Assembly: GCA_018335275.1 (NCBI GenBank)
Contig: JAGXKM010000010.1
Span: 1-42,269, forward strand
Reading direction: 5' to 3'
DNA from: Anaerolineales bacterium
GTDB lineage: Bacteria; Chloroflexota; Anaerolineae; Anaerolineales; UBA11858
Length of the DNA: 42,269 nucleotides
Part shown: in pieces, positions 1 through 42,269 of the stretch
Layout of the letters: each line of letters starts with the position of its first letter
How positions within the stretch are numbered: position 1 is the stretch's first letter
Made by a program: the position numbers and the translations under genes
The notes under the pieces: generated by a model
What the model was told of the DNA's origin: nothing
The model's input: only the letters and a program-made list of their open reading frames with translations
The model's database searches: none

Positions 1-193
1 AGGAACGGATGGTGAGGGCCAGGGCCGCGGTCTCCAGGGTCACCCCCATTCCGCGGGCCAAAAGGGGCAGGAAGGGAAAGACCATGCGCAGCCCGGTGTA
101 GTTCACGGTCCGGCTGAAAGTGATCACTCCCAGCTGGAGGGCCAGGTTGGATTCCCGGTTTGCGGATGAAGATTTTTTGCTGCGCTCAGTCAT
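1..193 (-). CDS. MFS-type transporter, N-terminal fragment cut by the window edge
   Basis: The minus strand has an open frame from ATG at 193 to the left edge, giving 64 residues with no stop. After a polar Ser/Lys-rich start comes a hydrophobic segment containing NYTGLRMVFPFLPLLARGMG, which resembles the first helix and loop of major facilitator permeases; the substrate cannot be told. The start is supported by GAGGA about 7 nt upstream. The ATG overlaps the stop of the upstream RHS relic (ATGA, 190-193), so the two appear co-transcribed. The family call rests on a short N-terminus and is an inference. Confidence 0.6.
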   Translation of the reverse strand, partial: MTERSKKSSSANRESNLALQLGVITFSRTVNYTGLRMVFPFLPLLARGMGVTLETAALALTIRS

Positions 194-815
194 GCTTGAT
201 TCCTCGGGGCATTGAAAACACAAGCCTTTATTATACCCCTGGATCTGAGCCTACAATCTCCTGAACAGATCATCGGGGCTGGTACCAGACCTTCAGCCAC
301 TGGGATCTCATTTTCTGTGGAAATACTCCATTTCATTTGTGAATGGCCCGTACAGCATTGAGGGACTTTCGATTTGAGACGCATTTCCAAGGCTGGCCCC
401 CTTTCCGGTTCGGGGATGAGGGTATCAGCTTGAGCAAAGCGACCCAGGGCCGGATCGTACCAGCGGGCCTGGTAGAAGTATAACCCAGGCTCCGCTTCCA
501 GGCGCTGCCCGGTGTCCCCCTACAGGGATGCTTCGCGAAAACGGTAGTCGGTGGAGGTCGTCACCTGTCTTGAGCGGGTCTCCCCGAAGGACTTGTAGGC
601 TACTACCCCGCCAGATGCCATCCACGTGGGCGGTGACCGCCGTGGACCCCAGATGGTCGGAGAGGATCCAGTTCAGGGTCCCATTTACTCACATAGCAAT
701 CCGGCCCCTCGCCCTCCGCCCTGACATCCGCGGGGACCACTGCCGCAGCCAGCAGCAGCATGCCCAAAGCCAGCAGCGCTGCCAGCACCTGGTAGATCTT
801 CACTCGCCTGTTCAT
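190..815 (-). pseudogene. Decayed RHS-repeat protein: signal peptide plus RHS-associated core remnant
   Basis: Reading from ATG 815 (AGGAGA just upstream) gives a signal peptide, MNRRVKIYQVLAALLALGML and onward, ending near ADVRAEGEG. After about 45 residues the frame is lost. Homology resumes in a second frame near 658 with DHLGSTAVTAHVDG, then in a third frame from about 609 with YKSFGETR and TDYRF, and after an in-frame TAG with TGQRLEAEPGLYFYQARWYD and PALGRFAQADTLIPEP. These are the hallmarks of the RHS repeat-associated core. An intact protein would have hundreds of residues of YD repeats between the signal peptide and the core, so there is also a large internal deletion. The last frame stays open to TGA at 192-190, overlapping the transporter start. 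Confidence 0.8.
514..537. repeat. 24-bp in-frame insertion with a stop codon inside the RHS core
   Basis: The core normally reads YRF directly followed by TGQ. Here YRF (538-546) and TGQ (505-513) are separated by exactly 24 bp, which adds eight codons including TAG and keeps the frame. The insert carries the half-palindrome GGGATGCTTCGCGAA (its last bases overlapping the flank), which looks like half of a REP/MITE-like hairpin. No second copy exists in this window, so the mobile nature is inferred. Confidence 0.45.
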
Positions 816-938
816 GGGGTTCTCCTCATCGGAGGTGGGCTTTGAAGCTGTGATGAGGACCGGGGATATTGTTCGTCCTTTGTTGTCCGTTTTCCCCCTG
901 CCGGGACGGCACCCGCCATCCTCGGTGAGGGTATTTTC

Positions 939-967
939 AGTGTACAAAGTCCCTTACCCCTTGTCAA
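939..967 (-). promoter_or_regulatory. Sigma-70-type promoter in front of the RHS relic
   Basis: On the minus strand TTGACA (967-962) is a perfect -35. It is followed by a 17-bp spacer and TACACT (944-939), a 4/6 match to the -10. Transcription would run through the RHS relic into the MFS gene with a leader of about 115 nt. Confidence 0.55.
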
Positions 968-1235
968 GACCCTTTCAAGAGTATTGCAGTGTTGTGAGAT
1001 TGAAGATAGATGCAAAGAGTTCACGGCCAACGCATGCAAGAGAAAATGGGAAAAGAACCCACCACTGAGATCCAAAGGAATAGTCACTCCACCCACCTGC
1101 CAGAAAAGGACATTCCTCTCCTGTCCATGATATAAAGGAGATGAGTCCACGAAGTTCATTGTCGGATCCTATCATTTTCGTTGCAGGCAAAACAAAGGGC
1201 CTTCCCGCTCGTTAAAAAGAGTGAAAGAGATATTC
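968..1235. other. Intergenic region between RHS promoter and sigma factor gene
   Basis: Together with the promoter and leader to its left, this forms a 420-bp gene-free stretch between divergent genes. I see no convincing ORF, tRNA or terminator. It should hold the promoter of the sigma factor operon, but no clear -35/-10 pair or ECF-type motif stands out. Confidence 0.4.
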
Positions 1236-1784
1236 ATGAGAGATGATGAGAAAAAGCGCATCCAACGCGCTCAATGTGGAGATAAAGAAGCCATTGCTGC
1301 TCTCTATGACCAGCATTACGAGGCGATTTTCAACTACCTTTATTACCGGGTGGGCCATCTATCCATTGCGGAAGACCTCACGGCCGATGTGTTCCTACGC
1401 ATGATCGACAACCTGGCCTCCTACAAAGACCAGGGAAGGCCGTTTTTGACCTGGTTATACACCATCGCCCGCAACCGGGTGATCGATCATTACCGGAAGG
1501 AAGATGGAAAAAATCCCCTGCCGATCAAAGAAGAACGAATCGCAGGATCGACAGGAATCCCCCGGCAACATGTACAGGATCAAGAAATGTCCTTCTGTTT
1601 CACCAAAGCCCTCCACCACTTAACTGAAAATCAGCGCCGGGTGATCATCCACAAAATCATAGACCAGAGATCCACCCGTGAAACCGCAAAATTGCTTCAA
1701 AAATCAGAAGGAGCTGTGCGATCCCTCCAGTACAGAGCTTTAGAAGCTTTAGAAAAAGCGCTCCGGGAGGAAAAATGCCTCTGA
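1236..1784 (+). CDS. ECF-type RNA polymerase sigma factor
   Basis: This 182-residue protein (ATG at 1236; a GTG at 1221 would add five residues) has the two domains of an extracytoplasmic-function sigma factor. Sigma region 2 spans about residues 18-85, including LYDQHYEAIFNYLYYRV, EDLTADVFLRM and FLTWLYTIARNRVIDHYRK. Sigma region 4 spans about 120-172, including LTENQRRVIIHKI and the helix-turn-helix SEGAVRSLQYRALEALEKAL. It directs RNA polymerase to an unknown regulon. The stop overlaps the next gene by 10 nt, indicating translational coupling to a membrane partner that may act as its anti-sigma factor. ATG 1236 is preferred because a purine-rich stretch lies about 6 nt upstream, though the SD is weak for both starts. 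Confidence 0.9.
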   Translation: MRDDEKKRIQRAQCGDKEAIAALYDQHYEAIFNYLYYRVGHLSIAEDLTADVFLRMIDNLASYKDQGRPFLTWLYTIARNRVIDHYRKEDGKNPLPIKEERIAGSTGIPRQHVQDQEMSFCFTKALHHLTENQRRVIIHKIIDQRSTRETAKLLQKSEGAVRSLQYRALEALEKALREEKCL

Positions 1785-2890
1785 ATGAGAAACCATTTGC
1801 TGCCATTGTAGAAATTTGTCTGGAAAGGATAAAGGAAGGGGAATCCGTCGAGTCCTGTCTGTCATCCTTCCCAGAACACGCCAAGCGTCTGGCCCCTTTG
1901 CTGAATGCTGCCTCCTTCAGCATGGATATTAAAACTCCACAGCCCGATCCAAAAGCAAAGTCACAGGGAAGAGAGAGGGTGATCGCCGCCAGCGAAAGGT
2001 TGCGAAAAAGGTCGAATTCCGTGACAGATGAAACGAAATCCCCCCTCCTTCGTTATGCAAGACGAATGATAAACAGCGTCCGAGCTTACTTTGTACCAAA
2101 GGAGAAACCCAATATGAAACTGACATACCGGATCGCAATTTACGCCGTGATCACCATGGTGCTGGGTAGTTTCTTCAGCGTGAACGCCTCCGCCGAGAGC
2201 CTGCCCGGGGATCCCCTATACAGCATGAAACGCAGCTGGGAAAACGCCCAACTGGCCTTGACCCTTAATGAGAACGCCAGGGAGAAGCTGGAAACCCAGT
2301 TTAATGTAAAAAGGATCAACGAAATTCAGGCATTACTCTCGCAAGGTTCGGCAGAGAAGGTCGAATTTACTGGTTCGATCACGGAAATGTCGGACCCCAT
2401 TTGGAACATCGCCGGATTTCCCGTCAGACTTGGTCCGGACACAGAAGTAGAGGGGGAGATGGAGATTGGAACGGTAGTGAACGTGGAAGCCTTAACCCAG
2501 GAAGATGGAACCCTGCTGGCGGTGGAAGTTGAAGAAAGCTCCGGGGAGGATATGGAGGATGATTCGCCTCAAGGCCCGCTGCCCATGGAAATCGATGACG
2601 ACCTGGATGACGATTCCGATGACGACGATATGGATGACGACCCGGAAGACGAGATGGATGATGGCTACGATGACGACGACGCCGGCGATGACATGGATGA
2701 TGACGACGCCGACGATGACATGGATGATGACGATGACGACGATGACATGGATGATGACGACGCCGACGATGACATGGATGATGACGATGACGACGATGAC
2801 ATGGATGATGACGATGACAGCGATGACATGGATGACGACGATGAAAATGACAGCGACGATGAAGCGGATGATGATGACGAGGATGATTAA
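1775..2890 (+). CDS. DUF5667-type membrane partner of the sigma factor with a long Asp-rich tail
   Basis: The 371-residue product begins with a cytosolic part. Residues 8-46 (EICLERIKEGESVESCLSSF, then PEHAKRLAPLL) resemble the start of putative anti-sigma proteins from Chloroflexi. One membrane span lies at about 117-138. Then comes a DUF5667-like segment (about 143-190, SLPGDPLYSMKRSWENAQLA) and a DUF5666-like beta segment (about 194-252). Residues 257-371 are almost only Asp with Met, Glu, Ala and Ser, encoded largely by a 27-bp tandem repeat. Given one span with a basic N-terminus inside, the acidic tail should face outside and could bind divalent cations or cell-wall polymers (inference). 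The start at 1775 has GGGAGG just upstream. The family names come from recognised motifs, not a search. Confidence 0.75.
   Translation: MPLNEKPFAAIVEICLERIKEGESVESCLSSFPEHAKRLAPLLNAASFSMDIKTPQPDPKAKSQGRERVIAASERLRKRSNSVTDETKSPLLRYARRMINSVRAYFVPKEKPNMKLTYRIAIYAVITMVLGSFFSVNASAESLPGDPLYSMKRSWENAQLALTLNENAREKLETQFNVKRINEIQALLSQGSAEKVEFTGSITEMSDPIWNIAGFPVRLGPDTEVEGEMEIGTVVNVEALTQEDGTLLAVEVEESSGEDMEDDSPQGPLPMEIDDDLDDDSDDDDMDDDPEDEMDDGYDDDDAGDDMDDDDADDDMDDDDDDDDMDDDDADDDMDDDDDDDDMDDDDDSDDMDDDDENDSDDEADDDDEDD
2687..2848 (+). repeat. 27-bp coding tandem repeat, six units
   Basis: Six consecutive 27-bp units (starting 2687, 2714, 2741, 2768, 2795, 2822) each begin GATGACATGGATGA and encode DDMDDDDxx. 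Units 1 and 3 end in an Ala codon plus Asp; units 2 and 4 end in Asp-Asp. Units 1+2 and 3+4 therefore also form a 54-bp higher-order repeat. The last two units have diverged. Such an array can expand or shrink by slippage or recombination without a frameshift. Confidence 0.9.
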
Positions 2891-2934
2891 CGGAGGGCTG
2901 CACCCAGCCACCCATTATTAACTGTAGAAAACAA

Positions 2935-2963
2935 AGCGTCCGGTCTCCCGGGCGCTTTTTCTT
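2935..2963 (+). terminator. Intrinsic terminator of the sigma factor operon
   Basis: AGCGTCCGG, a TCT loop and CCGGGCGCT form a GC-rich hairpin with one G-T pair, followed by TTTTTCTTT, 45 nt after the stop of the upstream gene. Confidence 0.75.
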
Positions 2964-3253
2964 TCCCTGCAACCAGAACCCCGCTGGGATCCCTGATGAT
3001 CATAATCTGGCCATCCTCCCCGGGATAAGAGATTTTCCACCCGTATCATCCCCTACATTTTCAACAGGAACATTACCAGGGATCCTTAAAAGCATTGATG
3101 GGCTGTGAAATTTTTCACCCTGATCGCGCCCTTGAAATCCTACAGGGCGGGGAAAAGAGGAAACCGATTGAAGGATGAATTTCACTACGCTCCGATCATT
3201 TCATGAGTACAATGGGAACAGAATGAATTCAGTGGGAAGGGAGAACATAGGCT
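2964..3253. other. Intergenic region before the oxidoreductase genes
   Basis: This 290-bp stretch has no supported gene. It holds a small inverted repeat, CGCCCT (3127-3132) and AGGGCG (3144-3149), and a TACAAT (3208-3213) that could be a -10 but has no good -35. AAGGGAG at 3237-3243 is the likely ribosome binding site of the next gene. Confidence 0.4.
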
Positions 3254-4375
3254 ATGCCCCAATTCATGGACGGAAATCGAGCCATCGCCCTGGGAGCGAT
3301 TGATGCCGGGTGTGATTTCTACGCCGGCTATCCGATCACCCCCGCGACGGGCATCCTCCTCCACCTGGCCGGGCACCTGCCCAAAACGGGCGGGTTGGTG
3401 CTGCAGGGAGAAGACGAAATCGCCTCCATGGGATTCTGCATCGGGGCGGCAATGAGCGGCCGGCGGGTGATGACCGCCACCAGCGGTCCCGGGATCAGCC
3501 TGTACAGCGAGAACATCGGCCTGGCGATCATGGGCGAGGTGCCTTTGGTGATCGTGGACGTGCAGCGCATGGGTCCGGCCACCGGGGCGGCCACCACCGG
3601 GGCTCAGGGCGACATTCAGTTCCTGCGCTGGGGCACCAGTGGGGGTTACCCGGTGATCGTCCTGGCGCCCACCACCGTGGAGGAATGCTACACCCTGACC
3701 ATCAAAGCCTTTGACCTGGCGGAACGTTTCCGCGTGCCCGTCTTCCTGGCTACCGACAAGGAGACGGCCCTGACAAAGACGACCACACACATCGAACGCG
3801 AACACACGCCCCGCGTCCGGGACCGGAAAACAGCGGAAACTGAATCGGAGTTCGTGCCTCTGGGAATCGAAGAATTGGATGAAGTGCCGGCCATGACCCC
3901 TTTTGGAGGCCCTCATAAACTGCGCTTCACAACCTCCTCCCACGACGAACACGGCTACCTGACCAAGGACCCGCAGGCCCTGGACCGCCTCAACCGGCAT
4001 TTGGCCGCGAAAATCGAAGCCCATACGGACGAGATCGCCATGCTGGACGTGGACGCGGACCAGGGCTCGGAAACCGCGGTCTTGAGCTACGGGATCAGCG
4101 CCCGTTCCGCAAAGGCAGCCGTGGGCAAAGCGCGCCGCAGCGGGAAAAAGGCCACCTTGATCACAGTCTACTCGCTGTGGCCGGTCCCTGAGGATGCCAT
4201 CCGGGAAGCCTTGAAGGGAGTGAAACGCATCATCGTCCCCGAACTCAACCTGGGACAGTATACACGGGAGATCCAGCGCCTGGCCACAAACGATCAGGAG
4301 GTGATCGGGATCTACCGCGTGGACGGGAAGCTGATCACACCGGAGGAAATCATAGAACAAGGGGGTGTGCTGTGA
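3254..4375 (+). CDS. 2-oxoacid:ferredoxin oxidoreductase, alpha subunit
   Basis: The 373-residue protein matches the alpha subunit of the KorA/VorB group. It starts with the pyruvate-ferredoxin oxidoreductase N-terminal domain (about 1-175; FYAGYPITPAT near residue 23, GEDEIASMGFCIGAAMSGRR, TSGPGISLYSENIGLA). A transketolase C-like domain follows at about 245-365 (TAVLSYGISARSAKAA, LWPVPEDAIREAL). With the next gene it would carry out CoA-dependent oxidation of a 2-oxoacid with reduction of ferredoxin, using thiamine diphosphate in the cytosol. The exact substrate (2-oxoglutarate, branched-chain or other) cannot be read from sequence. No gamma domain is fused here. GTGA at 4372-4375 couples it to the beta gene. 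Confidence 0.88.
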   Translation: MPQFMDGNRAIALGAIDAGCDFYAGYPITPATGILLHLAGHLPKTGGLVLQGEDEIASMGFCIGAAMSGRRVMTATSGPGISLYSENIGLAIMGEVPLVIVDVQRMGPATGAATTGAQGDIQFLRWGTSGGYPVIVLAPTTVEECYTLTIKAFDLAERFRVPVFLATDKETALTKTTTHIEREHTPRVRDRKTAETESEFVPLGIEELDEVPAMTPFGGPHKLRFTTSSHDEHGYLTKDPQALDRLNRHLAAKIEAHTDEIAMLDVDADQGSETAVLSYGISARSAKAAVGKARRSGKKATLITVYSLWPVPEDAIREALKGVKRIIVPELNLGQYTREIQRLATNDQEVIGIYRVDGKLITPEEIIEQGGVL

Positions 4376-5703
4376 ACACGAAAAGAGAAACCTACCTCAA
4401 CCCGGACACCCTGCCCTTCCCCTTCTGCCCCGGATGCGGGCACCATACCATCCTGGAGAAGCTGAATCAAGCTCTGGTTGACCTGGCGCTGGATCCCAAG
4501 GAAGTGGTCATCGTCTCCGACATCGGCTGCGCGGGATTGAGCGACAGATACTTCGACACCCACGCCTTTCACGGCCTGCACGGGCGGAGCGTGACCTACG
4601 CCACAGGGATCAAGATGGCGCGGCCGGAGCTGACCGTGATCGTCCTCATCGGCGACGGCGGGTTCGGGATTGGCGGCCACCACATGCTGAACGCGGCCCG
4701 GCGCAACATCGGGGTCAACGTCTTCGTCTTCAACAACCTCAACTACGGGATGACGGGCGGCGAGCACTCCGTGACCACGCCGCTTGAAGCCCGGACCTCA
4801 ACCACGCCTTACGGTCAGCTGGAGCAGCCTCTGGACATCCCCGCCAGCGTGGGCGTGAACGGGGCCAATTTCGCAGCCCGGACCACGACTTTCGATCCAG
4901 ACTTGGCGGATCTGATGACCCAGGCCATCCAGCATGAGGGATTCTCCCTGGTCGACATCTGGGAATTGTGCACAGCGTATTTCGTGATCCAGAACCGGTT
5001 CAGCAAAGCCAGGATGCAGGAAACGCTGGAAAAGCTGGATTTCGAAACCGGCGTGCTCCACGACAGGCAGCGCCCGGAATTCAGCCGCGCTTACCGCGAG
5101 AAAGCCGTCAGCGAAGGGAAGCGGGAGAACGTGGTGGGGTTGACATCCCTCGACCCCTCCTTCGAAAGCTCCCTGCCACGGCAAAAAAGCCTGATCATCG
5201 CCGGGGCTGCGGGGGCAAAGATCAGCACCGCCGGGACGCTTTTCAGCCAGGGGGCGATTTTCTCGGGGCTGCAGGCCACGCAACGCAACGACTACCCGGT
5301 GACTGTCAAGACCGGACATTCCATCGCTGAGGTCATCCTCAGCCCGGAGGAGATTTACTATACCGGGGTCGAAACCCCTGAGGTAGTGTTTGCTCTCTTT
5401 CCCGAGGGGCTGGCGAAAGTCCAGAAGCAGATCAAGGCTCTCAACCCAGAGGACCTCCTGATCCTCAACGCGGATCTGCCAGAGGTGGAAACCGCGGCAC
5501 AAACGTGGCGGTTGGACTTTCGTTCCGCAAAACGCTGGGGGAGAAAAAAAGAATACCGGGCCATCATGGCTCTGGGGGTTTACCTGCGAGCGTCGAAGAT
5601 CTACCCCATCGAGGCTTTCCAAGCGGCCATCGAACTGTCACCCCGCTACGCGGAAGACAACCTGGCGGCGCTGGAAGCCAGCAAAGATGTGGAGATGGGT
5701 TAG
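4372..5703 (+). CDS. 2-oxoacid:ferredoxin oxidoreductase, fused beta-gamma subunit
   Basis: The first 265 residues are a KorB-type beta subunit. CPGCGH holds Cys19 and Cys22, and Cys53 and Cys200 complete a likely [4Fe-4S] ligand set. The thiamine diphosphate/Mg site is GDGGFGIGGHHMLNAARRN (from 94) followed by NNLNYGMTGG. From about residue 273 a gamma domain begins (SLIIAGAAGAKISTAGTLFS) and runs to about 375, ending in an unusual tail (to 443) with YLRASKIYPIEAFQAAIEL. In most families gamma is a separate protein or sits at the N-terminus of alpha, so this order is uncommon. Translation starts at GTG 4372, overlapping the alpha stop. No delta (ferredoxin) subunit is in the window, and no terminator is visible after the stop. 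Confidence 0.88.
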   Translation: MNTKRETYLNPDTLPFPFCPGCGHHTILEKLNQALVDLALDPKEVVIVSDIGCAGLSDRYFDTHAFHGLHGRSVTYATGIKMARPELTVIVLIGDGGFGIGGHHMLNAARRNIGVNVFVFNNLNYGMTGGEHSVTTPLEARTSTTPYGQLEQPLDIPASVGVNGANFAARTTTFDPDLADLMTQAIQHEGFSLVDIWELCTAYFVIQNRFSKARMQETLEKLDFETGVLHDRQRPEFSRAYREKAVSEGKRENVVGLTSLDPSFESSLPRQKSLIIAGAAGAKISTAGTLFSQGAIFSGLQATQRNDYPVTVKTGHSIAEVILSPEEIYYTGVETPEVVFALFPEGLAKVQKQIKALNPEDLLILNADLPEVETAAQTWRLDFRSAKRWGRKKEYRAIMALGVYLRASKIYPIEAFQAAIELSPRYAEDNLAALEASKDVEMG

Positions 5704-5844
5704 AACGTTTGAAGGTTTACATCCAGAATATTTACATTGTGTCCTTCTGAGAAAAATTCCTAATATCACAGGTAAAAGTTTAGAAATTACCAGAATCTTG
5801 TGAAATAAAACCACTTAGGTGGCAAAACGACACGATTTCTGCGC

Positions 5845-5873
5845 TTGACATCGAACTTTTGTTCGTGTATAAT
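5845..5873 (+). promoter_or_regulatory. Consensus sigma-70-type promoter of lexA
   Basis: TTGACA (5845-5850) and TATAAT (5868-5873) are both perfect hexamers with a 17-bp spacer. Transcription should start near 5880, about 50 nt before the lexA ATG. Confidence 0.9.
5852..5865. promoter_or_regulatory. LexA operator (SOS box) inside the lexA promoter
   Basis: CGAACTTTTGTTCG is a perfect inverted repeat CGAAC-N4-GTTCG. It matches the GAAC-N4-GTTC box known for LexA (DinR) of Bacillus and actinobacteria. It lies wholly inside the -35/-10 spacer, so bound LexA would block RNA polymerase, giving negative autoregulation. Confidence 0.88.
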
Positions 5874-5929
5874 CCCGTATAGCACAAATATTCTACTTTT
5901 AAACGCAACCAGAACACGGGAGGACCGTT

Positions 5930-6637
5930 ATGGCTCCGAAAACCAGTCAGAAATTAAAGGACCGCCATAAGCAAATCCTGGAAGTGATCGAAGATTACCG
6001 CGCAGAACACGGCTATGCCCCCTCCTACCGGGAGATCTGCGCTCAAACCGACATCACCTCCACATCCATGGTCAATTATTATCTGGAGCAGCTGGAGGAG
6101 ATGGGCATCATTGAGCGCCAGGAAAACATCTCCCGCAGTTTAAAGATCAGGAATGCAGCCCGACAGAAAGTGGAGCAAGCCCTGGGTAGAGTCAAAGAGG
6201 CGGCGGACTCCCTTACCAAGACATTAAACGTCCCCATCCTGGGACGGATTGTGGCCAGTGAACCGGTGCCCATCCCGGAATCAGACTTCAACCTCTTCGA
6301 CGCTGAATCCGTGGTGGACGTGGCAGTCAGCCTCATCCCCCGCAACGTCGAAAAAGAAACCCTCTTCGCGCTGGAAGTCGAAGGTGATTCCATGGTCGAC
6401 GCCATGGTCAACGACGGGGACATCATCATCATGAAACCGGCCCAGCAGGCCGAGAACGGGGAAATGGTCGCGGTCCGCCTCAAAGATCAAAACGAAACCA
6501 CATTGAAGCGTTACTACTTTGAAGGTGACCGGGTGCGCTTACAGCCCGCCAACCCGACCATGGAGCCCATTTATATTGACCCCTCCACGGATCTGGAAAT
6601 CCAGGGCAAAGTGGTCCTGATCATCCGCCAGATCTAA
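5930..6637 (+). CDS. lexA: LexA repressor, SOS response regulator (serine self-protease)
   Basis: This 235-residue protein has the LexA winged-helix DNA-binding domain (about 8-75, HGYAPSYREICAQTDITSTS). A 25-residue linker leads to an S24 peptidase domain with catalytic Ser154 (VEGDSMVD) and Lys193 (TTLKRYY). In SOS induction RecA filaments trigger self-cleavage, freeing DNA repair genes. The cleavage region reads VPILGRIVASEP, so the expected scissile bond would be Ala109-Ser110 rather than the usual Ala-Gly. The start has GGGAGG about 6 nt upstream. The gene stands alone, with its own operator-bearing promoter and a terminator. It is slightly longer than typical LexA (about 200-215) because of the linker. 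Confidence 0.93.
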   Translation: MAPKTSQKLKDRHKQILEVIEDYRAEHGYAPSYREICAQTDITSTSMVNYYLEQLEEMGIIERQENISRSLKIRNAARQKVEQALGRVKEAADSLTKTLNVPILGRIVASEPVPIPESDFNLFDAESVVDVAVSLIPRNVEKETLFALEVEGDSMVDAMVNDGDIIIMKPAQQAENGEMVAVRLKDQNETTLKRYYFEGDRVRLQPANPTMEPIYIDPSTDLEIQGKVVLIIRQI

Positions 6638-6671
6638 AAGGAATATTTCTACCTATCTCCGCACTGGAAAG

Positions 6672-6703
6672 AACCGTCTTTTCCTCAAGACGGTTTTTTC
6701 CTT
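6672..6703 (+). terminator. Intrinsic terminator of lexA
   Basis: AACCGTCTT, a TTCCTC loop and AAGACGGTT form a perfect 9-bp stem followed by a T run, 35 nt after the lexA stop. It may also slow transcription arriving from the convergent lipoprotein gene, though that side lacks a good T tract. Confidence 0.85.
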
Positions 6704-6749
6704 TAATGCAAGATCCCTGCGAAAAATTTTCATCCGGACCACCTTTAAC

Positions 6750-9700
6750 TCACGGGCAGCTTCCAAAAGCAGACCCATCCACCATCACACCTGGTGAGAA
6801 GAGAACCCCCTCTTGAACTTCAGAATGTCTCTCGAACGCTCCGAGGAGATCCGGATGCCGGGTCAGAGACTGATCATGACCCCCTTCGGAACCGTAGCTG
6901 ACAATGACCCGCTCCCGCCCCTCCCCATCGTATAAAATAATCGTGTCTCCCCCGTTATTCAAACCCAATGTGCCCGTCGTCTGGACGAGGCTGCCCCCAA
7001 AATCTCCACTTGGCGTTCCCCCGCCAAAAACGACGACGGCACAGCCTTCGGAAAGCGCCGTTCCTTCTGGAAAGCGGTGTTTCTCCCCCACCCCATCATG
7101 AATTGCCCACCCGCTGAGGTCCAGCGCGCCCCCGCTGACATTTACGAATTCCAAGAACTCGTCATCATCGCTGTGACGCGTCCCATCCCCGTTTGCGTCC
7201 CCGTCCTGCGGATGGGGGTCAGCATGGATTTCGTTGAGGACGATAAGAACCGGCTGCGGAGTCGGAGAGGGTGTCTGACTCAAAACCGGTGTGGGAGCGA
7301 TCGTTTTGGTAGGGGAAGCTGTCAGGCTGGGAGTAAATGACGGTGTCAGGGTATGAGTTGGGGTCAGCACAGGTGGAAAGGTCGGGGTGAAAGTGGGTGT
7401 CTCTGACGGCTCAGATGTCGGGGAGGGCGTCGGGGTCGAGGTCGGTGTCCTGGTTGGTGGGGATGTAGGTGTTTCGGACGGCTTTGGCGTAAAGCTAGGT
7501 GTGGGTGTCAGGGGAGTCCAGGTAAGTTTTCCAGGAGAAGGGGACTCCTGCTCCTGCCAGTCATCCGCACTGCCGCTGTCCCGGGAAGGCGGAAACCGTT
7601 CCAGGGAATACCCTTCAGCAGGTTTCCCGACCGGGGGTTGAAATAAGGGATGCTCAGAATCCCCGTAAGCCATGAGATCCACCACCTGGTCCTCCCTGTT
7701 CAGGATCAAGATTTCATCGCCGGCATTCCGGAGCGCCATATTCCAAGCAGACCAGGATACATATTTTTGCATATCGGGCAGACCCGGGAGGGAGTGTTTC
7801 ATCTCGAAAATCTGGACATCAGGCGGAACAGCATGCTGAGAAAGGAAAGCGGTCCCTTGATTGGCAATCACGATCACCCCACCGGGTGGAATCACCGCAT
7901 CCCGGGGGAAGAGAAGCATCCCTTCCCGGTCACCCGGTATGGACGCATCCCCCACTTTTACACCCTGTAGAGGCACTGGATACCCCTGGGGATTGTAGAT
8001 CTCAATCCATTCCCCATCCGGCTCCAGGGAATCGGGATTGGGGAACACCTCGCTGATCAGGAGCCGGACCGGAACAGCAGTCGACGTGGGCATCGGCGAG
8101 ACATGCGAAGTTTGGGTTATGGTCGGACTCGGTGTGGGGGTCCCTGTGGGTTGAGGGGTGGGTGTGGGGAAATCCAATTCCCATGGGGAAGGATCAAGTC
8201 CCACCCGCCAATCTGAAGCGGTTTTTGAATTCGCATCAGGGGGATAACGCTGAAGCGATGTCCCTTCCCCAACCTTCTCCACAGGAGGTTGATACGCTCC
8301 ATACGCCGAGTCCCCATATGCCACCTGATCCACAATCTGGTCACCCTGATCCAGAACCAGCATCTCATCGCCGTCATTCCGTAAACGCACGCTGCCCGTG
8401 GCCCAGTTTAAATATTTATTCAAATCCGGTACATCCGGACGAGAAGGCCGGCACTCAAAATCAGGCAGGAAACCATACCGGTCATAAAAGGCGGAAGCCT
8501 GGTTAGCGATCACAATCACTGCGCCTGGGCCGAGGTTCCAACCTTCTGGAAAAACCATCATCCCCTCAGGGTCCCCTACCTGAGCGGCATCTCCAATCTT
8601 GACTTCCCCCAAGGGGACGGCATAGGAAGCGGGATTGTAGATCTCAATCCACTCCCCATCCGGCTCCGACCCCAGCGGATCAGCCAAAATTTCGCTGATC
8701 AAAAGTTTCACAGGCACCGGTGTTGGCGTTGGCCCTGTCGGGGTGAGGGAAGGAGTGAAAGATGGGGTCGACGTTGGCGTAGGTGTAGATGTAGGCGTTG
8801 ATGTGCTGAGATCTAACCTTCCCGGCGAAAGGACATCCTTCACCCTCCAATCTTTGGCTTTGTCTCTGTCCCTGCGGGGAGGATACCTTTCCAAAGAGCG
8901 GCCCTGGGACGGAGCCGGCACGGGAGGTTGAAAGGGTTTCCAGGCGGAATTCCCATAAGATACACTGTCAACAATCCGATCCGCCCAATCCAAGAGAAGG
9001 ATTTCATCTCCCCGGTTGCTTAAGGAAACGCGGGAACTGCCCCACCCGTAATACGACCACATGTCCTGCACCCTAGGCAGGCTGTTCTGGATCTCGAAAT
9101 CCGGATCAAAACCATAGGTTTTATAAAACGTCTCCCCGTGGTTGGCAATCACCAGCACTTCACCGCTTTCAATATAATAGCCCGGGGGAAAAAGAAGCAT
9201 TCCCTCCCGGTCGTTGGGTTTCTCGGCATCACCCAGTTTGTAATTCGTCAGCAAGCGATCAAACGGGTCCGTATTATAAATTTCAATCCATTCCCCCTCG
9301 GGTTCCTTTCCGGGCGGGTTGGGCAGGAACTCGGAGATGAGCAGCCGAGCAGGATACGGCGTGGAGGTCAAGGTGGGTATGTTTGTCGAAGTGAGAGATG
9401 GAGTTACAGAGGGCAAAATGGAGGAAGCGGAGGGAGTTGAAAAAGGGAAAGGCCCCGGGCTGCCACCATCAGGATCCCATCCCCGATTCCCATAGTTCAT
9501 AAACACCAGCAGGGGGTCATGGGTGGATATGCCGTACAGTGTATTCGGGTCCCTTTGGAAGGAAGCGGGAAAATCAGCGTTGATATGAATGGGTAAAACG
9601 CGAAACGCATCCCGGAGATCTTCCCGCACAAAGACATAATCTTTGAGGCAGGGCAAACCACATTCGACAACGGTGTAACGATCCTCCAAAGACACCTTTC

Positions 9701-11192
9701 TGAGCAGATCAGATAACCCCCGATCACGCAGTAGTTCCGCAGCCGGCGAGTCCCATCCAGCGTTAAGCGCACCGATGACAATCCATTTCTCCTGATCCAC
9801 CTGGCCTGCCAAGTCGGCGATGAACCGGGCCTGTTCCAAATGCCGCGCGGCTGAACGCTCGCCATCTCGTCCTCCGTCCAGACAACGGATGATGATCAAC
9901 AGATAAGGATCTTCATCTTCCTTATATTTAAACTTGACCCATAGAGGCGGCCTGGCAAACAAGCGGTTGCCGTCCAGCTTCCCATCCCCATTTCGATCGC
10001 AGGTGAGTTGATTGGCGGGGTTGACATCCAACCTATTTCCATCCGGCCCTAACCCATCCTGCAAAGACGTGCACCCCTGGCAGCGTTTCTCTTCCAGAAT
10101 CCGCACCTGGCCTTTTTTATAAAGCAGAGCAGTGTTTAAGGACGTGGGGGACAATCCAACCGGGAACACATAATCATACTCTGCCCCGATCCTTTCCAGG
10201 GAGACAAGCGCTTTTAATACATCCTCTTTTTCCACATCGTGGAGGATGACCAAAGTCGGATTTCCCAGGCCTTCCCGTATGACCCGGGCCATTTTCCCCA
10301 ACGCTTGAGAATCTGCCTGCCTTCCAGATAAGTCTCCCACCGGGTGAACAGGATCAGAGTGGCGGAATAATCCCGGAGCCCGGAGGTTGGCCAGGGTAAG
10401 ACCCGAAAGCGGAGGGAGAGAAAGCGGCGGCGGGAGGGCTTTTTCCACATCCGGATCATCGAGGGTCAAAAGACAATATCCGTCCCGGGTATCTACCAGA
10501 ACGCCCGTGAGGAAATTCAGTTGATCCCCAACCTTTAGAGCTTTCTCAGGCTGGATTTCCTTCCCCTGGAAGAGACACAGCGGAGGACGCGATCGGGTTG
10601 CAACCTGGTGAACATCAATTCCTTGAGGGAGCGTGCCAGGTAGAAACCAAGACACACCTTCCCTGTTCGTGGGTCCAGTGACGATACCCCGCTGCACACG
10701 AACCAGCATCCCTTCCCAATTCTCAAGCCGGGGATAGGGTTCGCTCCTGACAAACAAAGGACCTAATCTGATTGGTTCCGGTAAGACATTCCCCACAGAG
10801 AGGGTTCTTAAGTTTTCCTTTTTCGCTTCAAGCACCGTGAGCCCGTCCATTTCTTTCACCGTTCCCCGGACGATGATCTCATCTCCCACGGAAAGACTAT
10901 TGGGGATCTCTTCCAAAGCCACAAAAAGCCCATCAGAGGTTTGGTCCCTGGGATCACAACCAATCGTTTCGATGAAAAACCCGATTTGCAGAGGTTCCAA
11001 ATTTAAAGCGTACACGACCCCCCTTGTTTTCACCTCTTCACCTTTATAAGGCGAAGAAAACCCCTTTCCTTGAAGCTCACAAATGGGAATCAACGCTTCT
11101 CGTTCAGAACAACCCGCTATGAGACCTATCAACCAGAAAAGGCATAGGACCCAAACCAACTTCCCTTTCCCCCTTAAAGTGGCGTGCCGCAC
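6750..11192 (-). CDS. Lipoprotein with OB-fold, ExeM-like nuclease domain (altered active site) and four lamin-tail domains
   Basis: The 1480-residue protein starts with a lipoprotein signal (LIGLIAGC, lipid-bearing Cys28), so it should be anchored outside the cell membrane. Residues about 38-250 form a YhcR/ExeM-type OB-fold region. Residues about 262-566 resemble the endonuclease/exonuclease/phosphatase domain of ExeM-like extracellular nucleases (GNRLFARPPLWVKFK). Four lamin-tail domains follow (about 616-765, 828-990, 1041-1200, 1315-1465), separated by Thr/Pro/Ser linkers such as TPTSTPTPTSTPSFTPS. Expected catalytic motifs are changed: QEVEN reads HDVEK (318-322), GDFN reads GALN (474-477) and SDHDP reads STHDP (556-560), so hydrolysis may be lost. 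A Ca-loop-like DRNGDGKLD lies at 399-407. The GTG start at 11192 has AGGTGG about 7 nt upstream. Confidence 0.85.
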   Translation of the reverse strand: MRHATLRGKGKLVWVLCLFWLIGLIAGCSEREALIPICELQGKGFSSPYKGEEVKTRGVVYALNLEPLQIGFFIETIGCDPRDQTSDGLFVALEEIPNSLSVGDEIIVRGTVKEMDGLTVLEAKKENLRTLSVGNVLPEPIRLGPLFVRSEPYPRLENWEGMLVRVQRGIVTGPTNREGVSWFLPGTLPQGIDVHQVATRSRPPLCLFQGKEIQPEKALKVGDQLNFLTGVLVDTRDGYCLLTLDDPDVEKALPPPLSLPPLSGLTLANLRAPGLFRHSDPVHPVGDLSGRQADSQALGKMARVIREGLGNPTLVILHDVEKEDVLKALVSLERIGAEYDYVFPVGLSPTSLNTALLYKKGQVRILEEKRCQGCTSLQDGLGPDGNRLDVNPANQLTCDRNGDGKLDGNRLFARPPLWVKFKYKEDEDPYLLIIIRCLDGGRDGERSAARHLEQARFIADLAGQVDQEKWIVIGALNAGWDSPAAELLRDRGLSDLLRKVSLEDRYTVVECGLPCLKDYVFVREDLRDAFRVLPIHINADFPASFQRDPNTLYGISTHDPLLVFMNYGNRGWDPDGGSPGPFPFSTPSASSILPSVTPSLTSTNIPTLTSTPYPARLLISEFLPNPPGKEPEGEWIEIYNTDPFDRLLTNYKLGDAEKPNDREGMLLFPPGYYIESGEVLVIANHGETFYKTYGFDPDFEIQNSLPRVQDMWSYYGWGSSRVSLSNRGDEILLLDWADRIVDSVSYGNSAWKPFQPPVPAPSQGRSLERYPPRRDRDKAKDWRVKDVLSPGRLDLSTSTPTSTPTPTSTPSFTPSLTPTGPTPTPVPVKLLISEILADPLGSEPDGEWIEIYNPASYAVPLGEVKIGDAAQVGDPEGMMVFPEGWNLGPGAVIVIANQASAFYDRYGFLPDFECRPSRPDVPDLNKYLNWATGSVRLRNDGDEMLVLDQGDQIVDQVAYGDSAYGAYQPPVEKVGEGTSLQRYPPDANSKTASDWRVGLDPSPWELDFPTPTPQPTGTPTPSPTITQTSHVSPMPTSTAVPVRLLISEVFPNPDSLEPDGEWIEIYNPQGYPVPLQGVKVGDASIPGDREGMLLFPRDAVIPPGGVIVIANQGTAFLSQHAVPPDVQIFEMKHSLPGLPDMQKYVSWSAWNMALRNAGDEILILNREDQVVDLMAYGDSEHPLFQPPVGKPAEGYSLERFPPSRDSGSADDWQEQESPSPGKLTWTPLTPTPSFTPKPSETPTSPPTRTPTSTPTPSPTSEPSETPTFTPTFPPVLTPTHTLTPSFTPSLTASPTKTIAPTPVLSQTPSPTPQPVLIVLNEIHADPHPQDGDANGDGTRHSDDDEFLEFVNVSGGALDLSGWAIHDGVGEKHRFPEGTALSEGCAVVVFGGGTPSGDFGGSLVQTTGTLGLNNGGDTIILYDGEGRERVIVSYGSEGGHDQSLTRHPDLLGAFERHSEVQEGVLFSPGVMVDGSAFGSCP
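7593..9347 (-). repeat. Three tandem lamin-tail domain units inside the lipoprotein gene
   Basis: LTD units 1-3 (9347-8898, 8711-8223, 8072-7593) share the same plan: LLISE, GEWIEIYN, GDA, REGMLLFP, VIVIANQ, GDEILIL, VAYGDS, FQPPV, SLERYPP, DW. Units 2 and 3 share a 36-bp stretch that differs at one base (7990-8025 versus 8632-8667), pointing to fairly recent duplication or gene conversion. The fourth LTD (7250-6798) is more divergent. Confidence 0.8.
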
Positions 11193-11291
11193 GATTTCCC
11201 ACCTTGTCCAGATTAACCGCGGATCACGGTTAACGGATCAGCGCGTTTTTCGCTTACGTTTCAGCCACCCTGGATCAGCATCGTTACTTTC

Positions 11292-11320
11292 AATGTACAA
11301 CAATCCGATTTGGATTTCAA
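11292..11320 (-). promoter_or_regulatory. Probable promoter of the LTD lipoprotein gene
   Basis: On the minus strand TTGAAA (11320-11315, 5/6 match) and TACATT (11297-11292, 4/6 match) are 17 bp apart, about 100 nt before the GTG start. Confidence 0.5.
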
Positions 11321-11414
11321 GCCTGTCACCTGTTTGTGATTCATGAACAACAATAAACGTGACATGGATACACAAAACAGATATTCATAATCAAATTTTT
11401 GCAGGAGAAACGGG

Positions 11415-11458
11415 TATTAAAACAAAACACCAACCGTAAAAGACTGGTTGATGTTTTG
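11415..11458 (-). terminator. Intrinsic terminator after the DUF4013 gene
   Basis: On the minus strand CAAAACATCAACC and GGTTGGTGTTTTG pair over 13 bp (one T-G pair) with a 10-nt loop, followed by TTTTAATA. It lies 27 nt after the gene stop. Confidence 0.85.
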
Positions 11459-11484
11459 AAATGGGAAAATATTGTTCAAAGATT

Positions 11485-12234
11485 TTACTCCGAGACTTGG
11501 TTCAGATTCTCCCGCCCCACCCGGTAGGCGCGGGCGAAAAGGGCTCCACCCACGATCTGGAAATAAGCGCCCAGGAATCCGATGATCAGGGGGTAAAAAC
11601 AGCACAGGACGACGGTAAAGATCAAAAACTGGGAGGCGTAATAGGCCAGCATCCCCCCGCCAAAGAGGAGCAGGAAGGAAACCAGGAACCCGTCCCAGTT
11701 GGCGCGGAAGATGGGCCACCACTCTTTAAATCGGAACCCGGCGGCGAACTCATCCTCGACCACGACATGGCAGCCGGCAACGGGTAAAAAGAGGCTGATC
11801 CCGAACCCCAGCAAAGCTCCTATGCCCATCAATCCAAAGCCGACCAGATAGCTGATGATCACCGAGGCCACAGCCGCACCCTCGGGGACAGCGCTGGATT
11901 CCAGGGTGAACACGGAGAGGAACATGGCCCCATAACCAATAAGGACCAGGAGAATGACGGGAAGCAGGTACACAAACCCCAACCCGAAAAGCCGCAGCCC
12001 ATGTCTGAAAATGCGGCTAAAATCGTCCCAGGCAGGAAGTGAGGGCTCCCCGGTTTCCACAACCTGGAGGATGATCAAGGCCACATACCCCAGCAGCAGG
12101 GCCTGGGGGAGAACGGGGATAAAGCTCAGGAAAACCCAGACACTGGCCAGGAGCAATTTCCCAACCCAGCGTTCGTCTCGAAACGGAAAGCTGATCATCG
12201 TTTTCAAGCTATCTGCGGTCACGGTCTCTTCCAC
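11485..12234 (-). CDS. DUF4013 family multi-pass membrane protein
   Basis: This 249-residue protein has about six hydrophobic segments. It shows the DUF4013 pattern: a short Phe/Pro segment before the first span (ISFPFRDERWVGKLLLASVW), then FIPVLPQALLLGYVALIILQ, VVETGEPSLPAWDDFSRIFRHGLRL and repeated Gly-rich spans. Function is unknown for the family; it likely sits in the cell membrane. GTG 12234 is chosen because AAAGGAGG (12247-12240) lies 5 nt upstream. A longer frame to ATG 12264 is unlikely, because the TATAAT at 12275-12270 would start transcription at about that ATG. The gene stands alone, divergent from mreB, and has its own terminator. Confidence 0.8.
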   Translation of the reverse strand: MEETVTADSLKTMISFPFRDERWVGKLLLASVWVFLSFIPVLPQALLLGYVALIILQVVETGEPSLPAWDDFSRIFRHGLRLFGLGFVYLLPVILLVLIGYGAMFLSVFTLESSAVPEGAAVASVIISYLVGFGLMGIGALLGFGISLFLPVAGCHVVVEDEFAAGFRFKEWWPIFRANWDGFLVSFLLLFGGGMLAYYASQFLIFTVVLCCFYPLIIGFLGAYFQIVGGALFARAYRVGRENLNQVSE

Positions 12235-12269
12235 GTTTTCCTCCTTTGATTGAAATAACTCCACATTCC

Positions 12270-12275
12270 ATTATA
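12270..12275 (-). promoter_or_regulatory. -10 element for the DUF4013 gene
   Basis: TATAAT on the minus strand lies about 35 nt before the GTG start. No good -35 hexamer is found at the right distance, so an activator or weak promoter is possible. Confidence 0.45.
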
Positions 12276-12424
12276 CACAAATCAGGCCTGCTGCCCCAGT
12301 AAAAATCCACTTTGAAGCGGGGATCCTTGAAACAGCGATTAAAAGACGCTACCATGTACTACAGCATCCCGGAAAAGGAGGCGAAACCCACCAAAAATAG
12401 CCCCTCCACCCCCTCAGGGAACAT

Positions 12425-12446
12425 AAAAAGGGGGGTTTTCAACCCC
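12425..12446 (-). terminator. Minus-facing terminator-like hairpin upstream of mreB
   Basis: On the minus strand GGGGTT, a GAA loop and AACCCC form a perfect stem followed by CC and TTTTT. No gene ends here, so it may stop antisense transcription from the mreB promoter area. The motif GGTTTTCANCCCC is repeated at 12434 and 12456. Confidence 0.4.
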
Positions 12447-12497
12447 AAATCATCCGGTTTTCACCCCCTCCAACCACCTATCATCATGCTATTAAAC

Positions 12498-12506
12498 TGG
12501 TATAAT
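12498..12506 (+). promoter_or_regulatory. Extended -10 promoter of the mre cluster
   Basis: TGG directly before a perfect TATAAT makes an extended -10 element (TGnTATAAT). The -35 region (about CTATCA) is poor, as is common for such promoters. The start point would be near 12513, about 23 nt before mreB. Confidence 0.65.
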
Positions 12507-12535
12507 CATCCTGGTATTAAAAAAGGAGCAGAATC

Positions 12536-13597
12536 GTGGCATTTTCTCCCTTCGATTGGCTGTTGGGACGCTTTTCACTGGACATTGGGATCGATTTAGG
12601 CACCGCAAACACACTGATCAACGTCCGCGGGAAAGGGATCGTGATCAACGAGCCCTCCTGGGTAGCGGTTAATAAAAGGACTAACGAGCCCATTGCCATA
12701 GGAGCTGCCGCGAAAGAAATGGTCGGCCGCACGCCAACCAATGTCGTCACCCTGCGCCCGCTGCGGGACGGCGTGATCTCCGAGTTTGAGATCACGGAAG
12801 CGATGCTGGAGTATTACATCGCCAAAGCTCATCAACAGAGCATTGTCCCTGTGCCGCGCCCCCGGGTGGTGATCGGCATCCCCGCCGGTGTGACCGCCGT
12901 GGAAAAACGAGCCGTGTTCGACGCCTCCATGGCAGCCGGGGCCAGGCAGACCTTCTTGATTGAAGAACCGGTGGCTGCCGCATTGGGCGCCGGCCTGCCC
13001 ATCGACGAAGTGCGCGGGAGCATGGTCGTGGACATCGGAGGCGGGACCTCCGAAGTGGCTATCATGTCCATGGGCGGGGTGGTCAACTCCCGCTCCCTGC
13101 GCGTGGCTGGGGACGAATTGGATGAGGATATCATCCAATACATCCGCAATAAATACAACATCCTGATCGGCCAGGGGATGGCAGAGGAAGCGAAAATTGC
13201 CGTCGGCTCTGCGTACCCATTAAAAGAGGAACGAACAACTTCTGTGCGGGGCCGGAATTTGATCACCGGCCTGCCGGATTCCGTGGAAATATCCTCCATC
13301 GAACTTCGGGAAGGGATCGCGGATTCCGTGCAGACGATCATCGACGTCATCAAAGACTCCCTGGATGAAACTCCACCCGAGATCATGGCGGACTTAATGG
13401 ACACCGGGATCTGTCTGGCAGGCGGCGGAAGCCAACTGCTCGGGCTGGACCAACGACTGACAGATGAACTTTCTTTCCGGGCCTGGCTAGCGGAGGATCC
13501 CATCAGCTGCGTAGCCCGCGGCGCAGGGATCGCTCTGGAAGATTTTGCTAAATGGAGCGGCCTCTTTGTAGGCCTGGAACGCCAACCCGGGCAATGA
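12536..13597 (+). CDS. mreB: Rod shape-determining protein MreB (bacterial actin)
   Basis: The 353-residue protein has the MreB actin fold: phosphate-1 motif DIGIDLGTANTLI (16-28), phosphate-2 motif VVDIGGGTSEVA, and the adenosine motif GICLAGGGSQLLGL. It polymerises at the inner face of the membrane and guides peptidoglycan synthesis along the cell cylinder. It is the first gene of mreBCD-mrdA-minCDE-rodA, with mreC 128 bp downstream. The GTG start has GGAG 8 nt upstream. Length is normal for the family (about 340-350). The N-terminus (AFSPFDWLLGRF) could act as a short membrane-binding helix. Confidence 0.96.
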   Translation: MAFSPFDWLLGRFSLDIGIDLGTANTLINVRGKGIVINEPSWVAVNKRTNEPIAIGAAAKEMVGRTPTNVVTLRPLRDGVISEFEITEAMLEYYIAKAHQQSIVPVPRPRVVIGIPAGVTAVEKRAVFDASMAAGARQTFLIEEPVAAALGAGLPIDEVRGSMVVDIGGGTSEVAIMSMGGVVNSRSLRVAGDELDEDIIQYIRNKYNILIGQGMAEEAKIAVGSAYPLKEERTTSVRGRNLITGLPDSVEISSIELREGIADSVQTIIDVIKDSLDETPPEIMADLMDTGICLAGGGSQLLGLDQRLTDELSFRAWLAEDPISCVARGAGIALEDFAKWSGLFVGLERQPGQ

Positions 13598-13725
13598 AAA
13601 TCGCTGCTCATCGGCCACCTCTTCCAGCGGCCTCAGGCACCCCCGAGCAACTCACCTAAAACACTCCACGGGAAAAGAAAATCACAAAATTCATTCAACC
13701 CTTTAACATTCACAATCGTTGATTT

Positions 13726-14574
13726 ATGAACCAGCAGTTTCCAAATTCCATCCGCATATTCGTCTTCAGCCTGCTTGCCCTGGGGATCTTCCTCCTCGCC
13801 CTGGGAGGATATATCCCTACCCTGACCCGGGCGGTCCTCATCCCCCTGACGTCCTCCCAAACCTGGATCTCCCAGCAGTTTCAGGGTCTGGAGGATTTCA
13901 TATCCGCCCCGCGGGATGTGGCTGCTATTCGCAGGGAAAATCAGAACCTGGAGGCCGAAAACGCCCGCCTGGAAGCCCAAATCATCGAGCTCCAACAGCA
14001 GCTTCTGGAGTTTGAGATCCTCTCCGCCCTGCTTGATTTCGCCCGGGCCCAGCCGGAGCACACGTACCTTGGGGCCACAGTCATTGGCCGGGACCCCAGC
14101 CCCTTCCTGGATTACCTGATCATCAACCGCGGTTCAGATGACGGACTGCAGCGAGGGATGCCCGTGGTTTCCCAGAACGGCCTGGTGGGGCGCATCGCCC
14201 AGGTCTCAGCTAAGAGCGCCCGGGTGCAGTTAATCACCGATCCCAGCGTGAAAATAAACGTCCAGGTCCAGCCTTCCCAGAGCGAGTCGGTACTCACGGG
14301 GACGATCACGGGAGACATCCGGCTGGAGCAGATCCCCCAGAACACAAACGTCACCCCGGGTAACCTGGTCCTGACCTCAGGCCTGGGAGGAAATTACCCC
14401 CCCAACATCATCGTCGGGCAGATCACAAGCGTCCGGAACCCGGAAGCCGCCCTTTTTCAGAGCGCCTCCTTGCAGCCGGTGACGGACTTCGCGGATCTGG
14501 ACATCGTCCTGGTGATTACCAATTTCAACCCTGTCGACATCCAACCTCTGATCCCCACCCCCGAAGCCCCCTGA
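13726..14574 (+). CDS. mreC: Rod shape-determining protein MreC
   Basis: This 282-residue protein has an N-terminal membrane anchor (about 9-30, IRIFVFSLLALGIFLLALGG), a coiled coil (about 64-100, RRENQNLEAENARLEAQIIE) and the double beta-barrel domain of MreC (about 110-265; GATVIGRDPSPFLDYLIINR, VVSQNGLVGRIAQVS, VLTSGLGGNYPPNIIVGQI). It links cytoplasmic MreB to the penicillin-binding protein and RodA outside the membrane. No clear Shine-Dalgarno sequence precedes the ATG, so the start is set by family alignment. mreD follows after 30 bp. Confidence 0.93.
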   Translation: MNQQFPNSIRIFVFSLLALGIFLLALGGYIPTLTRAVLIPLTSSQTWISQQFQGLEDFISAPRDVAAIRRENQNLEAENARLEAQIIELQQQLLEFEILSALLDFARAQPEHTYLGATVIGRDPSPFLDYLIINRGSDDGLQRGMPVVSQNGLVGRIAQVSAKSARVQLITDPSVKINVQVQPSQSESVLTGTITGDIRLEQIPQNTNVTPGNLVLTSGLGGNYPPNIIVGQITSVRNPEAALFQSASLQPVTDFADLDIVLVITNFNPVDIQPLIPTPEAP

Positions 14575-14604
14575 CCCTGATACAAAGAGGTCCTCGCTGA
14601 CTTT

Positions 14605-15108
14605 ATGATCTCAATCCTGCTCAGCATCCCCATATTAAGCCTGGTGACCATCATCCAATCCGCGGTGGTGAGCCGGATGCCCCTCGTTCAGGGCACAGCG
14701 GACCTGGTGATGGTGGTCATCATCGCCTGGGCCCTCCAAAGGCGCGTGAAATACCCCTGGCAGTGGGCGCTTATGGGGGGGATTCTGATGGATTTTTTCT
14801 CCAGTCTCCCCTTCGGAGTGTACACATTGAGCTACCTGGTCCTTTCCGTGCTGGCCCAGCTCATGAGCCAGCGTTTATGGAAATTCTCATTTCTGATTCA
14901 GCTTTTTTTGACCCTGCTTGGTACAATGTTGGTACACATCATCTCCACCCTGGTGCTGTTCCTCCAGGGGACAAGTTTAGAGATCCTGCGTGTGCTGCAA
15001 TCGATCACCCTCCCCAGCTTGCTGTTAAACCTGATGCTGACGCTCCCGGTATATATCATCATGGTAGATTTTGCACACCAGCTTTACCCTGAAGAAGTTG
15101 AATTATGA
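14605..15108 (+). CDS. mreD: Rod shape-determining membrane protein MreD
   Basis: The 167-residue, very hydrophobic protein has about five membrane spans, as expected for MreD. It includes the conserved region WQWALMGGILMDFFSSLPFG (GGxxxDxxSxxPFG-like). It is part of the rod complex with MreB, MreC, PBP2 and RodA; its precise role in the family is not settled. Its stop overlaps the mrdA start by 4 nt (ATGA at 15105-15108), so the two are translationally coupled. Confidence 0.9.
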   Translation: MISILLSIPILSLVTIIQSAVVSRMPLVQGTADLVMVVIIAWALQRRVKYPWQWALMGGILMDFFSSLPFGVYTLSYLVLSVLAQLMSQRLWKFSFLIQLFLTLLGTMLVHIISTLVLFLQGTSLEILRVLQSITLPSLLLNLMLTLPVYIIMVDFAHQLYPEEVEL

Positions 15109-17210
15109 AAAACACATCCACGGCAAGAAACAAACTTGAAAACAACCGCTTCCTGTCTTTTGCCATCTTGGTGGCGGGAATCTTTTTTGTTTTCGTCTTT
15201 CGTCTGTTCACGATCCAGATCCTGAATGGAGGGACCTGGGCCGCTCAGGCGGAGGAAAACCGGCTGAGGGAGATCAGCCTCGCCCCGGCCCGGGGAGTGA
15301 TTTTTGACCGGCGCGGAATCGTCCTGGCCCGAAACGTGGCCTCTTACAATGTGGTGGTTACAGCAGCCCAGCTTCCAGATGATGAAGGGGCAATTCAGGA
15401 CATCATCCGCTCCCTGGCGAAGTACATTGACGTCCCCATCAACCAAAGCCAGATCACGCAGGAAAACCCATTCGTGCCCTGCCTGTCGGACCACGGCATC
15501 TCCCAGATCATCCGTTACGGGGAGCAGAGCGCCCCTTACCGGGAAGTGAAAATCGCCTGCAACATCGATGAAACAGCTGCCCGGCTGATCCAGGAAAACG
15601 CCATCGATTGGCCGGGGATCTCCATCGAAATTGAACCTGTCCGGGAGTATCCGACCGGAGACCTTACCGCCAATTTCGTCGGCTTCCTGGGCCCCATCTC
15701 CAGTGTTGAAGAGGAATATTACACAGAACGAGGGTTCGTGACCAACCGCGACAAGGTCGGCTACGCAGGGCTGGAACTTTCCTTTCAATCCCTCCTTTCC
15801 GGGAAACCGGGTAAACGCCTCGTTGAGGTGGACGTGGCAGGAAAGATCATCAGGGACGCGAAACCCGTCATCCCCTCCATCCCCGGACAAAATATTCACA
15901 CGACCATTGACACCCGCCTGCAGCAGGCTGCCAAATCCATCCTGCTTAAAGAGATCAATGACTGGAACGAATATCTCGGCGAACTGAGGATGACCAGCGG
16001 CGTGGTGATCGCCATGGACCCCAGGACGGGGGAAGTGTTAGCAATGGTTTCTTACCCGACCTACGAAAACAACCGCATGGCCCGCATCATCCCCGCCTAT
16101 TACCTGGAACAGCTCAACGCGGATGTCCGGGACCCACTCATCAACCAGGCCGTGGCAGCGGAGATCCCTGTGGGGTCCGTGTTCAAGATCTCCACAGCTG
16201 TGGGCGCCCTCAACGAAGGGGTCGTGGACCCGGAAGAGAAGATCACAGCCCCACCGGAAATCAAACTGGTCAACAAATACACACCCAACGATCCCAGCCG
16301 GAGCAAAACCTATGTGGATTGGAAAGACGAGGGATTCGGATCGGTGAATTTCCTGGAAGGGCTCGCAAACTCAAGCAATGTGTACTTTTACCAGCTCAGC
16401 GGAGGTGACGCGGAAGAAACGGGGACAGGGGTCCCCGGTGAGGTCCCGGAAGGGCTGGGCATCTGCCGCCTTGGTACCTACGCCCGGGCCCTGGGCTACG
16501 GTGAGAACCCGGGCATAGAACTTCCCTATCAAGAGGACGGGATCATCCCTTCACCGAAGTGGAAGCGCATCGCCCACGGTGAAAACTGGTCCACAGGCGA
16601 TACTTATATCGCCGGCGTGGGGCAGGGGTTTGTGACCGCTACTCCCCTGCAGGTCTTGATGTCGGGGGCAACCATTGCCAACGACGGACGGTTGATGAAA
16701 CCCACCATCATCCGGGAAATCACAGACGAAAAAGGGGAAACCATCGTTCCCTTCCAGGCAGAGGAAAAGTGGGATATCACCCAGGATCCAATGATCGACG
16801 TTTTCAATAACCCGACCAGTGCGGGGGGATGTGAAGCGAAAATGACCGGCGAGAAAACCACTGTTGAGCCCTGGGTATTGGAAAAGGTGCAAGAGGGGAT
16901 GCGGTTGGCGGTCACGGACGGCACCCTGGAAGATCCTTTCGAGAACATGAGTATCCCGGCAGCGGGAAAGACAGGGACCGGAGAATACTGCGACACATGG
17001 GCCAACGAGAAAGGCTTGTGTGTGCCCGGACGATGGCCCACACACTCCTGGACGTTAGCTTATGCGCCCTATGAAAACCCTGAAATCGCCGTGGTGGCAT
17101 TTGTTTACAACGGAGGGGAAGGGGCCAGCGTGGCCGGTCCCATTGTAAGGCGGACGATCGAAGCCTATTTCGAACTGAAAACCATTGACACTCGAGCAGG
17201 AAATCCCTGA
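15105..17210 (+). CDS. mrdA: Penicillin-binding protein 2 (peptidoglycan transpeptidase)
   Basis: This 701-residue class B penicillin-binding protein has a membrane anchor (about 17-40), the PBP dimerisation domain (about 60-250; PARGVIFDRRGIVLARN, PVREYPTGDLTANFVGFLG) and a transpeptidase domain (about 290-690). The transpeptidase carries the three active-site motifs: Ser358-Val-Phe-Lys361, Ser423-Ser-Asn425 and Lys622-Thr-Gly624. It cross-links peptidoglycan during elongation, working with RodA. It sits in an operon between mreD (4-nt overlap) and minC. The region around 435-460 and 560-590 contains several Cys residues and an insert compared with a compact PBP2. Length is slightly above the usual 600-680. 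Confidence 0.93.
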   Translation: MKNTSTARNKLENNRFLSFAILVAGIFFVFVFRLFTIQILNGGTWAAQAEENRLREISLAPARGVIFDRRGIVLARNVASYNVVVTAAQLPDDEGAIQDIIRSLAKYIDVPINQSQITQENPFVPCLSDHGISQIIRYGEQSAPYREVKIACNIDETAARLIQENAIDWPGISIEIEPVREYPTGDLTANFVGFLGPISSVEEEYYTERGFVTNRDKVGYAGLELSFQSLLSGKPGKRLVEVDVAGKIIRDAKPVIPSIPGQNIHTTIDTRLQQAAKSILLKEINDWNEYLGELRMTSGVVIAMDPRTGEVLAMVSYPTYENNRMARIIPAYYLEQLNADVRDPLINQAVAAEIPVGSVFKISTAVGALNEGVVDPEEKITAPPEIKLVNKYTPNDPSRSKTYVDWKDEGFGSVNFLEGLANSSNVYFYQLSGGDAEETGTGVPGEVPEGLGICRLGTYARALGYGENPGIELPYQEDGIIPSPKWKRIAHGENWSTGDTYIAGVGQGFVTATPLQVLMSGATIANDGRLMKPTIIREITDEKGETIVPFQAEEKWDITQDPMIDVFNNPTSAGGCEAKMTGEKTTVEPWVLEKVQEGMRLAVTDGTLEDPFENMSIPAAGKTGTGEYCDTWANEKGLCVPGRWPTHSWTLAYAPYENPEIAVVAFVYNGGEGASVAGPIVRRTIEAYFELKTIDTRAGNP

Positions 17211-17217
17211 TCAATCG

Positions 17218-17226
17218 TGCTATAAT
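17218..17226 (+). promoter_or_regulatory. Extended -10 promoter of the min genes
   Basis: TGC directly before a perfect TATAAT lies 8 nt after the mrdA stop. Together they form an extended -10 element that could drive minCDE-rodA on its own. Confidence 0.6.
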
Positions 17227-17293
17227 CCTTCCGTAAGAACATGTATTCTATAAAAGGCACAAACCTATCATGATTCGTGCCGGAGACAGGGGA

Positions 17294-17974
17294 ATGGGAA
17301 AAAAAAACATCGAAATTAAAGGGATCAGGGACGGTATTCTGGTCGAAATCAGCTCTGGCGACTGGAAAAAAAGGGAAAAAGAACTCCTGGACCACATAAA
17401 AAATAACAAACAGTTTTTCAAAGGAGGGCGTTTAGCGCTGGATGTCGGCAGCCACAAACTGAAAACGGACCGCCTGGCTTCCCTGAGAAATGCCCTCTCC
17501 GACCAAAACATCACCCTGTGGGCCGTGAAAAGCTCTTCCCTGGTCACGGAGCGCACGGCGCAAAACCTGGGCTTGTCGATCCGCATCCAGCAATCCACCG
17601 CGGAACAACAAGGAGAGTTTCCCTCTTCCACCATTGAAGGTGAGGAAGCGGTGTTCGTGCAGCGCACACTGCGCTCGGGGCACAAAATTAAACACGTAGG
17701 GCATGTGATCATCCTCGGTGATGTCAACCCCGGGGCAGAGATCGTCGCCGGCGGGAACATCATCGTCTGGGGACGTTTGCGGGGGACCGTACACGCGGGC
17801 GCCAAGGGTGATGAAGAGGCTGTGGTATGCGCATTGCAGCTCTCCCCCACTCAATTGCGGATCGCGGATAAGATCAGCATTTCCCCAGCAGAGGATAGAA
17901 AGGTGGAGCCCGAGATCGCCCAACTAAAGGACGGTCAAGTGATCGCCAGGAACTGGAACAGCAGATCAGGTTAG
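17294..17974 (+). CDS. minC: Septum site-determining protein MinC (FtsZ inhibitor)
   Basis: The 226-residue protein has a divergent MinC N-domain (about 1-100, KNIEIKGIRDGILVEISSGD) and the conserved C-terminal beta-helix (about 118-212) with QRTLRSGHKI and GDVNPGAEIVAGGNIIVWG. The N-domain blocks FtsZ assembly; the C-domain binds MinD and forms dimers. ATG 17294 is preferred over ATG 17270 because GGAG at 17282-17285 is 8 nt upstream of it, while 17270 has no SD. It precedes minD by 23 bp. Confidence 0.93.
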   Translation: MGKKNIEIKGIRDGILVEISSGDWKKREKELLDHIKNNKQFFKGGRLALDVGSHKLKTDRLASLRNALSDQNITLWAVKSSSLVTERTAQNLGLSIRIQQSTAEQQGEFPSSTIEGEEAVFVQRTLRSGHKIKHVGHVIILGDVNPGAEIVAGGNIIVWGRLRGTVHAGAKGDEEAVVCALQLSPTQLRIADKISISPAEDRKVEPEIAQLKDGQVIARNWNSRSG

Positions 17975-17997
17975 GACAAGGCAAAGAGGAACAGCGT

Positions 17998-18798
17998 ATG
18001 GCAGCTAAAGTCATCACCATCACTTCTGGAAAAGGCGGAGTCGGCAAGACAACCGCCACCGCGAACATCGGCGCCGCCCTTGCCAAGGGCGGGCATACAG
18101 TGGCCTGCATAGACGCTGATATCGGACTGCGCAATTTGGATGTGGTCATGGGTTTAGAAAATCGGATCGTCTACGATCTGGTTGATGCCGTCGAAGGCCG
18201 CTGCCGGCTGAAGCAGGCCATGATCAAGGATAAACATATCCCGGGCTTATTCCTGATCCCCTCCGCCCAAACCCGGGATAAAAATGCGGTCTCTCCCACA
18301 GATATGATCCGCCTGTGTGATGAACTGCGCTCTGAGATGGATTACATCCTGATCGATTCTCCCGCAGGCATTGAGCGCGGTTTTCGAAACGCACTGGCAC
18401 CCGCGGACGAAGTGATCGTGGTCACCAATCCCGAGGTTTCCGCTGTCAGGGACGCGGACCGCATCATCGGGATCATCGAGGCGGAAGAAAAGGGTCCAGC
18501 GAAGCTGCTCATCAACCGCCTCAATCCGGAGATGGTGAGGCATAAGAACATGATCTCCGCGGATGATGTGGTCGATTTACTGGCCATCCAGTTGATAGGC
18601 ATCATCCCGGAAGATAAAAATGTGATCATCAGCACCAACACCGGGGTCCCCGTGGCCACGGACGGGAAAAGCCTGGCTGGTGAAGCCTACCGCAACGTGA
18701 GCCTGCGGCTTCAAGGAAATACTGTCCCTTTCATGGACCTCAGCAAAGGAAGCGGACTTTTCGGTTTGATTTCAAACGTCTTCGGAACAGGAGAATAA
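17998..18798 (+). CDS. minD: Septum site-determining protein MinD (membrane ATPase)
   Basis: This 266-residue ParA/MinD-type ATPase starts with the deviant Walker A motif GKGGVGKTT (10-18). It has switch regions (CIDADIGLRNLDVVMGLENR, ILIDSPAGIERGF) and ends with an amphipathic membrane-targeting helix (SGLFGLISNVFG). ATP-bound MinD binds the membrane and recruits MinC; MinE stimulates ATP hydrolysis and release. minE follows after 4 nt. Confidence 0.97.
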   Translation: MAAKVITITSGKGGVGKTTATANIGAALAKGGHTVACIDADIGLRNLDVVMGLENRIVYDLVDAVEGRCRLKQAMIKDKHIPGLFLIPSAQTRDKNAVSPTDMIRLCDELRSEMDYILIDSPAGIERGFRNALAPADEVIVVTNPEVSAVRDADRIIGIIEAEEKGPAKLLINRLNPEMVRHKNMISADDVVDLLAIQLIGIIPEDKNVIISTNTGVPVATDGKSLAGEAYRNVSLRLQGNTVPFMDLSKGSGLFGLISNVFGTGE

Positions 18799-18802
18799 TA
18801 GC

Positions 18803-19069
18803 ATGGCTAACTTTCTCACCCGTCTATTCTCTAATGAACCCAGCAGCGCCAGACAGGCCAAAGAACGCTTGCAGCTGGTATTGATAAACGACCGGACCAA
18901 CCTGACGCCCGAAACGATGGATTCTTTAAAAGACGATCTCCTGGACGTGATTTCCCAGTACATTAAAATCGATCCGAAGTCCGTGAAAATAGACATCGCC
19001 CAGGAAGGGCGAGAACAGCGATTAATCGCCGATATCCCCATTACCGGCGGAGAACAGCGCAGATACTAG
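18803..19069 (+). CDS. minE: Cell division topological specificity factor MinE
   Basis: The 88-residue protein has an N-terminal membrane-binding helix (FLTRLF), the anti-MinCD segment (about 15-30, ARQAKERLQLVLINDRTNL) and the dimeric topological domain (about 34-80, LKDDLLDVISQYIKIDPKSV). MinE drives MinD oscillation so that division occurs at mid-cell. Its presence suggests an oscillating rather than DivIVA-type Min system. It sits 4 nt after minD and 3 nt before rodA. Confidence 0.93.
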   Translation: MANFLTRLFSNEPSSARQAKERLQLVLINDRTNLTPETMDSLKDDLLDVISQYIKIDPKSVKIDIAQEGREQRLIADIPITGGEQRRY

Positions 19070-19072
19070 CCT

Positions 19073-20215
19073 ATGCGAAATATTTCTTGGCGTCACTTTG
19101 ACTTCTGGCTCTTGGGTGCGGTGGCTTTTTTGACCATATTCGGCGTGGCCATGATCAGCTCCGCCATCGCCGGAAACCCCACCCTGGTGGAAGCCAATAC
19201 CGTGACAAAGCAAATGATCTTTGCCGCAGCCGGCTTTGCGGTCATGTTCCTGACTGCGGTCATCGACTACCGCTACTGGAGCGCGGTGAGCAATTTCTTG
19301 TATTTAATCACCGCCGGCATTTTAGCCGTCTTATATCTCTTCGGCGCCACCCTTTTTGGTTCCACCCGCTGGTTTACATTGGGCCCGATTTTAATTCAGC
19401 CCTCTGAGATCGCGAAGATCATCATCATCCTCATCCTGGCGGACTTCTTCTCCAAAAACATCGAAAAGATCAACCAGCCCCTGACGATCTTACGCAGCGT
19501 ACTGGTGACAGGGGGAATCATGATCTGGGTTTTGATCCAGCCTGATTTAAGCACCTCGATCGTCCTCCTTGTGCTCTGGTTTGCCCTGCTGTGGGCCAGC
19601 GGTCTGAAAGTCAAACAACTGCTTATCGCCAGCGGCGCAGGAGCCATGGCTCTGCTGGTGGGGTTCCCGCTCATGCTCCTCAGCTACAGCAATGAAACAA
19701 CCGGAGGACTGATCAAGCCTTACCAAATCCGGCGGATCATCAACTTTCTGTTCCCCGAGGAGGATGCCAGCTATGGAGCGATCTACAACGTTCAGCAGGC
19801 CCTGATCAGCATTGGCTCCGGAGGCTGGCTGGGCCGGGGGTACGGCAGCGGTTCCCAAGTCCAGCTTCGTTTCCTGAAAGTGCGCCATTCAGACTTCATT
19901 TTCTCTGCCCTTGCTGAGGAATTCGGTTTTGCGGGCGCCCTGGCTGTGCTCCTCTTGCTGGCGTTCATCATTTACCGCTGTCTGCGAGCTGCTCGCATGG
20001 CCGGAGATACCTACGGCGCCCTGACCGCATACGGCGTCGCCGCCCTGATCACGTTCCAAACCATCGTCAACGTCAGCGTGAACCTGAAGCTCCTCCCGGT
20101 GACCGGATTGACCCTGCCTTTCGTGAGCTACGGCGGGAGTTCGTTGATCACCCTTTTCATCGGCATTGGCCTGGTGGAAAGCGTCATCCTCCGCCACAAA
20201 GAACTTGAATTTTAA
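19073..20215 (+). CDS. rodA: RodA peptidoglycan glycosyltransferase (SEDS family)
   Basis: This 380-residue protein has about ten membrane spans and the SEDS signatures: GSTRWFTLGPILIQPSEIAK, IQPDLSTSIVLL, GSGGWLGRGYGSGSQ, RHSDFIFSALAEEFGF (with the Asp thought to be catalytic) and LPVTGLTLPFVSYGGSS. It polymerises lipid II into glycan strands during cell elongation, paired with PBP2 encoded four genes upstream. RodA is preferred over FtsW because of the mre/mrdA context. It closes the operon; a loose inverted repeat ATCATCC/GGATGAT (about 20225-20255) follows. Confidence 0.93.
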   Translation: MRNISWRHFDFWLLGAVAFLTIFGVAMISSAIAGNPTLVEANTVTKQMIFAAAGFAVMFLTAVIDYRYWSAVSNFLYLITAGILAVLYLFGATLFGSTRWFTLGPILIQPSEIAKIIIILILADFFSKNIEKINQPLTILRSVLVTGGIMIWVLIQPDLSTSIVLLVLWFALLWASGLKVKQLLIASGAGAMALLVGFPLMLLSYSNETTGGLIKPYQIRRIINFLFPEEDASYGAIYNVQQALISIGSGGWLGRGYGSGSQVQLRFLKVRHSDFIFSALAEEFGFAGALAVLLLLAFIIYRCLRAARMAGDTYGALTAYGVAALITFQTIVNVSVNLKLLPVTGLTLPFVSYGGSSLITLFIGIGLVESVILRHKELEF

Positions 20216-20286
20216 CTTTTTCAATCATCCGTCCAGGGATTGTTTTCTGGATGATATTCACGTGTATATTTTAACCAGGAGATGGA

Positions 20287-21789
20287 ATGAAAAAATCTCA
20301 AAATCCAGCCCGGGTTCGTTTTGCCCCCTCGCCCACCGGGTACCTGCATATTGGAGGGGCCCGAACTGCATTGTATGACTACCTGCTGGCCAGGCAAACG
20401 GACGGTTCTTTCATCCTCCGTATCGAAGACACGGACCAAAAGCGATACGTGGAGGATTCCGAAAAAGACCTCAAACGCTCCTTGCGCTGGTTAGGACTGG
20501 AGTGGGACGAGGGCCCCGACAAAGGCGGGCCCCATGCCCCTTACCGGCAGTCTAAGCGGAAAGCGATCTACCAGCAGCATGCCCGGACCTTAATTGAAAA
20601 AGGACATGCATATCCCTGTTTCTGTTCCCCGGAACGGTTGGATAAAATCCGAAAAGAACAAATCGCCCAGGATGAAAACCCTCACTACGACCAAAAATGC
20701 AGAAATTTAGACCCTGAAGAATCCGTCCAACGCGTGGAAAATGGAGAGCCCCACGTGATCCGGTTCAAATCCCCCAACCAGGGATCGACCACCGCGCGTG
20801 ACTCGCTGCGGGGCGAGATCACAGTCAAGAATGAAACGCTGGATGATATCATCCTCATTAAAACCAACGGCTTGGCCGTGTATCACCTGGCGGCCATGGT
20901 GGACGATCATCTGATGGATATCACCCATGTCATCCGCGGGGCGGAATGGCTGCCCACCTTTCCCATTCACACTTTAATTTATGATGCCTTTGGATGGCAG
21001 GAGCCCGAATGGGTCCATCTCTCACTGCTCCTCAAACCGGATGGCAAAGGAAAACTCTCCAAACGGGACATGGAAGAAGCCCGGCAGAAAGGGCAGCCAA
21101 TTTTCGTCAAAGACATGGAGGATTTTGGTTATCTGCCAGAAACGGTCAATAACTGGCTGGCTTTGATGGGCTGGAGCTATGATGATAAGATGGAATTCTT
21201 CCCCATGAACGAACTGATCGAAAAATTCAGCCTGGAAAAACTGAATCCCTCTCCAGCTGCCATCAATTTCAGCAAGTTGGATCACTTTAACGGGATCCAC
21301 ATCCGGGAGCTTGAGGTGGATGACTTCGCGCACCGGATAAAGCCGTACTTCGAGAAAGAGGGATATGAGGTGGATGAGGAGATCCTGACGGATGTCGCTG
21401 CAGCCATCCAGACTCGGACGGGGAAATTAACTGAGGTCACCGACATGGCAGGTTTCTTCTTTGAAGAGGAGGTGAACTTGGTCCCCGAGCGGATCATCAG
21501 CGGCGCGCTGAGCGCATCCCAGGCAGCAAATGCAGCCCGGCGGATGGCAAATCTCTTCAATGAAGTTCCGGTGATCACCCGGGATACCGTTGAAAAACCG
21601 CTCCGCGAGTTGGCTGATGAACTGGACTTAAAGGCAGGCCACCTCTTTGGTTTGCTGCGTGAAACCCTCACCGGGCAAAAAGTCAGCCCTCCGCTGTTTG
21701 ACATCATGTCCATCCTCGGCAAAAAAGAGGTCCTCGACCGCCTGGATCACGCTGCCGAGACCCTGGAGGGCATATCAAAGAGTCGCTAA
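20287..21789 (+). CDS. gltX: Glutamyl-tRNA synthetase
   Basis: The 500-residue class I synthetase has the HIGH motif in APSPTGYLHIGGART (HIGG 21-24), the Rossmann fold with DGSFILRIEDTD, and the KMSKS-type loop KLSKR (256-260). A helical anticodon-binding domain runs from about 330 to 495. It charges tRNA-Glu using ATP. Cys111, Cys113 and Cys138 with Tyr134 resemble the zinc site of some GluRS enzymes. Because a GlnRS gene lies next door, this enzyme is likely of the discriminating type (inference). SD AGGAG lies about 6 nt upstream. It ends at a terminator shared with glnS. Confidence 0.96.
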   Translation: MKKSQNPARVRFAPSPTGYLHIGGARTALYDYLLARQTDGSFILRIEDTDQKRYVEDSEKDLKRSLRWLGLEWDEGPDKGGPHAPYRQSKRKAIYQQHARTLIEKGHAYPCFCSPERLDKIRKEQIAQDENPHYDQKCRNLDPEESVQRVENGEPHVIRFKSPNQGSTTARDSLRGEITVKNETLDDIILIKTNGLAVYHLAAMVDDHLMDITHVIRGAEWLPTFPIHTLIYDAFGWQEPEWVHLSLLLKPDGKGKLSKRDMEEARQKGQPIFVKDMEDFGYLPETVNNWLALMGWSYDDKMEFFPMNELIEKFSLEKLNPSPAAINFSKLDHFNGIHIRELEVDDFAHRIKPYFEKEGYEVDEEILTDVAAAIQTRTGKLTEVTDMAGFFFEEEVNLVPERIISGALSASQAANAARRMANLFNEVPVITRDTVEKPLRELADELDLKAGHLFGLLRETLTGQKVSPPLFDIMSILGKKEVLDRLDHAAETLEGISKSR

Positions 21790-21831
21790 TCCATCTCTTC
21801 ATTCGCCCGGTTTAAAGCGGATATCACCAAA

Positions 21832-21868
21832 TAAAAAACATCGCCCCGAAGGGGGCGATGTTCGTTTT
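21832..21868. terminator. Bidirectional terminator between gltX and glnS
   Basis: AACATCGCCCC, a GAAG loop and GGGGCGATGTT form a perfect 11-bp stem. It is flanked by AAAAAA on the left (T tract for minus-strand glnS) and CGTTTTT on the right (for gltX), so it can stop both convergent genes. Confidence 0.92.
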
Positions 21869-21882
21869 TGGATATTAGACTG

Positions 21883-23592
21883 TTAGGATTTCCTTCGCTT
21901 CCGCTCCTGCTCCTGTCTTTTTTCGATTTTAGCCCAGGAATCATAGAGGGCGATCGTTTGGTTGAAGACCAGCTTCTCTTCTGTCGAATCCGGATCAACA
22001 CAGAAATAGCCTACCCTCTCAAACTGGTACCTGTCACCCGCTTTTACCCCCTGCAGGCTGGGTTCGACTTTGACATGGGAGTAAACCTGGAGGGAATCGG
22101 GGTTAAGGCTGTCCGTAAAATCACCCCCTTCCTCGGCATCAAGCGGGAAGGGATCGTTGAACAGGCGATCATACACCCGGACTTCAACATCCAGGGCGTG
22201 CGGGACAGACACCCAGTGCAGGGTGCCTTTGACCTTCCTGCCGTCGGGTGCGGCCCCGCCGCGGGTTTCCGGATCAACCGTGCACCGCAGCTCTACAATC
22301 TTCCCATCTTCATCTTTGACAACATCTTGGCAGGTCATGAAGTAGGCGTAGCGCAGACGGACCTCTTTCCCCGGAGAAAGGCGCCAGAACCGCTTGGGAG
22401 GGTCCTCGCGAAAATCATCCCGATCAATATAAATTTCCTTCGAGAAGGGCACGTCCCGCGTCCCAAAACTCTCATCCCCGGGATGGTTGGGAAATTCCAT
22501 CATTTCTACTTTGTCTTCAGGGTAATTGGTGATGACGACTTTTAGCGGGCGCAATACACCGTTGGCCCTCGGCGTCCTGGCGTTAAGGTCGTCGCGGATG
22601 AAATGATCCAATTTCGACCGCTGAATGGTACTTTGCTTCTTGGCTACGCCGACATGCTCAATGAAATGGCGGATGGATTCCGGGGTGATGCCCCTTCTAC
22701 GCATCCCGGAGAGAGTGGGCATGCGGGGATCATCCCAGCCGTTGACATAACCCTCCTCCACCAGTTGAATCAGCCTGCGTTTGCTGAGCACTGTATATGT
22801 GATGTTCAAGCGAGCAAACTCGATTTGCCGGGGGTGGAAGATCCCCAATTGATCTAAAAACCAATTATAGAGAGGTCGGTTGTTTTTGAACTCCAGGGTG
22901 CACAAGGAATGCGTGATCTTTTCGATGGAATCCGACTGCCCGTGGGCCCAATCATAGGTGGGGTATATGCACCACTCGTCTCCCGTCCTGTGATGCGTTT
23001 CATGAAGAATGCGGTACATGACAGGATCGCGGAGGTTGATGTTCGGGGAAGCCATATCGATTTTGGCTCGCAGCACGCGTTCTTCTTCCATAAATTCGCC
23101 CTCTTTCATGCCTTGAAAGAGGTCAAGGTTCTCTTCCACAGACCGGTCCCGGAAAGGACTTTCTTTCCCCGGCTCGGTCAGCGTGCCCCGGTATTCCCGG
23201 ATTTCTTCCGGAGAGAGATCATCCACATATGCTTTGCCGTCCTTGATGAGCTGGACGGCCCATTCGTAAAGCTGCCCGAAATAATCCGAGGCAAAAAACA
23301 AACGGTCATCCCAGTCATACCCCAACCAATGGATGTCCTCGATCATGGAACTCACGAACTCCTCTTCTTCTCTGGTGGGGTTCGTGTCATCAAAGCGCAA
23401 GTTACACTTGCCGTCATATTGTTCAGCGATCCCAAAATTCAAAACGATGGACTTGGCATGACCAATATGCAAATATCCGTTTGGTTCAGGAGGGAAACGC
23501 GTCTGAACTCGCCCGTCATGTTTACCTTCTTCCATTTCCCTTTCAATAATATCGCGTATAAAATCAGACAGCACTTTCTCGTCATTCATCAT
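21883..23592 (-). CDS. glnS: Glutaminyl-tRNA synthetase
   Basis: This 569-residue class I enzyme has [19 protein letters not shown] (HIGH 42-45), [20 protein letters not shown] and [22 protein letters not shown], which are typical of GlnRS. It also has the KMSKS-type VLSKRR, then two beta-barrel anticodon-binding domains (about 340-550, ending [19 protein letters not shown]). It attaches glutamine directly to tRNA-Gln. ATG 23592 (or 23589) is chosen because GAGGAG (23603-23598) lies 5-8 nt upstream; an upstream GTG at 23598 overlaps that site. It is divergent from a tRNA-Gln(CTG) gene, its likely substrate. Confidence 0.95.
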
Positions 23593-23656
23593 AATCACTC
23601 CTCAATTTCCTGGATTCATTACCTTCAATAAATGTTTGGATCATGGCCTCCACCAA

Positions 23657-23665
23657 ATTTTAGCA
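23657..23665 (-). promoter_or_regulatory. Extended -10 promoter of glnS
   Basis: On the minus strand TGC TAAAAT forms an extended -10 element. A weak TTACCG lies 17 bp upstream. The leader to the glnS start would be about 58 nt. Confidence 0.45.
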
Positions 23666-23747
23666 TACTCTCGCTTTTCCGGTAATAGGCCCCGCTCCTT
23701 TGCACTCATGCCCGCACTGTAAACCCCAACCCCTGAAAGGAAACATC

Positions 23748-23793
23748 GGAGCCCGGGCAGCTCCTCCAGGTTCAACCTCCCAGAGAGCTCTGG
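23748..23793. other. Three adjacent short hairpins in the glnS / tRNA-Gln gap
   Basis: Three inverted repeats follow each other with almost no gap: GGAGC-7nt-GCTCC (23748-23764), AGGTT-C-AACCT (23768-23778) and CCAGA-4nt-TCTGG (23780-23793). They lie between the divergent glnS and tRNA promoters; no gene is visible. Role unknown. Confidence 0.45.
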
Positions 23794-23868
23794 AATCCGG
23801 ATTCTTAAACAATTTTAAAAGCCATCCCTTCTCTGTTCCGTGATCGTCTCTGAAATCTGGCAGAAAGT

Positions 23869-23897
23869 TTGACGAACCCTGTGGGAAGTGATAAAAT
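23869..23897 (+). promoter_or_regulatory. Promoter of the tRNA-Gln gene
   Basis: TTGACG (5/6) at 23869-23874 and TAAAAT (5/6) at 23892-23897 are separated by 17 bp. The start point would be about 6 nt before the tRNA 5' end. Confidence 0.75.
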
Positions 23898-23909
23898 ATC
23901 ACAAGTTAG

Positions 23910-23980
23910 TGGGGGCTCGTCTAATGGCAAGACAGCGGTTTCTGGAACCGTAAATCGGGGTTCGAATCCCTGGCCCCCAG
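23910..23980 (+). tRNA. tRNA-Gln, anticodon CTG
   Basis: The 71-nt cloverleaf folds as follows: acceptor TGGGGGC/GCCCCCA; D arm GTCT/GAC; anticodon stem GCGGT/ACCGT (one G-T) with loop TTCTGGA and anticodon CTG (23942-23944); T arm CGGGG/CCCTG with loop TTCGAAT; and discriminator base G at 23980. A T1-A72 pair and G73 are known identity elements of tRNA-Gln, in agreement with the anticodon. CCA is not encoded. It has its own promoter and terminator and is divergent from glnS. Confidence 0.95.
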
Positions 23981-23987
23981 CTGATGA

Positions 23988-24019
23988 CCCTGATGGTCCC
24001 ATCCATCAGGGCTTTTTTT
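23988..24019 (+). terminator. Intrinsic terminator of the tRNA-Gln gene
   Basis: CCCTGATGG, a TCCCAT loop and CCATCAGGG form a perfect 9-bp stem followed by seven T, starting 8 nt after the tRNA. Confidence 0.92.
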
Positions 24020-24082
24020 AACCCACCTTTCTATAGTACAATTTGAAAAGAACTGGATATGAATTTTATAAGGAGAACAAGC

Positions 24083-24847
24083 ATGTCTGATGCGATTGAA
24101 TACACAATTTACGGCGATGATCTTCAGATGGTGGAAATCGAACTTGATCCCCAGGAAGGGGTACGAGGTGAAGTAGGTACAATGCTTTACATGGACCCAG
24201 GCGTGAAGATGCAAACCGGGACAGGGGGCGGACTCTTCAAAGGGGTAAAAAGGGTTTTCGCAGGAGAGAGTTTTTTCATCTCCACCTTCCTGAATGAGGC
24301 TTCAGGAAAGCAAACCGCTGCCTTTGCGGCTCCCTTCCCCGGCAAGGTCATCCCCCTGGATCTGGCTTCCCTGGGCGGTTCCTTCATCTGCCAACGAGAT
24401 TCCTTTTTATGTGCAGCCCGGGGGACGGAAATTGAAGTCACGTTCAGTAAAAAATTAGGTGCAGGACTTTTCGGCGGCGAAGGCTTCATACTCCAAAAAT
24501 TAGTCGGAGATGGGATGACATTCGTACATGCAGGCGGTACGGTGATCGAAAAAACGCTTCAAAAAGGGCAGGTCCTTAAAGTGGATACGGGATGTTTGGT
24601 GGCCTTTTCTCCCAGCGTTGATTACGACATCCAATTTATAGGTGGGTTCTCGAACGCTTTATTCGGAGGCGAAGGTTTATTCTTAGCGAAATTAACCGGC
24701 CCGGGTAAGGTCTATTTGCAAAGTCTTCCCCTATCCCGTTTAGCAGACCGGATCGCGGTCGCTGCGCGAACAGACAATAAAGGAGAAAGCAAAGGTGCCT
24801 CAGGGTTGGGAGGCGAGGTGCTAGGGGATATCATCAGCGGATTGTAA
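24083..24847 (+). CDS. AIM24 / TIGR00266 family protein
   Basis: The 254-residue protein belongs to the AIM24-like family with a TRAP-like beta fold. It shows YTIYGDDLQMVEIELDPQEG, a repeated GxGGLFxGxKR-type motif (GTGGGLFKGVKRVFAGESFF) and GAGLFGGEGFILQKLVGDG. Bacterial members are widespread but of unknown function. ATG 24083 is chosen because AGGAG lies 7 nt upstream; a frame opening at 24059 has no SD. A Gly-rich C-terminus (GASGLGGEVLGDIISGL) is present. A small membrane protein follows on the same strand after 47 nt. Confidence 0.85.
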   Translation: MSDAIEYTIYGDDLQMVEIELDPQEGVRGEVGTMLYMDPGVKMQTGTGGGLFKGVKRVFAGESFFISTFLNEASGKQTAAFAAPFPGKVIPLDLASLGGSFICQRDSFLCAARGTEIEVTFSKKLGAGLFGGEGFILQKLVGDGMTFVHAGGTVIEKTLQKGQVLKVDTGCLVAFSPSVDYDIQFIGGFSNALFGGEGLFLAKLTGPGKVYLQSLPLSRLADRIAVAARTDNKGESKGASGLGGEVLGDIISGL

Positions 24848-24894
24848 TCCGCCGGGGACGAATCCAACAATTAAATATGCTCAGGAGGCAAAAC

Positions 24895-25257
24895 GTGTCC
24901 GATCCTGACCGGAAGCCTATTCCCGGATTGAAGTGGGGAGGGCTTATCCTGGGAACATTGGCGGGGGGGTTCTGGTTAGTCTCTCTCATCCTAAACGCTG
25001 TCCACGAACTTAATGAGGGCGTGCTACCCACTTCAATCGAAGGCCCCCTTCTTGCCTTTCTGGTCCTCAGCGCGAGTGCCAGTGGGGGTTTAAGCTGGAG
25101 AAACTTAAGCGTGGGCGGTTTATTGACCACAGGCAACGGTCTTGCTTTATCCATCTTCGCATACATCTCATCAGGGCACAACCACCTGATCGCTGCCCTG
25201 GTCAGTGGGTTTCCATTCTTTTTGGCTGGGATTTTGATCACCTTTTCCGCGCGATGA
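24895..25257 (+). CDS. Small four-helix membrane protein, function unknown
   Basis: The 120-residue protein has four hydrophobic segments: GGLILGTLAGGFWLVSLIL, GPLLAFLVLSASASGGL, GGLLTTGNGLALSIFAYI and LIAALVSGFPFFLAGILITF. This predicts an integral membrane protein with a short polar N-terminus. I do not recognise a family. GTG 24895 is preferred because AGGAGG (24883-24888) lies 6 nt upstream; an ATG at 24877 would place the SD inside the gene. It probably shares a transcript with the AIM24-like gene and converges with the mazG-like gene. Confidence 0.7.
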   Translation: MSDPDRKPIPGLKWGGLILGTLAGGFWLVSLILNAVHELNEGVLPTSIEGPLLAFLVLSASASGGLSWRNLSVGGLLTTGNGLALSIFAYISSGHNHLIAALVSGFPFFLAGILITFSAR

Positions 25258-25280
25258 AAAAAAAGGTAAAAGAAGCGGTA

Positions 25281-26753
25281 TCATTCCTGCCGTTTGGCTT
25301 CTTCCCAAAGCTCGTCAAATTCTTTCAAGCTCAAGTCAGATAGATCATGATCTCGGGACCGGGCAGCCTTTTCCAGATAGGAAAATCGTCGTTTAAAGCG
25401 CTGATTCGCCCCGCGAAGGGCACTTTCCGCGTCCAGATCGTACCACCTGCTGAGGTTTACGACGGCAAATAACAAATCCCCTAATTCTTTTTGCTGGGAT
25501 TGGGGATCCTTCTCCCGTTTTAATTCCCCTAACTCTTCGGAAATCTTCTCCAAAACTCCACTCAAATCCGGCCAATCGAATCCCACACGTGCAGCCCTTT
25601 TTTGAAAGATCTGGGCTTTGGAAAGGGAGGGCAAGGCAGGAGCAACGCCGTCCAGCAAGCCATCTTTCCTATCCCCCTGGTGATGACGCTCCTCCGCTTT
25701 GAGTCGTTCCCAATTCTGGAGCACATCTTCTGTCTCGTCGATATCCAAGTCATCAAAGACATGGGGATGGCGGTTGACGATTTTCGTATGAACACCATGC
25801 AAGACGTCAGCCATGTCAAACTCTCCATATTCGCTGGCAATCTGCGCATGGAGCACAATCTGAAGCAGTAAATCGCCGAACTCTTCTTTCATCGCTTCCG
25901 GGTCGTCTTCATCAATCGCTGTCAGCGCCTCATAGGTCTCCTCCAGCAAGTGAGGGCGCAGGGACTGGTGATCCTGTTCTTTATCCCAAGGACAGCCATC
26001 AGGCGCCCGGAGGCGGGCGATGATCTCTTGAAAGGATTCAAAAGACGTCCTCTCCTTCAGGGGAGGGAGATACAATGAGGTCAGCAAGCCAATATCAGGA
26101 CTGCGGTCGATCTCATAGAGAGAAAGGCTTTCGACCTTTTCACCATCCATCCCGGCTCTGTGAATGAACCGAACCGGATGCTGATCGGGATAGACCGCCA
26201 TCAGGCACAATTTAAGATGAGATGCTACCCAAGGAGAGTGCACCTGGGCGATCAAGGCCGGTATATCCGGGGGAAAGTTCGGGTGGTGCTGTTCAACCAA
26301 TTCTAAGGCGTCTAAAAGGGCTGTGGCCGGCAGCGGGTCGAGGCCCAAGGCCGAAAAGGTGGGTTCAACGTAACTCAGTCCGGAGACAACCCGAAAAGGG
26401 ATACCCCGGGTCTTTGCTTCCCGGATGATCGCTGGTGTGGTCGCTTCAGCGATGAATGGATCCCCAGGAACCGCGTAAACCACCCCCTCCGGCCGTTCAC
26501 TTAAAGCCAAAACCTGTTTGACAATCCCCTCATAGACCTCTGGGAAAGAATCCGCCTGCTCATAAAGATCATCAAATGACCGCACCTTGAGAGAGGAGGG
26601 GAACCCACCCAATGTGGGGTGTTCTTGCGTCCGGAGGTAGACCTCGGATACTGTGGATAGGACATCCCAGGCTTCCCGGGTTAAAAACTTTGCCTCCCCG
26701 GGCCCAAGGCCTAGGATGATGAGCTTCTCTTTAATATTCTGCTTTTCATCCAT
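25281..26753 (-). CDS. mazG: YabN/MazG-type fusion: tetrapyrrole methylase-like domain plus nucleotide pyrophosphohydrolase
   Basis: This 490-residue fusion has a SAM-dependent methylase-like N-domain (about 8-225; KLIILGLGPGEAKFLTREAW, VYAVPGDPFIAEAT, FRVVSGLSYVEPTFSALGLD). Two MazG domains follow (about 238-350 and 375-480). Metal-binding acidic motifs are present in both: EETYEALTAIDEDDPEAMKE with EFGDLL, and EELGEL with KELGDLL. MazG hydrolyses (d)NTPs to monophosphates and pyrophosphate, a house-cleaning role; the methylase-like part has no established substrate. The layout matches B. subtilis YabN. It lies downstream of rpsI behind a hairpin. No SD precedes ATG 26753, so the start is less certain. 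Confidence 0.9.
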   Translation of the reverse strand: MDEKQNIKEKLIILGLGPGEAKFLTREAWDVLSTVSEVYLRTQEHPTLGGFPSSLKVRSFDDLYEQADSFPEVYEGIVKQVLALSERPEGVVYAVPGDPFIAEATTPAIIREAKTRGIPFRVVSGLSYVEPTFSALGLDPLPATALLDALELVEQHHPNFPPDIPALIAQVHSPWVASHLKLCLMAVYPDQHPVRFIHRAGMDGEKVESLSLYEIDRSPDIGLLTSLYLPPLKERTSFESFQEIIARLRAPDGCPWDKEQDHQSLRPHLLEETYEALTAIDEDDPEAMKEEFGDLLLQIVLHAQIASEYGEFDMADVLHGVHTKIVNRHPHVFDDLDIDETEDVLQNWERLKAEERHHQGDRKDGLLDGVAPALPSLSKAQIFQKRAARVGFDWPDLSGVLEKISEELGELKREKDPQSQQKELGDLLFAVVNLSRWYDLDAESALRGANQRFKRRFSYLEKAARSRDHDLSDLSLKEFDELWEEAKRQE

Positions 26754-26758
26754 AATCT

Positions 26759-26805
26759 AAATAGAAAGCGCGAAGAACACTTGAAAATCAGAGGTGTCTT
26801 CGCGC
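26759..26805 (-). terminator. Likely terminator after rpsI, end of the ribosomal gene cluster
   Basis: On the minus strand GCGCGAAGACAC and GTGTTCTTCGCGC pair with one bulged base around a 13-nt loop, followed by TTTCTATTT. It lies 56 nt past the rpsI stop and just before the mazG start. Confidence 0.65.
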
Positions 26806-26860
26806 AGTTTGTAACGAAACGAGGTATCGTTCCCCAGAAAAGATTTTGCTTCGGGGAAAA

Positions 26861-27253
26861 TTACCGCTTGGTATAGGTAGGAGCTTTGCGTGCGCCTTTG
26901 AGCCCTGGTTTCTTGCGTTCCTTTACGCGCGCATCACGAGTCAGGTATCCACCCTGGCTGAGTGTGGTGCGCAAATCTGGATCCATCTCCAATAAAGCCC
27001 GCGCTAATCCCAGGCTCACAGAGTCCCGCTGTCCGGTGTCCCCGCCCCCTTTGACATACGCGCTGATGTCAAAATCTGACCGGCTGTAATTTACAGCATC
27101 TAAAGGATCCACAATTTCAGCCACATCACCCACGCGGGTAAAGTATTCTTCTAAGTTCCGTTCATTTACCACGAATTCCCCGGATCCGGAACGGATGCGG
27201 ACTCGTGCTGTTGCTTCTTTTCGGCGGCCAACGCCTTCAAAATATTCAGTCAT
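26861..27253 (-). CDS. rpsI: 30S ribosomal protein S9 (uS9)
   Basis: The 130-residue protein has GVGRRKEATARVRIRSGSGE at the start, the conserved middle GGGDTGQRDSVSLGLARALL and the basic tail KKPGLKGARKAPTYTKR, whose terminal Arg reaches toward the P-site tRNA. It follows rplM after 76 bp, the standard rplM-rpsI pair, and ends the cluster. Confidence 0.97.
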   Translation of the reverse strand: MTEYFEGVGRRKEATARVRIRSGSGEFVVNERNLEEYFTRVGDVAEIVDPLDAVNYSRSDFDISAYVKGGGDTGQRDSVSLGLARALLEMDPDLRTTLSQGGYLTRDARVKERKKPGLKGARKAPTYTKR

Positions 27254-27329
27254 ACCTTCTCCTTCCTGCGTTCAAAACCCAAGATCTCACTGTAGAGATC
27301 TCGTTTGTTCTTCGTGCTTCTCCCCTCCG

Positions 27330-27776
27330 TTAGGAGAGGACTTCTTCGATCGGTTTCGGCTGCTGCGCCTGATGTGGGTGGTCAGGCCCGGCATATACTT
27401 TTAGTTTCTTCCTCAATTTCCTTCCAAAGCGGTTGTGGGGAAGCATACCATACACCGCATGTTCTATGACGCGTTCCGGTTTCTTTTCCAACTGATCCCG
27501 GAGAGTGATCTGCTTCAATCCGCTCTGGTAACCGCTTTCCCGATAATATATTTTCTGATCCAGTTTCTTTCCCGTGACCTTCACACCTTTCGCGTTGATG
27601 ACGATGACATGATCGCCGACATCCACGCCGGGCGTGAATTGGGGTTTATGCTTCCCAAGGATGAGGGTGGAAATTTTTGTCGCCAAACGACCCAAATTTT
27701 CTCCATCTGCATCCACCAATACCCATTCTTTGGATACGTTATCTGCATTCGGGTAATATGTTTTCCTCACAATCAT
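27330..27776 (-). CDS. rplM: 50S ribosomal protein L13 (uL13)
   Basis: The 148-residue protein has [40 protein letters not shown] and [16 protein letters not shown], all typical for L13, an early 50S assembly protein. It lies between truA (37 bp upstream) and rpsI, an order common in many bacteria. Confidence 0.97.
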
Positions 27777-27813
27777 CTGCTCCCAACATTCTTAATGAAT
27801 ATCTGTTCAATTT

Positions 27814-28575
27814 TCAACCTGATATGACCTCGTTTTCCGGGTAAACGACCTCCAACAAGGTCAACCCCCGGGCTGGCGCTAATCCTCTGGCCGGCGGTCC
27901 CCCCGGTCGATCAAGGTGGGCTGCCACATGGTTCACCCGTTTTCGCCCCTGGCCAATCTCCACCAAAAGGATGACGATATGACGGACCATGTGGTACAGA
28001 AACGCATTACCCACGATTTGGAAGGTATATGTATCCTTCTCTTTCCGCCAGAAAGCTTCTTTAACCTCGCGGATCGTGCTCCCATCCTCCTGGTGAGGAC
28101 TTCCTAAGGCGCCAAAATCATGCACTCCCAGCAAGTGAGATGAGGCCTCCCGTATCCGCGCCAGGTTCACTTCCGGCCATACGCGCCATATATATCGATC
28201 TTGTAAAGGATCCCGTATCGGATCACAGTGGATCCGATATCTGTAACGGCGGTAAAGGGCATCAAAACGGGGTTGAAAACCCTGCTTCGTTTTGACAACC
28301 TTTTTGGCCGAAATATCTCTGGGAAGATTGGCATTCAGTGCGCGCTGCAAATCTTCCTTTGTGTGCGCCCAATCTAAATCAAAGGCAGCGACCTGACCTG
28401 CTGCGTGCACACCGGCATCCGTTCGACCAGCAAAGTACGTCGTGCGCCCCTTCCACGCGATCTCCTGGAGCGCTTTCTCAACTTCGCCTTGCACAGTCCG
28501 CACATTTGGCTGGCGCTGCGAGCCGTGAAAGTCCGTACCATCGTAAGCTAAAGTAACCTGATAACGATCTTTCAT
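27814..28575 (-). CDS. truA: tRNA pseudouridine synthase A
   Basis: This 253-residue enzyme makes pseudouridine at positions 38-40 of the tRNA anticodon stem-loop. The motif FAGRTDAGVHA contains the catalytic Asp53. YDGTDFHGSQRQPNVRTVQG at the N-terminus and the C-terminal FLYHMVRHIVILLVEIGQGR are typical of the family. It follows rplQ after 16 bp, a frequent neighbour in bacterial ribosomal clusters. Confidence 0.95.
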   Translation of the reverse strand: MKDRYQVTLAYDGTDFHGSQRQPNVRTVQGEVEKALQEIAWKGRTTYFAGRTDAGVHAAGQVAAFDLDWAHTKEDLQRALNANLPRDISAKKVVKTKQGFQPRFDALYRRYRYRIHCDPIRDPLQDRYIWRVWPEVNLARIREASSHLLGVHDFGALGSPHQEDGSTIREVKEAFWRKEKDTYTFQIVGNAFLYHMVRHIVILLVEIGQGRKRVNHVAAHLDRPGGPPARGLAPARGLTLLEVVYPENEVISG

Positions 28576-28591
28576 TCCAGCCAGCTGCGGT

Positions 28592-28972
28592 CTATTCTTC
28601 TACCAGCTCCAAGATGACCATCTCCGCGGCATCGCTCGTCCTGGGCGGCAGTTTAAACATGCGCGTGTATCCTCCAGGGCGATCCATGTATCGCGGGGCG
28701 ATGTCATCAAACAATTTCTTGATAATTTCTTTATTGTTTCCCAGACGCGAACTGGCGATCCGTCGGGCATGCACCATTGCATCTTCATCAGCATCCTGCG
28801 CACGTTTTGCCAACGTAATTAATTTTTCTGCAGGGCGCCGGACGAATTCCGCTTTCGCACGGGTCGTGCGCATGCGCTCATTCTCAAACAATTGAACAAT
28901 CATCGTTCGCCGTAGAGCGCCGCGCTGGGCAGAGCTTCGATTTAATTTTTTTCCCGTTACTCGGTGTCGCAT
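28592..28972 (-). CDS. rplQ: 50S ribosomal protein L17 (bL17)
   Basis: The 126-residue protein starts MRHRVTGKKLNRSSAQRGAL and has LFENERMRTTRAKA and RPGGYTRMFKLPPRTSDAAE. ATG 28972 matches the conserved L17 N-terminus; an upstream extension into rpoA is not used. It begins 4 nt after the rpoA stop, so the two are likely coupled. Confidence 0.96.
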   Translation of the reverse strand: MRHRVTGKKLNRSSAQRGALRRTMIVQLFENERMRTTRAKAEFVRRPAEKLITLAKRAQDADEDAMVHARRIASSRLGNNKEIIKKLFDDIAPRYMDRPGGYTRMFKLPPRTSDAAEMVILELVEE

Positions 28973-28976
28973 ATTA

Positions 28977-29942
28977 TCACTCCGACTCGTCTTCTTCGGC
29001 TTCAATAAAGCCGTGATTTTCTAATTTCTCTTTCAATTCAGCCAGGCTCTTTACACCGAAGTTTCGAATGGAAAGCAAGGCATCATCTCCCTTCTCATGA
29101 AGTTCTAAGACCTCACCCACTGTAGTGATCCCCGTCCGCTTCAGGGAATTAAAAACGCGGACAGAAAGGTCCAACTCCTCAATGGGGACTTCGACAACTT
29201 CCTCTTCCGGTTCCACCTGCTCTTCATCTTCCACCATTTCTGCCAGCGACTCGGCGGTAACACCAGACAGGTGCTGTAAATGGCCCATGAGGATTTTGGC
29301 GCTGTCGCTTAAGGCCTCCTCTGGTTCAATGGTCCCATCCGTCCAGACCTCAATGGTTAACTTATCGTAATCCGTACTCTGGCCCACACGCGCTGAACTG
29401 ACGTCAAAGTTGACTCTTTCGACCGGATTATAGATAGCATCGACCGGCAGCTCTCCAATCGGCAAGCGGTCTTTCCTTTCTTCCGCAGGAACATACCCTC
29501 TGCCCCGTCCGACAGTCATCTCAATGGTGAGAGGTGTATCGCGGCCGTCGACGGTGAGGAGATACAAGTCTGGATTGACAATTTCTACTTCCGCAGGGAC
29601 GACGATATCCGCCGCTGTCACCACGCCCTCCCCCTCAATCTCTAAGTGCATGCTGGCCATATCGCCTTCAAAAAGGTTCAAGCGCAATTGCTTGACGTTT
29701 AACATCAGGCGCAGCACGTCCTCTTGGACACCTGGAATGGTGTCGAATTCATGGTCAACCTCAGCAATGCGAATGGATGTCACGGAAGCACCTTCTATCG
29801 ATGACAACATTGTCCGGCGTAGAGCATTGCCCAGGGTGATACCATACCCGCGTTCCAGGGGTTCAATTTCATATTTGCCATACGCGCGAGCTTCAGCCAC
29901 ACGCTCAATCTTTGGCGTTACCATATTTTTCATTCCTAACAC
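28977..29942 (-). CDS. rpoA: RNA polymerase alpha subunit
   Basis: This 321-residue protein has the assembly domain (about 8-240; GYGITLGNALRRTMLSSIEG) and a C-terminal domain (about 255-312; LDLSVRVFNSLKRTGITTVG, LLSIRNFGVKSLAELKEKL) that contacts promoter DNA and activators. The linker and tail are very acidic (EDEEQVEPEEEVVEVP; EAEEDESE). The GTG start is supported by the 9-nt anti-16S match GAGGTGATC with GAGG 6 nt upstream; later ATG codons are too far from it. It lies between rpsD and rplQ. Confidence 0.96.
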   Translation of the reverse strand: MLGMKNMVTPKIERVAEARAYGKYEIEPLERGYGITLGNALRRTMLSSIEGASVTSIRIAEVDHEFDTIPGVQEDVLRLMLNVKQLRLNLFEGDMASMHLEIEGEGVVTAADIVVPAEVEIVNPDLYLLTVDGRDTPLTIEMTVGRGRGYVPAEERKDRLPIGELPVDAIYNPVERVNFDVSSARVGQSTDYDKLTIEVWTDGTIEPEEALSDSAKILMGHLQHLSGVTAESLAEMVEDEEQVEPEEEVVEVPIEELDLSVRVFNSLKRTGITTVGEVLELHEKGDDALLSIRNFGVKSLAELKEKLENHGFIEAEEDESE

Positions 29943-29988
29943 GGATCACCTCACCCTATTCGCTAAATCGTGTCTTAAGCGAAAACCA

Positions 29989-30627
29989 TTACCGGGAATA
30001 AAACTCGACGATCGATTGTTCGCTGAGATTACTGTTGATCTCAGACCGTTCCGGTAACCGAATAACTTTACCAGACAGCGAATCAAGATTACGATCAATC
30101 CACTCCACTGGCGTCCGATTCTCTGCTTCCTCCCTCAAATTTTTAAAAAAGGTCCGTTTCTTAGATCCATCTCGGACCGATATTTCATCCCCAGGGGATA
30201 AAATGACGGAGGGAACATCTGTGCGACGACCGTTGACATTGAAATGTCCATGGGTAACCAACATGCGCGCCTGAGGTCGGCTTGCAGCGTATCCCAAACG
30301 GTATACCACATTATCCAGACGGGATTCCACAATCTGCAGTAAGTTCAAACCCGTCAACCCACGTCGCTGTTGAGCGTTTTCGTAATAACGTCTAAATTGC
30401 CGCTCTGAAATGTCATATACTCTTCGTGCTTTCTGTTTTGCCCGCAGTTGACGTGAGAAATCAGATTCTCTGCTGCGTCGGTATTGGGCAGATCTGCCGT
30501 GCTGACCAGGGGGGTAACTGCGGCGTTCATAGGCGCATTTTTGCGAGTAACACCGTTCTCCTTTCAAGAACAGTTTTTCTCCCTCTCGCCGGCACACTTT
30601 GCATTTCGGCCCACGATATCTAGCCAT
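29989..30627 (-). CDS. rpsD: 30S ribosomal protein S4 (uS4), zinc type
   Basis: The 212-residue protein begins MARYRGPKCKVCRREGEK with Cys9, Cys12, Cys26 and Cys31, a likely zinc site. An S4 RNA-binding domain with RLDNVVYRLGYAASRPQARM follows. It starts 30S assembly by binding 16S rRNA and often represses its own operon. Confidence 0.97.
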   Translation of the reverse strand: MARYRGPKCKVCRREGEKLFLKGERCYSQKCAYERRSYPPGQHGRSAQYRRSRESDFSRQLRAKQKARRVYDISERQFRRYYENAQQRRGLTGLNLLQIVESRLDNVVYRLGYAASRPQARMLVTHGHFNVNGRRTDVPSVILSPGDEISVRDGSKKRTFFKNLREEAENRTPVEWIDRNLDSLSGKVIRLPERSEINSNLSEQSIVEFYSR

Positions 30628-30712
30628 ATAATATTCCTCTTCTTTCTTAACTTACCTTTTATCCTATTTCATCCTCTCAAGCTCAGAGGGACGAAGCGGA
30701 TCTCACAAGAAG

Positions 30713-31114
30713 CTATACCCGACGTTTTTTCGGCGGGCGGCACCCGTTATGGGGTACAGATGTGACATCCGTAATTGATTTCAATTTCAAACCCATGGAT
30801 TCAATCGCCCGCAAGGAAGCTTCACGACCGGGACCAGGTCCCCGAATGAGTGCGTCCGCTTCTCGCAGTCCCATGCCCATAGCCTTCTTCACGGCATCCT
30901 CCGTCGCCAATCGGGCTGCGAATGATGTGCTCCGGCGGGACCCTTTCAAACCCACGGTGCCAGGGCTGCTCCAACAGACCGTGTTTCCTTGATTATCCGT
31001 GACAGTGACGATCGTGTTATTAAACGTCGCCCGGACGTGGATTTGCCCTGAAGAAAGTTTCTTCTTTTTACTTCTTGATTTACTCTGTCGTGAACCTTTC
31101 GATTGTTGAGCCAT
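30713..31114 (-). CDS. rpsK: 30S ribosomal protein S11 (uS11)
   Basis: The 133-residue protein has IHVRATFNNTIVTVTDNQGN, SRRSTSFAARLATEDAVKKA and the C-terminal VTSVPHNGCRPPKKRRV, all typical of S11 on the 30S platform. It lies between rpsM and rpsD, but the gap to rpsM (174 bp) is unusually wide. Confidence 0.97.
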   Translation of the reverse strand: MAQQSKGSRQSKSRSKKKKLSSGQIHVRATFNNTIVTVTDNQGNTVCWSSPGTVGLKGSRRSTSFAARLATEDAVKKAMGMGLREADALIRGPGPGREASLRAIESMGLKLKSITDVTSVPHNGCRPPKKRRV

Positions 31115-31288
31115 AATACCTCTCGAACTTCAATTCTTATCGTGATCCGCTCCCGGTGTTTCCTAACCAGAACGCGGGAAGGAAATGTTGTCCTTTCAAC
31201 TCCAGGCACCTTCTCAGGGCGCAGATGCTATATTTGCCGCTGTGGGAGCTCAAACAGACCACACCCGCAGGGCTTGTAATCATCCTGG

Positions 31289-31678
31289 TTATGTCTTCTG
31301 CATGCCGCGCCGTCGACCTCGTCCTGCCACTGTCTTCTTGGGTCCTTTCCGGGTCCGGGCATTTGTGCGTGTGCGCTGCCCCCGGACGGGCAAGCCTTTC
31401 TTATGGCGGATCCCCCGATAACAACCGATCTCCACCAAACGCTTGATGTTCATCTGGACTTCGCGGCGCAAATCACCTTCTACCTTGTAATTTTGATTAA
31501 TATACTCCCGAAGGCTGGTGATATTTTTATCCGTCAATTCATGCACCCGGATATCGGGGTCAACTCCGGTATCCTCCAGGATATCCTGCGCGCGAGATAA
31601 TCCAATGCCATAGATATAGGTCAGCGCGACCTCAATTCGTTTATCACGGGGTAAATCTACACCTTGTATACGAGCCAT
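31289..31678 (-). CDS. rpsM: 30S ribosomal protein S13 (uS13)
   Basis: The 129-residue protein starts [20 protein letters not shown] and has [30 protein letters not shown] near the end. It bridges 30S and 50S subunits at the head. The start lies 2 nt after the rpmJ stop, so translation is probably coupled. Confidence 0.97.
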
Positions 31679-31680
31679 AA

Positions 31681-31794
31681 TTATCCTTGTCTTTGTTTAT
31701 GTTTCGGGTTCTCACAAATAACGTATACTTTCCCTTTGCGTCTGACTATTTTACACTTATCACAACGTTTTTTCACAGATGATGATACTTTCAT
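31681..31794 (-). CDS. rpmJ: 50S ribosomal protein L36 (bL36), zinc type
   Basis: A 37-codon frame reads [20 protein letters not shown], then [17 protein letters not shown]. Cys11, Cys14, Cys27 and His32 are the zinc ligands of the C+ form of L36. It sits in its usual place before rpsM, but infA does not precede it. A GAGGAAGG stretch a few nt upstream serves as the ribosome binding site. Confidence 0.95.
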
Positions 31795-31858
31795 AATGCC
31801 ACTTCCTTCCTCAAATCAGCAAATTTCTCCAAAAATCATTCCCTAAGCCAAAGATATA

Positions 31859-31887
31859 ATTATAGCGTAATCCCTTGTTACAGTCTA
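31859..31887 (-). promoter_or_regulatory. Probable internal promoter before rpmJ, at the usual infA position
   Basis: On the minus strand TAGACT (31887-31882, 4/6) and a perfect TATAAT (31864-31859) are 17 bp apart in the 122-bp map-rpmJ gap. It would drive rpmJ-rpsM-rpsK-rpsD-rpoA-rplQ apart from the upstream genes. Confidence 0.6.
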
Positions 31888-31916
31888 GGGAAATGACTTT
31901 TTGTCCTCTAAAACGC

Positions 31917-32687
31917 TTACAACCTGGTAAGTATCACAGGTTCCTTATCTGTGACCGCGATGGTGTGTTCATAATGAGCAGTCAATGAACGGTCCTCTGA
32001 AATCACAGTCCACTTGTCAGAAAGCACCTTGGTTTTCGGAGTGCCTACCAAGACCATGGGTTCAATGGCGATGGTCATCCCTTCTTTTAACTGCAGCCCT
32101 TTGCCAGGAACTCCAAAATTGGGCACCTGCGGTGGTTCATGCATTTTGCTCCCCACACCATGCCCCGTGTATTTTCTTGGCACGTGAAATCCATTCCCTT
32201 CGACATATGCCTGAATGGCTGCAGAAACATCCCCGACATGGTTTCCAGCTCTCATCTGTTCGATTCCCTTGTAAAGGGACTCTCTCGTGACCTGGATCAG
32301 CCGATTGGCTTCTAACGAAATCTCTCCCACCCCGGCTGTAAACGCGGAATCGCCGATGAATCCTTTATAAGTCGTCCCGCAGTCGACGGAGACGATATCC
32401 CCTTCTTTCAAGGTCCTTCCACTTGGGATGCCGTGCACCATTTCTTCATTCAAACTCACCGTCAGCGTAGCTGGAAAAGGATAGGGTCCCGGATATCCTT
32501 TGAAGGTGGGAATCGCCCCATAAGAGCGGATAATCTCTTCCGCGGATTCATCCAGAGCTTTGGTGGTGATGCCTGGTTCAATCAAGGCTTTGACCTCTTT
32601 CAAGACGCGGGCGTTGATCCTCCCGGCTTCCCGCATGACCGCGATCTCTTGATCGTTTTTGATGACTTCGTTTTTGACCACTACCAT
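31917..32687 (-). CDS. map: Methionine aminopeptidase, type I
   Basis: The 256-residue enzyme removes the starting Met from new proteins. The five metal ligands are visible: Asp102 (VDCG), Asp113 (GDSAFT), His176 (TGHGVG), Glu209 (IAIEPM) and Glu240 (HYEHTI). His85 (MVHGIP) is the conserved active-site His. It starts within the last codons of adk (7-nt overlap), the usual secY-adk-map order. Confidence 0.96.
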   Translation of the reverse strand: MVVVKNEVIKNDQEIAVMREAGRINARVLKEVKALIEPGITTKALDESAEEIIRSYGAIPTFKGYPGPYPFPATLTVSLNEEMVHGIPSGRTLKEGDIVSVDCGTTYKGFIGDSAFTAGVGEISLEANRLIQVTRESLYKGIEQMRAGNHVGDVSAAIQAYVEGNGFHVPRKYTGHGVGSKMHEPPQVPNFGVPGKGLQLKEGMTIAIEPMVLVGTPKTKVLSDKWTVISEDRSLTAHYEHTIAVTDKEPVILTRL

Positions 32688-33349
32688 TGCTTCTTTTCCA
32701 ATTTACTTTCAATTTCTGAAGCGACCCCTTCTACGTCCTGTCCAGCATCCACCTGGAGGAGGATTCCCCGCTCGCGATAATACGCAATCAAGGGTTCCGT
32801 CTTCTCCATGTACACATCTACCCTGTTTTTCACGGTCTCCAATTGGTCATCTTCGCGTTGGTAAAGCTCCGAGCCGTCATAATCACAGACCCCTTGTTCC
32901 TGGGGGGGATTATATTTCTTGTGAAAAACATGCCCGTGGGCCCGACAGGTTAACCTTCCCGTCAGCCGCTCAATCAGCTCCGAATAGGGTACGTGAAGGT
33001 AGAGAACTACTTCATCCACGTCCGGATCATAATCCGCCAGGATTTCCTTCAAAGCTTTCGCCTGGACCAAGGTTCTTGGGAAACCATCTAAAATAAAATC
33101 TGTTCCAGAATCGATCTCCCGGATCCGGTTTTCCACCATACTGATCGTGATTTCATCCGGCACCAACTCTCCTGCATCAATGTATTGACCTGCTTTTTTC
33201 CCAAGCTCTGTTTCGTTTTCCAAATTCCTGCGAAACAATTCACCCGATGAAATATGAAGGAACCCTTTTTCCTCGACCAGGATTTCCGCCTGTGTCCCCT
33301 TTCCTGCACCTGGTGGACCCAGCAATATCAAACAGATCTGGCGCGACAT
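32681..33349 (-). CDS. adk: Adenylate kinase
   Basis: This 222-residue long-form enzyme converts ATP + AMP to 2 ADP. It has the P-loop GPPGAGKGTQ, the NMP-binding part HISSGELFRR and DGFPRTLVQA. In the LID domain, Cys135, His138, Cys155 and Asp158 take the places of the four zinc ligands (the common set is Cys4 or Cys3-Asp), so a His-containing site is likely. It lies between secY (24 bp) and map (overlap). Confidence 0.96.
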   Translation of the reverse strand: MSRQICLILLGPPGAGKGTQAEILVEEKGFLHISSGELFRRNLENETELGKKAGQYIDAGELVPDEITISMVENRIREIDSGTDFILDGFPRTLVQAKALKEILADYDPDVDEVVLYLHVPYSELIERLTGRLTCRAHGHVFHKKYNPPQEQGVCDYDGSELYQREDDQLETVKNRVDVYMEKTEPLIAYYRERGILLQVDAGQDVEGVASEIESKLEKKQW

Positions 33350-33373
33350 GGCTGCTTCCTTTTCCCGGGGAAT

Positions 33374-34720
33374 TTATCGAACGAGTAAAGTTTCATCATA
33401 ACCGTGAAGTTTGAGTTCAGCGTCGATATTTTGGAAGGTGTCACGGACAACGCCGACCACAATCAACAGGCCCGAGGAAGTGATGAGCATGGTGCCTGAA
33501 CCAGAAGGCCCAAAACCGGGTAATATCAGGCCAATCAAGAAAGGCGTAACCGCCACAAATCCCAGGAAAAACGCGCCCGGGAACGTAATCCGGCGCAGGA
33601 CCTTGGTCAAATATCGCTGGGTGGGGGCTCCCCTGCTCACGCCCGGGATCTGTGCTCCAGAGCGTTTAAGATTGCTCCCGTAATCCTGTTGAGCGAACAA
33701 AACATCAGTGTAAAAGAATGTAAATCCAACAACCATCAAGAAGTACATGCCCCAATACCAGGGGCTGCCGCCTCCAAAAAGGTTCTGCACGCGGTTGGAC
33801 AGATTCGCCAACCATGTGATATCAGAGTTGCTGAAAAAACTGGCCAATATCGCCGGGAATGTCAACAAGGATTGACCGAAAATGAGGGGGATCATGCCAG
33901 CCATATTGACTTTCAAAGGTAGAGACCCCTTGACAGGCATGGACTGCCGGTTTCCCACCCGCCGCCCTGGATACATCACGGGGATATTCCGCTGGCCTTG
34001 TTGGACAAAGATGATAGCGAAGATGATCAGCAGCGTCAAAATCACCATGAATCCCAGGATGAACACAGGGTTTTGGGATGCTCTCATTAAGCGGGCAAAG
34101 TTTTGAGGGATCCTAGACACAATTCCTGCAAAGATCAATAATGACAACCCCTGATTGCGGATTCCGTATTCGGAAATCAACTCTCCCAACCAAATGGCAA
34201 ACATCGTCCCCGCTGTCATACTGGTAATAATGGCCAGGGAAGGAATCAGCGAGGCGCCAGTGAAACCAAAGTTATCAATGATTTGAACCCCACCCGCAAG
34301 GCTGGAGAAAATCCTGATCTGACCTACCGCCTGCAGAGCAGCCATAGGAACAGCCAGCACATACGTCCACTTTTCCATCCATTTCCGACCCTCCTGTGGG
34401 TCTTCCTCCATCTTTTGCTGCAAAGAGGGAATGATAGGAACCAGCAGCTGCAGGATAATTTGGGCTGTAATATATGGATACACACCCATCGCCAGGACCG
34501 AGAAATTGGATACCGTTCCTCCGGAGAGCATATCCAGAATGCCCAGGAAGGTGCTCCCGGCGCCTCCACCGGCCATGATCGAAGCGATCACATCCCGGTT
34601 TGCGCCCGGTACGGGAACATGTGACGCAAGCCGGTAGATGACCAAAATGGCCAACGTGATCAACAACTTACGCCGGATGTCTTCAGCTTTCCAAAGGTAT
34701 CGCCATGCAGATCTCTTCAT
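33374..34720 (-). CDS. secY: Protein translocase subunit SecY
   Basis: The 448-residue protein has ten predicted membrane spans and SecY signatures: an N-terminal WKAEDIRRKLLITLAILVIY, then SFLGILDMLSGG-like plug-region residues, GQRNIPVMYPGRRVG in the cytoplasmic loop and GVSRGAPTQRYLTKVLRRIT. It forms the protein-conducting channel with SecE and SecG. ATG 34720 is chosen because GGGAG lies about 9 nt upstream; a TTG at 34726 is closer to it but less likely. It follows rplO, as usual. Confidence 0.96.
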   Translation of the reverse strand: MKRSAWRYLWKAEDIRRKLLITLAILVIYRLASHVPVPGANRDVIASIMAGGGAGSTFLGILDMLSGGTVSNFSVLAMGVYPYITAQIILQLLVPIIPSLQQKMEEDPQEGRKWMEKWTYVLAVPMAALQAVGQIRIFSSLAGGVQIIDNFGFTGASLIPSLAIITSMTAGTMFAIWLGELISEYGIRNQGLSLLIFAGIVSRIPQNFARLMRASQNPVFILGFMVILTLLIIFAIIFVQQGQRNIPVMYPGRRVGNRQSMPVKGSLPLKVNMAGMIPLIFGQSLLTFPAILASFFSNSDITWLANLSNRVQNLFGGGSPWYWGMYFLMVVGFTFFYTDVLFAQQDYGSNLKRSGAQIPGVSRGAPTQRYLTKVLRRITFPGAFFLGFVAVTPFLIGLILPGFGPSGSGTMLITSSGLLIVVGVVRDTFQNIDAELKLHGYDETLLVR

Positions 34721-34785
34721 ATTCAAGAACTCCCACTCACACCGGTTTGTGCGAAACGATCTCCCAAACCATCATGATTGTGTAT

Positions 34786-35235
34786 CTATTGCTCAATGAC
34801 CTCCACACTGCCCCCCGCTTCCTCAATCTTCTCCTTGGCATTTTTTGAAAAGCGGTGAGCTTTGACCTGAAGGGGCACATCTAATTCCCCTCGACCCAAG
34901 ATGACAACAGGTTTTTCCTGGTCATGGATGAGCTTCACCTTGGCCAACACCTCGGGATTGATCTCCGTTTCCTCCGGGAAATAACCCAGATATTCCACAT
35001 TTACCTCTTGATATTCAACGCGGAAAGGCGGATTGAACCCAGGTTTTTTGGGCATGCGGCGGAAAAAGGGCGTGTCCCCGCCTTGATGCCAAAGAGGAAC
35101 GCCGCCGCCGCTGCGGGCATTTTGTCCTTTGGTGCCCCTGCCGGCTGTTTTCCCATAGCCTGAGCCGTACCCTCTGCCCACGCGTTTGCGATCCTTTTTC
35201 GCGCCTTCGTTCCGTTTTAAGTCGTGTAATTTCAT
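34786..35235 (-). CDS. rplO: 50S ribosomal protein L15 (uL15)
   Basis: The 149-residue protein starts MKLHDLKRNEGAKKDRKRVG and has RGYGSGYGKTAGRGTKGQNA, the Gly-rich N-terminal extension of L15, and a C-terminal L18e-type domain. ATG 35235 fits the family start; an upstream in-frame TTG (35244) is not needed. rpmD lies 15 bp upstream. Confidence 0.96.
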   Translation of the reverse strand: MKLHDLKRNEGAKKDRKRVGRGYGSGYGKTAGRGTKGQNARSGGGVPLWHQGGDTPFFRRMPKKPGFNPPFRVEYQEVNVEYLGYFPEETEINPEVLAKVKLIHDQEKPVVILGRGELDVPLQVKAHRFSKNAKEKIEEAGGSVEVIEQ

Positions 35236-35250
35236 AGCTCTCAACCTTCG

Positions 35251-35451
35251 TTAGTTTACTTCTTCCACCTCAACCAGGTGCTCAATACAGGCTATCATCC
35301 CTCGCATGCTTTCATTGTCAGGAACTTCCACGCTCTGGTTGATCCTTCTCAACCCTAAAGCTTCCACTGTCTTGCGCTGCCTTGGGGATCGACTGCTGGC
35401 GCTCTTGAGGAGTTTTATCTTGAGTTGCGACGACTTCTTCTTTTTCGCCAT
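35251..35451 (-). CDS. rpmD: 50S ribosomal protein L30 (uL30)
   Basis: The 66-residue protein reads [40 protein letters not shown], the standard L30 pattern, with a Lys-rich start and an acidic end ([10 protein letters not shown]). It lies 7 nt after rpsE and before rplO. Confidence 0.95.
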
Positions 35452-35458
35452 GTTTCAT

Positions 35459-35977
35459 TTACCTATCCCAGAAGGGGGTAACCTTCTCAACATCCACACC
35501 GCGAATGGCCGCTTCTTCGTGTGGATCTTTGAGTTGTTCAAGCCCCTGGATCGTGGCAGCGGCGATATTCATCGCGTTATCACTGCCCAGTGATTTGGTG
35601 AGGATATTCGTGATTCCGGAGACTTCCACCACAGCACGCACACTTCCCGCTGCGATTACGCCTGTACCCTCGGACGCCGGTTTAAGCATCACCTTCGCCC
35701 CCCCTACCTTTCCCATAACCTTGTGGGGAATGGTCGTGTTATAGACTGCTACCGGATGGAGATCATCTTTAGCCCGGTCGGATGCTTTGTGGATGGCATC
35801 AGGAACGGAATTCGCTTTTCCCATCCCCATGCCTACCCGACCTTTTTGATCACCAGCCACCATCGTGACACGGAAGGAGAAGCGTCGTCCACCTTTGACG
35901 ACCGTCGCCACACGTTCAATGTTAATAATGCGCTCGTCAATCTCTCGTTCTCTGCTATCTCGATAACCATTCGTCAT
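35459..35977 (-). CDS. rpsE: 30S ribosomal protein S5 (uS5)
   Basis: The 172-residue protein has the N-terminal double-stranded-RNA-binding-like domain ([40 protein letters not shown]) and the C-terminal S5 fold ([20 protein letters not shown]). It acts in decoding accuracy and helicase activity at the mRNA entrance. It lies 21 bp after rplR. Confidence 0.97.
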
Positions 35978-35998
35978 ACTATTCTCCTGCGCGAGTGA

Positions 35999-36367
35999 CT
36001 AAAACTTTAACCCGTGTTCACGAGCAGCTTCGGCCAGGGCTTTAATTCTGCCAATGTATTTGTATCCACCGCGGTCAAACACCACTTCCTCAATCCCTTC
36101 TTCCAGGGCGCGTTCAGCGACCGCTTTGCCGACCAATTCGGCCTGCTCGGATTTCGTCAAACCGTCCATATCATCCCGTAATTCGGAATCGATCGTAGAG
36201 GCAGCAACTAAGGTATGCCCGGCGAAATCATCAATGATCTGAACATAGATCTCCGAAAGACTTTTAAAAACATTCAACCGAGGTTTCTTTGGCGTACCAA
36301 AGATATTCCGACGCCCCCGTTGATGTCTGCGTTTCCGCGCTTTAGATCGTGATTTTTGCTTTGCCAT
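35999..36367 (-). CDS. rplR: 50S ribosomal protein L18 (uL18)
   Basis: The 122-residue protein starts [20 protein letters not shown], then [20 protein letters not shown] and [20 protein letters not shown], the 5S rRNA-binding L18 pattern. ATG 36367 directly follows the rplF stop; the longer frame into rplF is not used. Confidence 0.96.
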
Positions 36368-36368
36368 A

Positions 36369-36917
36369 TTACGCCACCACCTTGCCTGCTTTTCCTGCTT
36401 TGCGGCGGATGTGTTCACCTTTGTACCGGATCCCTTTCCCCTTATAAGGTTCCGGCGGCCTCACTTTGCGAATGTCAGCTGCAACCTGGCCCACTTTTTG
36501 TTTGTCGTATCCCTTCACCACAATCTTTCTCGATTTCTCTCCCACCTCGAATTCTATTCCTTCCGGAGGTTCTATCTCAACAGGGTGCGAATAACCGACA
36601 TTGATGACAAGGGATGACCCCTGAAGATTCGCCCGGTAGCCAACACCCACTAACTCCAACTCTTTGGTGTAGCCGTCCGTGACGCCGATGACCATATTGT
36701 TGATCAGGGCCCGCGTCGTCCCGTGGAGAGACCTCAAGACACGGTCATCCGAGGGGCGCGTGACGAGGATTTCTCCCTCATTAAAGGAGATCTCTAGATC
36801 CGAGGAAAACGTGTCCTCGAGTTCTCCTTTTGGCCCCTTGATCCGCAAGCGGGAGCCTTCAATTTCCACTTCTACGCTCGATGGGATTTCCACCGGTAGT
36901 CGTCCAATTCGTGACAC
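36369..36917 (-). CDS. rplF: 50S ribosomal protein L6 (uL6)
   Basis: The 182-residue protein starts (GTG) with [20 protein letters not shown] and has two L6 domains, ending with the signature [20 protein letters not shown]. It binds near the sarcin-ricin loop. GTG 36917 is chosen because GGAG lies 8 nt upstream and the family starts at this point. Confidence 0.96.
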
Positions 36918-36979
36918 AGTTCCTACTCCTTGCTCATATCCAAACACCACAAAACTGGGTGCTTTTCAGCATAAATCCG

Positions 36980-37393
36980 TTACCAAACTTTACAAAGAAT
37001 TTCACCACCTACACCCTTCCTGCGCGCCTGGCGCCCGGTCATCACACCGCGGGATGTAGTCATGATACAAATACCCATACCTGAAAGCACATGAGGAATT
37101 TCATCTTTACCAGCGTATATGCGCTGTCCGGGAACGCTCACCCGTTCAAGATTTGTAATCACCGATTTCCGTTTACGACGTTTCCCAACGTACTTCAAAT
37201 GGATCTTCAAGGTCTTGAACCCTGAACCCTCTTCTTCTACTACTTGAAAATTATCAACAAAGCCTTCTTCCGCCAATATATTCGCGATGGATGCCTTCAA
37301 TTTCGAACTGGGCATGGCCACATGGGGATGCTCAGCTTGAACAGCATTCCGAATTCTTGTCAGCATGTCAGCAATGGGGTCACTTATACTCAT
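36980..37393 (-). CDS. rpsH: 30S ribosomal protein S8 (uS8)
   Basis: The 137-residue protein has SDPIADMLTRIRNAVQAEHP at the N-terminus and the C-terminal signature GMGICIMTTSRGVMTGRQAR. S8 binds the central 16S domain and in many bacteria also represses the spc operon. It lies 19 bp after rpsN. Confidence 0.97.
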   Translation of the reverse strand: MSISDPIADMLTRIRNAVQAEHPHVAMPSSKLKASIANILAEEGFVDNFQVVEEEGSGFKTLKIHLKYVGKRRKRKSVITNLERVSVPGQRIYAGKDEIPHVLSGMGICIMTTSRGVMTGRQARRKGVGGEILCKVW

Positions 37394-37412
37394 TCTTTAT
37401 CCTCCACCCAAC

Positions 37413-37595
37413 TTACCAAGAAGACTTGACAACGCCGGGGATTTTACCTTCTAATGCTAATTCTCGAAAACAAATACGGCACAAACCAAATCGTCGCATA
37501 TATCCGCGGGGTCGACCACACTTCTTGCAGCGATTTACTTCGCGAACTTTATATTTGCGGTCCTTCTCTCGAGCAATCATACTCTTTTTCGCCAT
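37413..37595 (-). CDS. rpsN: 30S ribosomal protein S14 (uS14), zinc type
   Basis: The 60-residue short form of S14 has [20 protein letters not shown], a CxxC-x12-CxxC zinc site, and ends with the family tail [15 protein letters not shown]-like sequence. The short zinc form is also called type Z. It lies 3 nt after rplE. Confidence 0.96.
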
Positions 37596-37598
37596 GGA

Positions 37599-38144
37599 TT
37601 AACCTTCCTCCTTAAATGGCATGCCAAGCTCACGTAACAACTCACGTCCCGCTTCATCATCCTGCGCGGAAGTCACGATACTGACTTCCAAACCCTGTAC
37701 ATGATCCACTTCATCATAATCAATCTCGGGGAACACCAATTGTTCATTCAAACCCAAGGTGTAATTTCCTCTCCCGTCAAATGAGTGCGGGGAGACACCG
37801 CGAAAGTCCCGGACTCGTGGCAAAGCCACATTCATCAAGCGGTCCAAGAATGACCACATCCGATTCCCCCGGAGCGTCACCTTCGTGCCAATGGGCACGC
37901 CAGCTCTGAGCTTGAAGTTGGCCACGTCCTTTTTGGATTTGGTGACCACGGGCTGCTGGCCGGTGATTTTGGCCAGGTCCCTCACAGCATCATCCAGCAC
38001 TTTCCCGTTATCCAATGCATCGCCCACGCCCATATTGAGGACGACTTTTTCAACGCGGGGAACCTGCATCACGTTCTCCCGGTTAAGGACATCTTTCAAG
38101 CTAGGGACGATTTCCTCTTTATATCTTTCTTTCAATCTATTCAT
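37599..38144 (-). CDS. rplE: 50S ribosomal protein L5 (uL5)
   Basis: The 181-residue protein has [50 protein letters not shown] and [20 protein letters not shown]. It binds 5S rRNA and contacts the P-site tRNA. It sits between rplX and rpsN with short gaps. Confidence 0.97.
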
Positions 38145-38161
38145 GGTCCATCTCCAACTGC

Positions 38162-38491
38162 TTAATCGATCACCGCTTCACAGCGCTTGCAAACCCGTTT
38201 CGGTTTACCATCTTCACGGATCACACCGACCCGGGTGGGTTCCCCACATGCCGAGCAAACAAGCATAACGTTTGAGATATGAACCGGTCCTTCAAATTCA
38301 ATAATGCCCGGGGTCATCGTCCGGCCCTGGGTTTGTATTTGTCCCTGGTGCTTTTTGCGAAGGTTCACACCCTGGACAGCGACCCGATCCTTGTCGCGGT
38401 ATACCTTAATGACTTCACCGCGTTTTCCTTTATCTTCAGAACGTCCGCTGATCACTTCTACTTGATCACCTTTCTTGATTTTATATTTCAC
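38162..38491 (-). CDS. rplX: 50S ribosomal protein L24 (uL24) with C-terminal zinc motif
   Basis: The 109-residue protein begins with a KOW domain ([40 protein letters not shown]). The C-terminal half holds [11 protein letters not shown] and CKRCEAVID, two CxxC pairs that form a likely zinc ribbon. Such a motif is known in some bacterial L24 proteins but is absent from the E. coli form. L24 starts 50S assembly. Confidence 0.95.
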
Positions 38492-38515
38492 AACTTTCTC
38501 TCCTGCTTCTCATGC

Positions 38516-38887
38516 TCAAATCGTTTCGGGCGCAAGGGAAACGATTTTCATATATCCTTTATCCCGGAGTTCACGGGCCACAGGACCAAAAATCCTCGTA
38601 CCTCTCGGATTGGTGCCGTCCGCGTCGAGGATGACCACGGCGTTGTCGTCAAATTTGATACTGGATCCATCATTCCTGCGCCATTCTTTGGCCGTTCGCA
38701 CAACCACAGCCCGGACAATCTCATGCGCTTTGACCGAACCGCCGGAAACTGAACCTTTGATGGAACCCACGACGATATCTCCAATACGAGCGTACCTACG
38801 TTTTGACCCGCCCAGGACCCGGATAATCTGCAATTCGCGAGCCCCAGAGTTATCTGCTACCTTGACTTTCGACTCTTGCTGTATCAT
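38516..38887 (-). CDS. rplN: 50S ribosomal protein L14 (uL14)
   Basis: The 123-residue protein reads [40 protein letters not shown] and ends with a conserved helix ([13 protein letters not shown]). L14 lies at the subunit interface near the sarcin-ricin loop. It sits 3 nt after rpsQ. Confidence 0.97.
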
Positions 38888-38890
38888 GAC

Positions 38891-39160
38891 TTACTCCGAT
38901 GGGGTTTCCGTAACAGGACGGCTCCGGCGGGTGATCTCTTCCACCACCCATCGCTTGGTCTTTGACAGGGGACGGGATTCTAAAATCAACACTTCATCTC
39001 CCATCTCGCAGCCTAACTCATCATGGGCCATCACGGTCCTATGTCGATCGATCACCTTTTTATATAAAGGATGCCGAAAGCGGCGGGTGAGTTCAACCTT
39101 CACCGTCTTGTCCATTTTATTGCTGGTAACTACACCTTTTAAGCGTCGGCGATTGCTCAT
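38891..39160 (-). CDS. rpsQ: 30S ribosomal protein S17 (uS17)
   Basis: The 89-residue protein has [40 protein letters not shown] and [19 protein letters not shown], an OB-fold S17. It binds 16S rRNA early in assembly. Its start overlaps the rpmC stop by 4 nt (ATGA). Confidence 0.97.
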
Positions 39161-39369
39161 GCTTCACCTTCCATTTCCGCTTCCAGCTCACGCTCTTTCA
39201 AGATCGTCTTAAATCGGGCGATCAAGCGACGCGTGAATGGAAGCCTTGTCGTATCAATAAGCTCTCCTGTCGACTGCTGAAAACGGAGGTTCATCAATTC
39301 CTCCTGAGCTTCGTCCAGACGAGCTCTAATCTCTTCCCTCGATAAATCGCGGATCTCATCAGCTTTCAT
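39157..39369 (-). CDS. rpmC: 50S ribosomal protein L29 (uL29)
   Basis: The 70-residue helical protein reads [20 protein letters not shown], then [20 protein letters not shown], the L29 pattern located near the exit tunnel. It begins 2 nt after the rplP stop and overlaps rpsQ. Confidence 0.96.
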
Positions 39370-39371
39370 GC

Positions 39372-39797
39372 CTACGCTCCTACTTCATCTTCTCGGGTGA
39401 CAATTTTCGTCTTTATGGGGAGCTTATAGGACGCCCTTCTTAACGCTTCCCGCGCTGCGCTGTCCGCGACGTCTCCACCAATTTCAAACATCATCCGGCC
39501 CGGTTTGACAACCGCAGCCCAGTATTCTACCTCACCTTTCCCTTTCCCCATCCGCGTCTCCGCGGCCCGTTTGGTCACGGGTTTATCCGGGAAAATCCGG
39601 ATCCAAATCTTACCGCGCCGCCGCATGGCCCGGACCATGGCCCGCCGGGCTGCTTCGATCTGACGCGAGGTGATCCAGGAGGGCTGTAAGGCCTGTAAGC
39701 CGTAATCTCCAAAATGCAGCTCATTTCCGCGGCGGGCTTTTCCCTTCATCCGCCCCCGCATTTGTTTTCGGTGTTTAACACGTTTTGGCATCAACAT
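39372..39797 (-). CDS. rplP: 50S ribosomal protein L16 (uL16)
   Basis: The 141-residue protein starts [20 protein letters not shown] and has [20 protein letters not shown] and [20 protein letters not shown], typical of L16 at the A-site tRNA. ATG 39797 matches the family start, with GAGG about 10 nt upstream; the longer frame is not used. Confidence 0.96.
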
Positions 39798-39844
39798 GAT
39801 TATTATCCTCTCTGATTCCATCCGACATCATGCCGGTATGATTT

Positions 39845-40528
39845 CTACTTACTGACGTACACTCCACCGTGCTTTTCCGCTTCTTCTTCATCCTCCAGGG
39901 TGGGCAGGATTTCACCGCGGTAAATCCAGACTTTGACCCCAATATTTCCGTACATCGTAGCCGCTTCCACAAGGGCATAATCAATATCAGCGCGCAGCGT
40001 TTGGCGGGGGACTCTTCCCTCGCGCATATGAACGGTGCGGGACATTTCCGCCCCGCCTAAGCGGCCTGAGACTTCCACGCGGACCCCTTCTGCTCCCTCG
40101 CGCATGGAGCGCTGGATAGCCCGGTTCATGGCCCGGGAGTAGCTGATCCGGCTTTCTATCTGGCGAGCCACGTTCTCGGCAACCAGGTGGGCATCCAAAT
40201 CAGGATTCTCAATCTCCTGGATGTCCACATCAATGTTTTTGCCGACCAACTCCTCTAAGAGGCTTCGCGTTCTCTTGACGTTAACACCTTTTCGGCCAAT
40301 CAACACGCCGGGTTTGGAGGTGTGAACGATGATCCTGACCTTGCCAGGGAAGCGTTCAATCTCGATCCGGGAAACGCCTGCACGTGGGTTTTCATCGCGA
40401 ATTAAGTTTCGAATCTCAAGGTCCTCTTGAAGATGATCCACATATTCATCCCCTTCCGCATACCAACGTGCATCCCAAGTCCGGATGACCTTCAAACGAA
40501 ACCCTATCGGGTGTACTTTTCGACCCAT
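39845..40528 (-). CDS. rpsC: 30S ribosomal protein S3 (uS3)
   Basis: The 227-residue protein starts MGRKVHPIGFRLKVIRTWDA and has a KH domain (VHTSKPGVLIGRKGVNVKRT) and the S3 C-terminal domain (GAEMSRTVHMREGRVPRQTL). It lines the mRNA entry channel. ATG 40528 has GGAG 6 nt upstream; a much longer upstream frame through the rplV gap is not used. Confidence 0.97.
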   Translation of the reverse strand: MGRKVHPIGFRLKVIRTWDARWYAEGDEYVDHLQEDLEIRNLIRDENPRAGVSRIEIERFPGKVRIIVHTSKPGVLIGRKGVNVKRTRSLLEELVGKNIDVDIQEIENPDLDAHLVAENVARQIESRISYSRAMNRAIQRSMREGAEGVRVEVSGRLGGAEMSRTVHMREGRVPRQTLRADIDYALVEAATMYGNIGVKVWIYRGEILPTLEDEEEAEKHGGVYVSK

Positions 40529-40595
40529 AATAACTCCTACAAGTTCATAAATGTCGGTATAGATTTCCAAGCAAAATAATTGCTCATCCTGAATC

Positions 40596-40943
40596 CTATT
40601 CCTCTTCCCGCTCCCGAAGGACAACAGAGATATGAGACGATCGGCGCAAGCGGGGTTTGACCCGTCCTCTGGCGCCAAAACGACGCCACTTCCTTGTGGG
40701 TCCTTCATCGGCGACAATGTGATGGACGTATAAATCATACCTGTTCAAACCAAAATTGTGTTCGGCGTTGGCGACAGCAGAATTTAAAACTTTGGTCACC
40801 GATCGAGCAGCCTTATTTGGCGTGAATTTGAGAATATCCAGCGCGTCCACCACTTCCTTACCACGCACCATATCGACTACCAAGCGTGCTTTTTGGGGGG
40901 AAATCGGGACATGACGCGCCTTGGCTTCTACATCTCGCGGCAT
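40596..40943 (-). CDS. rplV: 50S ribosomal protein L22 (uL22)
   Basis: The 115-residue protein has VPISPQKARLVVDMVRGKEV and the C-terminal RRFGARGRVKPRLRRSSHIS hairpin signature; the long loop reaches into the exit tunnel, a known place of macrolide resistance changes. It starts 2 nt after the rpsS stop. Confidence 0.97.
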   Translation of the reverse strand: MPRDVEAKARHVPISPQKARLVVDMVRGKEVVDALDILKFTPNKAARSVTKVLNSAVANAEHNFGLNRYDLYVHHIVADEGPTRKWRRFGARGRVKPRLRRSSHISVVLREREEE

Positions 40944-40945
40944 CG

Positions 40946-41263
40946 TTATATCTCCTTCACATTTTCAGCAGCAGCCATCGCGGCTTCTTTCTTCCGCAAC
41001 TTCCTGGCAGCTACATGTCCGCGGAACGTGCGGGTGGGCGCGAATTCACCCAATCGATGTCCGACCATATTTTCCGTAATGTAAATAGGTACATGACGCC
41101 GCCCGTCGTGAACCGCAATAGTGTGCCCCACCAGTTGGGGAAAGATCACGCTTTCCCTGCTCCACGTTCGAATGACTTTTTTCTCTCCGCGTTCGTTCAT
41201 CTCGTCCACTTTCTTCAACAACTTAGGTTGAATATAGGGACCTTTTTTCAACGACCGTGACAT
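40946..41263 (-). CDS. rpsS: 30S ribosomal protein S19 (uS19)
   Basis: The 105-residue protein reads [40 protein letters not shown] and [20 protein letters not shown]. It forms a complex with S13 at the head of the 30S subunit. It is about 10 residues longer than the common 92-95 because of an Ala/Glu-rich tail. Confidence 0.96.
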
Positions 41264-41310
41264 ACGATTGTCTCCTCGTTTTCCGTGACCTCAGGAACCT
41301 GTAAATCACG

Positions 41311-42159
41311 TTATTTCTTACGTTTCTTCTTTCCTTCCCGGCGATCGCGGACAACATACTGCGCTGTCCGTTTATTCTTCCGGGTTTTCTTGCCCAGTGT
41401 CTTTTTACCCCAGGGGCTTTTCGGACTGGGCATACCAATCGGCGCTTTCCCTTCTCCACCACCATGGGGGTGGTCGCGAGGGGACATTGCTGAACCCCGT
41501 ACGGTAGGACGGAACCCTTTATGCCGTTTTGAACCCGCTTTACCGAGTTTGATATTGCTGTGATCCACGTTGCCTACCTGGCCGATCGTTGCATAACAAC
41601 TCTGCAATACACGCCGGATCTCACCCGAAGGCAAACGAACCTGGGCATACCGCCCTTCTTTCACCACCAACCGGGCGGCCGTCCCTGCTGAGCGCACCAA
41701 TTGTCCGCCACGGCCCTGCTTGAGTTCAATGTTATGAATCCGCGATCCGGGTGGAATGTTGCTTAACGGTAAGCTGTTCCCGGGCTCGATCTCCGCGTCC
41801 GGACCCGACATCACCGTTTGTCCAACCCGTAAGCCGACGGGAGAGATGATATAACGCTTTTCCCCATCAGCATAATTCAACAACGCCAATCGAGCTGTGC
41901 GGTTGGGGTCATACTCTATGCCCACAACTTTAGCTGGGATCCCATGTTTTTCACGGCGAAAGTCAACCTGGCGATATTTCCGCTTATGTCCACCGCCCCG
42001 GTGGCGGACTGTGATCCGGCCCTGAACATTCCTGCCACCCTTTTTCCGGAGTGATTTAACCAGAGATTGTTCAGGTTTTTTCTTCGTTATTTCTTCAAAT
42101 GAATGTCCGACTTTCCCTCTTAAACTGGGGGTCACCGGTTTATATTTCTTGACTGCCAT
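41311..42159 (-). CDS. rplB: 50S ribosomal protein L2 (uL2)
   Basis: The 282-residue protein has [20 protein letters not shown], an OB and SH3-like RNA-binding core and the C-terminal signature [20 protein letters not shown] with the conserved His next to the peptidyl-transferase centre. It overlaps the rplW stop by 1 nt (TAATG). Confidence 0.97.
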
Positions 42160-42269
42160 TATCGTACTCCTTCAAAGGCCGGGATCGAATCCCCAGGCGC
42201 TAAGGTGACGATCGCCTTCTTATACATGCTCCGGCGTAAAATCACCCGGCGGTTCTGGGCATTCAAACT
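42159..42269 (-). CDS. rplW: 50S ribosomal protein L23 (uL23), C-terminal part cut by the window edge
   Basis: The last 36 codons are open from the right edge to TAA at 42161-42159. They read [20 protein letters not shown], then [11 protein letters not shown], a typical L23 C-terminus. The place directly before rplB is the standard one. L23 lies at the exit tunnel and docks trigger factor and SRP. Confidence 0.93.

Follow-up and report, generated by a model that had tools for sequence, protein, structure and literature searches.

An ECF sigma factor gene overlapping the gene of a putative DUF5667-type anti-sigma factor with an extremely acidic tail in an Anaerolineales bacterium

Described systems and the gene pair of the window

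The closest described systems come from Streptomyces and Bacillus. In Streptomyces, sigma-BldN is paired with RsbN, a class III anti-sigma factor (PDB 6dxo). In Bacillus, RsiV is activated when signal peptidase cuts after its transmembrane span (PMC6066255), and RsiP is likewise activated via signal-peptidase cleavage after the span (PMC8844934). The ectodomain of a further membrane anti-sigma factor of Bacillus, RsgI, senses cell wall defects, according to the part of PMC10202637 that relates Brunet 2022.

The window analysed here is a stretch of 42,269 nucleotides from an Anaerolineales bacterium (assembly GCA_018335275.1, contig JAGXKM010000010.1). As the original prediction stated, a sigma factor gene overlaps the gene of a one-span protein. 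The features of the locus are:

1236-1784, + strand: ECF sigma factor gene, 182 aa, ATG start at 1236, with regions 2 and 4 (Pfam)
1775-2890, + strand: gene of the one-span membrane partner, a putative anti-sigma factor of 371 aa; 10-nt overlap with the sigma gene
1796-2023, + strand: cytoplasmic N-domain of the partner, putative sigma-binding part (AlphaFold2, mean pLDDT 73)
2129-2185, + strand: predicted transmembrane span, residues about 119-137, at the hydropathy maximum
2180-2194, + strand: signal-peptidase-like V-N-A-S-A, residues 136-140, directly C-terminal to the span; candidate site-1 cleavage
2198-2365, + strand: DUF5667 (PF18915), residues 142-197, Pfam 43.3 bits (cut-off 27); predicted helical hairpin
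2369-2533, + strand: DUF5666 (PF18914), residues 199-253, Pfam 30.5 bits (cut-off 27), full profile
2543-2887, + strand: Asp-rich low-complexity tail, residues 257-371, 115 aa, predicted disordered, net charge -83
2669-2844, + strand: 27-bp in-frame tandem repeat coding for DDDDxxDDM, 6.5 copies, 92% match
2933-2958, + strand: terminator-like hairpin 43 nt past the partner stop, from a consensus scan alone (5 found vs. 3.4 expected)

Sigma70_r2 (residues 23-90, 66.5 bits) and Sigma70_r4_2 (residues 121-172, 40.2 bits) both exceeded their Pfam cut-offs in the sigma protein, and TIGR02937 scored 98.7 bits (cut-off 42.9). On these Pfam and TIGR02937 matches, the product of 1236-1784 has the make-up of an ECF sigma factor, sigma2 and sigma4 without a long region 3. 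The BldN equivalog TIGR02952 was the top of 106 NCBIfam families (141 bits), and the nearest solved structure was Streptomyces sigma-BldN (PDB 6dxo_A, E=4.6e-29). Unlike BldN, however, the present sigma factor is below the equivalog cut-off of 206.45 bits. An ECF-like promoter candidate upstream (AAACAAAGGGCCTTCCCGCTCGT, 1190-1212) was based on a single weak pattern match and was rejected.

The start of the partner gene (1775) falls within the sigma gene and is preceded by a Shine-Dalgarno sequence, GGGAGG, at 1765-1770. Basic residues flank the span on its N side, which by the positive-inside rule predicts an N-in/C-out topology. The DUF5667-like and DUF5666-like parts of the original prediction were confirmed as Pfam matches above cut-off. 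The DUF5667 match covers profile positions 2-57 of 99, and its helices (145-162 and 166-190 in the structure model) have low or middling confidence. DUF5666 was modelled as a five-stranded OB-like barrel and is well predicted (pLDDT about 80-87); Foldseek with the partner model matched mainly OB-fold proteins, none of them reaching E 0.001. The whole-partner model, of low overall confidence (mean pLDDT 53), consists of a helical N-domain, the span, the helical DUF5667, the barrel and the disordered tail. No zinc-finger or RseA-type family, as in class I (ASDI) anti-sigma factors, was found in the partner (Pfam, E up to 1). DUF4179 or other RsiV domains and the RsgI domain were not found either by Pfam, in which the partner differs from RsiV and from RsgI. 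SigI itself is not known to belong to the BldN-like ECF sigma factors.

The pair resembles sigma-BldN/RsbN in the nearest solved sigma factor, in the adjoining gene for a one-span anti-sigma factor, here a putative one, and in the predicted helical N-domain; as in that system, the partner is far more divergent than the sigma factor (PMC4255298). Modelled alone (AlphaFold2), the N-domain forms helices at 8-20, 25-31, 33-50 and 59-83, and its motif CL..I..GxS.E.CL..FPEhA..L.PLL is kept in 35 homologues. RsbN was the sole PDB match of the N-domain sequence (phmmer, single sequence). Homology to RsbN is a lead only, since this match is not significant (E=0.21) and profile searches with the N-domain did not recover RsbN. 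Pairwise hhalign of the two gave P 0.0065 and a probability of 5.8%. The fold search with the N-domain was uninformative: RsbN was not in the result list, an absence that is no evidence against homology.

Elsewhere in the window, an apparently decayed RHS/YD-repeat-like remnant was recognised by eye on the minus strand at 240-830, split between three frames (SDHLGSTAVTAHVDG..., GLYFYQARWYDPALGRFAQADTLIPEP); a start resembling that of a signal peptide lies close to it. A wall-growth and division cluster at 12536-20215, about 10 kb away from the pair, was also recognised by eye (mreB, mreC, mreD, a transpeptidase, minC, minD and rodA/ftsW); the identity of the transpeptidase was confirmed with Pfam.

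The DUF5667 family and the motif after the span

DUF5667 was present in 172 of 301 sampled Chloroflexota genomes and, within the order, in 135 of 201. In the search for sigma/DUF5667 pairs in Chloroflexota proposed in the original prediction, a sigma gene lies upstream, usually overlapping, in 81 of 85 distinct DUF5667 genes, these being the best-scoring loci and not a random set. Seventy-four of the 81 were directly upstream at first pass and seven more after over-long ORF starts were allowed for. L001, one of the four genes without a direct sigma gene, comes from the window's own genome, where a single sigma gene is followed by two DUF5667 genes, L001 being the latter of them. The search for relatives in named genomes returned one locus (L079), which encodes the same protein as L005 in genome G007, of the window's genus. 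Viral contigs searched for relatives gave no match, and the literature search found no paper naming DUF5667 and four that mention DUF5666. Sigma/DUF5667 pairing is ordinary in Chloroflexota, and only the degree of acidity is rare. The original prediction had considered the two domains plus an Asp tail an undescribed unit; the extreme acidity stands, but the combination belongs to a recurrent, sigma-linked family.

Signal peptidase recognises [AV]xA. In the 12 residues preceding LPxD, this motif was found in 84 of the 85 homologues, compared to a shuffle expectation of 48.3 (sd 3.8). It occupied a fixed register (-7 to -5) in 60/85 and register -5 to -3 in 32, and the remaining registers were used 13 times or fewer. 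In a non-redundant set (n=53, less than 50% identical), the fixed register was found in 37 and the motif anywhere in 52. The partner of the window matches, at the motif level, the sequence of RsiV/RsiP-type proteolysis (VNA/ASA at 136-140); like the Bacillus proteins it has one span with a signal-peptidase-type site, here a motif, directly past it (PMC6066255, PMC8844934). In the host genome, M50 peptidases are represented by four matches, S26 peptidases by two and transpeptidases of the penicillin-binding type by four. The conserved [AV]xA is plausibly what RsiV/RsiP-type proteolytic activation, with cleavage at this site by analogy, would require; alternatively, the motif might cap a helix or mark the exit from the membrane.

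Composition of the tail in the window and among relatives

The last third of the partner had been described as nearly pure Asp/Met/Glu, and the count agrees: the 115-aa tail contains D75, M10 and E8 with zero K/R, and makes up about 31% of the protein length. Six consecutive Asp codons occur in the tail and nowhere else in the 2.47-Mb genome, and the net charge per residue of the last 100 aa (-0.78) is the lowest of 82 DUF5667 proteins (next -0.36, median -0.05). The acidic tail is therefore no chance product.

The two nearest relatives of the sigma factor, both of the same genus, are 42-43% identical to it. The partner tail of the nearest is (DDKVQDK)n and near-zwitterionic, as Lys offsets Asp (net -11 in 82 aa). 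The next has a Gly/Gln-rich repeat tail (net -13), and its recognisable DUF5667/5666 sequence is lost. The original prediction had proposed a tail binding Ca2+ or Mg2+; as these orthologous tails pair Asp with Lys or are rich in Gly and Gln, specific cation chelation is not conserved among orthologous pairs, and the claim of a dedicated site finds no support in the form proposed. One orthologous partner, L008 (1396-2418), keeps the N-domain, the span and the ASA motif and has a repeat tail, without recognisable DUF5667 or DUF5666.

Comparison of the C-termini across the family, also proposed originally, revealed no alignable tail sequence, and composition varies even among the closest relatives. 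A hydrophilic low-complexity tail is almost always there in DUF5667 partners. Tandem repeats were found downstream of DUF5667 in 36 of 85 genes, every period being a multiple of 3, and upstream of it in 3 of 85. The tail is hypervariable, repeat-borne and probably fast-changing, and that of the window is the most acidic of the family. The repeats are observed; that tandem-repeat DNA may let the tail change quickly is deduced from the divergence of relatives. In the window's own genome (G000), locus L017 (contig C134, 941-3423) combines one sigma gene with two DUF5667 partner genes in tandem behind it, whose repeat tails are K/P/G-rich.

Tail net charge was negative in 31 of the 32 partners bearing DUF5666 (median -0.19), compared to a median of -0.01 in the 49 without DUF5666 (Mann-Whitney p=3e-11, kinship ignored). 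The 32 come from seven families of the order, with a negative median in each; 20 belong to one family. This net-negative charge makes a bulk-charge role possible; a wall-gap role is a further possibility for a disordered tail. Judging from sequence, the conserved trait is a net-negative, predicted disordered tail, and specific cation binding by the tail is not conserved. Asp-rich C-terminal ends were also seen in L023, L068 and L075; those of L023 and L075 (the second DUF5666 ORF), e.g. DDESDDDDLDDDFDDDNDDDDDDD, are apparently independent of the window tail.

Proposed switch and alternative readings

We somewhat favour a stress-response switch made up of a sigma and an anti-sigma gene, of the DUF5667 type, which would be proteolytically released and in which the tail would act by bulk properties. 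The partner is likely to be an anti-sigma factor, a putative function assigned from gene order and domains. Its helical cytoplasmic N-domain would tether the BldN-like ECF sigma factor to the membrane. Outside, just past the span, would lie the [AV]xA site, then the helical DUF5667 and the OB-like barrel of DUF5666. By analogy with RsiV and RsiP, a change in envelope state may shift the ectodomain and open site 1 to cleavage by signal peptidase or a protease of that sort; a site-2 (M50) protease would then cut within the membrane and free the sigma factor. The poly-Asp tail, as the outermost disordered part, might probe the wall or polymer layer through its length, hydration and negative charge. 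The tail would most likely work through such bulk properties and not as a domain that binds ions specifically. RsgI is a precedent for a wall-sensing ectodomain, likened to the partner by description. The disordered region of RsgI is reportedly required, and is said to be exchangeable for unrelated ones.

A stronger version of the bulk-property reading holds that, in DUF5666-bearing partners, net negative charge is selected and sequence is left free. The tail would then probe ionic strength or wall-polymer state as a polyelectrolyte coded by its charge and tuned by changes in repeat length, and would set when the signal-peptidase-type site is exposed and the BldN-like sigma factor released. 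We consider this version unlikely. The tail may instead have no sensing role, being a by-product of in-frame minisatellite expansion at the end of an exposed protein, which is tolerated and persists only because, being soluble, it is not in the way of anything. Repeats whose periods are divisible by 3, the lack of a common sequence, and compositions that differ between the closest relatives and between paralogues such as the C134 pair are consistent with such a by-product, but the almost constant retention of a hydrophilic low-complexity tail and the negative charge in 31/32 DUF5666-bearing partners of seven families (kinship ignored) argue against it, and we regard it as possible, though on the improbable side. 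Binding of Ca2+/Mg2+ or cationic wall polymers by the tail, with ion occupancy relayed to the sigma factor, would suit a strong polyanion of 75 Asp and 8 Glu with zero basic residues, as well as the recurrence of net-negative tails with DUF5666 and of Asp-rich ends in three further loci. However, EF-hand, RTX or other known calcium-binding families were absent from the partner (Pfam, E up to 1), and the tails of the two nearest relatives are balanced by Lys or rich in Gly/Gln; this explanation seems quite unlikely to us.

The partner could also be a processed envelope protein, its ectodomain released by signal peptidase and its gene merely co-transcribed with the sigma gene. The signal-peptide-like end of the span in 84/85 homologues fits this, as do those DUF5667 genes that lie behind another DUF5667 gene or for which no sigma gene was detected. 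Hard to reconcile with it are the long cytoplasmic domain, which is conserved and takes up about 110 residues ahead of the span, and a sigma gene nearly always directly upstream, usually overlapping; we judge it very unlikely. An assembly or frame artefact might be suspected in the repeat tail, given that several frames are open across the repeats and that the genome is a draft in 204 contigs. We rejected this scarcely credible reading on the grounds that the repeat periods keep the frame and that independent genomes have comparable tails of in-frame repeats; moreover, the reading frame runs on from DUF5666 into the tail, with repeat units that are all multiples of 3.

If, as in the proteolytically released switch that we favour, DUF5667 partners act as anti-sigma factors whose cleavage site is fixed while their disordered tail is free and charge-biased, they would form a large, unassigned signalling family. 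Their tails would then offer a natural series for asking whether bacterial disordered sensors use bulk charge and length, not sequence.
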